DNA of 64,000 nt. Source: a virus. Shown piece by piece: positions 1-64,000 of the stretch. Position 1 is the stretch's first letter. The number at the start of each line of letters is the position of its first letter. Under the pieces are notes generated by a model. It searched no databases and had not been told where the DNA came from. It saw nothing but the letters and a program-made list of their open reading frames with translations. The translations under genes were made by a program, and so were the position numbers. Location of the stretch: positions 1-64,000 of IMG/VR virus record IMGVR_UViG_3300032180_000006, one strand, 5' to 3'.

Positions 1-618
1 GCTGGCTGCCCACGTCCACCAGTCAACTGCGCTTTTCAGTGGTTCAACGTACTTGAGGTCAGCTATCACCTGCGCAGCTAGGAAGCTGCCCAGTCCGTTA
101 AAGTGCGTCAAGGTTGTGTGTACCTGCGCCAGCGTTGGCGGTGGAATGGTACCTAGCGTTTCATTGCGTATAATTGGCGTGATTTTTTCACGTGCTTTCC
201 AGATCGGTGTCAGTACGAGTTTAGCAATGTACTCAACTTTGTCCATACTAATGCCGTTGGTGCTGACGATGTAAGCAGCGTTGAACACGTTGTTACCGCG
301 TTTCTGTTCAGCGTGCAGTGTTTTGATAAAGTCGCGTTCATTCCATGGTATAGGCCAACTCAGCATTATCAAGCTGTGCGGTAAATTCAGTAGACGCGCT
401 ACAATCATAGCAAACCAAAGATCACGTTCCTTGCTATGTGCATCGCGCCAATATTCCGCAATCCAGCGTGTGACCTTGTCCTGTTCGCGGTACACATTAC
501 AGAAGCGGTACTGCTGCAAGATAGGGTCCTTAGTCCAGGGCTTAGGTGAGTTTGATTCCTTCTTTACGTAAATCGATTGTCGTTCTCTCATAAAACTGAA
601 CAGTTCTCGCGTACGCAT
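1..618 (-). CDS. Putative DNA base hypermodification protein (5-hmdU DNA kinase helical-domain family), C-terminus off window
   Basis: No stop is reached before the window edge, so 206 codons are visible and the 3' end is missing. The visible protein has PWTKDPILQQYRFCNVYRE followed by QDKVTRWI near residues 28-56, then LWFAMIVARLLNLP near 70, and LGSFLAAQVIADLKYVEPL with SAVDWWTWAAS at the edge. I recognise this from memory as the pattern of phage and prophage proteins related to the 5-hydroxymethyluracil DNA kinase helical domain and the alpha-glutamyl/putrescinyl thymine pyrophosphorylases. Those families act after replication on hydroxymethylated and pyrophosphorylated thymine. The ATG at 618 follows the TGA of the upstream gene by two bases; a GGAG lies 13 bases upstream. 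Family membership is fairly secure; the exact chemistry is inference. The hydroxymethylase and kinase expected for a complete pathway are not in this window. Confidence 0.75.
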   Translation of the reverse strand, partial: MRTRELFSFMRERQSIYVKKESNSPKPWTKDPILQQYRFCNVYREQDKVTRWIAEYWRDAHSKERDLWFAMIVARLLNLPHSLIMLSWPIPWNERDFIKTLHAEQKRGNNVFNAAYIVSTNGISMDKVEYIAKLVLTPIWKAREKITPIIRNETLGTIPPPTLAQVHTTLTHFNGLGSFLAAQVIADLKYVEPLKSAVDWWTWAAS

Positions 619-620
619 TT

Positions 621-890
621 TCACGGTAGCTGCTCCACTTCCGTTTCAAGGTTATTTGCGGATGGCTTAGGCCATACGGGTGAGCAGTCATTTTTATGGT
701 GTACCCAGCAATGCTCAAATCTGCGTGTAGCTGGCGCGTAGTCACGCAAGGCTTGGCGAAGTGCGCTGTAGTCATCACCTGTAACATCGCGCTCAAAAGT
801 GATAACAATCTGGCGACTACGCGCACGGCGCAAACCAAGCACGACGAACATCGCCACTGCCAACACCATCAGTTGAATCAAGGTGGTCAT
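621..890 (-). CDS. Small membrane-anchored protein of unknown function
   Basis: The 89-residue product starts with a hydrophobic segment (about residues 4-20, LIQLMVLAVAMFVVLGL) followed by arginines, so it probably sits in the inner membrane with its charged C-terminal part in the cytoplasm. The remainder is mixed alpha/beta-like with HCWVHHKND near residue 60. Its start overlaps the stop of the upstream gene (ATGA), and it lies between a small gene and the hypermodification protein, so it is part of the same transcript. A longer overlapping frame (542-838) has no such features and is not used. Confidence 0.6.
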   Translation of the reverse strand: MTTLIQLMVLAVAMFVVLGLRRARSRQIVITFERDVTGDDYSALRQALRDYAPATRRFEHCWVHHKNDCSPVWPKPSANNLETEVEQLP

Positions 891-1132
891 TTTTTCGCTC
901 CGTAGTTTACTCCATCAATATATTGTGCCAACGCAGCACGTAACTCCTGTTGTTGCGCCGTGGCGATTGAGTTCTTGATTATCGGCTCAAGTTGCCCTGC
1001 AATTAAAAACAGTCGCGCACCCGCTGCCAACAGCAGTGTCGTCTTTTCTGCAATCAACTTATTCTGCGCCGCCTTCTTACCAGCGCTGCGCGTAGTCGTA
1101 GCGGATTTTTTCTGCAATTCTGTACCTCCCAT
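887..1132 (-). CDS. Small basic protein of unknown function
   Basis: I start it at the methionine of MGGTELQKKS (81 residues) and not at an upstream ATG that would read through the preceding gene. It is alanine-rich with a lysine-rich N-terminus and probably all helical (LIAEKTTLLLAAGARLFLI). It belongs to the hypermodification operon and overlaps both neighbours. No family recognised. Confidence 0.55.
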   Translation of the reverse strand: MGGTELQKKSATTTRSAGKKAAQNKLIAEKTTLLLAAGARLFLIAGQLEPIIKNSIATAQQQELRAALAQYIDGVNYGAKK

Positions 1133-1352
1133 GTAGTTGTTCTTGGTATTTAATGCGCTGTTGCTGGTCTGCTTGGTTAGCAGGCACCAGCGTACGGAAG
1201 AAATGCGACAGGTCTTCATTCACTGCTACGCGCAGCTTCTTCCCGGTAATGCTTGTCTGCGCTTCAAGTGTACTGCCCGTGCACATCCATAATGGCCCTG
1301 CACTGGGGTTAAAGTACATTTCGCCGATTTCAAATTCACTGCTTCGCTTCAT
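1077..1352 (-). CDS. Hypothetical protein in hypermodification operon
   Basis: The 91-residue product starts MKRSSEFEIGEMYFNPSAG, chosen because an upstream ATG in the frame would overlap the radical SAM gene by 100 bases. The central part reads like a short beta-rich domain (GEMYFNPSAGPLWMCTG), the end is basic. It overlaps the radical SAM gene by 17 bases and the next gene by 56, so translation is probably coupled. Unknown function. Confidence 0.55.
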   Translation of the reverse strand: MKRSSEFEIGEMYFNPSAGPLWMCTGSTLEAQTSITGKKLRVAVNEDLSHFFRTLVPANQADQQQRIKYQEQLHGRYRIAEKIRYDYAQRW

Positions 1353-2205
1353 AGGCTCCTTCAATTTGTTGTTTGCTGGCATATGGTCCGGTTGGATGCT
1401 GCACATTGGCAGGGTATGCTCCCGCATGGCAATCACACTGATTACACAGAGGCGACCTGCGATCCTTCTTCAATAATCGACGGCGGTATTCATTCATAAT
1501 AGGATGGTTCCACAACTCAAGCACCGTGCTGTCGCGCACGTTGCCGAAGTTCAGCGCGCCGTGGTAGTCCTGGCAGCACAACAACGCCTGCCCTTGCCAG
1601 TTGATGTTGAAAATACGGAACGGCTTAACGCACATCCGTTCTACAGGCTGTGCCAGCGCGGGCAGGAACTGCGGAATGTTGCCCGCTCGGTTGATCAAGC
1701 GGAAAATGCCGCTGCCGAATTCTGCTGGGTTGCTTTTGTCCAGCATATTGACTACCCGCGCATGCGGTGATAGCACAGCATACACATTACCGTTGCGCAC
1801 AATTTCCGCAGGCAGCGCAGCCAGCCACGGCATGCGCCGTTCAAACAATCCAGGGCTATAGCAGTTGATCAGTAATTGGTTAAGCCCTGCATTGTACAGA
1901 CGCATTATGTTGTGTGACCCGCGCAAGTAGTCGCCATTGGTGGCGATCATAAGGCAGGCACGCAATGCGGTACGTGCATATATGAGACATTGAATTAGAT
2001 AATCAAAATCTTTGCACGGTTCGTTGTAGATGTAGAACTCGATTCGCCCACGATAATCCAATGCCACCAATTCATGTATAATCTTTTGAAATAAACCCCA
2101 CTGCATGTACTGGTCTGGTCGTGTGTTATATGCAACAGGACAGAATGTACAACGCCGATTGCACTGTGCCGTTATCTCAATCGCAAGTGTGTTGAACAAT
2201 CTCAT
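1336..2205 (-). CDS. Radical SAM enzyme with SPASM-like C-terminus
   Basis: The 289-residue protein has the radical SAM cluster motif CNRRCTFC at residues 15-22 (CxxxCxxC) directly after an EITAQ strand, then EFYIYNEP and MIATNGDY strands of a partial TIM barrel. The C-terminal third has cysteines typical of a SPASM or twitch auxiliary iron-sulfur domain: C in RMCVKPF, CC in ALLCCQD, GNVRDSTVLELWN, and CNQCDC. It would reductively cleave S-adenosylmethionine and modify a substrate by radical chemistry. Its start overlaps the stop of the glycosyltransferase gene (ATGA), so the two are made together. Radical SAM enzymes were predicted and found in thymine hypermodification pathways of other phages, so a nucleobase side chain is the likely target; a peptide substrate cannot be excluded. 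Confidence 0.85.
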   Translation of the reverse strand: MRLFNTLAIEITAQCNRRCTFCPVAYNTRPDQYMQWGLFQKIIHELVALDYRGRIEFYIYNEPCKDFDYLIQCLIYARTALRACLMIATNGDYLRGSHNIMRLYNAGLNQLLINCYSPGLFERRMPWLAALPAEIVRNGNVYAVLSPHARVVNMLDKSNPAEFGSGIFRLINRAGNIPQFLPALAQPVERMCVKPFRIFNINWQGQALLCCQDYHGALNFGNVRDSTVLELWNHPIMNEYRRRLLKKDRRSPLCNQCDCHAGAYPANVQHPTGPYASKQQIEGAYEAKQ

Positions 2206-3083
2206 TTCTTATACGCCTTTCGCAGATTCGGGTACATGTTAGCGGCGGCAATCAAACCGCGCCAGTGGTCCACCTGCTTAAGACTGTTAAATCTGATGCG
2301 AAGTTCGCCCTGCTTACGGCTGGGGTCATTGACATTCTTCACGGCGAAGAGTGTACCATATCGCTCCATCAGTTCCTTCTGCGCTCGCAGCATGGCAGGC
2401 AGGCGTTCAAGGTACGGGCCACATCCACCGGGCATGTAGTGCCACCGTAGCGGATGTCCCCACTTGTTGATCAGCACGCGGCCATTTTCAAACAGATGCG
2501 CAGCGGTAAGCGCATAGTCTTCACCGCTGCTCTCAGTGCTTTGATTCCAGGGTAATCCCTGATTGCGCATCAACATAACTTTTCCGCACACGTAGCCAAC
2601 GTCCGTCCATTTGCGCCCGCGGAACGCCGGGTTTTCATGCGCGCTGAAACCACATAGGAATGCGCCGCGACGTTCAGCTTCTCGCATAGTGTCTAATATC
2701 ACTTTTTCAAGAAACCATTTAAAGCTGACATCTTGGTTCATGGTTTTTTGCCAGCGCTGGCGCGTAATCATTTTCTCACCGGGTTGCAGTTCAATCTCAG
2801 TGTTATGGCGATAGAATGATTTTTCTGGCATGATAAAGCCCAGCACGTTGTCATCCATCTGCAAGCACCATTCACCGCGCTTCAACAGACTGCGTGTGTA
2901 CTCGCGGGCCACGTTCAACCCGCCTTCGCTGGGCAGCACCAGTAGGTTCTTCCGTGGTACGCCATGCAGTCTGTAATCGGTTAGCTGACTAGGCCGTACT
3001 ACCAGCTTGTAATCAAAGCCTGCCAACAGTGCTGGTGTGGTGTGTGTGGTAGCCCGGTTATAGCTAGGGATAAAAATTCGCAT
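2202..3083 (-). CDS. GT-A type glycosyltransferase, TAGT/GREB1-like, candidate DNA base glycosyltransferase
   Basis: The start is the ATG of MRIFIPSYNRA because a GGAGA lies eight bases upstream; an ATG five codons earlier has none. The 293-residue protein opens with the Rossmann strand and IPSYNRA loop of GT-A glycosyltransferases, has NVAREYTRSLL near residue 60, WCLQMDDN near 70-80 in place of the DxD metal-binding motif, GYVCGKVMLMR, and SSGEDYALTAAHL near 190, where the ED pair matches the usual acceptor-side acidic motif. The arrangement fits TET-associated glycosyltransferases and their eukaryotic relative GREB1, which transfer sugars to oxidised pyrimidines in DNA. The immediate neighbours are a radical SAM enzyme and a base hypermodification protein. 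The fold is secure; DNA as acceptor is inference. Confidence 0.72.
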   Translation of the reverse strand: MRIFIPSYNRATTHTTPALLAGFDYKLVVRPSQLTDYRLHGVPRKNLLVLPSEGGLNVAREYTRSLLKRGEWCLQMDDNVLGFIMPEKSFYRHNTEIELQPGEKMITRQRWQKTMNQDVSFKWFLEKVILDTMREAERRGAFLCGFSAHENPAFRGRKWTDVGYVCGKVMLMRNQGLPWNQSTESSGEDYALTAAHLFENGRVLINKWGHPLRWHYMPGGCGPYLERLPAMLRAQKELMERYGTLFAVKNVNDPSRKQGELRIRFNSLKQVDHWRGLIAAANMYPNLRKAYKK

Positions 3084-3106
3084 ATTTGAGATCTCCACAA
3101 ACGAAA

Positions 3107-3134
3107 AAAGACCACGCGGTTAAGCGTGGTCTTT
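3107..3134 (-). terminator. Rho-independent terminator upstream of the hypermodification operon
   Basis: An 11-bp perfect stem (AAAGACCACGC with its complement) closes a 6-base loop. On the minus strand the stem runs into six T. It follows the stop at 3154 and ends about 20 bases before the glycosyltransferase start, leaving no room for a full promoter, so the hypermodification genes seem to depend on readthrough. Confidence 0.85.
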
Positions 3135-3153
3135 GTTGGTGCTGTTGCAGGTG

Positions 3154-3987
3154 TTAGCTCAGAGAAACCAGCCCTGACTTGACGGCGAAGCTGATGAAGC
3201 TGGCATCGGCGCCGATCTTGATGAGTTTGGGCAATGCTTCGTCAGTGGTCTTGCTGGCAAGGATGATGTCCAAGCCTTGCGCCCGTTTGGTGCCTTCACG
3301 CGCTTCGTGCTTGCGGTTCAGTACCTTGATCTTCTTGCCCGCGATGGTGGTACGCGCTTCGCCGTTGCCGCTGACAGTTTTCTTTGCAGGCTTCGCCGCT
3401 GCTTTCGCAGGCGTCGCGTTGGTGGCTTTGCCTTTCTTGGCAGGTGGTGCGGTGACGTTGGCAAACTTGGCGGGCTTAGTAGGGCTCGCCCCTGGTGCTG
3501 TCGCTTTCATTTGTAGCTCCTTTGATTGTAGAATCTTCGTCAACTGCTCTTTGGCCCTTTGACTTATTGTACATTGATCGTTCAACGGATGCAATAGCCT
3601 TTTCGCACATTCTACAATGCTGGCGTTAGGCACGGCACACAGGGCTAGATTCTGTCCGTGCGTGCTGTGTGCATCAATTTCAAGCAGCTCTACGGTGAAC
3701 GCTTTGTTAACTACGAACATCGCGCCGCGCTGTGTATACGCGGTGCGCAGGTAGGCGATACCGTTGGCATCACGGAAAACTTGGTAGACGCCTAGGTCAG
3801 TAACCTTGCGCCCGCCGGATGCCTTGACATAGCGCATCTTTTTCTGTTTGTCCGTTTTTACAATGTACCGCCCGGTTTCCTCGTTGAACAACAGGTCGCT
3901 GAGTTTGTGGTGTTTTAACAGCGAGTTCAGTTCGCGAGCATGCTTTTCGTACGCAGGTAAAGGTTTGCGCTTTGTTTTCTTTTTCAC
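3154..3987 (-). CDS. Two-part protein with C-terminal domain shared with 8661-8897; internal in-frame start
   Basis: The 277-residue product has an N-terminal domain of about 155 residues of unknown function, an Ala/Pro/Lys-rich linker (about 165-210) and a C-terminal domain that begins at GKKIKVLNRKHEAREGTKR. That last domain is closely similar to the whole 78-residue protein encoded at 8661-8897. Residue 160 is a methionine with AAAGGAG eight bases before it, so a 118-residue C-terminal product (start 3510) is probably also made. The basic character suggests nucleic acid binding, which is inference. The start overlaps the end of the upstream gene (ATGA) and a terminator follows. Confidence 0.75.
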   Translation of the reverse strand: MKKKTKRKPLPAYEKHARELNSLLKHHKLSDLLFNEETGRYIVKTDKQKKMRYVKASGGRKVTDLGVYQVFRDANGIAYLRTAYTQRGAMFVVNKAFTVELLEIDAHSTHGQNLALCAVPNASIVECAKRLLHPLNDQCTISQRAKEQLTKILQSKELQMKATAPGASPTKPAKFANVTAPPAKKGKATNATPAKAAAKPAKKTVSGNGEARTTIAGKKIKVLNRKHEAREGTKRAQGLDIILASKTTDEALPKLIKIGADASFISFAVKSGLVSLS

Positions 3988-4271
3988 AGCGCGCCTCGCA
4001 CGAAACCTTTGAGGCGCAGGCTTTCTTCAATTTCCTGCTGCGTCTGCGCCTTGTTCTGCTTTGACACCTTCCAGCCCGTTCGGTTGGTGTGTGCAGGTAT
4101 TGTGTAACCGTTGTACGAACGGGTTGGAATGCGGGTTGTCTGGCTGTAAAGCACTATTCCATCGCTCATAAAGGCGTAAACGGTTTTACGTTCTACGCCT
4201 TCAGCGTCTGGTGGTTCTTGGCGAACCATGCGGAAGATTTCTGTTCTGCCGCGTGCCCTGAGTTTTGCCAT
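3984..4271 (-). CDS. Hypothetical protein
   Basis: Start chosen at MAKLRARGRTEIFRMV (95 residues), preceded by GAAGG; the longer frame overlaps the gene before it. It has a beta-rich centre (TVYAFMSDGIVLYSQ) and a charged helical C-terminus with NKAQTQQEIEESLRLKG. No family recognised. Confidence 0.6.
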   Translation of the reverse strand: MAKLRARGRTEIFRMVRQEPPDAEGVERKTVYAFMSDGIVLYSQTTRIPTRSYNGYTIPAHTNRTGWKVSKQNKAQTQQEIEESLRLKGFVRGAL

Positions 4272-4275
4272 TGGA

Positions 4276-4617
4276 TTACCTTCCTTTGCGTGTTTCACCG
4301 GGCAGTATGATGCGCGGTGTATCGGTACCGTTGAGCCCGCCGTACGCGCCAGCAGCAGCGGCGCGTGTAAGCGGTTTGATTTCTGCATCTGATTGCGTAC
4401 TTTGGACCAGTACGTTTGGTGATGCAGGCCTTGTCATAAATTTTGGACTGTCTACGATGGTACGGCTCGCGCTGGGCCGAATGGTGCCGTGAATTTCGGT
4501 AACATGCCCAGTAGCATCACTGTGCTGCTGCGCTTGTGTAATGGTGTTCAGCTTACTCTGGGCAGTAACAGGCGTACTAACCCAGCCACATCCACAATTT
4601 GCCTTCAATCGTGTCAT
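4276..4617 (-). CDS. Small zinc-finger-like phage protein
   Basis: The 113-residue product begins MTRLKANCGCGWVS and continues to QQHSDATGHVTEIHG, a Cys-x-Cys-Gly-Trp plus His-x5-His spacing found in short phage proteins thought to bind zinc. The rest is low complexity with RAAAAGAYGGLNG. AAGGAAAGG lies about ten bases before the start. Confidence 0.6.
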   Translation of the reverse strand: MTRLKANCGCGWVSTPVTAQSKLNTITQAQQHSDATGHVTEIHGTIRPSASRTIVDSPKFMTRPASPNVLVQSTQSDAEIKPLTRAAAAGAYGGLNGTDTPRIILPGETRKGR

Positions 4618-4637
4618 GCTGACCTTGCCTTTCCTTT

Positions 4638-4706
4638 TCAGTTTTGCGATTTAAGCTGCGATGATGCAGCTCCTTGCATGCTGGCGCGTTCCAGAGTTTT
4701 TGTCAT
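4638..4706 (-). CDS. Possible 22-residue peptide
   Basis: The frame MTKTLERASMQGAASS... has 22 codons and is preceded by a very strong GGAGGAGGT seven bases before its ATG. It ends 20 bases before the next gene. It could be a leader peptide or a truncated gene. A 12-bp inverted repeat (4672-4683 with 4738-4749, CCTTGCATGCTG) brackets its first half. Confidence 0.4.
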   Translation of the reverse strand: MTKTLERASMQGAASSQLKSQN

Positions 4707-4767
4707 AGTGACGACCTCCTCCGCGTCTTTACGAGCACAGCATGCAAGGCGCTGCATCCAGCGCCTG

Positions 4768-4980
4768 TTACCTCTCTGTTACGAGACTAACTTTAAATTC
4801 CCATTTTTCAGCTTGTGTGCTTTGGCTAAAATTTAAGCCGATTACATCTTTGCCATCGCACATCACATAATTATCGCGTGCTTGACGCGGTATGCGCCTA
4901 AGCAGTTCAAGCAAGTCTTGCAACGTTATGCCGTTACCTTTTTCGGGCCAGTGCTGGCCCTGAATTTCGCTGTGCAGCAT
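4768..4980 (-). CDS. Hypothetical protein
   Basis: A 70-residue product with AAAGGAG seven bases before the ATG. It has a short amphipathic helix (TLQDLLELLRRI) then beta-like NYVMCDGKDVIGLNF and KWEFKVSLV. It overlaps the upstream gene by 47 bases. Unknown function. Confidence 0.6.
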   Translation of the reverse strand: MLHSEIQGQHWPEKGNGITLQDLLELLRRIPRQARDNYVMCDGKDVIGLNFSQSTQAEKWEFKVSLVTER

Positions 4981-5131
4981 TTCGTATCTCCTTTGGTTTA
5001 TACGGTTTCAGGTTAACAGCGCATACAGCGGCGCTGGCGTGCACGCTGGCGCGGAAAGAATCGCGCTTCTTTCCGGTTAAGCGCACCTTGTCTTGACGAG
5101 TGAACAGATGCAGACAACGGCGGCAGATCAT
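4934..5131 (-). CDS. Small basic CxxC-type protein, uncertain
   Basis: The 65-residue frame begins MICRRCLHLFTRQDKVRLTG, a CxxC-like knuckle followed by a strongly basic tail. Its ATG overlaps the TGA of the upstream gene and has GGGAG nearby, which favours expression. The last third runs over the next gene and looks less protein-like. Confidence 0.45.
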   Translation of the reverse strand: MICRRCLHLFTRQDKVRLTGKKRDSFRASVHASAAVCAVNLKPYKPKEIRNAAQRNSGPALARKR

Positions 5132-5370
5132 TCTAAACTCCCATAACGGTCCATGTTACGACCTGAAGTGTTGATGTCGTCTGGGTCAGTAGTACCGCCC
5201 ATAGCCCGCTTCTTTGGCTTGGTCATAGACGTAACCTTGACGGTTACATCTATCATCAACTCACTGAAGCAGTGCGTGCAACGCACGATCTCGTGGAATT
5301 CGGGTGTGTCGCCCATCTGGTTCAACACTCCGCGAATTGTTATTAGTTGCTGGCAATCTGGGCAGATCAT
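5128..5370 (-). CDS. Double CxxC zinc-ribbon-like protein
   Basis: Start taken at MICPDCQQLITIRG, whose ATG overlaps the upstream stop (ATGA). The 80 residues have two CxxC knuckles, CPDC near residue 3 and CTHC near 31, spaced as in a zinc ribbon, then a basic acidic-ended tail. Probably structural zinc binding; partner unknown. Confidence 0.6.
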   Translation of the reverse strand: MICPDCQQLITIRGVLNQMGDTPEFHEIVRCTHCFSELMIDVTVKVTSMTKPKKRAMGGTTDPDDINTSGRNMDRYGSLE

Positions 5371-5744
5371 ACGCGCCTCCAACCGCGTGTGTACTTGCAC
5401 AAGTGCTTCCACGTTATTGTGACTTCACGCTGTATGCCACCATCTTGCTCACGTAGGGTAATGCCGTCCTTGGTTATCTGCACATCCAAGCCCAAGCGTA
5501 TACGGCGGTAGATAGGGTCTCCTATAAACGTCTTGCAGGGCCAGCCCGTAGCGATTAGTGGTTGTGATCGGTGCATTCGGCGTGCCGCATCCGCAGCACT
5601 ACGCCAGCCAATTTCATACTCCGCACGCGCTGTTTCGTTATGGCGTTTCAACAGCAAACTGTAAAACGCTGTTATAGGTTTGCCAGCAAGAAAATCGTGT
5701 TCGCCAGCCATGCGCAAATCACGTGAGTTTTTAACTTTAGGCAT
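5367..5744 (-). CDS. Hypothetical protein
   Basis: Start taken at MPKVKNSRDLRMAGEHD (125 residues) next to the end of the previous gene. It has a helical N-terminal half (AFYSLLLKRHNETARAEYEIGWRSA) and a beta-rich C-terminal half with PIYRRIRLGLDVQITKDG. No family recognised. Confidence 0.6.
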   Translation of the reverse strand: MPKVKNSRDLRMAGEHDFLAGKPITAFYSLLLKRHNETARAEYEIGWRSAADAARRMHRSQPLIATGWPCKTFIGDPIYRRIRLGLDVQITKDGITLREQDGGIQREVTITWKHLCKYTRGWRRV

Positions 5745-6129
5745 GCTGCACCTGTTCCCAGTGCTTGCGTGTAAGGTGCTGTTCACAGGCAGAGCAACTC
5801 GTGCCCGCGTGCATAGCGGCATGCGTCAGCATCGTGCTGATGGTTGTGCTCAAGTCAAGCACCACGTTGCAGTACATACACTGATAGCAGTTAGGTGAAC
5901 GTTCAAAATGCGCGTTCACATGGTCGGTCAGTTCAATGAACTCAGCGACGGTGCTGGCAAGTGTCACAGTTACCTGAGGCGCTGGCTCTGTGGTGTTTTT
6001 CTCAAACAGTAGAACGCGTCTCTGCTGCCTAAGTTCTTGTTCCATATAGTCAGGTATGCGTTTCCAGCAGGACAAAAGCTGATCAATCAAACGCAAATGC
6101 CCATCTATCAGTTCTTTTTGCGTCAACAT
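5737..6129 (-). CDS. C2H2/C4-like zinc-binding phage protein, paralogue of 7573-7833
   Basis: The 130-residue protein has a helical N-terminus and a C-terminal region with CYQCMYC, LTHAAMHAG and CSACEQH, which could hold one or two zinc ions. The segment from VAEFIELTDHVNAHFE to the last cysteines is similar in order and spacing to the protein at 7573-7833 (LAEFETLALHLGAHFE ... CTHC ... CDTC). The pair probably arose by duplication inside this early region. Role unknown, perhaps nucleic acid or protein binding. Confidence 0.65.
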   Translation of the reverse strand: MLTQKELIDGHLRLIDQLLSCWKRIPDYMEQELRQQRRVLLFEKNTTEPAPQVTVTLASTVAEFIELTDHVNAHFERSPNCYQCMYCNVVLDLSTTISTMLTHAAMHAGTSCSACEQHLTRKHWEQVQHA

Positions 6130-6133
6130 CGGT

Positions 6134-6547
6134 TTATCTCCTTTTGAATTTGATTATACCGCTGGTTTGCAGTATACCAACGGCGCTGCCCACTGTTGCC
6201 AGTGGTGCAGCCCAGCGAGCCAGCCGTGTATGCCCGTGGCGCTGTAACAGGTACGCAGCGCCTAGCCCAGCAGCGGTAAAGCCATAGTTAAAGGCTGCCA
6301 CACCTGCGCAGCTTTGCACGGGCAGGTCGTGCTCGCGCCAGCGTGGTCCAAATTTACCGCACGTCTGTACAGTGTCAGCCGTGCGCACGGCCAGCAGCGC
6401 GGTGAAGGCGATTTTATTGGTAGTGTCCAACAGCTTGGGTCGCGGGCTGTCGGGTAGTGTTTGACAATGACCCATCGCACCGACTAAAAGAAACAGCAGC
6501 GCCAGCGCGACGAGGGCTATGGTTACGTCCTTGCTATCTTGTTGCAT
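6134..6547 (-). CDS. Membrane or exported protein of unknown function
   Basis: Start chosen at MQQDSKDVTIALVALALL with GGGAGG nine bases upstream. The 137-residue product has an N-terminal hydrophobic segment (about 9-26) ending AMGHCQTLP, which could be a signal anchor or a signal peptide. Further weakly hydrophobic segments occur near GVAAFNYGFTAAGLGAAYLL and APLATVGSAVGIL. Probably several membrane spans. Confidence 0.6.
   Translation of the reverse strand: MQQDSKDVTIALVALALLFLLVGAMGHCQTLPDSPRPKLLDTTNKIAFTALLAVRTADTVQTCGKFGPRWREHDLPVQSCAGVAAFNYGFTAAGLGAAYLLQRHGHTRLARWAAPLATVGSAVGILQTSGIIKFKRR
6153..6180 (-). promoter_or_regulatory. Candidate promoter for the genes from 6129 leftward
   Basis: Reading the minus strand there is TTGGTA, a 16-base spacer and a perfect TATAAT, 24 bases before the ATG at 6129. 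It sits inside the end of the 6134-6547 gene. Confidence 0.45.
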
Positions 6548-6548
6548 T

Positions 6549-6653
6549 TTACTGCCTCCCTTGGAACTGCGTTCGTTCAAGTGGCTGAGGGTTTGGCTGC
6601 CACTGGCTATGCGCTAGAACGCAATTCCAAGCGGAGCAGTAAAACTCCGCTTG
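6549..6653 (-). other. Structured intergenic spacer with two hairpins
   Basis: CTTGGAACTGCGTTC near 6550 pairs with GAACGCAATTCCAAG near 6616-6630, 15 bp with one mismatch, and CAAGCGGAG (6628-6636) pairs with CTCCGCTTG (6645-6653). Neither is followed by a T run. It resembles the structured spacers further right. Confidence 0.5.
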
Positions 6654-6655
6654 TG

Positions 6656-6886
6656 CTACCTGGATTTTCTGGCTGAGTGTATTACAGATGGCCCGCGCAG
6701 CGTGTCGGCGATGAAGAGATTCACTTGGTCTTCATGGCGATACTCAGCAATTCTTCGTTCGTCCACCCACTCGCCGTCGACGGCTGAGAAGCGTTGTGGC
6801 ATCAGTTGATAGTAGAGTGAACCGGGAATCAGTTCAACGATGATACGACGATCACCATCGTTGGCGATTAATTCAGATTTTGGCAT
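6656..6886 (-). CDS. Hypothetical protein
   Basis: Start at MPKSELIANDGDRR because AAAGGAG precedes it; upstream in-frame codons belong to the repeated spacer. The 76-residue product has a beta-rich first half (RRIIVELIPGSLYYQL) and a helical end (QVNLFIADTLRG). Unknown. Confidence 0.6.
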   Translation of the reverse strand: MPKSELIANDGDRRIIVELIPGSLYYQLMPQRFSAVDGEWVDERRIAEYRHEDQVNLFIADTLRGPSVIHSARKSR

Positions 6887-6903
6887 TGCATTCTCCTTTA
6901 ACT

Positions 6904-6975
6904 GCGTTGCAGGGCTTGCAACCTGCATGCCGCATTACAGTCCGCGAGGCAAGGTGCGCGGGCTGTGCTCTGCGT
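6904..6975 (-). repeat. Repeated structured spacer, copy A
   Basis: Contains the 33-bp exact repeat (6904-6936, begins GCGTTGCAGGGCTTGCAACC) shared with copies B and C, then GCATTACA, a hairpin (CAGTCCGCG with CGCGGGCTG) and TGCTCTGC. It fills the space between two genes just upstream of a ribosome binding site. Confidence 0.8.
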
Positions 6976-6977
6976 CT

Positions 6978-7193
6978 TTACGTACCTGTGATTAAGGTGA
7001 TGCGCCGCTTAACGCTGTCATCTTCAATTTGCAGCGCCTCAACCACATCATTGACGCACTCGTATAAGCGTTCTCTAACTTCCGTTTTGCTGAGTTTACT
7101 GGTGGGCTGGTCAGCGACAATACTGGCAAGCGCTGCGCCTGCATTGGCTACGCAGTCGTAAAAACTGCGTTCACGTTTACTACCGTCGGGCAT
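6978..7193 (-). CDS. Hypothetical protein
   Basis: Start at MPDGSKRERSFYDCV with AGGAGAAGGG upstream. The 71 residues are mostly helical (CVANAGAALASIVADQP, EVRERLYECVNDVVEAL) with two cysteines. No family recognised. It sits in the block of single genes flanked by structured spacers. Confidence 0.6.
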   Translation of the reverse strand: MPDGSKRERSFYDCVANAGAALASIVADQPTSKLSKTEVRERLYECVNDVVEALQIEDDSVKRRITLITGT

Positions 7194-7208
7194 TTCCCTT
7201 CTCCTGTT

Positions 7209-7277
7209 CTGCCTCATGGCGGACTTGGAACCGCCTGTGTGCATTACAACCCGGCACGAAACCGGGCTGTCCTCTGC
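7209..7277 (-). repeat. Repeated structured spacer, copy D
   Basis: Shares CTGCCTCATG, GACTTGG, GTGTGCATTACA and CCTCTGC with copy E. Two hairpins: GGCGG/CCGCC around an 8-base loop (7218-7235) and CCCGG/CCGGG (7250-7266). The first stem differs from copy E by paired changes that keep pairing. Confidence 0.7.
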
Positions 7278-7493
7278 TTAGGCAATAGGCTCCAGCGTTA
7301 CCTTGAACCCGCTTACTGCATCGGGGTCAATACCAGCTTTGAGCATAGCAGCTTTGCTGACGTAGATACTGGTCAGCGCTGGGTCCTTGGCACCTTGCTC
7401 GGCGTCAAAGCGAACACTGTGCTTCTTCTCAATGCGAACGGGCAATAACTGAACGATGGATTTCGCTGTTATCGTACCCTGTTTAGTAGCCAT
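7278..7493 (-). CDS. Hypothetical protein
   Basis: The 71-residue product has a beta-rich, charged sequence (TITAKSIVQLLPVRIEKKH, then SIYVSKAAMLKAGIDPDAV) resembling a small single-domain protein. Unknown function. It is flanked on both sides by structured spacers D and E. Confidence 0.6.
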   Translation of the reverse strand: MATKQGTITAKSIVQLLPVRIEKKHSVRFDAEQGAKDPALTSIYVSKAAMLKAGIDPDAVSGFKVTLEPIA

Positions 7494-7506
7494 GATTGGC
7501 CTCCAT

Positions 7507-7572
7507 CTGCCTCATGCGCGACTTGGGACGCGCTCTGTGCATTACAGCCCGGTTCGCGGGCTGCCCTCTGCT
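7507..7572 (-). repeat. Repeated structured spacer, copy E
   Basis: Same plan as copy D: GCGCG/CGCGC around an 8-base loop (7516-7533), GCATTACA, AGCCCG/CGGGCT (7546-7562), then CCTCTGC. The stems differ in sequence from copy D but still pair. Confidence 0.7.
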
Positions 7573-7833
7573 TTATGCTGCTGTGATGGGTTTGAATTCT
7601 AGCGCCGCGCATGTATCACAATCATTGCGCCGTTCATGTTGCGCATGTATCAGTAGGCTTTGGATTGACGTATCGCCGTTGAACCATTGCTCACAGTGTG
7701 TGCACTGATAGCGCTTAACGCCATCGTTGCGGTTTTCAAGTTCAAAGTGCGCGCCAAGGTGCAGCGCCAGCGTTTCGAATTCTGCCAGCGTTACAGTGCG
7801 CAAACGCACATTGTAATTGATAGTTGGTGGCAT
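7573..7833 (-). CDS. Zinc-finger-like phage protein, paralogue of 5737-6129
   Basis: Start at MPPTINYNVRLRTV with AAAAAGGAG upstream; earlier codons are repeat B. The 86 residues contain LAEFETLALHLGAHFE, then YQCTHC, SLLIHAQHER and CDTC, a plausible Cys2His2 plus extra CxxC arrangement. It matches the C-terminal part of 5737-6129 in order and spacing. Confidence 0.65.
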   Translation of the reverse strand: MPPTINYNVRLRTVTLAEFETLALHLGAHFELENRNDGVKRYQCTHCEQWFNGDTSIQSLLIHAQHERRNDCDTCAALEFKPITAA

Positions 7834-7850
7834 TTCTGTTCTCCTTTTTA

Positions 7851-7917
7851 GCGTTGCAGGGCTTGCAACCTGCATGCCGCATTGCGCGGGCAGCGCCCGC
7901 GTGCTCTGCGCTTACCT
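7851..7917 (-). repeat. Repeated structured spacer, copy B
   Basis: Exact 33-bp repeat at 7851-7883, then the stem CGCGGGC/GCCCGCG around AGC, then TGCTCTGC. Same position relative to genes as copies A and C. Confidence 0.8.
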
Positions 7918-7918
7918 T

Positions 7919-8545
7919 TTACATACCCAGCTTGCCCGCGCACTCCGGGCCGAAACCGCTGGCTACACTTTCAGGAACGGTGAGCGTTCGCCCGCATCTG
8001 CCGCACTTGCCCGCGTGCCATATTTCAAGCTCGGCGGGCAGTATGCCACCTACCAGTCGGCGCAGACTCCATGCCAACGCCTTAACAGGTATGCTGTCAT
8101 TGTTCATGTGGCTCTTGCGGGTAAGCTGGAAGACGTTGTGCTTAATCATGCCGATGTAGACATAATCGCCCGTGTTGTCCGGGCCACTTAGCAGGCTGAC
8201 AAAGTACACCACACCGTTGTTCGCGTAGGCTGGGTTGTCCTTGGCACGGCGCACCTTATAGGTATACCGTGCGCCCGTGGCTTTGCTGCGCAGCGTGAAG
8301 GTAGCGTTGCCGCCTGTAATGAACTGCAACGCTCGCTGTGCTGTGCTCAGGTGGGCAGGGCCAACACCATCTAACGGTAACTGCTGCGCAGGTGCAGGCG
8401 GCACCATACGGTCAAATTCGTTGTCTGTGTCGTCAACCGCCATAGCGGGCTTTGCAGGTTTCCTGCGTGTCATGTCGGCTTGTGTGGTGTTAGCCATGCG
8501 CGTATAGAACGGTGCTTCGTTGACGTTGTGGTAACGGCGGGTCAT
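7919..8545 (-). CDS. DUF6011-like protein with C-terminal zinc knuckle
   Basis: Start at MTRRYHNVNEAPFYT with AAAGGAG upstream. The 208-residue product has a disordered N-terminus, a beta-rich middle (GNATFTLRSKATGARYTYKV, GVVYFVSLLSGPDNTGDYVY, IGMI) and a C-terminal CGRCGRTLTVPESVASGFGP followed by EC, the pattern of the DUF6011 zinc knuckle found in many phage and plasmid proteins. Zinc binding through four cysteines is likely. Its biochemical role is not known. Confidence 0.7.
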   Translation of the reverse strand: MTRRYHNVNEAPFYTRMANTTQADMTRRKPAKPAMAVDDTDNEFDRMVPPAPAQQLPLDGVGPAHLSTAQRALQFITGGNATFTLRSKATGARYTYKVRRAKDNPAYANNGVVYFVSLLSGPDNTGDYVYIGMIKHNVFQLTRKSHMNNDSIPVKALAWSLRRLVGGILPAELEIWHAGKCGRCGRTLTVPESVASGFGPECAGKLGM

Positions 8546-8562
8546 GGTAAATCTCCTTTGGA

Positions 8563-8655
8563 GCGTTGCAGGGCTTGCAACCTGCATGCCGCATTACAGC
8601 AGCCAAGCCCAGCGAGCAGGGAGTGATGTGCTGGGCTTGGTAACTACTGTGCTCT
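8563..8655 (-). repeat. Repeated structured spacer, copy C
   Basis: Exact 33-bp repeat at 8563-8595, GCATTACAG as in copy A, then an 11-bp stem CCAAGCCCAGC/GCTGGGCTTGG, then TGCTCTGC. Lies upstream of the DUF6011-like gene. Confidence 0.8.
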
Positions 8656-8660
8656 GCGAA

Positions 8661-8897
8661 CTACGCGGCCAGCTTAACCAGCTTGGACGCCACAGCAAAG
8701 CGGATGAAGCTGTTGTCCGCGCCGACTTTCTTCAGCTTTGGAATGGCCTTATCGGTGGTCTTGCTGGTCAGGATGATGTCCATGCCCTTCTGCCGCTTGG
8801 TACCCTTGCGAGCACCGTGTTCGCGGTTGATGACGACGATTTTCTTGCCAGTGTAACGACCAACGGAACGACGAGCAACTTTCTTTGAGTTTTTCAT
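8661..8897 (-). CDS. Small basic protein, stand-alone copy of the C-terminal domain of 3154-3987
   Basis: The 78 residues run MKNSKKVARRSVGRYTGKK then IVVINREHGARKGTKRQKG and DIILTSKTTDKAIPKL. Almost every position from GKKI to the end has an identical or similar residue in the C-terminus of 3154-3987. Very basic, so nucleic acid binding is possible. About 110 bases upstream hold a short hairpin (CACGGC/GCCGTG) and no gene. Confidence 0.65.
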   Translation of the reverse strand: MKNSKKVARRSVGRYTGKKIVVINREHGARKGTKRQKGMDIILTSKTTDKAIPKLKKVGADNSFIRFAVASKLVKLAA

Positions 8898-9009
8898 TTT
8901 TGTTTATCCTTTTCTTAGTTGAATTTCTGCGGCTGGTACCTTATACCTGAGCTCATCAGTGCCTGATTTTACAGGCAGACACGGCGCAATGCCGTGTTTC
9001 GCTCTTTTT

Positions 9010-9111
9010 CTAGAGCCATAGAAGACGGCGCAGGTAGTGCGCAAAGCCCGCTAAGTCTGTACACAGACCGCGAGCAAAGTTTTGAGCGTAAAGCGCAAAT
9101 CCTCGTGCCAT
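9010..9111 (-). CDS. Possible 33-residue peptide
   Basis: The frame MARGFALYAQNFARGLC... is preceded by GGAGGCGGCAAGAA, the same 5' sequence as the next gene upstream (9139-9372), so the two leaders are duplicates. The product is amphipathic with YLRRLLWL at its end. Small size keeps confidence low. Confidence 0.4.
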   Translation of the reverse strand: MARGFALYAQNFARGLCTDLAGFAHYLRRLLWL

Positions 9112-9138
9112 TTCTTGCCGCCTCCTTAACGGTTTCAC

Positions 9139-9372
9139 TTACGCAATGCGAACCATTGCAATCAGCAGTTCGTTCGGTGTGCCTTTAGCGTAATCCAACC
9201 ATTTGCCATCTTGCAGGCGTTGTGTGTACAGCATGACTTGTCCTTGACTGTCTACGTAGCTCGCACCTTGCGAAATACGATAACGGCCAGTACGGTCGTG
9301 CGTCAGTGCAAACTCTTGCGGAAATTTGCCCATCGCTTCTAAAATCTTAAGGTCGTCATTTTCATGCCACAT
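9139..9372 (-). CDS. Hypothetical protein behind a long structured leader
   Basis: Start at MWHENDDLKILEAMGKF, with GGAGG eleven bases before; the longer frame upstream runs through a perfect inverted repeat and is rejected. The 77-residue product is beta-rich after a short helix (ALTHDRTGRYRISQGASYVD, VMLYTQRLQDGKWLDY). Unknown function. Its expression is probably controlled by the leader RNA in front of it. Confidence 0.6.
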   Translation of the reverse strand: MWHENDDLKILEAMGKFPQEFALTHDRTGRYRISQGASYVDSQGQVMLYTQRLQDGKWLDYAKGTPNELLIAMVRIA

Positions 9373-9715
9373 TTCTTGCCGCCTCCTAGCGGTTTGCAGC
9401 ACCTTATACAAGGTTGCCGTGCTTTCGCGGCAATCGCGCTGCATTTCATGCAGTGTATAAGGTGCTGCAAACCGCTACGGGTTGCGCCTTGGCTAAAGTG
9501 CCGCCCGCTCGGCTGGGCATTGCGTGTACATCCGCTTTTATGCGCGTTACACGTCGCAGCCTGCTTCGCAGGTGGTTGGTACTTTGCCAAGGGCTTGTGG
9601 AGGCGGTGGCTTGCGCGCTTGAAAACCGCCGTAGCTTTCGGGCTGGCCCTCTGCAAGTGCGTTGCAGTTTAACCGTTTAACTCCGCCTGCCCTGTGTTGT
9701 CAATGAACTGTTACT
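9373..9715 (-). ncRNA. Long structured leader RNA, no gene
   Basis: This is the stretch between the promoter at 9722-9750 and the ATG at 9372. It holds a perfect 24-bp inverted repeat with two hairpins in its loop (9387-9477), a second closed multibranch fold (9488-9591: CTTGGC and AAAGT pairing with ACTTT and GCCAAG, enclosing GCCC/GGGC and CCTGC-TTC-GCAGG), and GGCGGT/ACCGCC (9602-9630). Open frames here on both strands are produced by the repeats. It may be a riboregulator or a stand-alone RNA. Confidence 0.55.
9387..9477 (-). repeat. Perfect 24-bp inverted repeat forming a three-way junction
   Basis: Arms 9387-9410 and 9454-9477 are exact reverse complements (first arm TAGCGGTTTGCAGCACCTTA then TACA). 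The 43-base loop contains TTGCCG/CGGCAA (9414-9433) and CTGCAT-TTC-ATGCAG (9439-9453). The fold ends one base before the ribosome binding site of 9139-9372. Confidence 0.9.
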
Positions 9716-9721
9716 GCACAT

Positions 9722-9750
9722 AATGTACGCCTGTAGTTACAGGCATGCAA
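9722..9750 (-). promoter_or_regulatory. Candidate promoter with palindromic spacer (P3)
   Basis: Minus strand: TTGCAT, 17 bases GCCTGTAACTACAGGCG, TACATT. The spacer is a palindrome built on TGTAACTACA, which recurs in the promoters at 25776 and 28419 and, as a one-mismatch copy, at 10412. Confidence 0.55.
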
Positions 9751-9766
9751 GCAAAAAGTGAAAAAT

Positions 9767-9787
9767 AGGCCTGACTTTATCAGACCT
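9767..9787 (-). terminator. Rho-independent terminator after 9800-9973
   Basis: Minus strand AGGTCTGA-TAAAG-TCAGGCCT, 8 bp with one mismatch, followed by ATTTTTCACTTTTT. It closes the short operon 9800-10391. Confidence 0.65.
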
Positions 9788-9799
9788 GTTTTCAATCAC

Positions 9800-9973
9800 T
9801 TAGGCAGCGCGTACGAAAACTGACGCAACCCAGCACGGCGGGCTTAGTCGCAGGCGGGCTGCATTAATGGCGCGCACATCTTCACCATATCGTAACAGAG
9901 TTTGCGTCTGTGCGATGCCCAGTTGTTGCCAGTGCCACCAGCTTTGTGACGCAACAAAATATTCTGTCTTCAT
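9800..9973 (-). CDS. Small protein of unknown function
   Basis: Start at MKTEYFVASQSWWHWQQLG; its ATG overlaps the TAA of the upstream gene. The 57 residues are rich in tryptophan and aromatic residues at the start and end with a hydrophobic PPCWVASVFVRAA. Last gene before a terminator. Confidence 0.55.
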   Translation of the reverse strand: MKTEYFVASQSWWHWQQLGIAQTQTLLRYGEDVRAINAARLRLSPPCWVASVFVRAA

Positions 9974-10200
9974 TATTTCACCGCCGTAACGCAACTGATA
10001 GCCGTACCACCATCTGCAAAGTTGGCGACAATAGCGTAACAGCGTGTATGCGTTTCGCGATCTTCAACGAACAATAAGGTGTGAGTGTGGTTCGTCCATT
10101 CAACATTGACCCACAATTTTGAAACCGCTTGCGACAAACCAAGGTTAAATGCCGCCAGCAGCCCAACAGCTACCCATATTCCTATAACAAATTTTTTCAT
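9973..10200 (-). CDS. Small exported or membrane protein
   Basis: The 75-residue product has MKKFVIGIWVAVGLLAAFNL, a basic start plus hydrophobic segment typical of a signal anchor or signal peptide, then a beta-rich part with two cysteines (TRCYAIV, ISCVTAVK) that could form a disulfide if exported. Unknown function. Coupled to both neighbours by overlapping start and stop codons. Confidence 0.6.
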   Translation of the reverse strand: MKKFVIGIWVAVGLLAAFNLGLSQAVSKLWVNVEWTNHTHTLLFVEDRETHTRCYAIVANFADGGTAISCVTAVK

Positions 10201-10391
10201 GCTGCGCTCCCTTTCTTTAGTTCTTCATTACTTGTCAGCGCGTAGTTTCTTAAGCGATGCTGTATGTACAGCAAAAATCGTTCCTCCAAGTCCCTGATAT
10301 TGTTCGAACGTGGTTCGGCGTTTGCCTGTACTTCCAAGGTGTACTTGGTAGCAAGATACAGCAGATGGTCTAATACGCGCCTGTCGTCCAC
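10197..10391 (-). CDS. Hypothetical helical protein, GTG start
   Basis: Begins with GTG at 10391 (product MDDRRVLDHLLYLATKY, 64 residues), AGAGG nine bases before it and a good promoter about 20 bases before that. Predicted helical with LEERFLLYIQHRLRNYAL. First gene of a three-gene unit ending at the 9767 terminator. Confidence 0.55.
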   Translation of the reverse strand: MDDRRVLDHLLYLATKYTLEVQANAEPRSNNIRDLEERFLLYIQHRLRNYALTSNEELKKGSAA

Positions 10392-10411
10392 CGTCTTTTA
10401 CCTCTACCAGT

Positions 10412-10440
10412 ATTATACCTTTATAACTACACCATTGCAA
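10412..10440 (-). promoter_or_regulatory. Strong candidate promoter (P1)
   Basis: Minus strand TTGCAA, 17 bases TGGTGTAGTTATAAAGG, TATAAT. The spacer carries GTGTAGTTATA, one mismatch from the TGTAGTTACA element of the other promoters. It drives 10197-10391 and lies just after the helicase stop. Confidence 0.65.
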
Positions 10441-10445
10441 TAGAT

Positions 10446-12035
10446 CTATGGTGTCTGGTGGCGCACCTTAATATACGTGCGTAGAGCCTGCATCAACCCG
10501 CGCTGTGTGCGTTCTTTGCTGCGCATGGCGCGCAGTTTACTTTCATCTACGGTGTCGCGGGCTATAAAGTGGTGGACGATCACGTGGCCGTGCTTGTTAC
10601 CCTGCCTGCGCACGCGGCGGATAAACTGGTCGTAGTTTTCAAAGTCCCAAGGCACGGTATAGAACGCTACGTGCTGGCACTGACCTTCTTGCAGATTAAG
10701 CCCATGCGCTACGCTGGCGACGTTACAGGCGAACAGCGACAGCTTATTGCCGTTCCACTGCTGTATGATGCGCCGCGCATCGTCGGGCTTGACACCACCT
10801 TTAATGTATGGCGTCCGCGGGAACGCGGTCAGTATGCGTTCCAGGTCATGGTCAAACTCAAAGCCCAGCAGCAGCGGCACACCTTGCAGTTCTTCAACTA
10901 GATCTACCAGTGCCTCGGTCTTGGCATTGTGCAGCAATTTACTGATGCGGTTGATGCGCTCGTTTTTCAGTTCGTTAATATAGATTCCGCCGCTGGCAAC
11001 TTGACAGCATTTCATACTGGCGACGGCTGCGTTCACGGCGGTAACTACGCTGCGATCTTCCAGTTCAGCTATCATTTCATCTTCAAGGTCATCGTAAATT
11101 TTGCGCGCTGCTGGTGGCAGTGCCACGCGAATAATGTTCGGTACTTCCTTGGGTACCTTGAGGTACTCATTTTCATCCAGACTTAGCACCAGCGGCTTGA
11201 TGGCGCGCTGGATTGCCTTTTCGCCGCCCTGCTTCAATCGCCAGTTGTACACGATTGGCCCGCTGCCTCCAGCGGGTATAAAATAATTCATGCGGAAATG
11301 CGTTATGTATTCGCCCAGCGCCTTTCCTAAGTCTAGAATGTAGATTTGCCCAAACAAATCCATGTACCCATTAGGATTCGGGCTGCCTGTAAGTATCCAG
11401 CGTCGTTGGAAACGTGATAAGAACGGCTTCAGCAGCTTGAACCGCCGTGTTCGCGTGTGTTTGAACTTACTGCTTTCATCAATGATCAGCAATTCAGGCT
11501 TGATTATATTGAACGGTGACTGCCCGGTGCGATTGGCAAAGAACCACGGCAACCCATCAGGATTGATAATGTACACATCCGCGTCCGTATTAACGGCATC
11601 GTCCTTGTTATCGCCGTGCAGTATGTTCCAACGCAGGTGGCTGAACTGTTTCCACTGGTCAATCTGCACGGGCCATACTTCATACGCTGGCCGCAAAGGC
11701 GGCACCACCAGCGCACGACGAATCAGTTTATTTTTCAGCAGTATGTCTAGTGCTTTTAACGCGATGCTGGTTTTTCCCAGTCCTGGGTCTAAGAACAGAC
11801 CTGCGCTGCATTGTTTTAGCAGGAACTGCACTGCCATTTTTTGATACGGGTGTGGTATCCAATCCTGTTGCAAAAATGTATTTTCTGGCATCAAGTTCGT
11901 GGGTAAATCTTCTTGGTACGATTTTGGCAAAAGCGTCGCTGATTGTTTTTGCGAAGAACTTGCCTTCTTTTTCTCTTCTAAGTAATTCCTTGAGATAGGC
12001 AATGGCTTTGTCTTTGTTGTCAAAATAGGTGACAT
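10446..12035 (-). CDS. SNF2-family (SF2) DNA helicase/translocase
   Basis: The 529-residue product has HPYQKMAVQFLLKQC (Q-like motif) near residue 61, Walker A DPGLGKT near 83, LLIIDESSKFKHTRTRRFK (motif II DESS) near 180, RWILTGSPNPNGYMDLFG (motif III) near 212, and in the second RecA lobe QFIRRVRRQGNKHGHVIVHH (motif VI-like) near 480. This fits phage helicases of the SNF2 class that work on forked or branched DNA in replication and recombination. The neighbour is a VRR-NUC nuclease, a common partner. The first 48 residues overlap the nuclease reading frame and are low complexity, so the real start may be the methionine at 11891. Confidence 0.88.
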   Translation of the reverse strand: MSPILTTKTKPLPISRNYLEEKKKASSSQKQSATLLPKSYQEDLPTNLMPENTFLQQDWIPHPYQKMAVQFLLKQCSAGLFLDPGLGKTSIALKALDILLKNKLIRRALVVPPLRPAYEVWPVQIDQWKQFSHLRWNILHGDNKDDAVNTDADVYIINPDGLPWFFANRTGQSPFNIIKPELLIIDESSKFKHTRTRRFKLLKPFLSRFQRRWILTGSPNPNGYMDLFGQIYILDLGKALGEYITHFRMNYFIPAGGSGPIVYNWRLKQGGEKAIQRAIKPLVLSLDENEYLKVPKEVPNIIRVALPPAARKIYDDLEDEMIAELEDRSVVTAVNAAVASMKCCQVASGGIYINELKNERINRISKLLHNAKTEALVDLVEELQGVPLLLGFEFDHDLERILTAFPRTPYIKGGVKPDDARRIIQQWNGNKLSLFACNVASVAHGLNLQEGQCQHVAFYTVPWDFENYDQFIRRVRRQGNKHGHVIVHHFIARDTVDESKLRAMRSKERTQRGLMQALRTYIKVRHQTP

Positions 12036-12252
12036 CGTAACCTAGTTTCTTTAGAATACTGATGGTGTGCTGCTGTAAACGTCTAGGTTTCTTACCCGGT
12101 CGCTTGAACTCCATTAAGCAGGGGCGACCGCCCGGTATAAAGAAAATTCTATCTGTGTACCCGCGTCTGCCCAGCACGTTCAGCTTTAAGTGCAGCAGCC
12201 CGCACGCATCAGCCCAGTGGCACACGGGCTTTTCAATGTTGTGTTCAAGCAT
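11728..12252 (-). CDS. VRR-NUC domain nuclease; long 3' overlap with helicase
   Basis: Residues 1-95 form a VRR-NUC fold: KPVCHWADACGLLHLKL, then GYTDRIFFIPGGRPCLMEFK with RPG, giving the D and ExK residues of the PD-(D/E)xK site, then RRLQQHTISILKKLGYDVTY. These phage enzymes cut branched or flap DNA. The frame continues about 80 codons past the domain over the helicase gene in another frame, where the sequence is no longer domain-like. Either the original stop was lost or a frameshift links the two; the conserved part alone is about 12,252 down to 11,960. Confidence 0.75.
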   Translation of the reverse strand: MLEHNIEKPVCHWADACGLLHLKLNVLGRRGYTDRIFFIPGGRPCLMEFKRPGKKPRRLQQHTISILKKLGYDVTYFDNKDKAIAYLKELLRREKEGKFFAKTISDAFAKIVPRRFTHELDARKYIFATGLDTTPVSKNGSAVPAKTMQRRSVLRPRTGKNQHRVKSTRHTAEK

Positions 12253-12253
12253 G

Positions 12254-12457
12254 CTAATCTTTCAATTCTTTGGCAAGTTCCAGCAAAGCATACCACTGGT
12301 TACTGTCAAATGAAATGCCGATCTTGTTATCAATATACACAGATACTACGTTCACTGTACGATGGCTAACTAAATGCATGGTGTGTCCGGGACATCCTTC
12401 TCTTACGCAATCGTCCACACAGCGGTATTGAATCTTTGATGTAGTTTTCGTAGACAT
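12254..12457 (-). CDS. Hypothetical protein
   Basis: A 67-residue product with CVDDCVREGCPGHTMHL, three cysteines and histidines that could bind a metal, followed by a beta hairpin and helix (VSVYIDNKIGISF, WYALLELAKEL). It overlaps the nuclease gene upstream and lies two bases from the next. Unknown. Confidence 0.55.
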   Translation of the reverse strand: MSTKTTSKIQYRCVDDCVREGCPGHTMHLVSHRTVNVVSVYIDNKIGISFDSNQWYALLELAKELKD

Positions 12458-13197
12458 TAAAATTTACACGGTCCATTCTTTGATTTGCTGAAGAAGCACC
12501 ACCTGCAATGATTGCCGGGTTTCGGCGCAAAACGTCTATCGCGAAACATCGGCACTGTGCGCGTGAGCCACTGCTGCTTCAATTCATCAAGCTGGTCGGC
12601 TGTGTAATCATCTTCATGTTTATCACCGCTGTCGGCGTACCAGTGCGCAACCTGCACAGCAGCGGCATCAGGGTACATAAGCATCGCGCCCAACGCATAC
12701 AAATCGCGCTGCATTTTGTGTTCTTCGGCGTGCACCTTACCTGTCTTGTAGTCAATGATGACGACCGTAGTTTGATTGGTAAAACCGTGTGTTCTGCTGC
12801 CTACAGGTTTTTTAGCCACTTCAAGATAGTGAACGTCTACCTTGATGCGCAACCACGCACGCGGCATATCAAACCAGTCACAGCTTTCCCAATCGCGTGT
12901 AAAAGCCCATTGCTGCTCTGTTAATGCTTTGCGCCTGCGCAGGTCATTGATTTCTTTTTTGAACACATCAAGTTCTTTTGGAAACGTCTTCAAATTGCCG
13001 CTTACATACTTGTCCGCGTTTTTATGCACGGCGTCGCCATGCGCGCCGCTAGGACTGTCGGGTTCTTTTATTTTATCTACGTGTTTATAGCGTGCTTGCG
13101 CAGGGCAGTTGGTATAATCCTTCCAACGACTAAATGACCACGCCAGCATCTGAAGAACCTTGTTGACGGTTTTCTTTCCTTTAACGATTCTGGTCAT
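12457..13197 (-). CDS. PD-(D/E)xK nuclease, RecB/Cas4-like
   Basis: The 246-residue protein has SFSRWKDYTNCPAQARYKHV near residue 20, GAHGDAVHKNADKYV near 50 (the conserved His), a D in LRIKVDVHYLEV near 120, and VVIIDYKTGK near 145, the DxK part of the active site, followed by QRDLYALGAML. Three cysteines near the end (CRWC and GPC) with the early NCPA cysteine match the four-cysteine iron-sulfur clamp of Cas4 and AddB nucleases. Likely a 5'-3' or end-processing exonuclease in replication or recombination next to the DNA polymerase. Confidence 0.85.
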   Translation of the reverse strand: MTRIVKGKKTVNKVLQMLAWSFSRWKDYTNCPAQARYKHVDKIKEPDSPSGAHGDAVHKNADKYVSGNLKTFPKELDVFKKEINDLRRRKALTEQQWAFTRDWESCDWFDMPRAWLRIKVDVHYLEVAKKPVGSRTHGFTNQTTVVIIDYKTGKVHAEEHKMQRDLYALGAMLMYPDAAAVQVAHWYADSGDKHEDDYTADQLDELKQQWLTRTVPMFRDRRFAPKPGNHCRWCFFSKSKNGPCKF

Positions 13198-13399
13198 TTA
13201 ATCGCCTTTCAATTTTTGGCAGCGCTGAAATAACAGATTCAGACCATTCTGTAACTGCTACCAACACGGCGCACGCTTCTAATATGCGTACAGCTAAGCG
13301 ATCAGGATGCGACGATGTTGGATTTTTGATTTCTGGTGTTTGTTGTACTAAGTGAATTTGTGCAAATCGCAATTTTAGGTACGGATCTTGTCTATCCAT
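13181..13399 (-). CDS. Hypothetical protein
   Basis: A 72-residue helical product (RLAVRILEACAVLVAVTEW) that overlaps the nuclease by 17 bases and is joined to the polymerase stop. No family recognised. Its place between polymerase and nuclease suggests an accessory replication role, which is inference. Confidence 0.55.
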   Translation of the reverse strand: MDRQDPYLKLRFAQIHLVQQTPEIKNPTSSHPDRLAVRILEACAVLVAVTEWSESVISALPKIERRLNDQNR

Positions 13400-15348
13400 T
13401 ACACACTCCTTTGAAAATTGAGTCGTGTATCTTCCTTCAATTCTTGTAAGTGGCCCCAGTCTTTGCCGATCTCGCCGTCGCTGAGCATAGGTACGTCCAT
13501 CTTCACGCTCTGCATCACGTCGCGCAGCAGCGTCATCTCATGCTTCATGGCGCGCTTAGGTGCGCTGATATCATTCTCGTCATGCACGGTTACTAAAAAG
13601 CGTGCATTACCCGTGCGCGGACCACACTTGGGATGCGCGTGGTAGCGGATGATGCTTTCCTTAGTGACGTCGCTGGCGCTGCCTTGAATCAGGTAGTTGA
13701 GCAGTTTGTAATAGAAATCCATCACTTTCTTATACTTCTTGCTGTAACCTGGTGGCTGCGCCAGATACAGCCTGCCGCCCCAAGTGCGGATCGGCAACCC
13801 AGCTTTACCACGCTTGATTAAGGCTTCGTTCAACTGGCGAATACCGGGCAGCAGCTTGTCCTTAGCTTTGCGCAAGCGGCGAATAGTCTGTATATCGGTG
13901 TTTAGAGCTACCGCCAGCATCGCCTGACCTCGACCGTAAATGTCAGCGAAATTCAAAATTTTGGTAGGATCACGCGGCAACTCAATGCCTACTTCTTCAA
14001 GTATGCACTGTTGCACATCACGATGAATGTCGTACCATAATTTTTTCTCTGCTCCTTTCAATCGCGGATCGTTGATGTAATTCTGCATCAACTGCCCATC
14101 TTCAAAGTGAGCTAACAGGCGCAACTCCTGCTGATTGTAATCGCGGCGACCCCACAAATGGCTTCGTTCATCAGGCAGAAAATACTGCCTCATGTTCGGC
14201 AACTCTGGTACACGTAAGAACGCAGGATAGACGTAGCCATCTGCAATCGCCTTTTTCCAGTTCTTTGGTATGTTCTGGAAGTTTGGGCTGCTGCTGAACC
14301 GCCCTGTCTTAGCACCGCCTTTCTCTTCCCCTCGTACTTGGTTCCACTGCGTATGTATGCGCCCGCCCGTTTCACGCGCTACGTGCAGCCACGGCTCCAT
14401 AAAGGTTCCTAGGCAGGTAGATAGTATGTTGCGGTAGCCAAACACGCTGGCGACGCGTTTATCATTGAACATGTCCGCAGTCAGGTTCTTTTTGCTTACA
14501 CTGCGTTGTCCTTCCGGATGGCGCTTGGTCGGCGCTGTGTAGTTCCATTCCGTAACTACGCCAGCAGCTTCCAGGGCATCAGCCATATCGTTATCGGCAT
14601 CAATATTCAAATCCTTGACACCGAGTTTTTTGCGCAACCATATATCCGCTTTTTCAAGCGCGGCTGTGTAAATTTTGAAATCGCGCTCAAGCAGCGGTAA
14701 ATTAACACGTATACCTTCACGCTCGTTAGCGAGCATGATTGGCATCAGTTGCCGTTCACGATCGTATGCCTCCAGCATATCTTGTTCGTAGATGGAAGGG
14801 TATAAATGGTCAAACAGTTTGTCGGTGCGCAAGACGTCGCCGTCCGCGTAGCGCCCTACCAGCCCGCCCGGTGCGCGGCAAATGTAGGCTCCCCACTTTT
14901 TAGGGCTGCGCCGTGCTTCAGATACGTTGGCAATAATCCAGTCACGTACATCATCGCGTTCCGTGCTGGGTATATTCAATATGCGCTCGGCACTGGGTTT
15001 TAAACTGAAGCTGCGAGCATACGGGTCGGCCAAAAACAACAGATACAAAGTGTCGTGCACGCGCTCCCAGCTAATCTTCGGCATATCCATGTGAGTTTGC
15101 GCTACATCAACGTCAAACTTCATATTCTGACCCAGTAGTGGAATGCCGCTTTTCCATGCACGGCTCAACTCACGACGCGCCTGCTCACGGGTACAGTTGT
15201 TGCCTTCCGGATGTGCAAAGGCCCAGTATTTACTTCGCTTCTCGCCGGGCCAGCGGATACTAAAACCAACGGGTTTCGGTGGGTAGTGCGGGCGAGGTTC
15301 AATGCCATCTGTTTCAAAATCGAGCGTTATGCGCTTAGGTGCCTTCAT
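13399..15348 (-). CDS. Family A DNA polymerase with 3'-5' exonuclease domain
   Basis: The 649-residue protein begins with an exonuclease domain: LDFETDGIE near residue 9 (DxE), GQNMKFDVDVAQ near 93 (NxxxD) and a later tyrosine-aspartate region GRYADGD. The palm and fingers show GAKTGRFSSSPNFQNIPK (motif 1), RRDYNQQELRLLAHF (motif A, DYSQIELR in Pol I), RDPTKILNFADIYGRG (motif B) and FLVTVHDE (motif C). No 5'-3' exonuclease domain, as usual for phage enzymes. It is the replicative polymerase. The O-helix position after NFA is D-I-Y-G, so the tyrosine is kept. Operon neighbours are nucleases and helicases. Confidence 0.95.
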   Translation of the reverse strand: MKAPKRITLDFETDGIEPRPHYPPKPVGFSIRWPGEKRSKYWAFAHPEGNNCTREQARRELSRAWKSGIPLLGQNMKFDVDVAQTHMDMPKISWERVHDTLYLLFLADPYARSFSLKPSAERILNIPSTERDDVRDWIIANVSEARRSPKKWGAYICRAPGGLVGRYADGDVLRTDKLFDHLYPSIYEQDMLEAYDRERQLMPIMLANEREGIRVNLPLLERDFKIYTAALEKADIWLRKKLGVKDLNIDADNDMADALEAAGVVTEWNYTAPTKRHPEGQRSVSKKNLTADMFNDKRVASVFGYRNILSTCLGTFMEPWLHVARETGGRIHTQWNQVRGEEKGGAKTGRFSSSPNFQNIPKNWKKAIADGYVYPAFLRVPELPNMRQYFLPDERSHLWGRRDYNQQELRLLAHFEDGQLMQNYINDPRLKGAEKKLWYDIHRDVQQCILEEVGIELPRDPTKILNFADIYGRGQAMLAVALNTDIQTIRRLRKAKDKLLPGIRQLNEALIKRGKAGLPIRTWGGRLYLAQPPGYSKKYKKVMDFYYKLLNYLIQGSASDVTKESIIRYHAHPKCGPRTGNARFLVTVHDENDISAPKRAMKHEMTLLRDVMQSVKMDVPMLSDGEIGKDWGHLQELKEDTRLNFQRSV

Positions 15349-15653
15349 ACAATCAATTTCTTTTCTCGTTCTACTCGCTCTTTCTCAGCCAGCACACCAA
15401 TCGCCATGCCGTACATCATCGCCAGCGCCATCGCGTTCACAGGTGGCAAACTTTGTCTATATGCTTCCTCGGTTACTTCGGCAAGGAAATTCTTGAACAT
15501 ATTGCCGCCCTGTACTACGGCGTTTCTAAATTCCTCTACCAACTCAGCGCGCTCACTGTTGGCACCGCGTCGCCAGTATTCATGGATAACGCCTTCTACA
15601 TCGTATTTAACGCGATTGCCGCGTGCGATACGCTGTTGTTGTATCTTAGCCAT
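15345..15653 (-). CDS. Hypothetical protein
   Basis: Start taken at MAKIQQQRIARGNRVKYD (102 residues); the upstream in-frame ATG would run through the previous gene. Helical with a hydrophobic stretch NAMALAMMYGMAIGVLAE near the C-terminus. It overlaps the polymerase start by four bases (ATGA). Unknown. Confidence 0.65.
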   Translation of the reverse strand: MAKIQQQRIARGNRVKYDVEGVIHEYWRRGANSERAELVEEFRNAVVQGGNMFKNFLAEVTEEAYRQSLPPVNAMALAMMYGMAIGVLAEKERVEREKKLIV

Positions 15654-15879
15654 TGAGTTGAACCTCCTGTCCGTTAACTGCGATACTATGAATTGCCAGC
15701 CGCTCACGTTCACAGCGCAAGGTGTTATACCGCCCATAAATGCGCATGAGATAGCTGAAGCGACGGCGCTTTTTCTTTTCTTCTTTTAACAATGCGCTGC
15801 ATTGGTCTTCACTCAAATCGCGCAACGCTTTATTAAGATCAGCAAATTTCAGATCAAGTAATTGCGTAGCATTGAACAT
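15646..15879 (-). CDS. Hypothetical basic helical protein
   Basis: A 77-residue product, MFNATQLLDLKFADLNKALR, with a long charged helix (CSALLKEEKKKRRRFSYLM). It may bind nucleic acid. It overlaps the next gene by eight bases and is preceded by AAGGAG. Confidence 0.6.
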   Translation of the reverse strand: MFNATQLLDLKFADLNKALRDLSEDQCSALLKEEKKKRRRFSYLMRIYGRYNTLRCERERLAIHSIAVNGQEVQLNG

Positions 15880-15901
15880 TGATTTCTCCTTAGAGAAAGC
15901 A

Positions 15902-15946
15902 GAGGCGGGCAGAGTTATGACAATAGTAAATTAGGCTGCCCGCCTC
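15902..15946 (-). terminator. Stable hairpin without T run between genes
   Basis: GAGGCGGGCAG pairs perfectly with CTGCCCGCCTC over a 23-base loop. It may be a weak terminator or a processing site between 15956-16762 and the polymerase genes. Confidence 0.5.
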
Positions 15947-15955
15947 GGTTATGAT

Positions 15956-16762
15956 TTATGCAAACTTGGCAGGTTTCTTTTTCGCCGCTGGCGCTGCCTG
16001 TCTGCCGCGTGCTGGCGGAGGCGCAGAGCGGCGATTGCCGCGTGCTGGCTTTTCAGCAGGTGTGATCTGTACGTAGGGGAACTCAATTACTTTGGAGACG
16101 GCTTCAGCTTTCTGCGTCAGCGCTTCAAGCACGTCACCGTCATCAATCTGTTCAACGGTTTTGAATGTCATGCGGAACTGCACGTCATCGTCAGGCACAA
16201 GAGCGATTTCGGTTACTACAGCCAGCGGCGGACGGTGCAGAGTGCTTTCAAGCTGGCGCACGTAGCCTGCCCACGCCTTAACGCTGGTTACAGGAACATG
16301 CACGTAAGCCTCTTCAGCTTGCAGTATGTCTTCTCCTAAGTCGCTCTCAGCCAGCACGGCCAGACGGCGCGTGTTCTTACACGCTTTGCCCTTGCCACGG
16401 TCAGCGCTTCCCCACTCGTTTTGCGAGCAGCTTGCGCAGTCCTCGCCCTGCTTATTAGGGCTATCATCGTGCGGTGCCATACCCTCTTCTTCCCTGCCGT
16501 AAGCATAGCAGGCCGGGCTGGCAGGGCTGCTGGGATCAAAGACACCTTCGTAGTACAGATTGGCGAAAATCTTATCTATGATAACGACACGCATTTTATT
16601 TTCAGGTATGTCAGCGCCTTTATAGCGCAGACGCCCGCCCTGCGTGCCGATTACATTGCCGCCGGATGTCACTTCGTTGGCTGCTGCCTTTGCCGCCATC
16701 TCCGCCAGCTTTGCATCCCACTTCGTCATTGCTGTTGTTTTCTTTCCAGGTTGTTTAGCCAA
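15956..16762 (-). CDS. Zinc-binding phage protein, candidate single-stranded DNA-binding protein
   Basis: The start is TTG (product MAKQPGKK) with AAGGAG eight bases upstream. The 268-residue protein has a predicted OB-like beta region (NKMRVVIIDKIFANLYYEGV), then CASCSQNEWGSADRGKGKAC near residues 110-130, a zinc-knuckle pattern, then RRLAVLAE, and an alanine/proline/lysine-rich tail ending PAKKKPAKFA. This plan is common in phage proteins next to DNA polymerase and is suggested to be a ssDNA-binding protein; that role is not proven here. Abundant expression is likely given the spacing and hairpin downstream. Confidence 0.65.
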   Translation of the reverse strand: MAKQPGKKTTAMTKWDAKLAEMAAKAAANEVTSGGNVIGTQGGRLRYKGADIPENKMRVVIIDKIFANLYYEGVFDPSSPASPACYAYGREEEGMAPHDDSPNKQGEDCASCSQNEWGSADRGKGKACKNTRRLAVLAESDLGEDILQAEEAYVHVPVTSVKAWAGYVRQLESTLHRPPLAVVTEIALVPDDDVQFRMTFKTVEQIDDGDVLEALTQKAEAVSKVIEFPYVQITPAEKPARGNRRSAPPPARGRQAAPAAKKKPAKFA

Positions 16763-16763
16763 G

Positions 16764-16910
16764 TTAGTGCTCCTTAGGTAATACTACGATTTCGATTGCG
16801 GTTTCAAGTTCGGAGGCGCATTCTACAAGCGTTTCACGCTGAGCAGATCCTGTAGAATCATAGTCAGCTATTTCACGCCACTTCTTCACAAGGTCTTGTA
16901 GAGTTTTCAT
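16764..16910 (-). CDS. Small 48-residue protein
   Basis: MKTLQDLVKKWREIADYD... to IVVLPKEH, a short amphipathic protein with the WREIA and CASELETA pattern of many small phage proteins. Its ATG overlaps a TGA that is in frame with the gene upstream only if that gene's internal TAA is ignored, which supports an older, longer upstream gene. Confidence 0.6.
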   Translation of the reverse strand: MKTLQDLVKKWREIADYDSTGSAQRETLVECASELETAIEIVVLPKEH

Positions 16911-17035
16911 TTCGCGTTTGGACGCTGCGCGGCGTTCGGTGTTGGCCCGCCCGTTTGTACAGTTTCGGGGAATCCTATACCGCCCGCAAGCGCGTCCTTC
17001 TTCCAGAAGGCTCTCGCTTCAAGCACGACAAGTTG
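16907..17035 (-). pseudogene. Detached 3' part of 17036-17194 beyond an in-frame TAA
   Basis: Directly after the TAA at 17036-17038 the same frame stays open for 42 codons and reads QLVVLEARAFWKKDALAGGI to a TGA at 16907 that overlaps the next start. In related phage proteins, as I remember them, the motif FDE is followed by QQLVV, so TAA sits where CAA or CAG is expected. Either a nonsense mutation, a sequencing error, or readthrough. Confidence 0.55.
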
Positions 17036-17194
17036 TTATTCATCGAAGGTCTGGCCGTCAATGGGTTTGCCGTCGTGCAGTTGTTCAGGCTGAACACAGA
17101 TACGCACACATTTGTTCAACCATTCGGTACGACACACCACGATACCTTCAAAGTTTGTGATTAAATCTTTTACTCTATCTCCGGGCTTAATCAT
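17036..17194 (-). CDS. Conserved small phage protein, cut short by in-frame TAA
   Basis: Start at MIKPGDRVKDLITNFEGIVV, which matches a common small beta-barrel phage protein (KPGDRV.D..T.FEGIV..R.E.LN.C.R..VQP). 52 residues are read before TAA. The continuation in the same frame is listed separately. Function unknown; usually found in early replication regions. Confidence 0.65.
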   Translation of the reverse strand: MIKPGDRVKDLITNFEGIVVCRTEWLNKCVRICVQPEQLHDGKPIDGQTFDE

Positions 17195-17601
17195 TTCGCT
17201 CCCTTCAGTAGTGTGCAACTAACAGTCTTAGCCTGTAGACGGCCGATGCCGGGTACTTGCTTCTTTGCTTCCCAGCGTTCTTCAACGGCTGTTGTGCTAA
17301 GTCGTTTCTGCATCAAGTCAAACTGCCCAGTGCGTTTGATGTACGTGTACAGCTTGTCCCAGTCTTCCACAATAGGAACAGGCTTGGGGTTAACCTGCAC
17401 GCGAGCAATACGGCCAGCAACACCCGTACTGTCTTTGCTTAAACTGTTGATGAAGAAGTCTTTCAGCGTAGATTCAAGCGTTTCTAGCTTCTCAACCTGC
17501 TTTTGCAGCGCCAGCCGTTCTTCGCGTGTTTTATACAGCAGGTCAGCGCATTGTGCTGCGGATTTAGGGATTGGTGGTTTGGTGGTTTTTGATTTTGCCA
17601 T
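17191..17601 (-). CDS. Conserved phage protein of unknown function
   Basis: The 136-residue product has ADLLYKTREERLALQKQVEK with a following coiled coil (LETLESTLKDFFINSL), then VEDWDKLYTYIKRTGQFDLM and LSTTAVEERWEAKKQVPGIG near the end. This combination is widespread in phages next to replication genes. The C-terminal part suggests a small helix-turn-helix-like domain. Function not known. Its end overlaps the next start. Confidence 0.7.
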   Translation of the reverse strand: MAKSKTTKPPIPKSAAQCADLLYKTREERLALQKQVEKLETLESTLKDFFINSLSKDSTGVAGRIARVQVNPKPVPIVEDWDKLYTYIKRTGQFDLMQKRLSTTAVEERWEAKKQVPGIGRLQAKTVSCTLLKGAK

Positions 17602-17604
17602 CTC

Positions 17605-17829
17605 TTACGTTGGGCCATCTGCCATTACTGAACCGTGGAATGGCTGCTCACTGGTTGGCTGCTCTGTTGCACGCAAAGCGTTGGTAATTTTCTCAAGTTC
17701 AAGCGGTGTCAATCTGTACAATACTAAGTTGAACATGCCGCCGCTTGTGCTGTAGACATCGGGTTCTAAATGGTGAGGTAGCTTTGCTTGCAATTTAAGT
17801 TCGTACTCTGTCTTAGTATCTTTTTGCAT
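17605..17829 (-). CDS. Hypothetical protein under a leader hairpin
   Basis: A 74-residue product (MQKDTKTEYELKLQAKLP) with a helical centre, MFNLVLYRLTPLELEKITNA. No clear ribosome binding site is visible; the bases just before the ATG are the end of a large hairpin (17834-17909), so translation may be regulated. Confidence 0.6.
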   Translation of the reverse strand: MQKDTKTEYELKLQAKLPHHLEPDVYSTSGGMFNLVLYRLTPLELEKITNALRATEQPTSEQPFHGSVMADGPT

Positions 17830-17833
17830 TGAT

Positions 17834-17909
17834 GATTGTTCCCAGCGCCGCGCAAGGGCTTCGTCACAAGGTTGGTCCTCTATCCACGTTGCGCGGCGTT
17901 ACAACAATC
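17834..17909 (-). promoter_or_regulatory. Large leader hairpin over the start of 17605-17829
   Basis: GATTGTT (17834-17840) pairs with AACAATC (17903-17909) and CGCCGCGCAA (17846-17855) with TTGCGCGGCG (17889-17898), separated by a small internal loop. It ends four bases from the ATG at 17829. Confidence 0.65.
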
Positions 17910-17993
17910 AGCAAGCCTTTCGGCTAACCTTTCTGCTTGCGCATAAGTCACCTCCCGATCTTTTGTTTGTTGGGTAATGTTTGAAGCCCAGTA

Positions 17994-18022
17994 ATTATAA
18001 AAGCCTATTTTATAGATTGCAA
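17994..18022 (-). promoter_or_regulatory. Strong candidate promoter (P5)
   Basis: Minus strand TTGCAA, 17 bases, TATAAT. It overlaps the 3' end of 18005-18739 and would give a leader of about 155 nt for the operon that starts at 17829 and includes the polymerase. Confidence 0.6.
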
Positions 18023-18739
18023 TGGGTAAGGTTTAAGATCTGCAACGGTGCGCTGTATCTGCCAGTGATCGCCAAACAAATCCAAGGTAGATGGCGCGTA
18101 GATTCTGTTAATGCGCTTCCATGTCAACCATATCACGGCTTGAATCTGCTGCGGACTGTGCATTCTATATTCAAGTACATCGGCGACGCTGCGCACATCG
18201 CGTTCAACTTCAGCATAGTTGAAGCCCATTGTGGCAACTAATTTCAAATTGTTTACTTGACCGCACCACGCATTGACCATGTGGCCGTCGACCACTATAG
18301 GGCAATCTCTGTTCGCTGGCTCAAGTATGCAGCGATAGAAGGCGCGTGTCTTCAGGCCTTTGGTGCGTCCAAGGAAATCAACGCCTCCTAGAAAGTCATA
18401 GGCGCGCTGGCGACAGGCGTTGAACGCAGTGGTAGTGATTTCTGTGACTGGTCGCTGGCGTAAATGCCAGTACATCAACGTCGCAAGGCTGCGTAGATTT
18501 TTATGGTAATCGTTGTTCGGGCTCAAGGCTACAAACGCGGCCACGGTTGAAGACACGGTGTAACCGTAGTGATCAGCCAGCGCCAGCAGCACAGCGTTGA
18601 GGCGTTGGTAATACCCAGTGCCTGCTTCCCAGTCAATGGCATCAGCCTGCGCCAGCACCTTTAACAAGCGTGAAACCGTACCTTGCAATCTCGGTAGCGT
18701 CAATTGTCTCCCCTGCACGTAGCCTCCAGTAGATAGCAT
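18005..18739 (-). CDS. Helix-hairpin-helix DNA-glycosylase-like phage protein
   Basis: The 244-residue product has VAAFVALSPNNDYHKNLRSL near residue 65, KTRAFYRCILEP near 130 and CPIVVDGHMVNAWCG near 145. The order (a SPN or SPQ helix, a helical linker, a lysine-rich GxKTxxFY segment and VxVDxH) is that of a phage family (DUF7178 by memory) that looks distantly like HhH DNA glycosylases, to which thymine hypermodification pyrophosphorylases also belong. It could act on modified bases. The 5' end overlaps the HNH gene by 98 bases, so the real start may be an internal TTG or GTG. Confidence 0.6.
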   Translation of the reverse strand: MLSTGGYVQGRQLTLPRLQGTVSRLLKVLAQADAIDWEAGTGYYQRLNAVLLALADHYGYTVSSTVAAFVALSPNNDYHKNLRSLATLMYWHLRQRPVTEITTTAFNACRQRAYDFLGGVDFLGRTKGLKTRAFYRCILEPANRDCPIVVDGHMVNAWCGQVNNLKLVATMGFNYAEVERDVRSVADVLEYRMHSPQQIQAVIWLTWKRINRIYAPSTLDLFGDHWQIQRTVADLKPYPLQSIK

Positions 18740-18995
18740 GCCAGCGCTTGTGATGCGTACGACATAGCAGATGGCATTTCTTAAGTTCCTGCCGTCGCCG
18801 TTCCTTACTCATGCTGGTTAGGCGATGGCTGATTTTTATGCTTGGATCTTCGTGGTGCAGCTCTAAGAATAGTTGACTGTTGCATACAACGCACATACCG
18901 CCCAGCGCGGCAATACATTCGTCTCGTATTTTCTGTTTGTATCTCTTTTGGTACGCTTTGAAATATTCTGGGTGAGACTTCCATGTAAAAGGCAT
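18642..18995 (-). CDS. HNH endonuclease
   Basis: The 117-residue protein has CVVC near residue 35, LFLELHHEDPSIK (the HH of the first HNH strand) near 45 and CHLLCRTHHKRWH near 75, a complete zinc-bound HNH fold with the catalytic His present. N-terminal YFKAYQKRYKQKIRDECI is a basic helix. It may be a free-standing homing endonuclease or a DNA-processing nuclease. Start and stop codons overlap its upstream neighbour (TGATG). Confidence 0.82.
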   Translation of the reverse strand: MPFTWKSHPEYFKAYQKRYKQKIRDECIAALGGMCVVCNSQLFLELHHEDPSIKISHRLTSMSKERRRQELKKCHLLCRTHHKRWHAIYWRLRAGETIDATEIARYGFTLVKGAGAG

Positions 18996-19660
18996 CAGCC
19001 GTGCGGCGCTGCTATCCAGCGTTCCGCAGCGGCAAAGTAGTTCTTATTTGCCAACACGGTATTCCACCCTCTGGGTTCGCTGGGTTTTAAACTGCACTGA
19101 TCTTTAATAAATTGAAAACGATGCGGTAATGCGAACTTTAGAAGATGCGGGTTAAGTATAAACAAACGCATCGTCTCTGCCCATGCTTCCCATTGCTTTG
19201 GTTCGTAGCTGCTAACTTGCTTCTTATGTTGTTTTAAGATACTATCCCATTCAGGACTTCGTCCCCACCAACGTTCATCACGACTTCGCAAGCATTCTTC
19301 AACATAATGACCCAGCTCGTGAGCTACTACACCGACAGCCGTGCGGTCAGTCTTCCAACCGGGCCAGCTCCAACGTCGCATACCGGGTTGCTGCACGGGC
19401 AGCGCCGTCACCGCTACGTTAACGAAGATAACTCCGCGGCTGTAGAGTCCTGTATGTGCTCCCACCAACGCGGCATTCGGCATCACTTTGCGCGCGAAGC
19501 GTATAGCATCCGCGGTTTCTTGAGTACTGACGAATGCGTGTGATAGTTCATCGTACGTTATAAATATCGGATGCGGTATTTTGTTGACGTCACAAAACCG
19601 CTTCGCCAACTTCACGCCGCGTTGGTAGAGTTGTTCTTTGATTTGTAATGATGTATTCAA
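18995..19660 (-). CDS. HExxH metallopeptidase-like protein
   Basis: The 221-residue product has VGVVAHELGHYVEE near residue 118, a gluzincin/metzincin-like HExxH zinc motif, and a downstream QWEAWAETMRLF near 160 where E or a second acid could be the third ligand. There is no signal peptide, so it would act in the cytoplasm. Substrate unknown; a peptidase aimed at a host protein is possible but inferred. Placed in the early operon. Confidence 0.65.
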   Translation of the reverse strand: MNTSLQIKEQLYQRGVKLAKRFCDVNKIPHPIFITYDELSHAFVSTQETADAIRFARKVMPNAALVGAHTGLYSRGVIFVNVAVTALPVQQPGMRRWSWPGWKTDRTAVGVVAHELGHYVEECLRSRDERWWGRSPEWDSILKQHKKQVSSYEPKQWEAWAETMRLFILNPHLLKFALPHRFQFIKDQCSLKPSEPRGWNTVLANKNYFAAAERWIAAPHG

Positions 19661-19662
19661 TT

Positions 19663-20136
19663 TTAAGTTACCTTACGATGTTCTTGACAACGACGCATAG
19701 CTTCTTTTTCGTGTTCAGGAAAATTTGATTTCCATTTTTCCGGATGTTCCTTTGATTGCGTGTGCTTACCGCCCACACCTTTAGGACCGTTATTGTAGTA
19801 CCATTTATGAGTGCGTTGAATAACTGCGTTAGCAGTTGGCAGTCGCCCTGTCTGTTCTTTATAATCTTCAAATAGATCAGGACAAACTTGCTTTAAGAAA
19901 TTCCATGCACCTTTTGCCGTCAAACCTGCATCAGCAAAATTATTGTTATAGGCACGCGCATCACTATTCACTATTTGATTCTTATATCTATGATAAAGAC
20001 AAAGTAGAGCTACGATGCCTGCGTCACGTGTCCTCCAACTATAGTTACGACTATGCCGTGGTTTTCGTTCATACGGGTATTGTCGATTGGTGAATCTATC
20101 CTTTGGTAATTGGTGATCTTGGTGTGTGATCGTCAT
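19663..20136 (-). CDS. Hypothetical protein
   Basis: Start at MTITHQDHQLPKDRF with AAAGGAG upstream (157 residues). Basic and aromatic with conserved-looking NNFADAGLTAKGAWNFLKQV and RTHKWYYNNGPKGVGGKHTQ. A, T-rich coding compared with its neighbours suggests separate acquisition. No family recognised. Confidence 0.6.
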   Translation of the reverse strand: MTITHQDHQLPKDRFTNRQYPYERKPRHSRNYSWRTRDAGIVALLCLYHRYKNQIVNSDARAYNNNFADAGLTAKGAWNFLKQVCPDLFEDYKEQTGRLPTANAVIQRTHKWYYNNGPKGVGGKHTQSKEHPEKWKSNFPEHEKEAMRRCQEHRKVT

Positions 20137-20575
20137 GATTTGTCTCCTTTGGAAGTTTGTACATGCGCCCATCGGGCTGCACTATAAAGCCATGCCGCGT
20201 GTACCACGCTTTAAGCTGCTGGCGCGTTAACTGTGGCTGCTGCTGGCCGCATGGTTGCACCAGCCCTGCCAAGGCTACCCGGTGCCGCTGGGCGAGCTCT
20301 GTAAGCCACGCCAGAGCCTCTGTACCATACCCTAAACCACGTTGCACGCTGCGCAGGCTGCTTAGCCATACAAGCTGCCCGCCCGTGGCACGGCTGACCT
20401 GCACAGCGAATACCGCCTTCGCTCGCCACACATGTTCCTGCTTGTTGAACGGATTGACTTCCGTCTGCGCATAAAACTCTTGCAAGAAAGCGCGGATGTT
20501 CTGCGCGTAATGCCACGGGCAATTCGTATCTGAGCAGGTACACATTTTTTCGAAGATGCGCTGCGCTATACTCAT
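20096..20575 (-). CDS. GNAT N-acetyltransferase
   Basis: The 159-residue protein has LVWLSSLRSVQRGLGYGTEA near residue 70, the acetyl-CoA pyrophosphate loop (Q/RxxGxG/A form RGLGYG), then LVQPCG and LKAWYTRHGFIVQPDGRMYK, the last strand-helix of GNAT folds. N-terminal CTCSDTNC is a cysteine pair outside the usual fold. GNAT enzymes occur in phage hypermodification clusters and as antirestriction factors; the substrate here is unknown. Confidence 0.8.
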   Translation of the reverse strand: MSIAQRIFEKMCTCSDTNCPWHYAQNIRAFLQEFYAQTEVNPFNKQEHVWRAKAVFAVQVSRATGGQLVWLSSLRSVQRGLGYGTEALAWLTELAQRHRVALAGLVQPCGQQQPQLTRQQLKAWYTRHGFIVQPDGRMYKLPKETNHDDHTPRSPITKG

Positions 20576-20868
20576 TTCTCAATTTTCTTTGCATCAATTG
20601 GTTTCTCGTCAATATCTATACGGCCAATCATCAACCAATTACCATGCTCTTCACCGTCACCGTTAGGGTAGCGCATGATACGCACGCCGCGCACATTTGG
20701 AAACGTCTTGCCGCAAAATTTACACCTACCCACACCTATGCTAAAAGAGGGTAATTCGATAACGAATGTCATACCGCGAAATGGAAATTCAAAATCAATA
20801 GAGTCTTGGCAGCAATACGCGCCGCCTATTTCATCTTGACATTTTAACTGTGCTTCATGCAGTGGCAT
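20572..20868 (-). CDS. Hypothetical cysteine-rich protein
   Basis: The 98-residue product has AYCCQDS and CKFCGKTFPNVRGVRIM, a probable zinc knuckle, on a beta-rich background (FRGMTFVIELPSFSIGVG). Its start overlaps the AP2 gene. Unknown. Confidence 0.55.
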   Translation of the reverse strand: MPLHEAQLKCQDEIGGAYCCQDSIDFEFPFRGMTFVIELPSFSIGVGRCKFCGKTFPNVRGVRIMRYPNGDGEEHGNWLMIGRIDIDEKPIDAKKIEK

Positions 20869-21337
20869 TATTCTGCTCTAGGTATTTTTCTTTCATTATT
20901 TCGTACGCTGCTGCCGCCTCTTTTTTGCTCTTAAAAGAACCGAGACGGACTTTACTATTGCCGCGAGTTATATATGCTTCCCACTGTTTTGAGCGTTTGT
21001 CCCAGCTAACGCCAGTAAACCCAGAAGTATTATGAGAGCGTAGTCCAACTTTTAAATACACCGTACTTCTTAATTCCAATACTAAATTTTCTTTACGAAA
21101 ATCCATCCTATTACTATTCTTAAAAACAACTTGTCGTTTATCGCCAGTCTTATCAACGCCCATAATAAATCGGGACAGCTGTGTCGTTACCTGTTTGTTA
21201 TTTGATTGTGAGACATTGATTACTGTGACATAAAATCCTCGTGTAATAGACACAGTCCATTTCTTTGTGCTTACTTTATCGAAATCATCATCATCAACAA
21301 TCGCAACGAACCCACGGTTTAACTGTATTTCCTTCAT
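20855..21337 (-). CDS. AP2-domain protein with degenerate HNH, homing endonuclease remnant
   Basis: The 160-residue product has the HNH-AP2 layout of phage homing endonucleases. The C-terminal AP2 domain is clear: SGFTGVSWDKRSKQWEAYIT followed by GSFKSKKEAAAAYE. The HNH part is eroded: where family members have VDHINGNKLDNR, this has VVFKNSNRMDFRKENL, so the catalytic histidine is missing. It probably binds DNA without cutting. Lower GC than its neighbours supports recent transfer. Overlaps the ligase stop by four bases. Confidence 0.75.
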   Translation of the reverse strand: MKEIQLNRGFVAIVDDDDFDKVSTKKWTVSITRGFYVTVINVSQSNNKQVTTQLSRFIMGVDKTGDKRQVVFKNSNRMDFRKENLVLELRSTVYLKVGLRSHNTSGFTGVSWDKRSKQWEAYITRGNSKVRLGSFKSKKEAAAAYEIMKEKYLEQNNATA

Positions 21338-22302
21338 ATATCTCTTTTATCGCGCAGCCCGGTGAATACCGGGTGACGCGGTTTATCCTTCATACCTATC
21401 TGTAGAAATTTGTAGCGTACGATTTTGCCAACAGCTTCGTCGCGGAAGTCCCAGAAGCTACGACGTTCTTCTGCACTGAACCCGGTACCGATGTTGAACG
21501 CTACCTTGGTCTTAAGGTCACGTACATGCAACGCGCCCATCGTACCGCCCGCCGTGCGGTTTGCTTTGTGCGTGCTGCGCTCGGTGTGTCCAAGTGCGTT
21601 GATAGTGGCTGTGTTTTCGTTGTGCAGCAATTCAAGCACGCCAAGGATACGTGCCTCACCATCCTTAAAGCGCTTCAACTTCAGCAGCCCGCCTTCGCGC
21701 AGAGTGCTTCGTCCCTGCTTATACTTGCCGAAAGGGTCGCGCATGCAGATACCTTCGTATCCTTCACCAAGGCAGAATCGCTCAAACCGTTGCAGCGCTT
21801 CAACATCGTCAATCTGCTGCTGCGGTACTTTTTGAAGGCAGCTTTGCACTAGACTACGATTATTTAAACGAATAGGCCAGTTCGGCAAGTCGTGACGTGC
21901 GCGTCTAATCAATTTATCTGCCCAAACTAATCGTTTATGAAAAGCCGTATGCTCAGCCTTAACGCCATAAAGAAGTTCGTGCGCGTCAATTACCCAAAAC
22001 GTCACTTCTGGCTTGCCATCAACGCTCATCACGGCGCTGCTGGTACGGCGGAACACAGCGCTACCATCGGCAGGCGGGCCAACTACAAGTTCACCGTCAA
22101 GCCCGTTGAGCCCAGCGCGGCCGAATATCTGCTGCACATAAGCATTCGGTATGAGTTTTAGATTCCTGCTCCACACCTGCCCGTGCTGCACCGTGGCGCG
22201 CACACCGTCCAGCTTAGGGCTTGCCAGCAGCGGGTAGAACAGCGTTGCCGGGTTAGTTACCTTGGCCGCGAGCATTGGTTTAAAGAACTGTAGTTTCGCC
22301 AT
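21334..22302 (-). CDS. ATP-dependent DNA ligase
   Basis: The 322-residue protein shows SPKLDGVRATV near residue 30 (motif I KxDGxR with the nucleotidyl lysine), WSRNLKLIPN, LDGELVV near 70 (motif III), VTFWVIDAHELL, EGYEGICMRDP near 185 (motif IV) and GLLKLKRFKDGEARI near 205 (motif V), then an OB-fold region ending RYKFLQIGMKDKPRHPVF. Size and order match T7-type ligases without a zinc finger. It seals nicks in replication, repair and recombination, using ATP. Confidence 0.93.
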   Translation of the reverse strand: MAKLQFFKPMLAAKVTNPATLFYPLLASPKLDGVRATVQHGQVWSRNLKLIPNAYVQQIFGRAGLNGLDGELVVGPPADGSAVFRRTSSAVMSVDGKPEVTFWVIDAHELLYGVKAEHTAFHKRLVWADKLIRRARHDLPNWPIRLNNRSLVQSCLQKVPQQQIDDVEALQRFERFCLGEGYEGICMRDPFGKYKQGRSTLREGGLLKLKRFKDGEARILGVLELLHNENTATINALGHTERSTHKANRTAGGTMGALHVRDLKTKVAFNIGTGFSAEERRSFWDFRDEAVGKIVRYKFLQIGMKDKPRHPVFTGLRDKRDI

Positions 22303-22537
22303 GTTTGTTATGCCAATCGTTATGTCTTTCTAAATCAAGTTTATCTATCAACGCACCGCACGTTAAGCAGTTATAGATCATGCGAATTCCTGCTACAACA
22401 CCAAAGTTAAACCGTTCTGTCACAGTGCAGGTTATAGGTGGTGGTATTTCAACGTACTCATGAAATCCAACCTGCTTCGGATTTTTGTGGATGCTGTTGT
22501 TTGGCGACATGTCGCACTTAGAACATTGGCCAATCAT
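22280..22537 (-). CDS. Hypothetical zinc-binding protein
   Basis: The 85-residue product has CSKCDMS near the start and YNCLTCGALIDKLDLERHND with WHNKH at the end, so a C2H2-type finger is probable. Overlaps the ligase start by 23 bases. Unknown function. Confidence 0.6.
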   Translation of the reverse strand: MIGQCSKCDMSPNNSIHKNPKQVGFHEYVEIPPPITCTVTERFNFGVVAGIRMIYNCLTCGALIDKLDLERHNDWHNKHGETTVL

Positions 22538-22818
22538 ATCTTTTCCTTAAGTCGTGTCACGATTACGCCATGCCACGGACGGTGAAAGAAACTTTGGTGC
22601 TGTGCGCATAAATTGACTTTAAGTGTTACGATGCCAACCACGCGACAAAGGTTCGTTCTTGCGCGAACTGCGCAGCATCTAATAAGGCGCGCACCATTCC
22701 ACGTAACAGCCGCGCATCCCGCTGTCATACACGCACCATCACAACCCAGCGCACGCAGCGCCAGTTCGCCTTCACCAGCCTGAACAGCCAACGCGGGCAG
22801 CCCTTGCGCCGATGCCAT
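22534..22818 (-). CDS. Cysteine-rich protein, possibly frameshifted with 22725-22940
   Basis: The 94-residue frame has cysteines GCDGACMTAGC, RCCAVRARTNLC and NLCAQHQ, spaced as in a small zinc domain (CC...C...C..H). TAAGG lies seven bases before the ATG. It overlaps the gene before it by 94 bases in another frame, which is unusual here. Confidence 0.5.
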   Translation of the reverse strand: MASAQGLPALAVQAGEGELALRALGCDGACMTAGCAAVTWNGARLIRCCAVRARTNLCRVVGIVTLKVNLCAQHQSFFHRPWHGVIVTRLKEKI

Positions 22819-22940
22819 GCCTGCGCCTTACCCTGCAAGCGCTGAGCTATTACATATATAGGTTGCCCGCCGTGGTCGGTACCTATAGGTTCGAGCGGTA
22901 TATCGCGGATGCCGTTGTTTCGCAGAACGGGTTGCTGCAT
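22725..22940 (-). CDS. Small protein, uncertain 3' end
   Basis: The first 40 residues (MQQPVLRNNGIRDIPLEPIG to AQRLQGKAQA) look like a real phage protein; the rest is tryptophan/arginine-rich and lies over the next gene. The two frames may be one gene split by a frameshift or sequencing error, giving about 130 residues. Confidence 0.45.
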   Translation of the reverse strand: MQQPVLRNNGIRDIPLEPIGTDHGGQPIYVIAQRLQGKAQAWHRRKGCPRWLFRLVKANWRCVRWVVMVRV

Positions 22941-23125
22941 TAAGTTTTCTCCTTGATTGTGTAGTATTGATGCAACCAGCCGATAAACCTATCAAGCGCG
23001 TCGCCATGTAATTCTGATGTTTCTTCCGGATCGTGAATGCCGTCTAGGTATTCTTTGATCAAATTTAACTGTTGCTTTTCTTGCTGCTCTTGTTCAATCT
23101 GTTCCTGCTCCGACTGGTTAGGCAT
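22940..23125 (-). CDS. Small acidic protein
   Basis: A 61-residue glutamine/glutamate-rich helical product (QSEQEQIEQEQQEKQQL) with FIGWLHQYYTIKEK at the end. Its start and stop codons share a base with both neighbours. Unknown. Confidence 0.6.
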   Translation of the reverse strand: MPNQSEQEQIEQEQQEKQQLNLIKEYLDGIHDPEETSELHGDALDRFIGWLHQYYTIKEKT

Positions 23126-23406
23126 TACTTCTTTTCCTTGTCGTTGCTGCGATTGTTGCGCGTGGTGCGATGCGTGCGCAGCAGCCCGCGCATGGACGTA
23201 ATTTCCTGCTGGAAGAACTGCGAAACTGATTGCGACCGATTGTAGCTTTCAATAATACGGTTGAACGCAGTCAAGTCCCACATATACACAGGGGCAGACC
23301 TAGTAAAGCGCTGTTGCGCGCCGTCAACGATACTACTCAACAGCAGCCCGCTATCCATCCACTGGTGCAGTTGAGCTGAAGTTAAATGTACCGTGTTCTT
23401 AGACAT
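23125..23406 (-). CDS. Hypothetical protein
   Basis: The 93-residue product has LTSAQLHQWMDSGLL near the start and a basic C-terminus (RTHRTTRNNRSNDKEKK). The start resembles a small helix-turn-helix but is not conclusive. Coupled to both neighbours. Confidence 0.6.
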   Translation of the reverse strand: MSKNTVHLTSAQLHQWMDSGLLLSSIVDGAQQRFTRSAPVYMWDLTAFNRIIESYNRSQSVSQFFQQEITSMRGLLRTHRTTRNNRSNDKEKK

Positions 23407-23809
23407 GCGCGGCTCGTACTTTCTCTACGTTCGGTTTATCGCTTTTAAATCGACCGCTGCGCGTTGTTTCTACGACGAACGTGGTATGTGCATAGGCGCG
23501 CTGGGTGGCCAGATACTGCGACTTGCGATTAAACACTGGTCGCTTCTCATGGTCAACGACAGGTATCATTTCATTTTCGCAAAGCCAGTTGCGTTTTCCA
23601 AACTGGTCAGTCACCAGATACCCGTACTCATCACCGCGCCGCCAGTGCGTAATCATGGTAACGTAGCCTTCGCGCTGGCAGGCGCGCACTTCTCGCCGCC
23701 CTGTTTCTGGGTTAGCTGAAAGTGAAACCGTTACGCACGGCGTATTTTCGTGATGCTCATGTAGCAGGTAGGTAACAATCTGGAACATGCTGAATTGTGG
23801 TCGATTCAC
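23399..23809 (-). CDS. Hypothetical protein, GTG start
   Basis: A 136-residue product starting GTG (MNRPQFSMFQIVTYLLHE). The GTG overlaps the TGA of the small gene upstream. Beta-rich with YVTMITHWRRGDEYGYLV and a lysine-rich tail. No family recognised. Confidence 0.65.
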   Translation of the reverse strand: MNRPQFSMFQIVTYLLHEHHENTPCVTVSLSANPETGRREVRACQREGYVTMITHWRRGDEYGYLVTDQFGKRNWLCENEMIPVVDHEKRPVFNRKSQYLATQRAYAHTTFVVETTRSGRFKSDKPNVEKVRAAHV

Positions 23810-23967
23810 GAGCGTCCTTTCTTTATAAGGTCATTGAGTTTGTCGTTCAGATTTATAGTCAGTTTAGCCAATGCTTCAAAGAATTCGGCAATGGCTAGAT
23901 TTTTTAAAGACTCGCCGCTAACACCTGCATCATACTTTTCTCTTATGCTTTTGTTTAGGTTTGGCAT
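23806..23967 (-). CDS. Small helical protein, 53 residues
   Basis: MPNLNKSIREKYDAGV... to DLIKKGRS, two amphipathic helices, preceded by AAGGAGGG, one of the best ribosome binding sites in the window. Overlaps the next gene by four bases. Unknown. Confidence 0.65.
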   Translation of the reverse strand: MPNLNKSIREKYDAGVSGESLKNLAIAEFFEALAKLTINLNDKLNDLIKKGRS

Positions 23968-23997
23968 CAGTCTAACCCTCCTTGTGTTGGTAGTTAC

Positions 23998-24402
23998 CTA
24001 CCATTTCATTCCTTTTAATTTGACAACGAAAGCAGCGTACCCACCGAATTCATTTACAAAGGCGCGAATACGTTGTTCTTGTTTTGCAAATTCCTGCGTC
24101 GCATCTGTCTCAGCCTGCATCAATTCGCGTTTCAAACGTGCGACACGTTGAGCAGCAGTTTCGCGGGACTTACGTTGAGAAGTCCCATAACGAGCGCGAA
24201 ATGCTCGTCTACGCGGACACTCTAGCAACCTTGCGATTGCCGAAATGTACCCTGTTAAACTTGTTTGCCGTTCTGCGCCTAAAGAGATACCGCAAAGTTC
24301 AGCAACATCCTTATTTTGCAGCGAATGGTCGTTGTAGGCTTCCCGAAAGGTTGCTAATTTATCGGGGTTATCAGTTATCCATTGACTAGCGCTCGTGCTC
24401 AT
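23998..24402 (-). CDS. Hypothetical protein with coiled coil
   Basis: The 134-residue product starts MSTSASQWITDNPDKLAT, has NKDVAELCGISLG (a possible helix-turn-helix) and a basic coiled coil (TAAQRVARLKRELMQAETDA). It may bind DNA. ATGA overlap with the upstream gene. Confidence 0.6.
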   Translation of the reverse strand: MSTSASQWITDNPDKLATFREAYNDHSLQNKDVAELCGISLGAERQTSLTGYISAIARLLECPRRRAFRARYGTSQRKSRETAAQRVARLKRELMQAETDATQEFAKQEQRIRAFVNEFGGYAAFVVKLKGMKW

Positions 24403-24821
24403 TTGAATAGCTCCTTTATATCCAAGTTAATCAGCTCTTCATATACCTGCACCATGTACCAGCATTCAGGCATATCATCCAGCCATGCAGCGCCGCGTTC
24501 GTCTTCCATGAACTGGAACACAAGACTGCTGACTATGTGCATGTCTGGATGGTTGTAGCGTTCTCCCGTTGGCAAGGTGCGGCTTAGGTCGGCCTCAAGC
24601 ACCGTAGCGGCCATGCGACGCAGCAGCGCCGTGTAGTCGTCCACAATCTGCTGGTTAAAACGCCGCACGCCTATCACGGCCAGCAGCACCACGGTCGGCA
24701 GCAGGTCCACGGGCAGACGTTCAACCTGCATAACCTGCCCAGCAGCCAGCGCCGTTATAAGGTTGCTGCGGTTGACCGGATTGTAGATGCCGCTAAGGAA
24801 GTGCTCGGTTTGCGGTGTCAT
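24399..24821 (-). CDS. Hypothetical protein
   Basis: Start at MTPQTEHFLSGIYNPVNRS immediately after the upstream stop; a longer frame reads back into the gene before. The 140-residue product is helical with NQQIVDDYTALLRRMAATVL and acidic C-terminal CWYMVQVYEELINLDIKEL. Unknown. Confidence 0.6.
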   Translation of the reverse strand: MTPQTEHFLSGIYNPVNRSNLITALAAGQVMQVERLPVDLLPTVVLLAVIGVRRFNQQIVDDYTALLRRMAATVLEADLSRTLPTGERYNHPDMHIVSSLVFQFMEDERGAAWLDDMPECWYMVQVYEELINLDIKELFK

Positions 24822-24822
24822 A

Positions 24823-25092
24823 TTAGTACTCGTAGCATCCACCCACGCATGCTTCCGGGTCTTTGCAGTAGCCATTGCATTTTTTGTTTGACTTTGCTTT
24901 TTTCGGCGTTTGAGTTGGCATCGCAATGCACTTGCGCAACAATACGTTCAAGTGCCGGATGGTTACGTTGTAACTTTCATTGCCGCGTGTCTCTTTGGCA
25001 AGACGCGCCACAAGCTGGACGGCTTTCTGTTTACCAAGTTCTTCAATCATGATGAAAGAAACCTTGGCGAGTGTGGCTTTACTTGCTGGCAT
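24823..25092 (-). CDS. Hypothetical protein with C-terminal cysteine knuckle
   Basis: The 89-residue product has a helical first half (IMIEELGKQKAVQLVARLAK) and a cysteine-rich end (CNGYCKDPEACVGGCYEY) with four cysteines, so a metal site or disulfides are possible. Unknown. Confidence 0.6.
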   Translation of the reverse strand: MPASKATLAKVSFIMIEELGKQKAVQLVARLAKETRGNESYNVTIRHLNVLLRKCIAMPTQTPKKAKSNKKCNGYCKDPEACVGGCYEY

Positions 25093-25369
25093 GTCCCGTC
25101 CTCCACTTCATTCTAATAGCAATAACAACTTTCTCAGCCCGCCAGCCATCACGCATCAGTGCTTCTTTGCTCATACCTGTTCCCATCATGCGTGTTCTAG
25201 ATACGTACCGCCACAAGGCAGCGCGGTCAGTAGCTACCGCGTATACAACACCAGCGGGCTTACCGGGCTTTGTACTGCGCCGTACGAGCATCCATAGATG
25301 ACCTTCATCCATGATTCGCAGACTGCCTTCCACGTGCATCGGTTCTAGTAATTTTAGGTCATTTGCCAC
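25079..25369 (-). CDS. Hypothetical protein
   Basis: The 96-residue product has a beta-rich middle (GHLWMLVRRSTKPGKPAGVV) and a helix (RAALWRYVSRTRMMGTGMS). Overlaps both neighbours by about a dozen bases. No family recognised. Confidence 0.6.
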   Translation of the reverse strand: MANDLKLLEPMHVEGSLRIMDEGHLWMLVRRSTKPGKPAGVVYAVATDRAALWRYVSRTRMMGTGMSKEALMRDGWRAEKVVIAIRMKWRTGHASK

Positions 25370-25742
25370 GGCGCACCGCCTGCTTGAATTTGTATTTGCG
25401 TAATTCAGTACGTAGGGGAAAGTGACCTTTAAGGTTGTCGTTCACAAAGTTCCGTACCGTGCGCGTAGAACGAAACCAAGATGTTATCAGCTCATCTACA
25501 GCCTGTTCAAGCGTTGATTCAGTGCTGGTCAATAGAATTTCAAAGTCCTTAGGGTCCCTACCATTGTAGCGCTTCAGGCTGGCGTAGAACTGTCCCGGTT
25601 CGTCGCCATTATACGGAAGAAAAGCAATTTGGATACCGGGTGACAGCTTGTCACGAGGGTAGAGTTCAGTTAAGGCTTGCAAGAACAGAGCCAGCTTACT
25701 CTGCTTCGCAGGTTTAGCACGACGCTTCTTTGCGCGCTGCAT
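25359..25742 (-). CDS. Hypothetical basic protein
   Basis: A 127-residue product with lysine/arginine-rich ends (MQRAKKRRAKPAKQSKLALF, KFKQAVRRGK) and a helical core (TLEQAVDELITSWF). Possibly DNA or RNA binding. First gene after promoter P2. Confidence 0.6.
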   Translation of the reverse strand: MQRAKKRRAKPAKQSKLALFLQALTELYPRDKLSPGIQIAFLPYNGDEPGQFYASLKRYNGRDPKDFEILLTSTESTLEQAVDELITSWFRSTRTVRNFVNDNLKGHFPLRTELRKYKFKQAVRRGK

Positions 25743-25775
25743 GTTTCTTACCTCGGTTGTAGGATTGATGCGCCT

Positions 25776-25804
25776 ATTATACGCCTGTAACTACACAGAT
25801 ACAA
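25776..25804 (-). promoter_or_regulatory. Strong candidate promoter (P2)
   Basis: Minus strand TTGTAT, 17 bases CTGTGTAGTTACAGGCG, TATAAT. The spacer carries TGTAGTTACAGGCG, nearly the same as in P3. Its upstream half lies inside the Nudix stop region. Confidence 0.65.
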
Positions 25805-26426
25805 CAGGTTTGTTTATCAATCTGTAGTTCTCCATCATCTGGTAGTTCAACACCACGTCCTGATCAATATCCAGTGCCATACGCAGCAGCCACGGCAGAT
25901 TAGGGATTGAATTCTGCGTTGTAATGTGATTGATGTTCTCCGTTGTGATTTGCTCGTGTTCCAAACTACGCAACGCCATGAAAGGTTGCATGGTTTGCGC
26001 AAACCCGCGCAGGAAGTGACATTCGTAACTGCGATCTGGATTTCCAGTTCGCACCTGCTTACCGTACACGGTGCAATAGTGTTGCCAATTCACAAACTCA
26101 ACGCTGGTTTCTTCCTTGAACTCACGTATCTGTGCCTGCAACGGTGTTTCAAGTTTGTCGTAAGTGTACTTCGTGCATACATGCTTCAGCATATGTCTAT
26201 TTTTATAGCACTCAGTACAGCCATAGGGTTGATTCGGCATATAGCGCAGCATGTGTACACTTTCAATATGAAAGCAATCACCACACAACCTTTCAATCTT
26301 GCCGCCGATACCGTTCAGCAGACCCGCTTGCCATGCTGGTTTCTGCTTGCGCACCAGCGCCACCAGCATCAAGGGCTTGTGAATAAGAAAACCGCAGACG
26401 TTAAGAAAACCGCAGACGTAGTTCAT
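25791..26426 (-). CDS. Nudix hydrolase with a cysteine-rich insert inside the Nudix box
   Basis: The 211-residue protein has PAWQAGLLNGIGGKIE near residue 30, the start of the Nudix box, and LETPLQAQIREFKEETSVEF near 95, its end with REFKEE. Between them sit about 50 residues with CGDC and CTEC, a probable zinc ribbon, where the family normally has only a short loop. The catalytic GGKIE and REFKEE are both kept, so the enzyme should hydrolyse a nucleoside diphosphate-linked substrate. The N-terminus contains a duplicated VCGFLN hexapeptide from an 18-bp tandem repeat. Confidence 0.8.
   Translation of the reverse strand: MNYVCGFLNVCGFLIHKPLMLVALVRKQKPAWQAGLLNGIGGKIERLCGDCFHIESVHMLRYMPNQPYGCTECYKNRHMLKHVCTKYTYDKLETPLQAQIREFKEETSVEFVNWQHYCTVYGKQVRTGNPDRSYECHFLRGFAQTMQPFMALRSLEHEQITTENINHITTQNSIPNLPWLLRMALDIDQDVVLNYQMMENYRLINKPVVSV
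26384..26419 (-). repeat. Tandem 18-bp duplication in the Nudix start
   Basis: Two exact, adjacent copies of TAAGAAAACCGCAGACGT, each encoding six residues in frame. Replication slippage is the likely origin. Confidence 0.95.
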
Positions 26427-26693
26427 TCAAAACAACCTTTCAAATACATGAAACACAAGTCTGTCAAATAAAACCGTGCCTATGTATTGTTTCTTGATAA
26501 TAGGAGCTATTGGATGCCCGGTGCCGCGTATCTCAAAATGTCTATGCTCCTTTGTTTTCTCTAGTGGATCAACTTCAGCCCACACGCAAACATCGCCAGC
26601 CTGCGTATTTACATGCAAAATCTTCGCGCCCATCGGCATGTCAATCGTTTGCGAATCAGCAACCTTCAATGTGAATTTCCAGATTGTTGTCAT
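26427..26693 (-). CDS. DUF7352-like protein
   Basis: Start at MTTIWKFTLKVADSQTIDMP; earlier codons belong to the previous gene. The 88 residues match a small beta-sandwich-like phage family (IDMP.GAKILHV..Q.GDVCVWAEVDP...K..R.F.I.GTGHPI). Function unknown. Its ATG overlaps the TGA upstream. Confidence 0.75.
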   Translation of the reverse strand: MTTIWKFTLKVADSQTIDMPMGAKILHVNTQAGDVCVWAEVDPLEKTKEHRHFEIRGTGHPIAPIIKKQYIGTVLFDRLVFHVFERLF

Positions 26694-26845
26694 TGCTCTA
26701 ACTCCTTGATAGCAGCATAGATTGCCAGTACCACATCGGCGACAGCGCCGCTGCACGTCCAACCTCGACTTCGTACAAAATACTTGGTCTTAAGTATATT
26801 GAAGATTTGCTTCAAACTACCAAGTTCTTCTTCCTGTTTTGTCAT
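26690..26845 (-). CDS. Small 51-residue protein
   Basis: MTKQEEELGSLKQIFNILK... preceded by GGAGGAG. Helical with VADVVLAIYAAIKELEQ at the end. Overlaps the DUF7352 gene by four bases, so translation is coupled. Unknown. Confidence 0.6.
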   Translation of the reverse strand: MTKQEEELGSLKQIFNILKTKYFVRSRGWTCSGAVADVVLAIYAAIKELEQ

Positions 26846-27069
26846 TTCGCTCCTCCTACAAAACCCGGCATACGTTCAACCGGGTTGGCTGCTTCTACAT
26901 TGTTATTGCGCAGTACCACTTCAATTCCTCTGTATCGCGTGCGCGTGCCTCGTTTAAGATTCCAGCGCAGCGCATCAACGTCAGTACCATACAACTTGCC
27001 AAACGGCAACCAGTCTTTAACTTCATCGTTCCACACTTCAATCGTACGGTCTGGCCCGCGTCTCATCAT
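26842..27069 (-). CDS. Hypothetical protein
   Basis: Start at the ATGATG (MMRRGPDRTIEVWND) that overlaps the J-domain stop, giving 75 residues. A short beta-rich protein with VDALRWNLKRGTRTRYRGIE. Unknown. Confidence 0.6.
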   Translation of the reverse strand: MMRRGPDRTIEVWNDEVKDWLPFGKLYGTDVDALRWNLKRGTRTRYRGIEVVLRNNNVEAANPVERMPGFVGGAK

Positions 27070-27509
27070 ACGCACCCTCTTCCTTCGCATTTCGCGCATG
27101 CGCTGCGGTTAGATTTCTTAAAATCGGAATTCGTCTTACCTTTACCGTTGCAGCTAGAGCACCAGCGCAGCCCGCCAAGTTGCAGCTTAGTATCGTACGT
27201 CTTGCGCAATGCCCTATCGCGCAGTGTTGCTCGCGCCTCAGTAAGCTGAGCGAACTGTACTGTAGCTTCACATACCGGGCATCCACGCTGTCGCCCACCT
27301 GCTACACAGTCAGCATGCGTGCGCCGTGCACCAGCCCATTGAAGCACTTTGTCTGGATGTAATTTTTCAGCCAGCTCTTTGAACCGCGCTTCAATCTGCT
27401 CTAGTGTGGCCGCTACAGGTACGCCAAGCAGCCCGTAGTAAGTGGTTGCGTACAAGGCGGATTGTATGTGTGTAGTTTTGCCTGCTTGGCGTGCGCCGCC
27501 GAACTTCAT
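27066..27509 (-). CDS. J-domain (DnaJ-like) co-chaperone with zinc cluster
   Basis: Start at MKFGGARQAGKTTHIQSAL (147 residues). It has YYGLLGVPVAATLEQIEARF then ELAEKLHPDKV, a J-domain helix II with the HPD motif, and a late CSSCNGKGKTNSDFKKSNRS with CAKCEGRGC, half of a DnaJ zinc-binding domain (CxxCxGxG). A cysteine-bearing insert lies between HPD and helix III. It would stimulate host DnaK on a phage or host client. Confidence 0.8.
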   Translation of the reverse strand: MKFGGARQAGKTTHIQSALYATTYYGLLGVPVAATLEQIEARFKELAEKLHPDKVLQWAGARRTHADCVAGGRQRGCPVCEATVQFAQLTEARATLRDRALRKTYDTKLQLGGLRWCSSCNGKGKTNSDFKKSNRSACAKCEGRGCV

Positions 27510-27781
27510 CGCAGCACCCGCGCTCGTATGTAAGTATCGTGAGGTAGATTCAACGGCAACGGCTCCCACGTCTTGCCGTTGTCAAAACTGAATTCAAGCA
27601 CACTGCCTTCAGGCCAGTACAATTCTGGTACTTGCGGTTTACCATCTACCGCAACACTTAGTCGCGTAACGGGTGAAGGTTTTTCTAACTGCGTTCTGGG
27701 CCAGACTGCATACATAATGGCCGCACATACCAGCACGGCCAGCGCCAGCGACCATCCCCAACTATTTCTTTCCGATTGCAT
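27506..27781 (-). CDS. Membrane-anchored protein
   Basis: Start at MQSERNSWGWSLALAVLVC; residues 8-25 are a single membrane span, with a periplasmic or cytoplasmic beta-rich tail (VTRLSVAVDGKPQVPELYWP, PHDTYIRARVLR). 91 residues, ATGA overlap with the J-domain gene. Unknown. Confidence 0.6.
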   Translation of the reverse strand: MQSERNSWGWSLALAVLVCAAIMYAVWPRTQLEKPSPVTRLSVAVDGKPQVPELYWPEGSVLEFSFDNGKTWEPLPLNLPHDTYIRARVLR

Positions 27782-27938
27782 CTTGCAATTCCTTTCGTCG
27801 TTTGGCAAGTTTGATTTTCATTGTATACCAGCGTTCAATGCTGGCATGCGCTACCGACACCGCTGCGTAGAACAAGAACCCAGCACCGAAGGTGTAATGC
27901 AGCGCGCTGACTAGGTACTGCAAAGGCTTGTCGGTCAT
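27762..27938 (-). CDS. Small membrane protein, 58 residues
   Basis: MTDKPLQYLVSALHYTFGAG then FLFYAAVSVAHA, one membrane span followed by a basic tail (KIKLAKRRKELQ). TGGAGCTGA lies before the ATG. It overlaps the previous gene by 20 bases. Confidence 0.55.
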   Translation of the reverse strand: MTDKPLQYLVSALHYTFGAGFLFYAAVSVAHASIERWYTMKIKLAKRRKELQDAIGKK

Positions 27939-28087
27939 TTCAGCTCCACGCAGGTTGCGTTCACAAAGCGATCATGCCAGTAGTTCGCTTCCTGCGTAGC
28001 CTGCTGAGCTACCTTAACTCCCTTATGTAGTGTAAACAGCAAAAACACCAACAGGATTGTACCTAACACAATAATAAGTGGTTTCAT
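27935..28087 (-). CDS. Small membrane protein, 50 residues
   Basis: MKPLIIVLGTILLVFLLFTL is a strong membrane span; the rest is short and polar with one cysteine (NATCVELK). ATGA overlap with the next gene. With the two genes after it, this makes three small membrane proteins in a row. Confidence 0.6.
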   Translation of the reverse strand: MKPLIIVLGTILLVFLLFTLHKGVKVAQQATQEANYWHDRFVNATCVELK

Positions 28088-28094
28088 TCAAAAC

Positions 28095-28388
28095 CTATCC
28101 TTTCCTGCTGAACGCTCCGCCGCGGAATACACTCAGCATTCTACCCATGATCTTACCGAACTTACTGCGCTGTGCAGCGGGCTGCTTCAGCTCTTTCTTC
28201 GCCTGCTGACGCTCTGTGTCCTGGCGCTGCTTGGTTGTGTTGTCAAACAAAGTTTGCAGGAAGGCACGCTTGCGCGCTCCAGGTGCTTCGCTCTGTTGGT
28301 TGTTGTAGCTGCCATACTTGCGAGTCTGCGCACGCCTGCGCTTAACAGCGCCGATGCGCGGGCTGGTGTTACATACGTTTGTACTCAT
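28095..28388 (-). CDS. Basic hypothetical protein
   Basis: A 97-residue, arginine/lysine-rich product (KRRRAQTRKYGSYNNQQ, RKRAFLQTLFDNTTKQRQD) ending KIMGRMLSVFRGGAFSRKG. Possibly disordered and nucleic acid binding. First gene after promoter P4. Confidence 0.6.
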   Translation of the reverse strand: MSTNVCNTSPRIGAVKRRRAQTRKYGSYNNQQSEAPGARKRAFLQTLFDNTTKQRQDTERQQAKKELKQPAAQRSKFGKIMGRMLSVFRGGAFSRKG

Positions 28389-28418
28389 ATCCCTCCATAG
28401 ATTTGTGTGATGGCGAAC

Positions 28419-28448
28419 ATTGTAGTTACAAAGTTACACGAGGCGCAA
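28419..28448 (-). promoter_or_regulatory. Candidate promoter (P4)
   Basis: Minus strand TTGCGC, 18 bases, TACAAT. The spacer has GTGTAACTTTGTAAC, two half-sites, and TGTAGTTACA covers its end on the plus strand. The -35 match is weak. Confidence 0.45.
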
Positions 28449-28460
28449 GTAACAAGTTAG

Positions 28461-28853
28461 CTAACCTGCGCCTTTCGGGTTTAGATTGTTGCGCTCGCTC
28501 CACGGACGGTAATGGTGCAGCTTGTTGCGCGTCTGCTTGGTCATAGGTTGCGTGAACAGCGCTGTTCTACCTTGGCTATGGTTATCTGGGTCAGTCCATG
28601 TTTCAAATTCGACCTTTAGATTAACCAGATTGCCGCATACAGCTTCTAGTTGCTGCTCATCAGGCAAACCTACGATGATCACGTTCGGATGGCCGTTAGG
28701 TCTGCTGCCCGAGGTGAATGCTTCTGCTAAGGGCATATTGCGCACCATATCGACGCCTGCTTCAATGGCGGCATGCGCCACGGCAACAAGCTGCTCCCAG
28801 TTGAACAAGTCCTGCCGCACAAAGATAAATACATATGCTTCATCAAGATTCAT
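28461..28853 (-). CDS. Peptidyl-tRNA hydrolase 2-like protein
   Basis: Start at MNLDEAYVFIFVRQDLF with AAAGGAG upstream. The 130-residue product follows the PTH2 fold: FVRQDLFNWEQLVAVAHAAI (first strand and helix), HPNVIIVGLPDEQQLEAVCG, and KVEFETWTDPD then RTALFTQPM (the D and T region). The family's usual catalytic lysine segment (RxDLxMxxGKxxAQ) is not kept, since NWEQ replaces it, so it may be a fold relative and not an active hydrolase. Confidence 0.65.
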   Translation of the reverse strand: MNLDEAYVFIFVRQDLFNWEQLVAVAHAAIEAGVDMVRNMPLAEAFTSGSRPNGHPNVIIVGLPDEQQLEAVCGNLVNLKVEFETWTDPDNHSQGRTALFTQPMTKQTRNKLHHYRPWSERNNLNPKGAG

Positions 28854-28863
28854 AGATTCTCCT

Positions 28864-29088
28864 TTAAAACATACCAGCGATGCGCCCGCAATAGTAGCGC
28901 CACGCATCATCTATTTCTGCTATGTGTTCCGGGAACACAGCATAGTAGGTAATCAACCGCAAAGCAAAAGCCAACGAAGACAAGTAACCTCGCATTCGTT
29001 GCTCAGCCTTGAGCCTATCCATATGCGTAGCAAACAATAGATACTCCTCTTTATTTTGCTGTATGCGCAGCGCACCAATACCGATCAT
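28864..29088 (-). CDS. Hypothetical protein
   Basis: A 74-residue product with a helical hydrophobic middle (YLSSLAFALRLITYYAVF) and a DDAWRYYC end. Overlaps the DUF3310 gene by four bases. Unknown. Confidence 0.55.
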   Translation of the reverse strand: MIGIGALRIQQNKEEYLLFATHMDRLKAEQRMRGYLSSLAFALRLITYYAVFPEHIAEIDDAWRYYCGRIAGMF

Positions 29089-29756
29089 GGTTTAATCACT
29101 CCCGCCCTAATTTCCTCAATATACTTTTCAAGATAGTGTTGCGCCTTCTCAAGGTCTTGCAGCCCATTCTTAAACTTCCACCGCTCCACGTATTTGGTGA
29201 TCACGCCCTGGAAGTAATCAAATTTCTTCAGCGCCGCGTAATCCCAGTGCTGCATCTCAGAACCGTGCACACGGTAGTGATCGCCACCCACCTGCCTCGC
29301 ATTCGCACCCTCTTTGTGGTCATACTGATCAGATGGTCTGTTCGCTGATTCAATCTTAACGGTGATGGGCTCTTTCCTGTCCATGATGCTGAGTATAGCC
29401 GCGTCTAACTTCTCTGCTGCGATACTGTGATACTCATGCGATCCATGTGTCTGCTGCGCCAGCATTTCTTTAGCAGCTTCAAACAATTCACGTACTTGGT
29501 TCTCTGTGGCGTTCAATGGTATCTGTGTCATGGTTTCTCCTTGGCCGCCTTGTATCTGCGTTATCCCTTCCCAACAGTAGTCCCACTCATCGCACAGATA
29601 GTCAATCGCATCAAACTGCCGTGCCGTGGGTCGAAGTGTTCTGTCCTTGCGCCGTATAATACCCTTGTCGTCAATAAAGTTGTCGCCCAGCACATTCCAC
29701 GCCTGCACATCCCCTTCAGGAAACTTCGCTCGTAGCCTTTCACTTGCTTGTGGCAT
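29085..29756 (-). CDS. DUF3310 protein with N-terminal extension
   Basis: The 223-residue product ends with the DUF3310 domain (ARQVGGDHYRVHGSEMQHWD near residue 158, then VITKYVERWKFKNGLQDLEK), often annotated as a nucleotide kinase-like protein without proof. The first half is unrelated, with a helical TENQVRELFEAAKEMLAQQ. DUF3310 proteins are common in phage early regions. No ATP-binding loop is visible. Confidence 0.85.
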   Translation of the reverse strand: MPQASERLRAKFPEGDVQAWNVLGDNFIDDKGIIRRKDRTLRPTARQFDAIDYLCDEWDYCWEGITQIQGGQGETMTQIPLNATENQVRELFEAAKEMLAQQTHGSHEYHSIAAEKLDAAILSIMDRKEPITVKIESANRPSDQYDHKEGANARQVGGDHYRVHGSEMQHWDYAALKKFDYFQGVITKYVERWKFKNGLQDLEKAQHYLEKYIEEIRAGVIKP

Positions 29757-29765
29757 GCTTCTCCT

Positions 29766-29984
29766 TTAACCTAGATTTATGCTGCACTTCGTGCAGTGAC
29801 TATACATAAACCCGCCATCGTCGATGTGTGGGTTGCAGTTCTGCTGTGCTACAACCAACTCATCTCGGATTTCTTTATGCTTCTGCTCCAGTGCTTGTTC
29901 TAGCGGCGGTATTTCTTGGTCTAGCCGACGGCAGTAGCGTTGCCACGGCGTTTCATCAACAACAGCCTTAACAGTTATCGCCAA
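29766..29984 (-). CDS. Hypothetical protein
   Basis: A 72-residue product with a charged helix (LEQALEQKHKEIRDELVVAQ) and a C-terminal NCNPHIDDGGFMYSHCTKCS that could hold a metal (C, H, H, C, C). Unknown. Confidence 0.6.
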   Translation of the reverse strand: MAITVKAVVDETPWQRYCRRLDQEIPPLEQALEQKHKEIRDELVVAQQNCNPHIDDGGFMYSHCTKCSINLG

Positions 29985-30125
29985 TTAATCCAACCTCCTA
30001 TCCGGTGTCATTTGCTTTACCTTGTTCTCAAGTTTATCAATTCTACTTTCTACAATCAGAACACCGATGAACGTACCAATCGTGAAAAACGATAATACGA
30101 TTAACCACGTGTAAGCCCATTCCAT
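29985..30125 (-). CDS. Small membrane protein, 46 residues
   Basis: Start at MEWAYTWLIVLSFFTIGTF with AAAGGAG upstream; the long upstream frame lacks one. One membrane span and a coiled C-terminus (SRIDKLENKVKQMTPDRR). Confidence 0.6.
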   Translation of the reverse strand: MEWAYTWLIVLSFFTIGTFIGVLIVESRIDKLENKVKQMTPDRRLD

Positions 30126-30138
30126 TAGAATTTCTCCT

Positions 30139-30306
30139 TTAATCGTACATTTCTTCGTACGTGTTTTTCCTACGCAACATGCGACACGTCTGGCATTCGT
30201 GTAGATGCCAGTACAGGCGCGTGCATTCTCCATCTTTAGTAATGCACACTTCATTACCTTGTGATCTCACAATACGCTGCGCTAGTTCGCACAAATCAGA
30301 TTTCAT
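30139..30306 (-). CDS. Small cysteine-rich protein, 55 residues
   Basis: MKSDLCELAQRIVRSQG... with VCITKDGECTRLYWHLHECQ and TCRML, six cysteines and two histidines in all, a probable zinc site. Its ATG overlaps the TAA of the primase gene (TAATG) and AAGGAG is nearby. Confidence 0.6.
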   Translation of the reverse strand: MKSDLCELAQRIVRSQGNEVCITKDGECTRLYWHLHECQTCRMLRRKNTYEEMYD

Positions 30307-32441
30307 TAGAACTTCTCCTTCTTCACGTTCTTCACTCCAATCGCCCGCTCCCTGTCGTACAGCGCACCGACTTCCGCGGGCTTCATCTTAACCAGCTTGG
30401 CAATGTCGCCGCGCAATACCCACAGCCGCTGATGCCCGCTTATCTCTGTGCGCACGCTGGCACCTTGGTTCGCCTGCACCAGCCCGCTCCGGCGCAATTC
30501 ACGCGCCATGCCGTTTGTCGTTACCTTTGTCTTACCGTCAGGGTCGTACAAGGCGCGCAGCTCCTCGCTGGTAAACAAGGTGTGTTTCAGTTTCAAATCA
30601 CCCAGTCGCAGCACGCGGTCGGGCTCCAGCTTCAGGCGCTGGCACCACTGGCCGAGGTCGCTCTTCCCGGCATCTATCATGTCTTTTTTACTTTGTGTGG
30701 TGGGAGCGTGCGCGCTGGGATTAAACCCTGTAAGGTCTAGGTTAAGAAGATGATGGAACAGGTAAGACGCACCGCCAGTATCAAGCCACTGGATGTATCC
30801 TTTGTAGAATTCCTCGGTCTTAGGCTCAGTACTTCGTACCTCGTGTACAAAGAACCGCCTATCCGCATCCTCGAGGAAGAAAGCATCTGGGTGATTGGAT
30901 GTGAAGTAGTAATTGATGCAATCAGGAACGGTATAACTGGGAACATACTTTGGATTCAACCTTATCGCTTTCTGCGTGATCATCGACTTCATACGATCCG
31001 CCGTGTTGCGCTTGTCGCCGCCTGTGATTTCATCCGCCATCACGAATTGCTTGTGCTCAGCCCATTCGTTGTGGGTACTGTACAGGTCGCGGTCACCAAT
31101 CTCAGTAGCATTACTGCCGTAGATTTTAAACATGGTGGTGCCTACCAGCGTCTTACCCGTGCCCTGTAGTAATCCCCACATTACAGCAGCGCTGTACAAC
31201 TTAAAGCCCGGATGTTGCAGCGGGTAAGCAAGCCACTGCTCAAACCAAGTGCGGGCAGCATGGTCAATGCCGCTGAACAGATAGTCCAGCAACTCCAACC
31301 ACGGGCGAATGGTGCTTGGGCTGCTGGTTACGGCAGGCTGCACTCCCCATCCGGGCCAGCAGTTAAAGCTGCCTGCTACAACGCGGTCAGCTCCGGGCAG
31401 GTACGTTGCTCGCACCACCTTACTGCGGTGCTTCCACTTCAGCCATTCACGCGGCGCGCTTTTCTCTGTTACCTTTACCTCATCATCCTTGCCAATCTTG
31501 TGCTCGTAATATACGCGATCGCTGTAGGCGTGGTCGGTAAAGGCACGGCAACTAAGGCGCTGCAAGGTGTCAAGGCGTACAATCAAACCCGGATCTTCTA
31601 CGTACAATACCTCCTCGTTCAGGGTAAGCAGTTCCTGCGCCGCTGCGAACTCAACCGCGTTGTGCACCACAATGTCGCTTTGGAACGCTTCCACGCCACG
31701 GTCCACTATGTAATCGTCCAGCCCGGTTTTAGCCTCGCTGGCAAGGCTGGGCAGGCGCACTATATAAGGTACGGCGCCAAGGGTCTTAAACAGCTCGCGG
31801 GCCAGCGCGTTTTCTGCCTGTACAACGTTTGGATTCGTCATCGCATCGCTGTCGTACACAATGTATACAATGCGATCCTTCCAGTCTATCCAGTTAAAGG
31901 CAGGCAGCAGCGGCAAAGTCTGCGCCTTGCTCTTAAAGCACCACACACCACCTAAGCCCATACAGGCAAGACCTTCCTTGCAGGCACAGGCAGCCTTGAT
32001 CTCACCTTCGGTTATAAATATAGGTATGGCAGTGTCGCGGGCTATTACGGGCCACGGCGCGAGGGGAGGCAGGTAAACTTCATTCAAACTCTTGGCGGGC
32101 TGCGCATAGCGCAACTGCTTGGCTGTAATGCTGACCAGCGCGTTGAATCCGCTCTGCACTTCTGCGCCTTCAAGATAGCGAAAGCGGAAGAAGGTAGTGG
32201 GTTTGCCTTGCAGGTCGAAATAAGGTATGCGAAAACCTGCCCGGTATACAGGCAAGCTGTCCAACGCTGCGCACTGCACGGCGGTAAGCGCTTGCAGCTT
32301 TAAACGCTGGGCATCCTTGGCATCAAGCCCGCTGTGCTTCAACTTTTCCAACATGGCAGCCTGCACGGAGGCAACACTGGTGAATTTACTTCGCACCGTT
32401 TTGCCTGCGGACACAGACACACCATTGCTAACAATAGGCAT
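30306..32441 (-). CDS. Replicative primase-helicase (TOPRIM-like plus SF3/DUF5906-type ATPase)
   Basis: The 711-residue protein has an N-terminal DUF3854/TOPRIM-like region with PIFITEGEIKAACACKEG near residue 145 (catalytic E), GLGGVWCF, and VYIVYDSDAMTNP near 195 (DxD). The middle and C-terminal region has VMWGLLQGTGKTLVG near 425 (Walker A), KQFVMADEITGGDKR near 460 (Walker B-like DE) and TSNHPDAFFLEDADRRFFV near 515 (sensor and arginine finger region). This layout is that of phage primase-helicases that start replication and load at the fork. It is the second or third gene of the leftward arm, next to the divergent control region. Confidence 0.88.
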   Translation of the reverse strand: MPIVSNGVSVSAGKTVRSKFTSVASVQAAMLEKLKHSGLDAKDAQRLKLQALTAVQCAALDSLPVYRAGFRIPYFDLQGKPTTFFRFRYLEGAEVQSGFNALVSITAKQLRYAQPAKSLNEVYLPPLAPWPVIARDTAIPIFITEGEIKAACACKEGLACMGLGGVWCFKSKAQTLPLLPAFNWIDWKDRIVYIVYDSDAMTNPNVVQAENALARELFKTLGAVPYIVRLPSLASEAKTGLDDYIVDRGVEAFQSDIVVHNAVEFAAAQELLTLNEEVLYVEDPGLIVRLDTLQRLSCRAFTDHAYSDRVYYEHKIGKDDEVKVTEKSAPREWLKWKHRSKVVRATYLPGADRVVAGSFNCWPGWGVQPAVTSSPSTIRPWLELLDYLFSGIDHAARTWFEQWLAYPLQHPGFKLYSAAVMWGLLQGTGKTLVGTTMFKIYGSNATEIGDRDLYSTHNEWAEHKQFVMADEITGGDKRNTADRMKSMITQKAIRLNPKYVPSYTVPDCINYYFTSNHPDAFFLEDADRRFFVHEVRSTEPKTEEFYKGYIQWLDTGGASYLFHHLLNLDLTGFNPSAHAPTTQSKKDMIDAGKSDLGQWCQRLKLEPDRVLRLGDLKLKHTLFTSEELRALYDPDGKTKVTTNGMARELRRSGLVQANQGASVRTEISGHQRLWVLRGDIAKLVKMKPAEVGALYDRERAIGVKNVKKEKF

Positions 32442-32459
32442 GGTCGCGGTGTCCTTGTA

Positions 32460-32963
32460 TTACTTGGCTGGGCTGGAAACGTTGGTTCCTACACGGTTCT
32501 TATCACCATATATAATCTGGTGCTGATACTGCTCCATCTCTCGCTCATAGGCTTCCACGCCTAGTGCCACAAGGAAGTACACAAAACTGTGTCGGCTAGG
32601 TTTGTACTTGGCTGGGTTTACCAGCGCTGCGCGGCACTGGCGCAGAAAGTCGTTGGCATGCTTAACGCCTTTAGCGCGTGCGATGGTCTGGGCTTCTTTA
32701 AACTGCGCAGGTGTAACTCTAGTAGCGCGTGGTGCGTAGTAGTGCAGTTCTTGCAGCTTATAAAGGTGCTCGTCGATGCGAATGCGCAGCTCGTCGTTGA
32801 ACTTGAGCAGCACATTGGCATTATCACCTATCTTCATATCGCTGCGGAATGGCTTTTTCTCGGGTACTAAAGGTACAACGGCGGGCGCTACTTCGGCTGT
32901 CTTCTTCGCTTTCTCTACCCACTGCTGTTGTTTGCGCTTGCTAAGCTGCGCGGATTTTGGCAC
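32460..32963 (-). CDS. Hypothetical protein, GTG start
   Basis: The 167-residue product starts GTG (MPKSAQLSKRKQQQW) with GAGGA ten bases before. Basic N-terminus, proline-rich linker, and a helical C-terminal half (ELRIRIDEHLYKLQELHYYA, FVYFLVALGVEAYEREME). It precedes the primase-helicase and might be a loader or accessory factor, which is inference from position only. Confidence 0.6.
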   Translation of the reverse strand: MPKSAQLSKRKQQQWVEKAKKTAEVAPAVVPLVPEKKPFRSDMKIGDNANVLLKFNDELRIRIDEHLYKLQELHYYAPRATRVTPAQFKEAQTIARAKGVKHANDFLRQCRAALVNPAKYKPSRHSFVYFLVALGVEAYEREMEQYQHQIIYGDKNRVGTNVSSPAK

Positions 32964-33033
32964 GTTTGCGTGTCCTCAGTTCTATAAATTGTTCGCTCCA
33001 CTTACTTACAGGTGCGGGCAAGTAGTAAAGCAT
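32941..33033 (-). CDS. Possible 30-residue peptide
   Basis: MLYYLPAPVSKWSEQFIELR plus a basic tail, overlapping the next gene by 23 bases. Ribosome binding site weak. It would be the first gene of the leftward arm. A longer frame upstream (from 33171) runs through the inverted repeat and is not credible. Confidence 0.35.
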   Translation of the reverse strand: MLYYLPAPVSKWSEQFIELRTRKRAKIRAA

Positions 33034-33067
33034 TTTATAACCCGGAAGCGCAAGTGAGAGGTTTGTA

Positions 33068-33151
33068 ATTGTACAATTTGCGCAGTGTACACACGGTAGA
33101 TTGCAGTTTTGGACATGGTAACGGTATAGTGTACGCGCAAAATTGTACAAT
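33068..33151. repeat. Imperfect inverted repeat with two ATTGTACAAT palindromes
   Basis: Left arm from 33068 (ATTGTACAATTTGCGC ... GTGTACAC) and right arm ending 33151 (its reverse complement with one extra T and a three-base gap). Each arm has the 10-bp palindrome ATTGTACAAT. Confidence 0.75.
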
Positions 33152-33181
33152 CCGCCGTGAACAAAGCGCATTACGGCAAAT

Positions 33182-33192
33182 AATGTGCCGCA
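33182..33192 (+). repeat. 11-bp iterated motif, copy 1
   Basis: AATGTGCCGCA, identical to copies at 33362-33372 (opposite strand) and 33491-33501. Confidence 0.75.
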
Positions 33193-33339
33193 AATCTCTG
33201 AAGGTGTTTGTCATATTGCGTTCGTCTAACCGGGCTGTTTACGCAGGTGCGCAGTGGTGCGCGCTCGGCACATGGGCATTTAATGCGTGTATTGTACGCG
33301 GTGTTTCGCAGTAGCGGCTGGGCATGCAGGTATAGAGTG

Positions 33340-33357
33340 CTCAGTGTATACGCTGAG
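33340..33357. promoter_or_regulatory. 18-bp near-perfect palindrome, operator candidate
   Basis: CTCAGTGTATACGCTGAG, symmetric except one base pair, in the middle of the control region. Confidence 0.5.
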
Positions 33358-33361
33358 TGCT

Positions 33362-33372
33362 TGCGGCACATT
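33362..33372 (-). repeat. 11-bp iterated motif, copy 2 (inverted)
   Basis: TGCGGCACATT, the reverse complement of AATGTGCCGCA, flanked by ATTTTATGC. Confidence 0.75.
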
Positions 33373-33490
33373 TTATGCAAAACGTGCTCAAACTCTATGT
33401 GTACAAAACACCTATTTCTTATTTACATGTATCTTTTATAAATAAATACACATATTTTCTAACAATATAGTTTGCGACCAAAAATAGCAT

Positions 33491-33501
33491 AATGTGCCGC
33501 A
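33491..33501 (+). repeat. 11-bp iterated motif, copy 3
   Basis: AATGTGCCGCA preceded by GCAT, directly before a group of ACGAT repeats. Confidence 0.75.
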
Positions 33502-33505
33502 CGAT

Positions 33506-33517
33506 ATCGTTAACGAT
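33506..33517. promoter_or_regulatory. 12-bp perfect palindrome in a cluster of ACGAT repeats
   Basis: ATCGTTAACGAT lies within ACGATATCGTTAACGATCAC and is followed by AACGATAG, four ACGAT units in about 30 bases. Operator or iteron candidate. Confidence 0.5.
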
Positions 33518-33607
33518 CACCAACGATAGTTTTCCCGACCATTTCAGTAATCTCTTTGTCACTCTCCGTTCCGAGATGCTTGCACCGCGCAGACCTGCAC
33601 TGCCATA

Positions 33608-33835
33608 ATGCCGCGCATGGCGAAAGCAAACTCGCTTCCCAGTTTCCCGTTCGTTGATGACAGAGTTCATCCTCTCGGTGGACGAGACTTCCGGAGAATG
33701 AGCGTCAAGGAACTGCGTGGTCTATTGCCCGATAATCTCTACATCCTGAACGGCACGGAAAGCGAAGGTGCGCTGGCCGTGCTCATGTCGTTTGACACGT
33801 TCGTGCATCTACAGCAGCTATTGCAGAACAGATGA
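33608..33835 (+). CDS. Small Phd/prevent-host-death-like protein
   Basis: The 75-residue product (or 72 from the second ATG, MAKANSLPSFPF) has RRMSVKELRGLLPDNLYILN then GALAVLMSFDTFVHLQQLLQ, the helix-strand pattern of Phd-type antitoxins. No toxin lies next to it. First gene of the rightward arm; as Phd proteins are autorepressors it might bind the palindromes upstream, which is inference. No clear ribosome binding site. Confidence 0.5.
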   Translation: MPRMAKANSLPSFPFVDDRVHPLGGRDFRRMSVKELRGLLPDNLYILNGTESEGALAVLMSFDTFVHLQQLLQNR

Positions 33836-33839
33836 CACT

Positions 33840-34094
33840 ATGCAGCGCCACGATCTTAGCAGCGTTGGATATTCATGGATTCGACGGGGGAACTCTGGGT
33901 TCGTGGTGCTGTGTAGCGTCATTCTGCTGGCAGGTTGTGCAAAGCGTAATACTAGCGTGCACGTACCGCACGTGAATGACACGATAGAGATTCGCAATGT
34001 ACATGGTGCCTGCACTACGTATTGCTTAGTGCACCATGTTCAGTTTGATGCGCGAACAGGTCGTCAGGCTATTGTGTGTAAAGATGCTAACTGA
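33840..34094 (+). CDS. Small lipoprotein
   Basis: Start at MQRHDLSSVGYSWIRRGNS; FVVLCSVILLAGCAKR is a signal sequence with an LAGC lipobox, so the mature 50-odd residues would be lipid-anchored. The tail has two cysteines (CTTYCLVHHVQF). Small lipoproteins near late genes can be outer-membrane spanins or superinfection-exclusion proteins; neither is shown here. Confidence 0.55.
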   Translation: MQRHDLSSVGYSWIRRGNSGFVVLCSVILLAGCAKRNTSVHVPHVNDTIEIRNVHGACTTYCLVHHVQFDARTGRQAIVCKDAN

Positions 34095-34108
34095 AAGGAG
34101 GGGCGATT

Positions 34109-34459
34109 ATGCGTGTTTTTGCATTACTTGATAGAGTGCTAAAAAACAAATGCCAAAAACAACGTAGTGCCGATGGTGGCTGGCGCGGAGCAATTCGCGA
34201 TGGCTGCCTAGGTTCAAAGCAGGGCTGGCTTCGGCTGGCCCTGTTCCATTCCCTTCAGTGGTTATTGACACGCGCTCCCCGAGCAGCGTTTTGCGCCGCT
34301 GCTTTTCTGGGCGTGTCTGCGGTGAGCCGAGCGTGTGGCGTGGTGAACCATGCGCCCGGTTCACCTACAAAGATTCCAGCGCGTATGATGCGCGGAGAGA
34401 TTCCGCGATGCCTTCTTCCGCGTGCTTCGGCCATGAAACAAAGCGCTGGAACCTATTAA
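34109..34459 (+). CDS. Uncertain reading frame between lipoprotein and terminase
   Basis: The ATG has AAAGGAGGGG just upstream, which is excellent, and the first 30 residues (MRVFALLDRVLKNKCQKQR) look plausible. After that the frame runs through two hairpins and is arginine/alanine-rich. A neighbouring frame (34168-34456) is also open and looks as protein-like, so a frameshift may be hidden here. Confidence 0.35.
   Translation: MRVFALLDRVLKNKCQKQRSADGGWRGAIRDGCLGSKQGWLRLALFHSLQWLLTRAPRAAFCAAAFLGVSAVSRACGVVNHAPGSPTKIPARMMRGEIPRCLLPRASAMKQSAGTY
34220..34243 (+). other. UUCG tetraloop hairpin
   Basis: CAGGGCTGGC-TTCG-GCTGGCCCTG forms a 10-bp stem with two G-T wobbles closed by the very stable UUCG loop. 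No T run follows, so it is more a structural or processing element than a terminator. Confidence 0.6.
34283..34306 (+). terminator. Possible weak terminator before the terminase genes
   Basis: GCAGCG pairs with CGCTGC over an 8-base loop and is followed by TTTT. Confidence 0.4.
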
Positions 34460-35208
34460 TGCCAAAGAAACCTAAAATCGTTACGAACGACCCGCTGGTG
34501 GCAGCGACAAAGCAGCGCCATATAAAGCGAATGAAGAAGCAATCGCGTGAAGCGACGAAGCGTAATCTACCTGCCAAGGGCTTGGAGTATGGCACCACAC
34601 GCGAGGCACGGCGCACGTTGCCCGCTGAAAGCTGTAAGCACTTGCCGGGTCGCAATTCAAACATCAACATAAGAAACATCACAGCAGCGCAGAAGAAAGC
34701 TGTCGCCGCGGAATGGGTTAAGGACTTCAACTTTAGCGCGACCGCCGTGCGCGCAGATATTAAGCGTGGCACGCTGTGGAACTTGTTGCATCGTGATGCT
34801 GAGTTCATGGGTATTGTACGTGAACTGAGCGGCGCGATCGCAGAAGAAGTAGGTATGGACGCTAAGGAAACGCTCTTGGAAGCCAGCCGTGTCGCGCGAG
34901 GCAACATACTAGACTACTTTGAATGCGACGATGATGGTGATTTGAAGTTAACGCTTGCTTCTGTAACACGCGGTAAGATGGCCGCTGTGCGCAGCATTGA
35001 GTATGAGGAATGCTGGCAAGGACGAGGTGAGGATCGTGTACTCGTTCGCAAACCCAGAATTACCATGCACAACAAGAATGAGGCGTTGAAACTTGTAGCG
35101 CAGATCAACAAGATGTTGGGCGATACTCTGCCCGGTGGAGCTCCAGGTTCTATGCCTCCGCCCGCCATTATCGTTAAGTTCACTAACGACGAGGTAGTAA
35201 AACTGTAG
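34408..35208 (+). CDS. Terminase small subunit
   Basis: Start set at 34408 (MPSSACFGHETKRWNLL) because GGAGAG lies eight bases upstream; the alternative ATG at 34459 (MPKKPKIVTND) has a weaker site. The protein (266 or 249 residues) has WVKDFNFSATAVRADIKRGT, a helix-turn-helix for DNA recognition, then MDAKETLLEASRVARGNILD and a beta hairpin DYFECDDDGDLKLTLASVTR and HNKNEALKLVAQINKMLGD, as in Terminase_2-type small subunits. It recognises phage DNA and stimulates the large subunit. Its stop is directly followed by the large subunit start. Confidence 0.82.
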   Translation: MPSSACFGHETKRWNLLMPKKPKIVTNDPLVAATKQRHIKRMKKQSREATKRNLPAKGLEYGTTREARRTLPAESCKHLPGRNSNINIRNITAAQKKAVAAEWVKDFNFSATAVRADIKRGTLWNLLHRDAEFMGIVRELSGAIAEEVGMDAKETLLEASRVARGNILDYFECDDDGDLKLTLASVTRGKMAAVRSIEYEECWQGRGEDRVLVRKPRITMHNKNEALKLVAQINKMLGDTLPGGAPGSMPPPAIIVKFTNDEVVKL

Positions 35209-36588
35209 ATGGCAGCACTCGCACAACCCGTTATCAACTACAACCAAGTCCAAGGCTTGGAGATAGTGTACGCACCAGCGTTTAAGCCGTTGTTCCGTGC
35301 GCGGCGCTATAAGGTTCGCTGGGGAGGACGTGGTGGTGCGAAGAGTTGGAGTTTTGCCCGTGCCTTGATTACCATCGCGCATGGCAAGCGTGTTCGCATA
35401 TTGTGCACGCGTGAATTGCAGAACAGTATCAAGGATAGTGTGCACCGCTTGCTCGTAGACCAGATTGACGCGCTGGGTCTGCGCCCGTGGTTCATCATAA
35501 TGCAAAGTGGTATTGTGAGCACGGTAACAGGCAGTGAGTTCATATTCAAAGGGCTGCGTCACAACAGCAATGAAATCAAATCTACCGAAGGCATTGACAT
35601 AGTTTGGGTTGAGGAGGCACAGCTTGTCAGTGATGAAAGCTGGGAAACGCTCATACCCACGATTCGTAAGGAGAACAGCGAAATTTGGATCAGCTTCAAT
35701 GCTATCGAGAAGACTGATGCTACTTATCGTCGTTTTATACCTCAATGCCATACGTGCGATATTGATTTTGAAACTGTTGCTCTGGCCCATGTACACGAAG
35801 ATGCACATGCTGCTGAAGAGAAACCGCACAAGGTAAGTTACCCGCCTCCTGACTGCGATGTACAGAAAGTAAACTGGAACGCGAACCCGTGGTTCCCCAA
35901 AGTTCTGAACGAAGAACGCCTGTATATGCTGAAGAAAGACCCGGTCGCTTATGCGCATGTATGGGAAGGCAGTACGCGCATTATCGGCGATGCGGTAATC
36001 TTTAAGAATCACTACGTTATAGAACCGTTTGATACGCCAATGCATCCCAGTCCGCGGTTCTTCCATGGCTTGGATTTTGGCTTCGCCGATGACCCGTGCG
36101 CTTTGACGCGCAGTTTCATTACTACCAACGACGATAGAAGCGAAGACCTTTGGATTGACCGCGAGTGCTACCACCACCACTTGGAACTAGACCAGATGCC
36201 CGCGAAGTTCGACGCGGAAATGCCGACTGCGCGGAAGTGGCCTATTAAGGCGGACAACAGCCGACCGGAAAGCATCAAGTTCTTAAAGCGTCGTGGATTT
36301 CAAATCAGCGCAGCGGAGAAGTGGGCAGGCAGCATAGAGGACGGCATTGCTTTCCTCAAAGCCTTCCGGATGATACACATCCACCCGCGCTGTGAGCACC
36401 ATGCTATTGAAGCACGGCTGTACAGCTACAAGATTGACAAGAAGCAGATCAAGGAAGATGGTAAGCCCGTAATTCTACCTGAGCCCGTGGATGCGTGGAA
36501 CCACTGCTGGGATGCCGACCGCTATGGGCTTGACGGTCACATCCACAAAGGCGCGAGTCAAATCTGGGCTAACTTAGGGAGGAAGTAA
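35209..36588 (+). CDS. Terminase large subunit
   Basis: The 459-residue protein has Walker A GGRGGAKSWS near residue 43, TRELQNSIKDSVHRLL near 66, GIDIVWVEEAQ near 130 (Walker B and catalytic Glu), WISFNAIEKTDATYRRFI (coupling motif), and a nuclease domain with HGLDFGFADDP near 285, IKADNSRPESI near 345 and VDAWNHCWDADRYGLD near 430 giving the three acids. This is the Terminase_3/PBSX-like class. It cuts concatemers and drives DNA into the prohead. Confidence 0.95.
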   Translation: MAALAQPVINYNQVQGLEIVYAPAFKPLFRARRYKVRWGGRGGAKSWSFARALITIAHGKRVRILCTRELQNSIKDSVHRLLVDQIDALGLRPWFIIMQSGIVSTVTGSEFIFKGLRHNSNEIKSTEGIDIVWVEEAQLVSDESWETLIPTIRKENSEIWISFNAIEKTDATYRRFIPQCHTCDIDFETVALAHVHEDAHAAEEKPHKVSYPPPDCDVQKVNWNANPWFPKVLNEERLYMLKKDPVAYAHVWEGSTRIIGDAVIFKNHYVIEPFDTPMHPSPRFFHGLDFGFADDPCALTRSFITTNDDRSEDLWIDRECYHHHLELDQMPAKFDAEMPTARKWPIKADNSRPESIKFLKRRGFQISAAEKWAGSIEDGIAFLKAFRMIHIHPRCEHHAIEARLYSYKIDKKQIKEDGKPVILPEPVDAWNHCWDADRYGLDGHIHKGASQIWANLGRK

Positions 36589-36783
36589 ATGGCTGACGTA
36601 AAAGAAAAAGCAATATTGCATACGAACGAACAAGGTGTGGCGCAGCGCAAGCACCTTGCAGCGCGGTTAACAGACGCGGAACTATTCGCAATCATAGATA
36701 GTTATCGCGAAGGACGTGATGATAGTGCAAGTACCACTGACGCGCTGTTGGCACAACTGATTCTTACACACCGAGGACACTGA
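36589..36783 (+). CDS. Hypothetical protein
   Basis: A 64-residue product with GGAGG seven bases upstream, directly after the terminase stop. Charged and helical with LTDAELFAIIDSYREGRDD. Unknown. Confidence 0.6.
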   Translation: MADVKEKAILHTNEQGVAQRKHLAARLTDAELFAIIDSYREGRDDSASTTDALLAQLILTHRGH

Positions 36784-36784
36784 T

Positions 36785-36970
36785 ATGTCACATCCACGCA
36801 GAAAATCAACGTTAGGGCTACGCACCAAAGACACAGACAACGCCATGCGTCTGTTGATTACGCAAGCGCAGGACATACCGATCAACGTGAAGGACAGCGC
36901 ACCTAATCGCCACTTGATGGAAACGTTCTGGGCTTGGGTTGATCATCGCACTAAGAAAGTAAAGAAATGA
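36785..36970 (+). CDS. Hypothetical protein
   Basis: A 61-residue product (MSHPRRKSTLGLRTKDTD ... METFWAWVDHRTKKVKK). Basic at both ends. It overlaps the DUF5675 gene by four bases. Unknown. Confidence 0.55.
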   Translation: MSHPRRKSTLGLRTKDTDNAMRLLITQAQDIPINVKDSAPNRHLMETFWAWVDHRTKKVKK

Positions 36971-37440
36971 AAATAATTGTTAACCGCGACATCAGTACAC
37001 CACGCTCATTGACGTCAATCGTCAAAGCGATACCGTTGTTGCGTCCTGAGCAAGCATGGCAGTGCTACGGGCTTGAACCATTCTGGGATCCTACGGAGAC
37101 CATCAAGCCTCGTGCCATATTGCCCGGTACTTACAGCATCAAGCTGCAATGGTCACCGAAACGTCAGCGCATCGTTCCGTGGCTGCTTGATGTAAAGAAC
37201 TTCGACGCAGTTGAGATTCATTGGGGAAACTTTGAGTTTGTACATGAAGATGCGCAGGGCAAATGGCATCTACCTGACAGCGACGCTTGCTTGGTAGTAG
37301 GTGCGCAACGCGGGCTTGATAGTGTGCTGGTCAGTATGCCGACTTTTGACCACATCTTTACCATGATCTACGATGCTGAGCAGGCGGGTGAAGATAACAC
37401 CATTACTTACATTAACGCATGGGAGGGACAAAATGCCTAG
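36967..37440 (+). CDS. DUF5675 family protein
   Basis: The 157-residue product has ILPGTYSIKLQWSPKRQRIV, PWLLDVKNFDAVEIHWGN and SDACLVVGAQRG, the conserved PGxY, IHxGN and CLVVG elements of DUF5675. The His and Cys pair resembles the active-site layout of L,D-transpeptidases, so a peptidoglycan role is possible but unproven. The following small membrane protein and alpha/beta hydrolase make a lysis-like block. Confidence 0.78.
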   Translation: MKIIVNRDISTPRSLTSIVKAIPLLRPEQAWQCYGLEPFWDPTETIKPRAILPGTYSIKLQWSPKRQRIVPWLLDVKNFDAVEIHWGNFEFVHEDAQGKWHLPDSDACLVVGAQRGLDSVLVSMPTFDHIFTMIYDAEQAGEDNTITYINAWEGQNA

Positions 37441-37636
37441 CGGGTATGTTCTTGTCGCTGCTGCTGCGATTGCGCTTGTCTACTACGGTGGAAAAACCGT
37501 GTACACACACGTCGGGAAACCTGTCAACCACGCGGTATGTCGCGCCGTTACGCTGGGTCACAAGTGCAAACCGAAATCCAAGATTAAGAAGCCTGTAGTT
37601 GCTGTCTACTACCCGGATCAACAGGTGCAGAAATGA
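37433..37636 (+). CDS. Small single-span membrane protein, holin candidate
   Basis: Start at MPSGYVLVAAAAIALVYYGG with GGGAGGG upstream (67 residues). One membrane span near residues 4-19, then a basic tail with HAVCRAVTLGHKCKPKSKIK. Position between DUF5675 and the hydrolase fits a holin or pinholin, but sequence alone does not show it. Confidence 0.55.
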   Translation: MPSGYVLVAAAAIALVYYGGKTVYTHVGKPVNHAVCRAVTLGHKCKPKSKIKKPVVAVYYPDQQVQK

Positions 37637-38436
37637 AACCGCAATATCTCATCACCAATCGCGCTTTTACTACGCAGAACGGCGCTGTGCACTTCGGCAC
37701 AGATCGCAATGCCAAGGGTTTAAGCTACTGGACGAAGAGCGATCTTCATGATTGGCAGCAGTCGACGGCCAACGACTTCGCGCAACTGGCTGGTCCGTTC
37801 TGCGTATTCGCACATGGCTTTAATAACGATGACCATAAAGCGACAGACATGGGCAAAGTCATCGCGGATGGATTGCCTGACTACATCGTAGTTACGTTCG
37901 ATTGGTACAGCGACGGTAACGTAATCGCGTATGAACAAGATCGTGTGCATGCACGAGACAGTGCGCAGGATTTTTTGGATGCGTTGCGCCTATTACGTCG
38001 CGTTAAACCTGCCTGCGTAATCGCGCACAGCATGGGAAACTACCTTCTGCAATGTGCACTGGATGCGCAGGTTGCCTATGCGAACAGTGCAGGTACGACC
38101 AACATCATACATCGCGCTGCGCTGGTGGCCGCTGATATTGACTTCACCGCATTAAAAGACAGTGCGTTCGCTACGCTTGTTCAACGCGGTGTGGTGTTCT
38201 ACTGCACCATGGATGGCGCGCTGCTGGCGAGCAGCCAACTGCATGAGCTGGAGTTGCAGGGTATCGCACGGCTGGGTTTGCTTGGTCCGGAGAAAGGTAG
38301 TCTGCCAGTCGAGTGGGAGCAGCACGATTGTACGATGCGCTTGCTGCACCACGTTGAGTTGATAGGCAAGCACAGTGCGTATTTCTTTGAGTCGTGGTTC
38401 TATGAGACGGTGAAGCAGTTCTTCGGGGAGGCGTGA
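37633..38436 (+). CDS. Alpha/beta hydrolase (DUF900-like)
   Basis: The 267-residue protein has CVFAHGFNNDDHKATDMG near residue 57 (HG oxyanion loop), CVIAHSMGNYLLQ near 132 (nucleophile Ser in AHSMG), VAADIDFTALKDSAF near 165 (acid) and IGKHSAYFFESW near 250 (His). All triad positions are present, so an esterase, lipase or amidase activity is expected. No signal peptide. Unusual inside a head module; it may act on the cell envelope late in infection, similar in idea to mycobacteriophage LysB, but this is inference. Confidence 0.75.
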   Translation: MKPQYLITNRAFTTQNGAVHFGTDRNAKGLSYWTKSDLHDWQQSTANDFAQLAGPFCVFAHGFNNDDHKATDMGKVIADGLPDYIVVTFDWYSDGNVIAYEQDRVHARDSAQDFLDALRLLRRVKPACVIAHSMGNYLLQCALDAQVAYANSAGTTNIIHRAALVAADIDFTALKDSAFATLVQRGVVFYCTMDGALLASSQLHELELQGIARLGLLGPEKGSLPVEWEQHDCTMRLLHHVELIGKHSAYFFESWFYETVKQFFGEA

Positions 38437-38717
38437 TGGCTGCCAAGGTTCATCCACATGGTGCGACGAGGCTGGCATTTCATTGTCCGGGTTGTAAGCA
38501 CGCGCATGAAATAAGAACTGTGCGAGAGAATGGACCGCAGGATTCGGTATGGGAGTGGAATGGCAGCTTTGACAAACCAACGTTCAAGCCTAGTGTGCGC
38601 GTAACCAGCAGCGCAGGCGTATGCCACTTCAATATCAACGACGGTGAGTTTAACTACCACCACGATACTACGGTGCACGCGCTGCGCGGCAAAGTTCCTA
38701 TGGAGGATTGGGAATGA
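38436..38717 (+). CDS. DUF6527-like small protein
   Basis: The 93-residue product has LAFHCPGCKHAHEIRTV near residue 13, VWEWNGSFDKPTFKPSVRVT, and VCHFNINDGEFNYHHDTT, the pattern of a small phage family often mislabelled ammonia monooxygenase. Cysteines and histidines suggest a metal site. ATGA-type overlap with the hydrolase stop and with the next gene. Confidence 0.72.
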   Translation: MAAKVHPHGATRLAFHCPGCKHAHEIRTVRENGPQDSVWEWNGSFDKPTFKPSVRVTSSAGVCHFNINDGEFNYHHDTTVHALRGKVPMEDWE

Positions 38718-38836
38718 ACTACTCTTTGAATGCTGACTTTCGTGCTGTGTGCGACCGCCTGCGATGGCAGTGGGAATCGAACCACATTCTATGCGCTGTC
38801 AATGAAGCGCTTGCAAAAATCTGGGGGAACGCATGA
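38714..38836 (+). CDS. Small 40-residue protein
   Basis: MNYSLNADFRAVCDRLRWQW ... ALAKIWGNA, helical. Start overlaps the upstream stop and stop overlaps the next start (ATGA at both ends), which supports expression. Unknown. Confidence 0.5.
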   Translation: MNYSLNADFRAVCDRLRWQWESNHILCAVNEALAKIWGNA

Positions 38837-39123
38837 AACATCAGGCTCAGGTAGGGTTGCCCGCGGATCGCGGTATCATCGCTGACTTAGCGATCTGCCA
38901 TAGCTTCAATATATGGCAAGAAGCGCAGGCAATCGTTGATGCCGAGACACCTGTTGAAGCAATGGTTGAGTGGACCGTAGAGCAGTGGCGGGATTACTGG
39001 GTTAGTGTGCGGCAGGTTTATCTATGTCGTGGCGGACTGCTAGTGCATACCTTGAGCTGGGAAGAGCAGGTTCACTACTACAGTGAAGGTTGTGAACTGA
39101 ACAGGGGGATTGGGCATGCCTAA
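38833..39123 (+). CDS. Hypothetical protein
   Basis: A 96-residue product, acidic, tryptophan-rich in the middle (VEWTVEQWRDYWVSVRQVYL). GGGGG lies before the ATG. Unknown. Confidence 0.55.
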   Translation: MKHQAQVGLPADRGIIADLAICHSFNIWQEAQAIVDAETPVEAMVEWTVEQWRDYWVSVRQVYLCRGGLLVHTLSWEEQVHYYSEGCELNRGIGHA

Positions 39124-39616
39124 CGATGGCAAACAAGTAACTTTACAGAGCGGTTGGGGTTACTGGGATTTAACGCACTATCCCTATGGTGGCGATTTTC
39201 ACCGCTTATCAATGAATACAACTGCTGAAATCATAGGTGAAGGTTCAAATGGTACAGAGGTCAAAGTTAGATTATCGAATGGTACCGTAGCTATTATCAA
39301 AAAGGCAGCTATTGTGGAGGATATGAAAAAGGACAGTGTCTACAAACCCGTTGGCACGTTTGCTGATCTACGCAGACAGGCGGGTAACGACGTTGCGGCT
39401 AAGTTTAGCGTCGGGCAGGAAGTAGAACTTAATGCCGCTGGTATGCCGATGGCTTATAAGGGCGATAAAGTAAAGATTATCGCTGTTGAAAAGTCAGATG
39501 TTTGGGCAGGCGGTAACAAGGCGTTCGGCGTGCGCCCTAAGAAAGAATCAAGTTATCGCTATCAAGTGCAAGGTTCTAAAGGTACTGGTTGGGTCTACGA
39601 AGAAGACTTGGATTAA
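39116..39616 (+). CDS. Hypothetical protein with shared KDSVYK motif
   Basis: Start at MPNDGKQVTLQSGWGYWD with GGGGG nearby (166 residues). Two small beta domains, the first with EIIGEGSNGTEVKVRLSNGT, the second with SVGQEVELNAAGMPMAYKGD. Between them is MKKDSVYKPVGTFADLRRQAG, nearly the same as the start of the next protein. The second domain looks SH3-like. Confidence 0.6.
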   Translation: MPNDGKQVTLQSGWGYWDLTHYPYGGDFHRLSMNTTAEIIGEGSNGTEVKVRLSNGTVAIIKKAAIVEDMKKDSVYKPVGTFADLRRQAGNDVAAKFSVGQEVELNAAGMPMAYKGDKVKIIAVEKSDVWAGGNKAFGVRPKKESSYRYQVQGSKGTGWVYEEDLD

Positions 39617-39619
39617 TCT

Positions 39620-40165
39620 ATGCCCAAGAACAGCATTTATAAATCGATTGGTTCGTTCGCTGATATGCGGCGCGCTGCTGGTGATGCTTCCAAAGAATCG
39701 CCTAACCGTATAACGCGCGATGCCTTTTTGTTTCTAACGCCAAAGAGCGAAGCACAGAAAGAAGATTTTGCTCAATGCGGACCGTGCCGCATGTTTGTGC
39801 CAGAGGCAAATCTTCAAGGCAAATTTAATGGTGACCGATGCATCATACACGGTTCTCACGTGGATTTGGACGACGATGATTCGTGTGGCTTCATGCTACC
39901 TTGGCCGACTCCGAACGGTAAGCCAGTTGAGCAGGTTGTAAAAGACCATGCTGCCGAATTACTGAAGATAATACCGGGCTCAGTCACTGCGAAAGAGTCA
40001 GGGTTGGTGTCGCGCAGGGTTCAGTGCCATCGGTGTTTCTTTGCTATAGAAGGCGCGACGGTATGCAATCTATATCGTATGCTAAACACGACATTTCCAG
40101 AATATTTTAACCTGGACGAAAAGGTAACACCGAATTCTTGCTGCAATGCGCAGGAACTAAAGTAA
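39620..40165 (+). CDS. Cysteine-rich virion-region protein
   Basis: The 181-residue product starts MPKNSIYKSIGSFADMRRAA, then has FAQCGPCRMFVPEA, DRCIIHGSHVDL and DSCGFMLPWPTPNG, four cysteines in a CxxC...C...C layout common in phage proteins encoded beside the portal, and a second set CHRCFFAIEGATVCNLY ... CCNAQ. It may bind an iron-sulfur cluster or zinc. Unknown function. Confidence 0.65.
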   Translation: MPKNSIYKSIGSFADMRRAAGDASKESPNRITRDAFLFLTPKSEAQKEDFAQCGPCRMFVPEANLQGKFNGDRCIIHGSHVDLDDDDSCGFMLPWPTPNGKPVEQVVKDHAAELLKIIPGSVTAKESGLVSRRVQCHRCFFAIEGATVCNLYRMLNTTFPEYFNLDEKVTPNSCCNAQELK

Positions 40166-40171
40166 ATACTT

Positions 40172-42343
40172 ATGCCCAAGAACAGCATCAAAGGCGCTGC
40201 GAACGCGGTTAAGCGTGAAGACGCAAAACTGCGCCGTGCGGTTATGGACGCCAAGACACCGGGTAAGAAGCTGTCGCCTGCTTTCCAGCGGGTCACCATG
40301 GACAGCTTTCAAAATTTCGCGGCGCAACTTGGTATCGGCACAGGAAACCTCACCAGTTTCAACACCTATGGCTTCAATCCTATTACGCGCATCCATACGC
40401 TGTTGGAGTGGATTCACCGCGGAAGCTGGATTGGTGGCGTAGCGGTAGACATTGTCGCTGATGACATGACGCGAGCAGGCATCAGCCTTAAGGGTAACAT
40501 TAAACCTGAATCGATTGAGAAAATCAACGCAGAAGCTACTCGCCTCGGTATCTGGTCGGCTATAAACGACACTGCAAAATGGGCGCGCCTGTTTGGCGGA
40601 TGTATCGGCGTACTGCTAATCGATGGGCAAGATCCCAGCACTGAGTTCCGCATTAAGACGGTAAGCAAGGAGCAGTTCAAAGGCATATTGCCGCTGGATC
40701 GCTGGATGGTAGAGCCAGACCTCACCAATCTGGTTAGTCAATTCGGTCCGCAACTAGGGATGCCTCCTCGTTATCGCGTTACCAGCGACACGGCACCTGT
40801 ATTCCGCGGGAAGTGGATTCACTATACGCGCTGCATTCGCATGGAAGGCATTCGTTTACCCTATTGGCAGCGCGTGATTGAGAATCTTTGGGGATTAAGT
40901 GTTCTTGAGCGCTTGTATGACCGCATGACCGCCTTTGATGCCGCCAGCACCGGAGCAGCGCAACTGCTGCATAAGTTGCACCTGCGCACCTATAAGATTG
41001 AGGATTTGCGCAGCAACATCAATCAGGGCGGCGATTCTATGACCGGGCTGCTCAAGTACGTGGACATGATGCGCAAGTTCCAGTCCATTGAAGGTATGAC
41101 TTTGATGGATAAGGATGATGAATTTGAAGTGCAGGGCAGTACGGCTGTCGGTGGTGTTGCTGAACTAATGACACACTTCGGGCAGCAGATTAGCGGTGCG
41201 CTGCAAATACCTCTTGTCAGGTTGTTTGGGCAATCACCTATCGGGCTAAACGCTACGGGTGAGAGCGACCTGCGCATGTACTACGATGGCATTTATCAGC
41301 AACAGGAACGCTACCTGCACGAGCCCATCGCCACGGTATATCGCTGCATCGCGCAGTCGCTAGGAATCAAGTTACCTGATGACTTCGATATTCGCTTCAA
41401 CCCATTGTGGCAGCTTATGGAGAAAGAGAAGGCAGAGATCGCGCAGGTTGTAACGACCGCTGTCACCACGGCGCAAGAAGCTGGGCTTATTACACAGCGC
41501 ACCGGGTTGCAGGAACTGCGCCAGTCCAGTGAGACAACGGGCGTATTCAGCAACATCACCGACGATGACATCGCGGCTGCTGAAATTGAATTACCGCCGG
41601 GTCTACCTGTTGAAGAGGAAACGGCTGCGATTCGGGCTGGTGGCGGCAGTGCAGAAGATGCGGAGTTTCAAGACCCTTTGGTAGAAGGTAAGACTGCCCG
41701 CGAATGGTCAAATGAAATGACACGGTTGCGCGACATCAAACCGCGTCCCATTGAAAAGTTGTACGGCACGAATGGACCGACGACAGAACAACTTGAAAAA
41801 TGGAAGTCTGATATGCGTGAGTGGAATAAGTTGTATGGCCGCGTATCCAGAAATCAAAAAGTTGCGCTACAACTAAGCAATGAAGCATTTCGTAAGTGGA
41901 AGGAACGCGGCGGAACCTATGATGCAGCACACACCAGCGCGGGTCAACTTGCATGGCACCACGACCTTCAAGTTGTGATTGAGAACCCGGCAGGTACGGA
42001 GCGTCGTGGTTATGGTTGGGTTGCCAAGATGCCCGCTGATTATGGCTATGTGCGCCGCGTTGATGGTGCAGACGGCGACGCTCTGGATTGTTACATAGGC
42101 CCAGCGCCGGAAAGTTCGAATGTCTTCGTTATTAATCAACGTCGTTTGCAAGACGGCGCGTTCGATGAACATAAGATAATGCTCGGCTACCACAGCCAGG
42201 AAAGCGCGATTGAGGATTACGTGCTGGGCTATACCGATGGCAGTGGGCCGAGGCGAATGATGGATTGTATTGCCACCAGCATGGATGAGTTCAAGGAATG
42301 GATGAAAGACGGAGACCATACCAAGCCCTATGCTCGTTCTTGA
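40172..42343 (+). CDS. Portal protein (DUF1073) fused to inorganic-pyrophosphatase-like domain
   Basis: Residues 1-470 are a DUF1073-type portal: LEWIHRGSWIGGVAVDIVAD near 75, GKWIHYTRCIRMEG near 215, QISGALQIPLVRLFGQSPIG near 340 with LNATGESDLRMYYD. Residues about 595-723 are a different domain: LQVVIENPAGTERRGYGW, MPADYGYVRRVDGADGDALD and CYIG, then FDEHKIMLGYHSQESAIEDY, typical of the InPase domain known from polyvalent phage proteins. The portal forms the dodecameric DNA gate. The attached domain may face the capsid interior and be delivered with DNA. The family accession mentioned is from memory. Confidence 0.85.
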   Translation: MPKNSIKGAANAVKREDAKLRRAVMDAKTPGKKLSPAFQRVTMDSFQNFAAQLGIGTGNLTSFNTYGFNPITRIHTLLEWIHRGSWIGGVAVDIVADDMTRAGISLKGNIKPESIEKINAEATRLGIWSAINDTAKWARLFGGCIGVLLIDGQDPSTEFRIKTVSKEQFKGILPLDRWMVEPDLTNLVSQFGPQLGMPPRYRVTSDTAPVFRGKWIHYTRCIRMEGIRLPYWQRVIENLWGLSVLERLYDRMTAFDAASTGAAQLLHKLHLRTYKIEDLRSNINQGGDSMTGLLKYVDMMRKFQSIEGMTLMDKDDEFEVQGSTAVGGVAELMTHFGQQISGALQIPLVRLFGQSPIGLNATGESDLRMYYDGIYQQQERYLHEPIATVYRCIAQSLGIKLPDDFDIRFNPLWQLMEKEKAEIAQVVTTAVTTAQEAGLITQRTGLQELRQSSETTGVFSNITDDDIAAAEIELPPGLPVEEETAAIRAGGGSAEDAEFQDPLVEGKTAREWSNEMTRLRDIKPRPIEKLYGTNGPTTEQLEKWKSDMREWNKLYGRVSRNQKVALQLSNEAFRKWKERGGTYDAAHTSAGQLAWHHDLQVVIENPAGTERRGYGWVAKMPADYGYVRRVDGADGDALDCYIGPAPESSNVFVINQRRLQDGAFDEHKIMLGYHSQESAIEDYVLGYTDGSGPRRMMDCIATSMDEFKEWMKDGDHTKPYARS

Positions 42344-43139
42344 TACAAGACGACAAGACGCAGTACGAGCGAGGCGCGTAGCCCGTGAACGTTTTCTGCG
42401 AGCGCGCAAAGTAGCACAGGAATTTGAGAGTCAGCTTGCAGCCGTCGGCCGCAACATCGGTCATTTGATTAAGGGCTTCGCGCCGCATGGTTATGTTCCG
42501 TACGAGCGACGCGTTGAACTACACGTAGCGTTACAGCAATACAGCGCCGTGCTGCGACCGTGGGCGACCGCTGTAACGGCGCGTATGCAGAGCCAAGTAA
42601 GTCAGCGTGACACGGCAGCGTGGGAAGAACTGGCGCGTACGATGGGTCGCAGCTTGCGTAGAGATCTGCTGGGCGCGCCTATTGCTGAGGCGCTGCGCAG
42701 CAAGCTGAGCGAGCAGGTGGAATTGATCAGCAGTTTGCCGCTGGAAGCTGCGCAGCGCGTGCAGGAATTGACGGTGCAGAATGTGTTGCAGGCGGGTCGT
42801 AGTGATGAGATCGCTGCTGCCATACTGCGCAGCGGGCAGGTCGCGGCTAGTCACGCACGGTTAATCGCGCGCACAGAAGTAGCGCGCACGGCCAGCCTAT
42901 TGACGCAGGTGCGCGCCGAGTACGTTGGCAGCGAGGGTTACATCTGGCGCACTAGCGATGACGGCGTTGTGCGACCGCTGCATAAGAAATTAGAAGGCAG
43001 ATTTATTAAATGGGATAAACCGCCTATCGCTGGAGAGAACGGCGAGCGGGCGCACGCGGGCCAGATCTATAATTGTCGTTGCTGGCCTGAGCCTGTAATA
43101 CCAGATGTTGTAATAGACTGGCTGCGCATAGCAGCCTGA
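42330..43139 (+). CDS. Mu F-like head morphogenesis protein
   Basis: The 269-residue product has a basic helical N-terminus and the conserved C-terminal domain: ASHARLIARTEVARTASLLT near 178, YIWRTSDDGVVRPLHKKLEG near 205 and AHAGQIYNCRCWPEPVIP near 248. This is the phage Mu gpF minor head protein family, acting in head assembly next to the portal. Overlaps the portal by 14 bases. Confidence 0.9.
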   Translation: MLVLDTRRQDAVRARRVARERFLRARKVAQEFESQLAAVGRNIGHLIKGFAPHGYVPYERRVELHVALQQYSAVLRPWATAVTARMQSQVSQRDTAAWEELARTMGRSLRRDLLGAPIAEALRSKLSEQVELISSLPLEAAQRVQELTVQNVLQAGRSDEIAAAILRSGQVAASHARLIARTEVARTASLLTQVRAEYVGSEGYIWRTSDDGVVRPLHKKLEGRFIKWDKPPIAGENGERAHAGQIYNCRCWPEPVIPDVVIDWLRIAA

Positions 43140-43150
43140 GGAGGAAGTAA

Positions 43151-43624
43151 ATGCTTCGAAAAGTAATTGCAAGTTCATTGCTATGTGCAGCGCTGTTCGG
43201 TATGCTGTCTGTACCCGTTCAAATGGCGCAGGCGCAAAGTGGTGGAAATTTCCAGACGTCAACCGTTATCTACAGCCCGCCCGCAACAACCATCGTAGCG
43301 ACTTGTACTACCACGGGTTGTCCTACGTTTGTTTTGTCAGGTGGTTTCTGCACGGCAACTCTACGCGTTGCTGGGTCTACAACCATTAACGTAGTGGTGA
43401 AAGTCAGTAATGATGGTGGTGCCAACTATAGCCAGATTACACCTTTGGTCGTAGGTGTGGCCGCGAACGGCACTATCACCACCAACGCTATCGCTTCTAA
43501 CGGTTTGTATTCTATGACTATCGCAACTATGAACCGAGTGCGTCTTGAAGTCGGCACACTTACCGGAGCCAGCGCGACCTTTAAGCTGGTATCTACTGGC
43601 AACTGTATCTCGCAGGCGTTGTAA
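43151..43624 (+). CDS. Signal-peptide protein with fibre-like beta domain
   Basis: The 157-residue product starts with a classical signal peptide (MLRKVIASSLLCAALFGMLS to AQAQ, cut expected after about residue 28). The mature part has CTATLRVAGSTTINVVVKVS and RVRLEVGTLTGASATFKLVS, a single beta-sandwich like the repeated domains of 49131-52841. Four cysteines could pair after export. It has GGAGGAAG upstream and lies between F and the protease. A secreted or virion decoration role is possible. Confidence 0.7.
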   Translation: MLRKVIASSLLCAALFGMLSVPVQMAQAQSGGNFQTSTVIYSPPATTIVATCTTTGCPTFVLSGGFCTATLRVAGSTTINVVVKVSNDGGANYSQITPLVVGVAANGTITTNAIASNGLYSMTIATMNRVRLEVGTLTGASATFKLVSTGNCISQAL

Positions 43625-43635
43625 AGGGATAAACC

Positions 43636-44958
43636 ATGCAGTTCTACACGGTTGAACAACTCGGCCCGAAGCGCAGCTTGACACCTGACGGTTTCTTGCT
43701 ATGCGAAGCGGTGCCGATTGCTCGTACTGGCGTGCAGATGTATGGTCCTGGAGAAACGCAGATTACTCCGGGCGGCGATGGGATGGTGTACATCGAACGC
43801 AAGGAGGAAGAAGTATTCAGGCCAGAAACCATCGCCAGCTTTAATGGTAAGCCTGTGTTGAACGACCATCCACAAGGTGGTGCGCCTGTAGATCCAGATA
43901 CTTGGCAAAGTTTGGCCGTAGGAGTTGTACTGAATCCACGGCGAGGTACGGGCGTAGAGGATAATTTCTTAATCGCAGATCTTCTTATCACTCAGCGCGA
44001 AGCCATTGATGAAGTAATGGAAGGTAAGCGTCAGGTTAGTTGCGGCTACGGTGCTCAGTGGGTTGAAATCAGCGCAGGACACGGCGAGCAGCGCAACATC
44101 GTGGGCAACCATGTTGCTCTAGTGCAGCGTGCTCGTTGTGGAAGTCGTTGTAGTATCGGAGATCAAGCTAATGAAGGAGAACCACTGATGTGGGACAAAC
44201 TTAAAAAAGCATACATGGCTTACTTCAAGGTAAATACGGATACAGCCTTGGACGCGGCCATGAGCACGAAGAAGGTTATCGCTGAATTCGGAGCTGACGG
44301 TGAAGTACATTTGCATGAAGCACCGGAAGAGCGGTCGAAGTTTACCGATGAAGCATTGGAAGAGAAGTTTGCGGCATACGATAGGCGTCATGCAGGGCAT
44401 GATGCTGCGATCGAGGAAATTCGGCAGAAAGTGGGCGCAGCGCCGCATGCTTCGGACGCTGGCGGTGAAGAAGGTGAGAAAGAAATTGAAGGTGAATTGA
44501 AGGAAGAAGCGCCTCCGGGCACGGGCGACAAGGCAGGTATGGCAAAGGATAGTGCGTACCTCGAAGATAGTTTCGCGGCGACCGTTGCTGCTGCTGAAAT
44601 CCTGGTACCCGGTATTCAGCTCATCATGTTTGACAAGGCACGTAACCCGAAAGATATGTTCAAGGATATGTGCGCGTTCCGTCGCCGTGCATTGATTCTG
44701 GCATCAAAGGACGAAAAGACTGCGCCGCTGATGCAGGAAGTTCGCCGTGGACGCGTTGTGGCTGATGGTGAAATTCAGAAAATGCCGTGCGGTGTTGTGC
44801 GCGACTTTTTCTTCTCAACCAGCGCCTTGAAAAAGCGCCTTAACAACGAAGCGTCGCGCAGCGCGGCAGCCTCGGTCTACACGTCTGTTAATAAAGGCAA
44901 GATGAAAACCATTGCCGATATCAACGAAGCCAATCGCAAAAAGTTTGGAGGCAACTAA
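43636..44958 (+). CDS. DUF2213 prohead protease/scaffold protein
   Basis: The 440-residue product begins with the DUF2213 domain: LTPDGFLLCEAVPIARTGVQ, FNGKPVLNDHPQGGAPVDPD, GVVLNPRRGTG, QVSCGYGAQW and IVGNHVALVQRARCGSRCSI. This domain is regarded as a prohead protease with a catalytic His and Ser. After residue 180 the sequence is acidic and helical with a coiled coil (EEKFAAYDRRHAGHDAAIEE), probably the scaffold, then a C-terminal region ending KMKTIADINEANRKKFGGN. It comes just before cement and capsid. Confidence 0.85.
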   Translation: MQFYTVEQLGPKRSLTPDGFLLCEAVPIARTGVQMYGPGETQITPGGDGMVYIERKEEEVFRPETIASFNGKPVLNDHPQGGAPVDPDTWQSLAVGVVLNPRRGTGVEDNFLIADLLITQREAIDEVMEGKRQVSCGYGAQWVEISAGHGEQRNIVGNHVALVQRARCGSRCSIGDQANEGEPLMWDKLKKAYMAYFKVNTDTALDAAMSTKKVIAEFGADGEVHLHEAPEERSKFTDEALEEKFAAYDRRHAGHDAAIEEIRQKVGAAPHASDAGGEEGEKEIEGELKEEAPPGTGDKAGMAKDSAYLEDSFAATVAAAEILVPGIQLIMFDKARNPKDMFKDMCAFRRRALILASKDEKTAPLMQEVRRGRVVADGEIQKMPCGVVRDFFFSTSALKKRLNNEASRSAAASVYTSVNKGKMKTIADINEANRKKFGGN

Positions 44959-45578
44959 TGTACACACGTAAGTCCATTTCTCGCGAACAGTTTCAGAAGC
45001 TGGTTGAAGACGGGCAGATCTACCGTCAAGGCAACCAGTTCTTCTGCGATGCCGCGTTTACCTTTCGCATGGGCGCTGGTTTTCCTGGCGATATAACGCG
45101 TATCGAGCTGGCGACAGTTGAACCGTGCTTGATTGATGTCAATTCTCCGCCCACGGCTTACGGTCAACCCGTTGTCATGGATCCGACCACGCAAGGCGTT
45201 CGGCCTATCGCGGCTGGTGATAGCGCGCTGACTGCAATCTACGGTTTTACCGTTCGTCCTTTCCCAACACAGCAACAGAGCACTGCGAACTTCGGTGCCA
45301 CTGTGCTCGGTGGAACACAAGTGCCGCCGACTAGCGGTGTTATCGATGTGCTGCGCAGCGGCTACATCCTTTCACAACTCAGCAATCCTACTGTCGTGCC
45401 TGTTAAGGGCGGCACCGTGGATGTATGGTTCGCGGCCAGCTCTGGCGCGCACGTGCAGGGCGGAGTAGAAGCTGCGCACACGGGCGGCAGCAGTTTCACG
45501 ATTGTTGGCAGCACGACAACCGATTTTAACGGCGGTCCGGATGCGAACGGCGTCGTTGAAGTAGCGTTTAATATCTAA
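44958..45578 (+). CDS. Head cement/decoration protein (Gp24-like)
   Basis: The 206-residue product has AFTFRMGAGFPGDITRIELA near 35, VMDPTTQGVRPIAAGD near 72, AIYGFTVRPFPTQQQ and VIDVLRSGYILSQLSN, the pattern of structural cement proteins encoded directly before DUF2184 capsids. It should bind the capsid outside and stabilise it. Its start overlaps the protease stop. Confidence 0.75.
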   Translation: MYTRKSISREQFQKLVEDGQIYRQGNQFFCDAAFTFRMGAGFPGDITRIELATVEPCLIDVNSPPTAYGQPVVMDPTTQGVRPIAAGDSALTAIYGFTVRPFPTQQQSTANFGATVLGGTQVPPTSGVIDVLRSGYILSQLSNPTVVPVKGGTVDVWFAASSGAHVQGGVEAAHTGGSSFTIVGSTTTDFNGGPDANGVVEVAFNI

Positions 45579-45588
45579 GGAGAGTGAA

Positions 45589-46722
45589 ATGCAATCGATG
45601 AATCGTTCGGGTCGCGGATTCTTTATGGATCGTGCATTCGGCGGTGGAATGACGCATGACTCAGCGGGAAATGCGCTGGGCCAGCCTTTGCCGTTTCCAT
45701 GCCCTGTGATGGATGCCGCTGGTAATCAGACATTTGTTGACACGACAGGTGCGTTTCTGGTCGGTGAACTGGAACGCCTGGATATGACTTTGCATGAACC
45801 GTTGGTGAGCGTCAGTTGGGGTCGAGACATTGACCTCCGCGAGGACGTTACCGTGGCCGATGAAGTGTCCAGCTTTACCATCAGTACTTACGGAAGTGCT
45901 GGCGGTTTGGGTACTGGTCAGGGCATCGGTACTGGCAAAGCGTGGGTCGGTAAGGAAAGCGATGCGATCGCTGGCGTCAGCGTTGATATCGCCAAGACTC
46001 CACATCCGTTGCGTCTATGGGCTTTGGAATTGAAATATACGATTCCCGAGCTTGAATCCGCTGCGAAGCTGGGTCGTCCGATTGATGAACAGAAATACAA
46101 AGCGCTTCAGCTCAAGCACCAGATGGATATCGACGAGCAGGTGTACATCGGAGATACCACGCTGGGTGATACCGGGCTTGTTAACCAGTCTGCCACGGGC
46201 GCGCCGACAACGGGCGTAACGCAACAGAACGTGGTTGCGGGCGTCAGTGGGCAAACGGTGTGGACTGGCAAAACGCCGGATGAAATCTTAACTGACATCA
46301 ACACCGCACTGACTACGGTGTGGGCGAATAGCGCGTGGGCAGTAGTGCCACGCAATATCCTCATTCCTCCAGCTCAGTATGGTTACATCGCAACGCAGAA
46401 GATCGGCTTGGCTGCGCAGACCAGCATTCTCAAGTACATTCTTGAGAACAATTTGTTGGCGCGTACCGGGCAGGGTCAGCTGAACATCAATCCGTTGAAA
46501 TGGTGTATCGGTTCTGGCGTCGGCGGAACACTGGGTACGGTTGGCAACGATCGCATGGTTGTGTACACGAAGGACAAAGATCGTGTTCGCTATCCCATGA
46601 CTCTGTTGCAGCGCACTCAGCTTCAGTATATGTCGATCTGGCATAAGTGCACGTACTTCGGCCGTCTCGGCGTGTTGGAACTGGTGTACCCACAGACGAT
46701 GGGCTATTTTGATCTAATTTAG
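45589..46722 (+). CDS. Major capsid protein (DUF2184, HK97-type fold)
   Basis: The 377-residue product has FVDTTGAFLVGELERLDMTL near 48, HPLRLWALELKYTIPELESA near 140, MDIDEQVYIGDTTLGDTGLV near 175, WAVVPRNILIPPAQYGYIAT near 248 and YPMTLLQRTQLQYMSIWHKC near 340, as in DUF2184 major capsid proteins (encapsulin-like/HK97 fold). AAGGAG precedes the ATG and a terminator follows the gene, which fits high expression. Confidence 0.93.
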   Translation: MQSMNRSGRGFFMDRAFGGGMTHDSAGNALGQPLPFPCPVMDAAGNQTFVDTTGAFLVGELERLDMTLHEPLVSVSWGRDIDLREDVTVADEVSSFTISTYGSAGGLGTGQGIGTGKAWVGKESDAIAGVSVDIAKTPHPLRLWALELKYTIPELESAAKLGRPIDEQKYKALQLKHQMDIDEQVYIGDTTLGDTGLVNQSATGAPTTGVTQQNVVAGVSGQTVWTGKTPDEILTDINTALTTVWANSAWAVVPRNILIPPAQYGYIATQKIGLAAQTSILKYILENNLLARTGQGQLNINPLKWCIGSGVGGTLGTVGNDRMVVYTKDKDRVRYPMTLLQRTQLQYMSIWHKCTYFGRLGVLELVYPQTMGYFDLI

Positions 46723-46738
46723 AGCTCAGTCCAGCAGT

Positions 46739-46773
46739 ACCGGGACTGGGCTTGATGAAGGTCAAGTCCCGGT
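46739..46773 (+). terminator. Rho-independent terminator after the capsid gene
   Basis: ACCGGGACT pairs with AGTCCCGGT (9 bp) around a 17-base loop with a further inner stem, followed by TTAACTTTACTTTTT. It would reduce transcription into the connector and tail genes. Confidence 0.8.
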
Positions 46774-46804
46774 TTAACTTTACTTTTTGAAAGGATGCGC
46801 AAAA

Positions 46805-47317
46805 ATGGCTAGTTTTCCCTTAACGAAAGATCCAGTACAGAAAGTAGTTAAACCCGCGAAAGAGAAGATGGTACCGATGGAATTTCCCGGTCCTGCTGAT
46901 GTGCGGCTGGCATTGTCAAGCAATCAAGTTCTTATCTTCAAGCCCGGTGTACAGCTTGTGCCGCAAAGTCTGGTTAATCACCCTTGGTTGAAGGCACACA
47001 AAGTGAAATTGATTGAAGGTCTGGAAGGCGAGCAGGCTAAAGCGACCGCGGAAGCACAGCAGGCGCAGGAAAACGCTGATGATAAGAAAAAGCAAGATGA
47101 CCTAGACAAAGCAGCAAAGGCCGAAGCTGATAAGAAGCGCAGCGCGGCTGCTACCGCGCTGAATGCCATGACTAAGCCTGAGCTCGCTGTGTTTGCCAAA
47201 CAGACTCATGGTTTGGAACTTAACCATGAGGAAATGAAGAAACCTGAAATGGTTGCGGCCATTCAAAATGCGATGGCGCCGAAGAAGGAGAGCGATGCCG
47301 TTACAGCAGGGCAATAA
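46805..47317 (+). CDS. Hypothetical protein with coiled coil, head-region
   Basis: Start at [20 protein letters not shown] with AAAGGA upstream. The 170-residue product has a short N-terminal domain ([20 protein letters not shown]), a long coiled coil rich in K, E, Q, A (residues about 75-120), and a C-terminal small helical domain [20 protein letters not shown]. The ending resembles a HeH/SAP-like motif. Its role between capsid and connector genes is unknown. Confidence 0.65.
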
Positions 47318-47528
47318 CGAAGAAGCGATCAGCCATAACATAGAGACTGAGCAGAACGCAGGCAAGTCGCATGAGCAGGCTGTAGCTATTGCACTGCATA
47401 CTGCTAAGGACGAAGCGGAAGTGATACTGCCCAGCAATATGACACTGAAGCAGATCAACGAGCGCAATCGTGAACTTTGGAACAAGGAGTGGAAGGCTCC
47501 AAGTCCTACTGAAAAGGAAGTTGTATGA
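47295..47528 (+). CDS. DUF6496-like small protein
   Basis: Start at [20 protein letters not shown] with AAGGAG upstream (77 residues). [20 protein letters not shown] is the KxxxQAxAIA pattern of a short phage motif often found in virion-region proteins. Unknown function. Confidence 0.65.
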
Positions 47529-48007
47529 GCACCAGCGGAACTCCAGTCACGGTGCCTGTAACGGTAACAGCGTTCAGGACAGATTTTCCAGAATTCGCCA
47601 ATACGGCCGTTTTTCCGGACACGATGGTGGCTTACTGGCTTAATCTTGCTGCTTTGCTGCTGACTTCGCGCTGGGGTCAGCAGCTTGGCACAGGCATTGA
47701 GTTGTTCTGCGCGCATAACTGTGTGTTGGAAGCGTACAACACGCAGGGCGTCAACGCTGGTGGGCTGCCCGGTTTGACGAAAGGCGTGGTTAGCGCGGAG
47801 TCGGCAGGTTCAGTCAGCGTTAACTACGACACGGCCAGCGCGCTTGACCCAAAGGCAGAACACTGGAATATGACGAACTATGGTACTCGCTTCTGGTTTC
47901 TTGCGCGTATGATGGGCGCTGGGCCGATCCATTTGTCAGGTTGTGGTTCAGGTAGCAGCCCGTTCAGCGGTGGAGTACTTGGACCGGGAATCGGAGGTCA
48001 ATTCTAA
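47525..48007 (+). CDS. Head-tail adaptor, DUF4054 family
   Basis: The 160-residue product has [20 protein letters not shown] near 18, [28 protein letters not shown] near 60, [20 protein letters not shown] and [20 protein letters not shown] end, matching DUF4054, a gp6/gp15-like connector that binds the portal ring and makes the neck. Confidence 0.85.
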
Positions 48008-48008
48008 C

Positions 48009-48521
48009 ATGGCTGCTGAAATTCAGGTTAAACTGACAACGACCGCGGACAATGTGACAGTGTTTAAACGTGCCTTGGAGACTATCGTCCGCGATCACGT
48101 TGAGGTTGGTGTACCTGAAGAGAAAGCGCCGCGCAAGGCAGGTTCGAAAATCAGTAATGCTGCACTGGCGTACATTCACAATACGGGCAGCCCGTTGAGA
48201 AACATTCCAGCACGACCATTCATGGAGCCCGGCATACATGATGCAGAGGACAGCATTACTGCTCGCATGGAGGCAGTGGCAAAGGCAGCATTGAAGGGTG
48301 ATGTTCAAGGCGTTGAGCGCGGGCTGAACGCTGTTGGGCTGCTGGTGCAGAACGCCATTCGTCGCCGCATCAACACAGGTATTCCACCACCTTTAAAGCC
48401 CGGGACGCTGGCAGCGCGCAAACGGCAGAACTTTGAAGGTGAAAAACCGTTGATTCGTACTGGGCAACTGCGAAATTCTATCGTCTATGTGATAAAGCGT
48501 ATCACGAGGAGGATTAAGTAA
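48009..48521 (+). CDS. Neck/tail completion protein (virion morphogenesis-like)
   Basis: Start at MAAEIQVKLTTTADNVTVFK (170 residues). VEVGVPEEKAPRK, ALAYIHNTGSPLRNIPARPF and EKPLIRTGQLRNSIVYVI match HK97 gp10 and Mu virion morphogenesis-like proteins that seal the neck or start the tail. Overlaps the next gene by one base. Confidence 0.75.
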   Translation: MAAEIQVKLTTTADNVTVFKRALETIVRDHVEVGVPEEKAPRKAGSKISNAALAYIHNTGSPLRNIPARPFMEPGIHDAEDSITARMEAVAKAALKGDVQGVERGLNAVGLLVQNAIRRRINTGIPPPLKPGTLAARKRQNFEGEKPLIRTGQLRNSIVYVIKRITRRIK

Positions 48522-49138
48522 TGCCGATGCTAGATGTAAGTATCGCTCTTACCAGTCCGTATCTTGTAGATACGTTCAGCGTTCAGCGCAGACAAGAAAC
48601 GGTTGGTACAAATGGGCGCAGTATAATCACACCTCTTGTGTTCAATGTGGTGTCTGGCGTTGTGTTTGCCAGCGGTGCCAGTAAACTTCGTCGCGGAAGC
48701 GATGACGACGAGCAAGATAAAACTATCACTATTATTACGCGGTTCGCGCTGCGTGGTACGAGCCTTGATGGTGCAGCGCAAAGCTACAAACCAGACATTG
48801 TGACGTGGCATGGCAACCAGTTTATTGTAGATGACATAAAAGACTTCACAGGTTACGGACCGGGATTTATTGAAGCTGAGTGCTGTCTGTACGATACTAC
48901 GGCGCAGCCTTCCACGGAGCCACAAGCAATGATCGCACAAAGTAAATTGCAGCAATACCCGCTGACGCAGGTTTCGTCTACTCAGTTCACCGTACCTGTA
49001 ACGACGGGTCAATTTTTCTTGTATCGCAACGGCATGTTGCTTGTTCAAAATGATGCGCATGGCTATACGGTTCAGGGCAACACGCTAACACTCGCTATTC
49101 CATTGGGAGCGGGAGATCTGCTGGCATTCTATGCTTAA
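48521..49138 (+). CDS. Head-tail joining/stopper-like protein
   Basis: The 205-residue product has VDTFSVQRRQETVGTNGRSI, a beta-rich core with VVSGVVFASGASKLRRGSDD, and ITRFALRGTS, VTWHGNQFIVDDIKDFTGYG, a layout of head completion (stopper) proteins. The last 60 residues form an extra beta domain FTVPVTTGQFFLYRNGMLL. Position between DUF4054 and the tail genes supports the call. Confidence 0.65.
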   Translation: MPMLDVSIALTSPYLVDTFSVQRRQETVGTNGRSIITPLVFNVVSGVVFASGASKLRRGSDDDEQDKTITIITRFALRGTSLDGAAQSYKPDIVTWHGNQFIVDDIKDFTGYGPGFIEAECCLYDTTAQPSTEPQAMIAQSKLQQYPLTQVSSTQFTVPVTTGQFFLYRNGMLLVQNDAHGYTVQGNTLTLAIPLGAGDLLAFYA

Positions 49139-52100
49139 AAAACTCTTACTGTGCTGTGCTGTGTGCGTGCCTGCGTTGGCACAGCAGATTGACCTTGGCA
49201 ACCAAGTTAAGGGCCAACTTGTGCCGTCGTTTATTCAACCCGGCGTAGCTGGGCAGTGCTTACTGACTGTTGGTAGCACAACAACTTGGGGAACGTGCGC
49301 AACGGGTTCAAGTGGATATACAACAATTCAATCAGCAGGTGTAGCACTGGCACAGCGCAGCGCCGTTAACTTCTTCGGCGCATTGTCGTGTGTAGACAAC
49401 GCAGGTGCTGCCCGTACTGATTGCCAGCTAGTAACGCCAATTACCGTCCCGCAGGGCGGTACAGGGCTTGCTACGCTTACGGCGCATCAGCTATATGTCG
49501 GTAATGGTACAGCGACGCCTAACCCGGTCGCACCCGGGACGGCTGGGCAGGTGCTGGAGTCAAACGGTGCAAGCGTAGATCCCAGCTTCCAAGACCCGAT
49601 AGTTTCTGGCCCTGATGCTCCAGGTGTCGCTCCTACGCGCAACCCAGTACAGATAGGTGCAATCGGTGCTGACGGCAACGTACATCGCGTGCTGAGCGAC
49701 AATAACGGCAACTTGAACGCACTGGTTACGAACTTCCCTGCAACGCAGGCGGTATCAGCAGCAGCGTTGCCGTTGCCCGCTGGTGCGTCTACCAGCACGA
49801 ACCAGACGAACGGTACGCAGCAAACACAGATCGTACAGGGCGGTAATACCGCTATAGTTTCAGCAGCGGGTGCGCAGAAGGTTGATGGTTCGGCTGTAAC
49901 GCAGCCTGTCTCTGCTGCATCGTTACCGCTGCCCGCTGGCGCTGCCACCAGCTCAAATCAGACCAATGGTACGCAGCAAACGCAGGTCACGGATGGTGCT
50001 GGGCATACGCAGCCAACGGGTGATGCATCAGCGCGCACTATACACACTACGGTTGATAATGCGAGCGTCACTGTAGTGCAGGGAACGGGCACGAATCTAC
50101 ATACCGTGGTAGATAACTTCCCTGCGACGCAACCTGTAAGTATTGCTACGAATGTTGGTGTTACGCAGCAGACAACACCGTGGCTCATTGCTAATGGTAC
50201 ACCGACAGCGCAGACAGCGAGCTGGACGTCGGCTACTGGGTTGAATACCGCGCTAACCCTCGGAGTTCTAAACTATGCTACAGCAGAACTCTCTGTTGAC
50301 ATCGGGGTGATTACTGGTGGTGCATTGACGTTTGAAGTGCAAGATTCAAACTCTTCCGGGCAGTGGCATACCATACAGGGAGTACAGGTTGGTTCTACTG
50401 TTGGTTCGCCGGGCATGGGAACCACTGGAGTTTCTTATACGCTGGCATCTACTGCGCATCCAGTATTTATTTTCAATACATCGGGTGTCAGCAGTATACG
50501 AGTACGCCTATCTTCTGTGATTACGGGTGGAGGTACCGTAACCGTCGCACTTCAAGGAGTGGCATCACCATCTGCACTTATTCACTTAGCAGCAGAAGGA
50601 GCTACAGGACAAAGCACCACAGGAATGCCTATATTATTGATGGGAGCTCAAAGTTCAGGTGGCACGCTCACTCCTCTGACCTTGGATTCTTCTAATAACT
50701 TGAACATGGCGTTGCCTGAAGGTGTAGATTCAGTCGTGGGGACTACTGGTGTCGCAAACTGGAGTAATGCTACCAGTGCTAATACTGCGTTGAGTGCTAA
50801 CACCACTGCGATACCATTAGCGGGAGCTACAACTGTCGCGTTTAATATAGTACAGAGCGGTGCATTCACAGGAGGAGTAATTACATTTGAAGTGTTAGGT
50901 GTATCTGGAATTACCGCTTCCTACGTTCCTGTACAAGGCATCAACATCTCGACTGGAGCGGCGCAAGGTTCTACGTTTTCACTGACTGCAAATTCTGGTA
51001 CAAACGTAATCATTTTTAGTTCGGTAGGTGCGATTAACGATATTCGTGCTAGACTCAGTACAGCTATTTCAGGAGCTGGAACAGTTGCGCTTCAGGGTAC
51101 TGTTCAAGGTATGGGACAACCTCCAGGGCATGTGAATCTTGCTTTTCTGGGAGGCGTGCCTTTATCTGGCGCGAATGTGGTTGATGTTGGAAATTCCGCA
51201 TTCAAGGTGAATTGTGTTACGGGCTGTTCATCTACACCCGGTTTCACTGACAATACAGCGTTCACGGCTGGTACCACAACAGAAGCGAATATAGGTGGTG
51301 TGTTTAACGATGGTCTTAGCGCTGTTACCAGCGGCAACGCAGCAGCGGCGCGCATCACTACGAACCGCGCTGTACACATGAATCTGCGTAACAATGCAGG
51401 TACTGAAATTGGCACTGCCAGCAATCCTGTTCAAGTATCGTTAGCAAATACTGCTGCGAACGCCACGGCTGTCAAGGTTGATGGCAGTGCTGTAACGCAG
51501 CCAGTTAGCGCAACGCAAGGTACGGCAGCGGCGACAACGGCTGGATGGCCCGTGGTTGGTGGTACTCTAACTGAGCAGACAGCAGCATGGACAAGCGCAA
51601 CGGGCAGTAACACCACTTTACGTGAAACAATCACGGGTTATAATTCTATCGCTGTATTTTTCAACCAGACCACTACAATCACAGGTGGCGTAGCTACATT
51701 TGAAGCGTCTGACACTACTGCATTCACCAATGCATACCCGGTACAGTGCGTTGAGTCAAACGCGGGTATCGTGGCAACTACATATACGTTCGTTGCATCT
51801 ACGAATCAACTTTGGGATTGCGATGTTACAGGGTACACGGCGTTTCAAGTTCGTTTGAGTACAGTGATTTCTGGTACTGGTACTGTAAATGTTGGTGTAA
51901 CTGCTAACTCAATGCCATCAGCGTCTAACGTCACGGCAAATCAAGGAACTAGCCCGTGGATAAGTAACATCACTCAATTCGGTAGCACGAACGTATCTAC
52001 AGGCACGGGCGCAAGCGGCGCAGGTATACCACGTGTAACTATTTCCAATGATTCATCGTTGGCAGCTAATCAATCTGTTAACGTGAGTCAGTTTGGTGGT

Positions 52101-52841
52101 ACGAACGCAGCTACAGGTACAGGCGCAAGCGGTGCTGGAATTCCGCGTGTTACAGTTTCAAACGATAGCTCACTTACTGGTACGCTGGCGAATAACGGAG
52201 CCGCTGCTGCAACCAATCGTTTAGGTACGTTACCCGCAATCGCTCAAACTTCTTATAATAACGGAACAGCCTCTACGCAAGGAAGAGATGTTGCAGCCAA
52301 CGCAGGTACGGACGGTCTCTTATGGGTAGCGAATCTACCAGCAATAAGACCTGCCAGTTTCGTTGCTTCAAAGAAATTCGCGGCGAGTTCTACTACAGAT
52401 AACGCAGTGATGCCGGGTAATGCAACTAACACTGTGTTGCTTACGGCAATTAAAATCACCTGCACGCAAACCACGGCTGGCGTTATCAGTGTAGAAATCT
52501 TGAAGCGCTCCACTGCTGACACAGCGGGTACTTCAGCAGCTATGACCGCCGTGCCAGATGATTCAAACTATTCGGCTGCTGTAAGCGCACCATTGTCCTA
52601 CACAGGAACTGGACCCACGGTTGGAACACCTGTAGGTGATGTTGACAATGGGCAGGTAGGTTGCCTAGCTCCAGGTACCGCAGGAGCTAACGACATCTAC
52701 ATATTGAACCGTCGTCAGAAGCCGATTGTATTGCGTGGCACAGCGCAGCAGGTTGCTGTGAACGTCGGTAATGCTGCGCTGACTGGCGGCAACTTAACTG
52801 TGACATTCGAATGGATGGAGATAACAACAATAACGCCATGA
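49131..52841 (+). CDS. Large signal-peptide-bearing fibre-like virion protein
   Basis: The 1,236-residue product starts with a signal peptide (MLKKLLLCCAVCVPALAQ), then fibre-shaft sequence with PQGGTGLATLTAHQLYVGNG and APGTAGQVLESNG near 100-145. Then come two SAA-LPLPAGA-TS-NQTNGTQQTQ repeats (about 212 and 262), three long beta domains starting WTSATG or WSNATS (about 363, 542, 819), and two TGTGASGAGIPRVT repeats (about 955, 993). The product is rich in Thr, Ser, Ala and Gly with few charges. It resembles tail fibre or adhesin proteins, and a Sec signal would be unusual for one that must assemble in the cytoplasm. The last 200 residues are a globular end. No chaperone or endosialidase domain. 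Confidence 0.7.
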   Translation: MLKKLLLCCAVCVPALAQQIDLGNQVKGQLVPSFIQPGVAGQCLLTVGSTTTWGTCATGSSGYTTIQSAGVALAQRSAVNFFGALSCVDNAGAARTDCQLVTPITVPQGGTGLATLTAHQLYVGNGTATPNPVAPGTAGQVLESNGASVDPSFQDPIVSGPDAPGVAPTRNPVQIGAIGADGNVHRVLSDNNGNLNALVTNFPATQAVSAAALPLPAGASTSTNQTNGTQQTQIVQGGNTAIVSAAGAQKVDGSAVTQPVSAASLPLPAGAATSSNQTNGTQQTQVTDGAGHTQPTGDASARTIHTTVDNASVTVVQGTGTNLHTVVDNFPATQPVSIATNVGVTQQTTPWLIANGTPTAQTASWTSATGLNTALTLGVLNYATAELSVDIGVITGGALTFEVQDSNSSGQWHTIQGVQVGSTVGSPGMGTTGVSYTLASTAHPVFIFNTSGVSSIRVRLSSVITGGGTVTVALQGVASPSALIHLAAEGATGQSTTGMPILLMGAQSSGGTLTPLTLDSSNNLNMALPEGVDSVVGTTGVANWSNATSANTALSANTTAIPLAGATTVAFNIVQSGAFTGGVITFEVLGVSGITASYVPVQGINISTGAAQGSTFSLTANSGTNVIIFSSVGAINDIRARLSTAISGAGTVALQGTVQGMGQPPGHVNLAFLGGVPLSGANVVDVGNSAFKVNCVTGCSSTPGFTDNTAFTAGTTTEANIGGVFNDGLSAVTSGNAAAARITTNRAVHMNLRNNAGTEIGTASNPVQVSLANTAANATAVKVDGSAVTQPVSATQGTAAATTAGWPVVGGTLTEQTAAWTSATGSNTTLRETITGYNSIAVFFNQTTTITGGVATFEASDTTAFTNAYPVQCVESNAGIVATTYTFVASTNQLWDCDVTGYTAFQVRLSTVISGTGTVNVGVTANSMPSASNVTANQGTSPWISNITQFGSTNVSTGTGASGAGIPRVTISNDSSLAANQSVNVSQFGGTNAATGTGASGAGIPRVTVSNDSSLTGTLANNGAAAATNRLGTLPAIAQTSYNNGTASTQGRDVAANAGTDGLLWVANLPAIRPASFVASKKFAASSTTDNAVMPGNATNTVLLTAIKITCTQTTAGVISVEILKRSTADTAGTSAAMTAVPDDSNYSAAVSAPLSYTGTGPTVGTPVGDVDNGQVGCLAPGTAGANDIYILNRRQKPIVLRGTAQQVAVNVGNAALTGGNLTVTFEWMEITTITP

Positions 52842-53611
52842 AAAAACTTGCACTCATATTATTTTTTCTACTGGCTTCCAGTTTCGCATCGGCAACGATC
52901 AGCGTAGCGCAGAACCCTACATGGTGCAGTTTCTCTTCTACCACGTCTGGAACCTGTGCTTATAGCTCGAACAATGCTGCTGGTTCTGTGTTGATTGCGG
53001 GTGTTGCTTGTTCTACATCAGGCGATACGCTGACTACACCGACAGATTCAATAGGAAATACGTGGCTTGTTGCTAATACTGCGACAAACAACACAGGCGA
53101 TGGCTCAACTTGGGGAACGTTTTATGTGCAGAATTCTCGTAGCGGCGCTAATACCGTCACGTATGGTGTAAGTGTGGCGCATAGTTGTACGATAATGATA
53201 GGGGAGTGGGCGAATACTATTACTGGAACATGGACTCTTGACCAAAAACAGAGTAATCCTAATACAGGTTCATTTTCTACAGCGATGACTAGCAATGCTA
53301 CAAGTGCACTTTCTCAAAGCGATGAACTTGCTGTTGGGTTTGGTGGAAGTTTTGGTACATCTACAGCGACCTTCACGGCTGGTGGTAGTTACGCCATACC
53401 TACAGGCGGACAGCACAATACAACTTCGTCTATGAGTGCTGCTGTGGAATGGCTTGAGACTGCTGCTACTACTGCGCAAACAGCAACGATGACGATTAGT
53501 GTCAGTCAAAATTGGACGATGTTTGTTGCTACGTTTATACCGCCGACAAGTGGTGGTGCTACTGTTATTCCAGTGAACAAACGGCAGAAACTGGAGTTGC
53601 TTGATCTATGA
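52838..53611 (+). CDS. Signal-peptide protein, beta-rich, virion region
   Basis: Start at MKKLALILFFLLASSFASAT whose ATG overlaps the upstream TGA (ATGA). The 257-residue product has a classical signal peptide then a Thr/Ser-rich beta domain (NAAGSVLIAGVACSTSGDTL, TWTLDQKQSNPNTGSFSTAM, WTMFVATFIPPTSGG). The sequence pattern (VAC...SNPN....A.V...WT) resembles carbohydrate-binding or adhesin-like beta-sandwich proteins. No known family assigned. Followed by tail genes. Confidence 0.65.
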   Translation: MKKLALILFFLLASSFASATISVAQNPTWCSFSSTTSGTCAYSSNNAAGSVLIAGVACSTSGDTLTTPTDSIGNTWLVANTATNNTGDGSTWGTFYVQNSRSGANTVTYGVSVAHSCTIMIGEWANTITGTWTLDQKQSNPNTGSFSTAMTSNATSALSQSDELAVGFGGSFGTSTATFTAGGSYAIPTGGQHNTTSSMSAAVEWLETAATTAQTATMTISVSQNWTMFVATFIPPTSGGATVIPVNKRQKLELLDL

Positions 53612-54285
53612 GTGATTCTACAGTTGTAGGGTATATAGCGCCGATAACGACGAACGGTGATTTGAACGATACCGTGCTTGCAGATTTTTTGCAGGCTGTT
53701 ATCGTTGGTATCGTTGGACTACCTCCAACGCTGGTGCGACCACGTTGGCAGCCGGAACCGCCGAATAAGCCGTCGTTTGGAACGGACTGGGCAGCGCTGG
53801 GTGTGCAGAGCAGGAAGCCCGATGGCTTTGCTTACATAGCGCACCAACCGAACGCGCAGAATGCGCAAGGTCAAGATCGTGCGTATCGTCAGCAGATTTT
53901 GAGCATACTGTGCAGCTTCTACGGACCGCATGCTGAAGCAAATGGTGATCTACTTTCTATGGGTATGCAGATTGAACAGAATCTCGAAGCAATGAAGTCC
54001 GCGGGTTTCGGGTTCATTGAGGTAGATGATCCAATCGTAGTGCCGGAACTAGACCATGAGCGCTGGCTTTACCGCGTTGACACTGGGTTTAAATTACGCC
54101 GCGTACAGATTTATGATTACCCGGTTCGTAATCTGCTGGGCGCGCAAATGGCAACAAAGACCGATGGTGGCGCACCAGAACAAGACAGTACGATTACTCT
54201 AGATACAGTCATCCAAGCACCGTTGTTTGGATTTGATGTTGAAGCAGAATTTATAGCAGGATTTGACCAAGGTCATTTGAAATAA
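53608..54285 (+). CDS. Tail terminator/neck protein (LIC_12616 family)
   Basis: The 225-residue product has GLPPTLVRPRWQPEPPNKP near 36, IAHQPNAQNAQGQDRAYRQQ near 76, LSILCSFYGPHAEAN, and a beta-rich end HERWLYRVDTGFKLRRVQIY. This is the phage neck terminator family that caps the contractile tail and binds the last sheath and tube rings. It precedes the sheath gene as usual. Confidence 0.8.
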   Translation: MSDSTVVGYIAPITTNGDLNDTVLADFLQAVIVGIVGLPPTLVRPRWQPEPPNKPSFGTDWAALGVQSRKPDGFAYIAHQPNAQNAQGQDRAYRQQILSILCSFYGPHAEANGDLLSMGMQIEQNLEAMKSAGFGFIEVDDPIVVPELDHERWLYRVDTGFKLRRVQIYDYPVRNLLGAQMATKTDGGAPEQDSTITLDTVIQAPLFGFDVEAEFIAGFDQGHLK

Positions 54286-54297
54286 GGGAGGATGTAG

Positions 54298-55788
54298 ATG
54301 CCGACAGCAACTTTACCTATCAGTAGGCTTATTTCTGTTAGCCTGACGCTGACGCCACAAGCTGCGCAGCAACAGAATCTAAGCCAGCTCTTGATTCTCG
54401 GTGACAGTGCTATCATCGATGTTGTCAGTCGTATGCGACTGTATACTTCGCTGACGCAAGTCGCCACAGATTTTGGCACGAATGCGCCGGAATACTTGGC
54501 GGCGACTCTATGGTTCGGTCAGAATCCACAACCGACCAGTTTGCTGATCGGCCGCTGGGCTCAGTCAGCTACACACGGCCAATTATTCGGTGCGCCGTTG
54601 ACGCCGACGAACAGCTTGATTGCTACGTGGACAGCTATCGCGAATGGTGGCTTTCACATCAGCGTGGATGGTGGCGCGTCTACCAACGTAACTGGATTGA
54701 ACTTCACGGGTGCTACCACGTTGAACGGTGTAGCAGCTATTATCAGCGCTGCGCTTACGGGCGCAACATGCGTCTATAATTCTGTGTTCAACCGCTTTGA
54801 AATTACGAGCAACACGACAGGCGCTACCAGCAGCATCAGCTTCTTAACTGCTCCCACGGCAGGTACGGACATTAGTGGTTTGATGGGTGATGTTGCAGGT
54901 GGTGGAGGCTACCAAGCGAACGGCATCGTTGCTGAGACGGCGCTGGCCGCTGCTACGTTCTTCGACCAGACGTTTGGTCAGCAGTGGTACGCGCTGCAAT
55001 TTGCCAGCACGCACACGGTCAATGCAGATCATCAAGCTGTATCAGCGTTTATCGAGGGAACGGCGACGTATCATTTCTACGGTGTTACAACGCAAGACCC
55101 GAATGCGTTGCTTGCCAGCAGCACCACTGATATCGCGTATTTGCTTAGCCAGACTAAACCGAATCGTACGGCGGTACAGTACAGTAGCACGTCCAACTAC
55201 GCGATAGCGTCTGCGCTGGCGCGTATTTTGACTACGAACTACGCAGGTGCGAACACTGTCATTACTCTGATGTATAAACAAGAGCCCGGTGTTGCGCCTG
55301 AAGTGCTGAATTCGACGCAGATTGCAGCGCTTGAAGCGAAGAACTGTAATGTCTACGTCACTTACAATAACAACACGTCAATTTTTGAACCCGGTGTGTG
55401 CAGCAGCGGGTTATTCATTGATACTGAAATCGGAACAGCAGCGTGGGTCGTTACCATGCAGACGGCGCTGTATAACGTGCTGTTTACTACGTCGACCAAG
55501 GTGCCGCAGACTAACACGGGCATGCATTTGCTTGCTACGGCCATTGAACAAACCAGCAGCCAGTTCGTAGTGAATGGTTTGCTCGCTCCGGGAACGTGGA
55601 CTAGCGCGGGCGTTGGAGTAATCAATCAGGGCGATCCTTTGCCGAAAGGTTACTACGTATTTGTTCCGCCTATTGAGCAACAGTCTGCGTCGCAGCGCGC
55701 TGCTCGTTTGAGCGTTAACTTTCAAGTGCTTGGAAAATTGGCGGGCGCTGTGCACGATGTACAAATCGGCGTTACCGTCAACAGCTAA
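54298..55788 (+). CDS. Contractile tail sheath protein (DUF3383)
   Basis: The 496-residue product begins ISRLISVSLTLTPQAAQQQN, has LLILGDSAIIDVVSRMRLYT near 32, APEYLAATLWFGQNPQPTSL near 64, FFDQTFGQQWYALQF near 210, YALARILTT-type core (ASALARILTTNYAGANTVIT near 300), KNCNVYVTYNNN near 345 and a C-terminal beta domain QSASQRAARLSVNFQVLGKL. This is the DUF3383 sheath family; it polymerises around the tube and contracts on infection. Confidence 0.9.
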   Translation: MPTATLPISRLISVSLTLTPQAAQQQNLSQLLILGDSAIIDVVSRMRLYTSLTQVATDFGTNAPEYLAATLWFGQNPQPTSLLIGRWAQSATHGQLFGAPLTPTNSLIATWTAIANGGFHISVDGGASTNVTGLNFTGATTLNGVAAIISAALTGATCVYNSVFNRFEITSNTTGATSSISFLTAPTAGTDISGLMGDVAGGGGYQANGIVAETALAAATFFDQTFGQQWYALQFASTHTVNADHQAVSAFIEGTATYHFYGVTTQDPNALLASSTTDIAYLLSQTKPNRTAVQYSSTSNYAIASALARILTTNYAGANTVITLMYKQEPGVAPEVLNSTQIAALEAKNCNVYVTYNNNTSIFEPGVCSSGLFIDTEIGTAAWVVTMQTALYNVLFTTSTKVPQTNTGMHLLATAIEQTSSQFVVNGLLAPGTWTSAGVGVINQGDPLPKGYYVFVPPIEQQSASQRAARLSVNFQVLGKLAGAVHDVQIGVTVNS

Positions 55789-55800
55789 AGGAGAATCTAA

Positions 55801-56259
55801 ATGCCTCAGCCGCAACTTGTCTACAGTTTTAAGGATGTGCACGCCACAATCGCAGGACCGGGCGGCACCGTTCCTCTTGGTAACAACGCAGGTATCGAAG
55901 AGGGTGGTATCACTGTTGAACCGCAGGAAGAAATCGGCAGCCTAAAGATTGGCGCTGATGGCAGTCCTGCGCATAGTCTCAAGGCGACCAAAGCTGCTAA
56001 GATAACTGTTCGCGTACTGAAAACCAGCCCGACGAACGCATTGCTACAGGCTATGTTCAACTTTCAACGCACCAGTTCATTGAACTGGGGCCAGAACACC
56101 TTAGTTATTTCCAACATCGCCACGGGCGATGTATACACGAATCAGTTCGTAGCGTTTTTACGCCAACCACCGAATACCTATGCCAAGGAAGCAGGTGCGA
56201 TTGACTGGGAATTTCTAGTCGGTCAGCTTGATGTCAATCTTGGTGCGCAGCTAACATAA
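55801..56259 (+). CDS. Tail tube protein (DUF3277)
   Basis: The 152-residue product has FKDVHATIAGPGGTVPLGNN near 10, GGITVEPQEEIGSLKIGADG, THE KITVRVLKTSPTNALLQAMF region and TFVAFLRQPPNTYAKEAGAI-type end, the pattern of DUF3277. It forms the inner tube through which DNA passes. AAGGAG upstream and close packing with the sheath gene. Confidence 0.88.
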   Translation: MPQPQLVYSFKDVHATIAGPGGTVPLGNNAGIEEGGITVEPQEEIGSLKIGADGSPAHSLKATKAAKITVRVLKTSPTNALLQAMFNFQRTSSLNWGQNTLVISNIATGDVYTNQFVAFLRQPPNTYAKEAGAIDWEFLVGQLDVNLGAQLT

Positions 56260-56270
56260 GGAGAAATTGT

Positions 56271-56675
56271 GTGATTGAAATCGCAGGACACCAATACACC
56301 GTTGGTAAACTTGACGCGCGCCGACAGTTCCATGTAGTACGTCGGCTCGCGCCAATTCTTGCAGGTCTGGGCGAAGCTACTGTAAAGGCTTTGCAGAACG
56401 GTAAAAAACCGTCGTTTGAAGTAATCGCGCAACCCATCGCAGATAAACTGGCGAAGATGAGCAATGAAGATGTTGATTATGTGCTGACATCGTGCTTGTC
56501 TGTATGCAGTCGCTTAGTTAACGGAGAACCTGCCTTAGTGCAGGCACCAAAGACAGACTTGCTTATGTTCCCGGATATAACTATGGAGGTAATGCTGAAA
56601 TTGATGATTGCTGTTATTGAGGAAAACATGGGCGATTTTTTTACTTTAGCGCAACCCGAGTTGAAAACCGACTAG
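56271..56675 (+). CDS. Tail assembly chaperone, upstream product, GTG start
   Basis: The 134-residue product starts GTG (MIEIAGHQYTVGKLDARRQF) with AAGGAG upstream. It is all helical with QFHVVRRLAPILAGLGEATV and LAKMSNEDVDYVLTSCLSVC. It sits between tube and tape measure, where tail assembly chaperones (gpG in lambda) lie. A run of seven T at 56636-56642 near its end is a probable slippery site. Confidence 0.78.
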   Translation: MIEIAGHQYTVGKLDARRQFHVVRRLAPILAGLGEATVKALQNGKKPSFEVIAQPIADKLAKMSNEDVDYVLTSCLSVCSRLVNGEPALVQAPKTDLLMFPDITMEVMLKLMIAVIEENMGDFFTLAQPELKTD

Positions 56676-56872
56676 ACACGTTAGGTGTTGCGCTGCTTAG
56701 TATGACTACCGGAGAGGACTGGTTGTTGCGACCTGTGCTGGCAGGCATGTGCAGGTTTGAATCTCTGGTAGATGGAACATTGTCGTTAGAAAATATTGCC
56801 TGTATGAACGATGCGTTGAACGTGCAACAAGAAAATCAATCGCGGGTTAACCGCACGCTTGTGAAAAGGTGA
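56642..56872 (+). CDS. Tail assembly chaperone frameshift extension (-1 frame)
   Basis: Slipping back one base in the T7 run (codons TTT TTT, then TAC) opens a frame of 76 codons with no own start, reading YFSATRVENRLDTLGVALLS and ending seven bases before the tape measure ATG. The fused product would be 200 residues. It is rich in charged and hydrophobic helix residues (LENIACMNDALNVQQENQ). This matches the conserved gpG-gpGT arrangement; the ratio of products normally matters for tail length. Confidence 0.78.
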   Translation, partial: YFSATRVENRLDTLGVALLSMTTGEDWLLRPVLAGMCRFESLVDGTLSLENIACMNDALNVQQENQSRVNRTLVKR

Positions 56873-56878
56873 TGCTCG

Positions 56879-58537
56879 ATGTCTGAAGAGAATATCTTAA
56901 AATCGTACTTGATGTCTATCGGGTTTAAGATAGACGAAGTAGGCTATAAGAAATTCAAAAATTTGGAGGAGGAATCTGACAAGCACATCAAGGAGTTGGG
57001 TGAGCGACTTGAGAAGTTTGCCACCATTGCAGCAAGCAGCGCGGGCGTGCTTACAGCGAGCGTGTTGCGCATCAGTGATCGTCTTACACAACTTTATTAC
57101 AGCAGCCAGCTTGCAGGCACCAGCGCTCGCAACCTTCAAGCCTTTAAAAGCGCCGCGGAGCAGGTGGGTGTCAGCGCTGAAGTAGCGCAGCAATCTGTTC
57201 AAGCGTTGTCAATGGCGTTGTACCAGAACCCGCAACTGGGCGCGCTGTTGCGTGGGTTTAACATCAACCCTGATCAAGATAAAGTTCAGGTATTGATGGA
57301 GCTACTTGATAAACTGTCTGCGATGCCTGCATGGCAAGCTACACAGATCGCGAATATGTTTGGACTTGACCCACAGACTTTTCGCATGCTTGAGATGCAC
57401 CGCGATGAGCTACACAAGTTTGTTGCGCAGTACCAGGAATTGAATAAGGAGACTGATAAGCAAAGCGAAGCAAGCAGACGTTTCAATCAACATCTAAAAG
57501 ATTTAGAGAATCGCTTTAACAAGTTGTGGGAAACAATTTCAACACGTCTATTACCTATCGGTGAGGAGGTTATCACTTGGCTTGATGATGTGATTGATGG
57601 ATTACAAGCTGCTGATAAAGCTACTGATGGTTGGTCTAGCAAAATACTCGGTGTTGTCAGTGCATTAGGTAGTGTAGTTGGAGGCATGGCATTTTTCAAA
57701 AGTGTGCTTGGCATGCTGGGTATAGGTGGTGCGGCAGAAGCTACAGCAGGAGCGGGCGCTGCGGCAGCGATAGGTTCAGCAGCCACAGCAACGTCAATCT
57801 TAGCTGCTATACCTGCTGAAATAGCGTCTGGTTATTATTTGAAGAAGGCCTACGACTACTACAACGCCACGGGCGCTGATCGTGAAAATATTCATAAACG
57901 GCGTTTACAGTTATTGAAGGAACAGGGTCGGCTTGCACCTGAGGATTTACCTGAGTATAACCGCTTATTCGGTGGTGGTGGTGGCGGTAGTGGTGTAGTG
58001 CAGGACACGATCGATAAGTTCGCTGCTAAGTACGGAGTTAGTACCGCTTTGATGCATGCACTGGCGCACGAAGAGCACGGTGTAGACAAGCAAGGTAGAT
58101 CGCGGATAAGCCCGAAAGGTGCCATCGGTATGTTTCAACTGATGCCGAAAACCGCGGAGATGCTGAAAGTCGACCCGTTTAATATGGAGGCGAACATTGA
58201 AGGCGGCATTCACTACTTCGCTGACCTGTTGAAACATTTTGGCGGTAATGAAATCTTAGCACTGGCCGCATACAACGCAGGTGAAGGCAAAGTTGACCAG
58301 TACGGTGGGATTCCACCGTTTAAAGAAACGCAGAATTACGTCTCAGACATTTTGAAGTATCGTCTTGCGCATCCCTATGGTGTGGAAGGTGCTGGGCCGA
58401 AAGTTGTTATCAGCCAAGAAACGAAGATTGACATAAACGGCGTGGATGATCCTATGCAGGCAGGTAGGCAGGTAGCGGCTGAGCAGGAGCGTGTTAACGG
58501 TGATCTCGTGCGCAATGCCAGCGGAGTTGTGAAATGA
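56879..58537 (+). CDS. Tape measure protein with C-terminal lytic transglycosylase (SLT) domain
   Basis: The 552-residue product is helical for the first 240 residues (KFKNLEEESDKHIKELGERL), has a hydrophobic stretch at about 260-330 (ILGVVSALGSVVGGMAFFKS), a glycine linker, and an SLT domain from about 375: HALAHEEHGVDKQGRSRISP, with the catalytic Glu in HEEHG, KGAIGMFQLMPKTAEML and ALAAYNAGEGKVDQYGGIPP. The enzyme cuts peptidoglycan during DNA entry. The short length predicts a tail of roughly 80 nm by the usual 1.5 angstrom per residue rule. Confidence 0.9.
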   Translation: MSEENILKSYLMSIGFKIDEVGYKKFKNLEEESDKHIKELGERLEKFATIAASSAGVLTASVLRISDRLTQLYYSSQLAGTSARNLQAFKSAAEQVGVSAEVAQQSVQALSMALYQNPQLGALLRGFNINPDQDKVQVLMELLDKLSAMPAWQATQIANMFGLDPQTFRMLEMHRDELHKFVAQYQELNKETDKQSEASRRFNQHLKDLENRFNKLWETISTRLLPIGEEVITWLDDVIDGLQAADKATDGWSSKILGVVSALGSVVGGMAFFKSVLGMLGIGGAAEATAGAGAAAAIGSAATATSILAAIPAEIASGYYLKKAYDYYNATGADRENIHKRRLQLLKEQGRLAPEDLPEYNRLFGGGGGGSGVVQDTIDKFAAKYGVSTALMHALAHEEHGVDKQGRSRISPKGAIGMFQLMPKTAEMLKVDPFNMEANIEGGIHYFADLLKHFGGNEILALAAYNAGEGKVDQYGGIPPFKETQNYVSDILKYRLAHPYGVEGAGPKVVISQETKIDINGVDDPMQAGRQVAAEQERVNGDLVRNASGVVK

Positions 58538-59064
58538 GCAGTCCTATTCTAGTTCGCCCCGTTCGCAATGTCAATGGTATTTTTGCAGATGCCGTGGTGG
58601 AGGAACTGCACAGTGATGAATCAGAGATTACAGAACATCCGGTTGAAGTAGGTTCTGTCATAGCTGATCACATGTATAAATTGCCATCAGAATTGGCGTT
58701 GACGTATGTGTGGTCAATGGGTAGTGTGCAGAACACGAGCAGAGACAATTCATTTCTAAAAAGTATCTACCAGCAATTCCTGACACTGAAGGACAGCGCT
58801 ACGTTGATGCAGGTGATTACAGGTAAGCGAGTTTATAAAAATATGGTTGTGCGCAGCTTGGCAGTGCGTACCGACAAAGAAACCGAAAACCTGTTGGAAC
58901 TGCGCATCGGTCTTCGAGAAATTATTCTGGCTACTACGCAGACTGTGCCTCTAACACCAGCGGCGCAGCAAGCGCTCGCGCAGATAACAGCACCGCCAGT
59001 AAGCCAAGGTCAGCAAAACTTGCAGGTAGGAACCAACTTCAATAATAGTGCGGTGCCTAAATGA
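58534..59064 (+). CDS. Baseplate protein, Dit-like
   Basis: The 176-residue product has FADAVVEELHSDESEITEHP near 17, YKLPSELALTYVWSMGS, SIYQQFLTLKDSATLMQVIT near 83 and KRVYKNMVVRSLAVRTDKET, matching the N-terminal domain of Dit-like baseplate proteins of contractile phages. It links the tube end to the hub. Overlaps the tape measure stop by four bases. Confidence 0.8.
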   Translation: MSSPILVRPVRNVNGIFADAVVEELHSDESEITEHPVEVGSVIADHMYKLPSELALTYVWSMGSVQNTSRDNSFLKSIYQQFLTLKDSATLMQVITGKRVYKNMVVRSLAVRTDKETENLLELRIGLREIILATTQTVPLTPAAQQALAQITAPPVSQGQQNLQVGTNFNNSAVPK

Positions 59065-59375
59065 CAGTTAACCTGATTCCTTTAAAGCAAGGCACGGCGC
59101 AGAAACTTGGTATCACGCTGAATGGTGTGCAATATCAGTTAGTGGTGCGCTGGAATGATACTGCGCAGGCGTGGCACGCTGATCTACTTGATGTAAACGG
59201 CAATCCTATTTTGATGAATCTACCACTGGTTACAGGCGCTGACTTACTGGGCCAGTATGCGTATCTGGGTATCGGCGGTAAGTTGATAGTGCAGACAACG
59301 AACAGCGTGTGGGCTGTACCTACATTTGCAAATCTTGGAGATACGGGAAATTTGTACTTTGTGACTACACCATGA
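59061..59375 (+). CDS. Baseplate plug protein (Pam3 gp18-like)
   Basis: The 104-residue product has LIPLKQGTAQKLGITLNGVQ and YQLVVRWNDTAQAWHADLLD, then PLVTGADLLGQYAYLGIGGK, the layout of the baseplate plug described for cyanophage Pam3 and found in many phages with DUF3383 sheaths. ATGA overlap with its neighbours. Confidence 0.78.
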   Translation: MTVNLIPLKQGTAQKLGITLNGVQYQLVVRWNDTAQAWHADLLDVNGNPILMNLPLVTGADLLGQYAYLGIGGKLIVQTTNSVWAVPTFANLGDTGNLYFVTTP

Positions 59376-60334
59376 GTGCAACGACTACAACACCGAATCA
59401 ATTTTTACGCAGCTTTAAACTGCTGGTGGCGAATTCGCCAGTAGAAGGTTTTTCTAGCAGTGTAGGTACGCAGATTGATGAATCGCTGCGCTGCACTTTT
59501 GAAATTTTCGCCAACGATGTAGAGACACCGAACCATGCCGTCATTACGATTTATAACTTGTTTGAAGATACACAGAATAAGATTATCAACGAGTATGATA
59601 CTGTTATCTTGCAGGCGGGTTATCGCAACGGCAACTTCGGCGTGATTTTCAAAGGTACAATCAAGCAATTCAAGCGCGGTCGTGAACGTAATGTGGACAA
59701 CTACTTACGAATTCTGGCTGCTGATGGAGATTTGGCGTACAACTTTGGTGTCATCAACCAGACTTTCAATGCAGGCAGTAGCCCGCAACAACAACTCGCA
59801 GCAGCAGCAGCATCGGCGAACATACCTGTTGACCAGAATGCAAACAACTTTTTAGTTGGTGGCGTAATACTGAGTCCGCGTAGCAAGGCTGCATTCGGGC
59901 TCATGCGCAACTACATGCGCGATTTGGCAGATACGTACAATTGTCGGTGGTCAATACAGAACGGCGTGCTCACGCTTATACCGATGAATGGGTATCTACC
60001 GGGCGCAGCCGTGCAGATTAATAGCGGCACAGGCATGATCGGCGTGCCGGAAGCTACGGATGACGGTATTCACGTAACCACGCTACTCAACCCACTGATA
60101 AAGGTTGGTTATCTGGTTCAAATTAATAATGCTGATATCGCACAGTCAACGCCTGAACGTTTTGGTTTGAGTTTCACCCGACCACCTGTACCATTAGCGA
60201 CGACTACCAATGATGGGTTTTATCGCGTGCTGGTGGTTGAACACCACGGCGATACACGCGGTCAAGATTGGTATACCGAACTTACTTGCATCAGTTTAAC
60301 CGCACCGGGCGGTATCGTATTGCCCGCAGGATAA
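59372..60334 (+). CDS. Baseplate hub protein
   Basis: Start at MSATTTTPNQFLRSFKLLVA because its ATG overlaps the plug stop (ATGA). The 320-residue product has LRCTFEIFANDVETPNHAVI, TIYNLFEDTQNKIINEYDTV, VIFKGTIKQFKRGRERNVDN and NYMRDLADTYNCRWSIQNGV, similar in design to T4 gp27/P2 gpD hubs that make the trimeric ring above the spike. Confidence 0.82.
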   Translation: MSATTTTPNQFLRSFKLLVANSPVEGFSSSVGTQIDESLRCTFEIFANDVETPNHAVITIYNLFEDTQNKIINEYDTVILQAGYRNGNFGVIFKGTIKQFKRGRERNVDNYLRILAADGDLAYNFGVINQTFNAGSSPQQQLAAAAASANIPVDQNANNFLVGGVILSPRSKAAFGLMRNYMRDLADTYNCRWSIQNGVLTLIPMNGYLPGAAVQINSGTGMIGVPEATDDGIHVTTLLNPLIKVGYLVQINNADIAQSTPERFGLSFTRPPVPLATTTNDGFYRVLVVEHHGDTRGQDWYTELTCISLTAPGGIVLPAG

Positions 60335-60337
60335 ATC

Positions 60338-60994
60338 ATGGACCAGAGAGAACGTATAGGCGACAGAGAAGAAGGTCTTCGCAGTCAAATCGAAGACTTT
60401 CTAATCAACACGTGGACGGCCATACCGGGCATCGTGCAGAGCTACAACGCTGCGCAGAACACGGTTTCGGTACAGCCTGCAATCAAGGCGCGCATAAAGC
60501 AGGTGAACGGTTCATTCCAATGGGTGAATTTACCGTTGCTGCAAGACGTGCCCGTCGTATTTCCAGGTGGTGGCAATTTTATTGCTACATTTCCCATTAA
60601 ACAGGGAGATGAGTGCATCGTCGTGTTTAGTTGTCGCAGTATCGACGGCTGGTGGCAACAAGGTGGAGTTCAACTACAAACTACAATACGACAGCATGAC
60701 TTGAGTGATGGCTTTGCATTTGTTGGCCCGCGCAGTTTACCTGCAATGGCAGCGATACCGAATATCAGCACTACCACGGCGCAGCTTCGCACGCTTGATG
60801 GCACCAGCTTTATAGAATTAGCGCCGGGTGGAGTTATTAACATCAAGGCTGCTGGTGGTGTGAATGTTACTGGACCATTGACGGCGACAGGTGAGATAAC
60901 TGCCAAGCAAGGCGCAGGCAACCATACTGTAAGCGCGCACATACACGGCGGAGTAACCACGGGCGCTGGGAGCACAGGAACTCCAACAGGATGA
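60338..60994 (+). CDS. Membrane-puncturing baseplate spike (Gp138/gpV-like)
   Basis: The 218-residue product has DFLINTWTAIPGIVQSYNAA and QNTVSVQPAIKARIKQ near 20-60 (OB-fold of Gp138-type spikes), DVPVVFPGGGNFIATFPIKQ, FVGPRSLPAM and a C-terminal beta-helix-like part GGVINIKAAGGVNVTGPLTA. It ends AHIHGGVTTG where HxH could bind the tip iron found in gpV spikes. Confidence 0.85.
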   Translation: MDQRERIGDREEGLRSQIEDFLINTWTAIPGIVQSYNAAQNTVSVQPAIKARIKQVNGSFQWVNLPLLQDVPVVFPGGGNFIATFPIKQGDECIVVFSCRSIDGWWQQGGVQLQTTIRQHDLSDGFAFVGPRSLPAMAAIPNISTTTAQLRTLDGTSFIELAPGGVINIKAAGGVNVTGPLTATGEITAKQGAGNHTVSAHIHGGVTTGAGSTGTPTG

Positions 60995-61404
60995 GATATC
61001 GCAAATTAGATGCGAACGGCGATTATACGTTTGGACATGGCAGCGCTGACTTTCTTGTCAATAGCAGCGCAGCCGTTGCGCAGGCGGTGCAGACTACATT
61101 GCTGTTAGCACAGGGCGAATGGTTTTTAGATGTCACTGTCGGCGTGCCTTACAACTCGCAGATTCTTGGCTATAACACGCAGTCGCTTTATGACAGCGTT
61201 ATAAAACAAGTAATCAGCAATGTGCAGGGCTTTGTTTCATTTAGCAGTTACAGCAGCACGCTGAATCCGCGAACTCGTGTTCTTACAGTATCTGCTGTTA
61301 TCAATACGCAATTCGGCATCGCGCAAGTAACTGGCACTGTTGCTGGTGTGGCGCAAGGCGGATACGGTGTCGGTGGTTATGGCGTGGGAGGATATGGATT
61401 ATGA
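60991..61404 (+). CDS. Baseplate wedge protein (Gp46/DUF2634-like)
   Basis: The 137-residue product has DYTFGHGSADFLVNSSAAVA, QAVQTTLLLAQGEWFLDVTV and GVPYNSQILGYN, typical of the gp25-like wedge encoded beside gpJ. It ends with three GGYG(V/L) repeats (QGGYGVGGYGVGGYGL), a glycine-tyrosine tail not usual in this family. Overlaps both neighbours. Confidence 0.83.
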   Translation: MRYRKLDANGDYTFGHGSADFLVNSSAAVAQAVQTTLLLAQGEWFLDVTVGVPYNSQILGYNTQSLYDSVIKQVISNVQGFVSFSSYSSTLNPRTRVLTVSAVINTQFGIAQVTGTVAGVAQGGYGVGGYGVGGYGL

Positions 61405-62576
61405 GTACATTTCCGCTACCAGTAAAATCAGCGCAGGGGATGTCGTCACCATCGTACAACGATATTCTAAATTACCTGACTACGCAGTTCCAATCCATTT
61501 ATGGGTCGGACGCCGTACTTACACCTGACAGTCAAGATGGACAGTGGTTGGCCGTGCAGGCGCTGGTATATTTTGATCTGATCCAAGTAATGGTGGCAGA
61601 ATTCAATAGTCGCAGTCCTGTATTCGCGCAAGGCGCAGGGCTTGATTCAGTAGTCAAGATTAACGGTCTGCAACGATTGATTCCCAGTAATAGCACCGCT
61701 GTCGTCACTATCGTGGGTGTTGCTGGCACACAGATCACAAATGGTGTTGTGCAAGATACGTCGGGTAACTTGTGGAACTTGCCCGGTCTAGTTGTAATAC
61801 CGAATACGGGCAGCATCAATGTCACAGTGACGTCACAAGTTGTCGGCGCCATTTCTGCCAGTACGAATACGATTACCACTATTTTCACGCCGACGCTAGG
61901 TTGGCAAAGTGTAACCAACCCAGCAGCAGCCGTTCCGGGCGCACCTGTTGAAACAGATGCACAGCTTCGCCAACGCCAAAGTATATCCACCGGGCAGCCT
62001 GCGCAGACGCCTATACAAGCCATAATCGCTGCCGTGGCTAACCTGCCAACGGTAACGCGCATACAGGGCTATGAGAATAGCACGAACGCGACAGACAGTA
62101 ACAACATACCGTCGCACAGTATTTGTATCGTGGTGCAGGGCGGTATCGCTGCATCTATTGCGCAGGCGATTGAGGCAAAGAAAAGTCCGGGAACTGGTAC
62201 ATTCGGCAGTACAACAGTCGTTGTAAATGATCCAGGTGGATTGCCTGTACCAATCAAATTCAGTGCGCTCGCCTTCACGCCGATTTTCGTTAGCGTGACT
62301 ATTCACCCGTTGAATAACTTTTCCGCGGCGACGGCGCAGACAGTCGCAACGAATCTTTTGAATTTCTTGAACAATTTACCTATTGGACAGGCCGTTCTCT
62401 ATGATTGGTTAGTTGCCGTTGTAGCAATGATTGATCAACCCGCTGGAGTAACGTTCAGCATCACTACATTGACATCTGGTCTTGCAGCTACTCCAGTAGG
62501 AACGGCAGATATCCCAATAGCGTTTGATCACGCAGCATCATCCATAGCGGCAAACATCATAGTGACGGTGGCATAA
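61401..62576 (+). CDS. Baseplate J-like protein
   Basis: The 391-residue product has YNDILNYLTTQFQSIYGSDA near 18, GAGLDSVVKINGLQRLIPSN near 80, PGAPVETDAQLRQRQSIS near 182 and KSPGTGTFGSTTVVVNDPGG near 262, the gpJ/gp47 baseplate wedge pattern (PGxPxETDxxLRxR). It forms the wedge that holds the fibres and responds to receptor binding. Confidence 0.92.
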   Translation: MSTFPLPVKSAQGMSSPSYNDILNYLTTQFQSIYGSDAVLTPDSQDGQWLAVQALVYFDLIQVMVAEFNSRSPVFAQGAGLDSVVKINGLQRLIPSNSTAVVTIVGVAGTQITNGVVQDTSGNLWNLPGLVVIPNTGSINVTVTSQVVGAISASTNTITTIFTPTLGWQSVTNPAAAVPGAPVETDAQLRQRQSISTGQPAQTPIQAIIAAVANLPTVTRIQGYENSTNATDSNNIPSHSICIVVQGGIAASIAQAIEAKKSPGTGTFGSTTVVVNDPGGLPVPIKFSALAFTPIFVSVTIHPLNNFSAATAQTVATNLLNFLNNLPIGQAVLYDWLVAVVAMIDQPAGVTFSITTLTSGLAATPVGTADIPIAFDHAASSIAANIIVTVA

Positions 62577-63229
62577 TGACAGTCGGAATCAATCGCTATA
62601 CTAATTTGATTACTTCGGAGCATAACAAGCGACCGAAGTTCATGGCGATGATCAGCGCTTGCGCGCAGCCTGCCGTAGACCTTCAAAATCTGGTATTGTC
62701 GTTTGACAGTGCGTATGATCTTGATAGTGCTGTCGGTAATCAACTTGATGTTATCGGTCAATGGGTTGGTGTTTCTCGCAACATTACGACATCGATTGCG
62801 GGCGTGTATTTTTCACTAGATACCGCTGGTCTTGGTTTTAATCAAGGCGTATGGCTTGGCCCAGGACAATCGGCTACAGGTCTCACAGTGCTTCCAGATG
62901 ATAAGTATCGCTTATTGCTTAAAGCTCGCATTGCTGTTAACCAGTGGGACGGTACGGTGCCGGGTATTTATGCAATCTGGGCTATTGCGTTTCTACTTCA
63001 GCAGTTCCATATTCTGATTCAAGATAATCAGGATATGTCTATGACAATTATTTTATTAACGTCTGGCGCTATCGACGCAGTTAGTCTGGCGCTGGTGCTG
63101 GGTGGATACATTGTGCCGCGTCCGGCGGGTGTGCGCATCACAGGTTATACGCAGCGCACAGCACCTATTTTCGGGTTAGATAGCAACACATCAACAGTTT
63201 CGGGTTTTGACACGGGCAAGTGGCTCTAG
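62576..63229 (+). CDS. Baseplate/tail protein DUF2612
   Basis: The 217-residue product has YTNLITSEHNKRPKFMAMIS near 8, YDLDSAVGNQLDVIGQWVGV near 46, GVYFSLDTAGLGFNQGVWLG and LPDDKYRLLLKARIAVNQWD, as in DUF2612 proteins, which replace gpI after J in this phage type. It probably links the wedge to the fibres. Its start shares a base with the J stop. Confidence 0.88.
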   Translation: MTVGINRYTNLITSEHNKRPKFMAMISACAQPAVDLQNLVLSFDSAYDLDSAVGNQLDVIGQWVGVSRNITTSIAGVYFSLDTAGLGFNQGVWLGPGQSATGLTVLPDDKYRLLLKARIAVNQWDGTVPGIYAIWAIAFLLQQFHILIQDNQDMSMTIILLTSGAIDAVSLALVLGGYIVPRPAGVRITGYTQRTAPIFGLDSNTSTVSGFDTGKWL

Positions 63230-63237
63230 GAGGATGA

Positions 63238-63867
63238 ATGCTTCTCTTTGGTTTAGAACGAATTTTTCGGTTGCTGACGCTAGGGTTATTCGTTGCGTCA
63301 GACTACCTGCCTGTTGCGACAGGTGGTGGTGCGAACGTAGATAGTCAAGTTAACTTTGCGAGCAGCACTTACCAGCCTAACGGCTTTACAGCGGGTGTAG
63401 CGCAAAGCATACAGATGAACAAGGTGTGGCGTCAGTCCAGTATGGTGGCTGCTGCTGTAACCAACTTCATCGTTAACATGTTGGGCATTAATATCGCAGA
63501 TGATGGCAACCTCGCCGGGTTGATTACTAACCTGACCAATGCCATTCGCCGCGCTGCGAATACTCTGGTGGTAGTTGTGTTTAGCAGCACACCGACGTTT
63601 GATTTAAATCTAGGCAATGTGTTTGAAATTACTTTGACAGGCAACGTAACTAGCAGCACGCTCGCTAATCTGGTGTTCGGCGCGCCGCTTACGTTGGAGA
63701 TTACATTTATCATTCACCAAGACGGAGCGGGTGGACATACGTTTGTCGCACCTGCCGCCGTTCCACTGGGAGCCATCAGCCCGTTGGCGAATAAAACTAC
63801 GATGCAGAGTTTCAAGGTGGGCAACGCGGGCGCACTGTACCCAACTGGCGGTCCGACCGTTATATAG
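63238..63867 (+). CDS. Tail fibre or fibre-attachment protein
   Basis: The 209-residue product has SDYLPVATGGGANVDSQVNF near 22, NGFTAGVAQSIQMNKVWRQS, NLAGLITNLTNAIRRAANTL and a beta-rich C-terminal half (FEITLTGNVTSSTLANLVFG) where trimeric fibre sequence is suggested. GGAGG lies before the ATG. Order after DUF2612 fits a fibre. Confidence 0.72.
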   Translation: MLLFGLERIFRLLTLGLFVASDYLPVATGGGANVDSQVNFASSTYQPNGFTAGVAQSIQMNKVWRQSSMVAAAVTNFIVNMLGINIADDGNLAGLITNLTNAIRRAANTLVVVVFSSTPTFDLNLGNVFEITLTGNVTSSTLANLVFGAPLTLEITFIIHQDGAGGHTFVAPAAVPLGAISPLANKTTMQSFKVGNAGALYPTGGPTVI

Positions 63868-63875
63868 GAGGAATC

Positions 63876-64000
63876 ATGAAAGCTATAAAGATTGCAAGCT
63901 GTGTCGTGCTTTTGTTTATCGCCACAGCATTCGCCGCTTTTACAACCATAACAAGTATCGCTCTCGTTAACTCAACGATTGATAGTACACCAATCGGAGC
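63876..64000 (+). CDS. Signal-peptide protein, runs off the window
   Basis: GGAGG eight bases before ATG. The visible 41 residues start MKAIKIASCVVLLFIATAFA, a signal peptide, and continue with fibre-like TTITSIALVNSTIDSTPIGA. It is the fourth signal-peptide protein of the virion module. 3' end missing. Confidence 0.6.
   Translation, partial: MKAIKIASCVVLLFIATAFAAFTTITSIALVNSTIDSTPIG

What the first reader, a model, noticed from the sequence alone, without database searches (positions are those of the whole stretch)
1..3083. Base hypermodification cluster: TAGT-like glycosyltransferase + radical SAM/SPASM + hypermodification protein
Three enzymes with family links to DNA base modification are encoded as one translationally coupled unit with three small unknown genes between them. 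TAGT-type glycosyltransferases are known with TET-like oxygenases on oxidised pyrimidines, while radical SAM enzymes and the hmdU-kinase-helical family are known in thymine hypermodification. Here both appear together, with no TET-like gene in view. This predicts a sugar-decorated, radically modified thymine or cytosine, a combination I do not know as described. The small genes may be new pathway parts. The left end of the cluster is cut by the window.
Basis: partly seen in the sequence, partly recalled or inferred. Interest (0 to 1): 0.85.

Follow-up and report, generated by a model that had tools for sequence, protein, structure and literature searches.

The report
Phage cassette predicted to make sugar-thymine
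An uncultured bacterial virus carries a gene set that should replace thymine in its DNA by a sugar-bearing version, using a sugar-adding enzyme where its known relatives use a phosphate-adding one, plus a radical enzyme that probably alters the sugar; this would be a new recipe for disguising viral DNA, but no chemistry has been measured yet.

Summary
On the minus strand at 1-3083 lie a TAGT-like GT-A glycosyltransferase (GT; PF20691 just above cut-off), a radical SAM/SPASM protein (rSAM) whose only close solved relative is BtrN, and a strong HMUDK_hel (aGPT-Pplase1) protein. The left cut is solved: the 70,264-bp record has a 144-bp terminal overlap, so the operon continues at its right end with the rest of HMUDK_hel, a 62-aa ORF, a dUMP-hydroxymethylase-like enzyme (42% to phage M6) and a YfbR-like nucleotidase. 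No 5-hmdU DNA kinase, aGPT-Pplase2, PLP enzyme or TET was found.

In 93 related loci with HMUDK_hel plus hydroxymethylase, kinase and glycosyltransferase are nearly exclusive: 30 kinase only, 54 GT only, 3 both, 6 neither. No kinase locus has a Pfam-supported GT (0/33, against 43/60 of the others; p=6e-13). BtrN-like genes occur in 15, all with a GT or candidate GT.

Best reading: 5-hmU is made before replication, then glycosylated in DNA by the GT, with HMUDK_hel (glycosylase-like fold) presenting the base; the rSAM enzyme probably oxidises or epimerises the sugar. A new variant of thymidine hypermodification; the chemistry is untested.

The parts
2202..3083 (-). TAGT-like GT-A glycosyltransferase (293 aa; DDN motif D77-D78, D189)
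   Evidence: PF20691 30.2 bits vs 27.5 cut-off; PHROG beta-glucosyl-HMC-alpha-glucosyltransferase E 4e-6; AlphaFold model matches GT-A enzymes in the PDB; 57% identical to the GT directly before HMUDK_hel in L015
1336..2205 (-). BtrN-like radical SAM enzyme with SPASM/twitch domain (C15-x3-C19-x2-C22; auxiliary cluster C192, C210, C254, C257)
   Evidence: BtrN 4m7s E 1e-21, family profile E 2e-32; SPASM PF13186; 12-row alignment A4
1077..1352 (-). small ORF (91 aa), no family, no relatives found
887..1132 (-). small ORF (81 aa), no Pfam family, no relatives found
621..890 (-). small ORF (89 aa) with a hydrophobic N-terminus, no relatives found
1..618 (-). N-terminal two thirds of HMUDK_hel / aGPT-Pplase1 protein; C-terminus at record 70264-69848, outside the window
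   Evidence: PF18723 113 bits and 71 bits for the C-terminal part; joined over the 144-bp terminal overlap; 31-37% identical to M6 gp55 and kin
3154..3510 (-). small basic protein just upstream of the GT; relatives lie upstream of the modification genes in other phages (start codon inferred)
   Evidence: L011, 126 bits

Best explanation
A thymidine-hypermodification operon in which a DNA glycosyltransferase replaces the usual 5-hmdU DNA kinase. (1) The TS-family enzyme hydroxymethylates dUMP to 5-hmdUMP, while the YfbR-like HD nucleotidase probably trims competing or host nucleotides. (2) After phosphorylation, 5-hmdUTP is built into DNA by the phage polymerase. (3) HMUDK_hel, whose fold resembles DNA glycosylases, binds DNA and presents 5-hmU; in M6-type phages it serves the kinase, here the GT. 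(4) The TAGT-like GT-A enzyme joins a sugar to the 5-hydroxymethyl oxygen, giving a base-J-like glycosyl-hmU. (5) The BtrN-like radical SAM enzyme oxidises (or epimerises) a hydroxyl of that sugar, on DNA or on its sugar-nucleotide donor. Likely purpose: protection from restriction. Shown: gene content, family membership, predicted folds, absence of the kinase, kinase/GT exclusivity, rSAM next to GT. Inferred: every catalytic step, the order of steps and the sugar.
For: Operon completed across the record ends. Hydroxymethylase 42-46% identical to M6-type enzymes, with catalytic Cys and Asn at the base-recognition position. HMUDK_hel aligns over 98% of its length with M6 gp55, which lies directly behind the kinase in M6, Pam3, FP1, Sonora and others. 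No kinase, aGPT-Pplase2, PLP enzyme or M6-type rSAM in this genome by tblastn or HMM. In 93 loci kinase and GT are near-exclusive ([[3,30],[54,6]], p=4e-15; Pfam-supported GT families only, [[0,33],[43,17]], p=6e-13). At least 15 switches on the HMUDK_hel tree; 7 independent well-supported pairs, none going the same way. TAGT relatives are annotated as DNA alpha-glucosyltransferases of T-even-like phages, and TAGT is assigned the second glucosylation of hmdC in T6-like phages (PMC13390438). The rSAM enzyme is BtrN-like with all four auxiliary cysteines; BtrN oxidises a cyclitol hydroxyl (PMC9012708). In nearly every rSAM locus the gene is the next pathway gene to a GT, even where the pair lies 5 kb from HMUDK_hel (L067). 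The HMUDK_hel model (pLDDT 94) has an 8-oxoguanine DNA glycosylase as top PDB match, prob 0.99 though E 0.18.
Against: No chemistry was measured. The TAGT match is weak and confined to the N-terminal third; the C-terminal half is divergent and was modelled with pLDDT 41-90. rSAM-GT co-occurrence is not significant once kinase loci are set aside (p=0.32), so 'acts on the sugar' rests on adjacency and on BtrN chemistry. Two of the four GT families counted (GT39, F16) have no Pfam match. With only 7 independent contrasts the phylogeny-corrected test is modest (median p 0.03 for any GT, 0.06 strict). HMUDK_hel keeps an invariant Asp (D199) after its helix-hairpin-helix, so it may be an enzyme rather than a presenter. 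MW202897 has GT + hydroxymethylase + HD but no HMUDK_hel in the 9.7 kb read, so HMUDK_hel is not always needed. The operon join relies on a 144-bp overlap with one mismatch.
Confidence: 0.62

Rival explanations
1. The glycosyl-hmU cassette is right, but the radical SAM enzyme acts on the base: it oxidises 5-hydroxymethyl to 5-formyl on part of the hmU, or acts before glycosylation, and is not a sugar-modifying enzyme.
For: BtrN-type chemistry is alcohol oxidation and 5-hmU carries an alcohol; rSAM-GT association is not significant beyond kinase exclusion.
Against: In nearly all rSAM loci the gene is the next pathway gene to a GT, across several GT families, while HMUDK_hel-hydroxymethylase loci mostly lack it; no rSAM gene was seen in the methyltransferase-type loci or beside any strong kinase hit.
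Confidence: 0.18
2. The GT makes glycosyl-hmU and the rSAM gene belongs to something else (a carried metabolic gene), so the only modification is plain glucosyl- or other hexosyl-hmU, as in base J.
For: Most GT-type loci have no rSAM gene nearby (41 of 54 GT-only loci); plain TAGT loci are the commonest type (32 of 93).
Against: The rSAM gene overlaps the GT gene here and is tightly packed with GT genes in relatives of several lineages; catalytic and auxiliary cysteines are conserved.
Confidence: 0.12
3. M6-like amino-acid hypermodification continues here with a host-encoded or unrecognised kinase, and the GT acts on a host surface or wall polymer.
For: HMUDK_hel and hydroxymethylase are of the M6 kind.
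Against: aGPT-Pplase2, PLP enzyme and M6-type rSAM are also missing; the kinase accompanies aGPT-Pplase2 in 17 of 17 loci; TAGT relatives are DNA-base glucosyltransferases of T-even phages.
Confidence: 0.05

Closest known systems
Thymidine hypermodification cluster of Pseudomonas phage M6 (5-(2-aminoethyl)dU; Mesyanzhinovviridae)
   Same: Same core in the same order: HMUDK_hel/aGPT-Pplase1 (33% identical), dUMP hydroxymethylase (42%), HD nucleotidase.
   Different: No 5-hmdU DNA kinase, aGPT-Pplase2, PLP enzyme, M6-type rSAM or Nmad5-like protein; a GT and a BtrN-like rSAM stand in their place.
Pelagiphage clusters with TS, aG/PT-PPlase1, 5'-deoxynucleotidase and putative beta-glucosyl-HMC-alpha-glucosyltransferase (PMC9599517)
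   Same: GT beside the same core; reported as thymidine hypermodification.
   Different: No radical SAM gene reported in the passages read, and the mutual exclusion of GT and kinase was not stated there.
Base J (beta-D-glucosyl-hydroxymethyluracil) of kinetoplastids
   Same: A sugar on 5-hmU in DNA is the predicted product.
   Different: Base J starts from thymine oxidised in DNA by JBP/TET enzymes (PMC4111573); here 5-hmU would be made as a nucleotide and no TET/JBP gene exists.
T-even alpha-glucosyltransferases / TAGT on 5-hmC
   Same: GT family; acts on 5-hydroxymethylpyrimidine DNA.
   Different: Acceptor predicted to be hmU; no dCMP hydroxymethylase signature.
Bacillus phage SP-15 (glucosylated, phosphoglucuronated dihydroxypentyluracil)
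   Same: Precedent for sugars on a hypermodified thymine in phage DNA (PMC5977210).
   Different: SP-15 builds a dihydroxypentyl side chain and carries a large teichuronic-acid-like sugar cluster.
BtrN, radical SAM dehydrogenase of butirosin biosynthesis
   Same: Only strong solved relative (E 2e-32 by profile); same CxxxCxxC and four auxiliary cysteines.
   Different: BtrN acts on free 2-deoxy-scyllo-inosamine; substrate here unknown, identity low.

Membership tests
5-hmdU-based thymidine hypermodification (M6/ViI type) | dUMP hydroxymethylase of the TS family | tested here: met
   42% identity over 99% of M6 enzyme, catalytic Cys, Asn at base-recognition site; activity not measured
5-hmdU-based thymidine hypermodification (M6/ViI type) | HMUDK_hel / aGPT-Pplase1 protein | tested here: met
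   PF18723 113 and 71 bits for the two parts
5-hmdU-based thymidine hypermodification (M6/ViI type) | P-loop 5-hmdU DNA kinase | tested here: not met
   no tblastn or HMM hit in the whole record; Walker A motifs found are not in kinase-like ORFs
5-hmdU-based thymidine hypermodification (M6/ViI type) | amino-acid or amine transferase branch (aGPT-Pplase2, PLP enzyme, M6-type rSAM) | tested here: not met
   none found
5-hmdU-based thymidine hypermodification (M6/ViI type) | modified thymidine in virion DNA | not testable with these tools
   metagenomic record; needs LC-MS
TAGT (PF20691) | profile score above the curated cut-off | tested here: met
   30.2 bits vs 27.5, but only residues 1-85; nearest relative L015 scores 25.8, just below
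TAGT (PF20691) | GT-A fold with DxD-type metal site | tested here: met
   D77-D78 and D189 invariant in 19 sequences; model matches GT-A enzymes at E 2e-5 or weaker, TM about 0.4-0.5
TAGT (PF20691) | association with a TET/JBP oxygenase | tested here: not met
   no Tet_JBP match in the record
BtrN-like radical SAM dehydrogenases | CxxxCxxC cluster plus four-cysteine auxiliary cluster of the twitch domain | tested here: met
   C15, C19, C22; C192, C210, C254, C257 align with BtrN
BtrN-like radical SAM dehydrogenases | two-electron oxidation of a secondary alcohol | not testable with these tools
   needs enzyme assay
TET/JBP-based base J pathway | TET/JBP dioxygenase | tested here: not met

The most novel reading that the evidence does not exclude
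HMUDK_hel is a general 5-hmU-presenting module with exchangeable decorators (kinase, several glycosyltransferase families, perhaps a methyltransferase), and in this branch a BtrN-like radical SAM enzyme remodels a sugar already attached to DNA, giving an oxidised or epimerised glycosyl-hmU not seen before.
Probability: 0.33. Interest if true: 0.85.

Novelty: new variant of a known kind. Interest (0 to 1): 0.62.

Why it matters
Thymidine hypermodification is known mainly as a phosphorylation-then-amine route. The near-exclusive choice between a DNA kinase and a glycosyltransferase beside the same two core genes, in dozens of uncultured phages, points to a second large branch that would make base-J-like sugar-thymines in bacterial viruses. 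It assigns a testable common role to HMUDK_hel, predicts modified bases from gene content alone, and adds a radical SAM step whose closest relative works on sugar-like alcohols. One cultured phage, Brevibacterium phage LuckyBarnes, carries the GT version, so the central claim can be tested now.

Tried and rejected
Scans of viral contigs with the single rSAM and GT sequences found no usable relatives (L003 is a paired-TAGT/ParB locus before a terminase), so alignments of HMUDK_hel and hydroxymethylase were used instead. The GT found nothing in the phage collection by tblastn or in PDB sequences. A search for the kinase, aGPT-Pplase2, PLP, M6-type rSAM, Nmad5 and FAD enzymes in this genome was negative. 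TET/JBP was searched and not found. The small ORFs were tested as pathway parts and dropped for lack of relatives. DUF7178 (18005-18739) was considered as a second glycosylase-like protein; it matched only DUF7178 and was not pursued. A cytosine substrate was considered and rejected on the Asn/Asp position. Statistical support for rSAM with GT independent of kinase loss was tested and not found. Three papers that bear directly on these pathways (10.1093/nar/gkt573, 10.1093/nar/gkab781, PMC11472151) are not held, so prior description there cannot be excluded.
Full report
What is there. The window is bases 1-64000 of a 70,264-bp virus record. Genes 3083 to 1 on the minus strand are: a 293-aa GT, a 289-aa rSAM/SPASM protein overlapping it by 4 bases, three small overlapping ORFs, and HMUDK_hel cut by the edge. 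The record ends repeat each other for 144 bases with one mismatch, so the molecule reads as a circle or a permuted complete genome. Across the join the HMUDK_hel ORF runs on without a stop to 296-298 aa. It is followed by a 62-aa ORF (record 69851-69663), a 357-aa TS-family enzyme (69675-68602) and a YfbR-like HD protein (68675-67986). The rest of the genome is an ordinary contractile-tailed phage with portal, capsid, sheath, baseplate, primase, PolA-type polymerase and helicase.

What each part is. HMUDK_hel scores 113 bits for its N-terminal part and aligns over 98% with gp55 of phage M6. The TS-family enzyme is 42-46% identical to the hydroxymethylases of M6-like phages. It keeps the catalytic PCN motif and an Asn at the base-recognition position, where the CMP hydroxymethylase matched has Asp. 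This favours dUMP; that it hydroxymethylates rather than methylates is inferred from its family and neighbours. The rSAM protein matches BtrN (E 1e-21; family profile 2e-32, with the next solved structures 26 orders of magnitude weaker), including the CxxxCxxC motif and the four auxiliary-cluster cysteines. The GT is a marginal TAGT member by Pfam, has the DD metal motif and a GT-A fold by prediction, and its nearest relative (57% identity) sits directly before HMUDK_hel in L015.

What is missing. In M6, Pam3, Rhizobium phage RHph_TM26, Bordetella phage FP1, Sonora, Epa43 and Simon the 5-hmdU DNA kinase lies just before HMUDK_hel. In this genome no kinase, aGPT-Pplase2, PLP enzyme, M6-type rSAM, Nmad5 or FAD enzyme was found by tblastn, by profiles of those proteins or by Walker-A inspection, and no TET/JBP.

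A pattern in relatives. Scans with HMUDK_hel and hydroxymethylase alignments gave L011-L163. After removing near-duplicates, 93 loci had both genes and at least 6 kb of context. Thirty have the kinase only, 54 a GT family only, 3 both (all the unconfirmed F16 family) and 6 neither. Counting only Pfam-supported GT families (TAGT and GT group 1), 0 of 33 kinase loci and 43 of 60 kinase-less loci have one (p=6e-13). aGPT-Pplase2 is found only with the kinase (17 of 17). Because loci are related, I built a HMUDK_hel tree: the kinase/GT state changes at least 15 times, and 7 independent pairs on well-supported branches never go the same way (median p 0.03; strict GT 0.06). Five of the six 'neither' loci carry a methyltransferase-fold gene just before HMUDK_hel; the sixth, L067, has a TAGT-rSAM pair about 5 kb away. 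The window's HMUDK_hel groups with L011 (58%) and L014, both with TAGT and rSAM.

The radical SAM step. BtrN-like genes occur in 15 of the 93 loci, always with a GT or candidate GT, and never beside a strong kinase hit (two carry a weak kinase-profile hit). In all but two of the distinct rSAM loci (L086, L088) the gene is the next pathway gene to a GT, whichever GT family is present. However, the rSAM-GT association is not significant within kinase-less loci (p=0.32). BtrN removes two electrons from a cyclitol hydroxyl (PMC9012708). I therefore favour oxidation or epimerisation of the sugar, but oxidation of the hydroxymethyl group is a live rival.

HMUDK_hel. A model of the L011 protein (pLDDT 94) has as its best PDB match an 8-oxoguanine DNA glycosylase (probability 0.99, E 0.18, TM 0.42-0.54), with another DNA glycosylase and a queuine-salvage enzyme below it. 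Together with its occurrence beside kinase, GT or methyltransferase, this suggests a base-binding module that presents 5-hmU to exchangeable enzymes. The E-values are weak, and an invariant Asp (D199) leaves room for a catalytic role.

Known and new. M6-type hypermodification through phosphorylated 5-hmdU is established (PMC6449724). T4 beta-GT can glucosylate 5-hmU in vitro, and glycosylated hmU in some phages has been suggested (PMC4111573). [quoted passage not shown] its hydroxymethylase has the Asn of dUMP enzymes. In the held library I found no statement that GT and kinase exclude each other, and no BtrN-like rSAM in such a cluster. The key papers of 2013 and 2021 are not held, so this is not proof of absence.

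Verdict. Real, and more interesting after checking than as first described, but every catalytic step is inferred. Confidence 0.62 in the glycosyl-hmU model with rSAM acting on the sugar; about 0.8-0.9 that some sugar is placed on hmU by this cassette.

Noticed in passing
L151, L155, L158, L160, L163 (gene directly before HMUDK_hel, e.g. L160:8026-8886): A methyltransferase-fold gene (Methyltransf_23) takes the place of kinase or GT, perhaps giving an O-methylated 5-hmU.
   Followed up: partly
L055:9036-9992 and about ten relatives (family F16): A roughly 315-aa family with no Pfam match sits in the GT slot before HMUDK_hel; possibly an undescribed GT-B glycosyltransferase.
   Followed up: partly
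L165 (Brevibacterium phage LuckyBarnes NC_047851, record 31993-36008): Cultured phage with hydroxymethylase, two TAGT genes and HMUDK_hel, no kinase in the stretch read: an isolate on which the model can be tested.
   Followed up: partly
window 3154-3510 and 8661-8897, minus strand: Two paralogous small basic proteins (both with a stretch like NR-HxAR-GTKR); relatives lie upstream of the modification genes in other phages. Function unknown.
   Followed up: partly
L103:6283-7017, L099, L112, L116: NDP-sugar-type nucleotidyltransferase genes beside TAGT and HMUDK_hel, suggesting phage-made sugar donors in some branches.
   Followed up: no
L166 (MW202897): TAGT, pyrimidine hydroxymethylase and HD gene in a row, without HMUDK_hel in the stretch read.
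   Followed up: no
window 18005-18739, minus strand: DUF7178 protein among the replication genes; function unknown.
   Followed up: no
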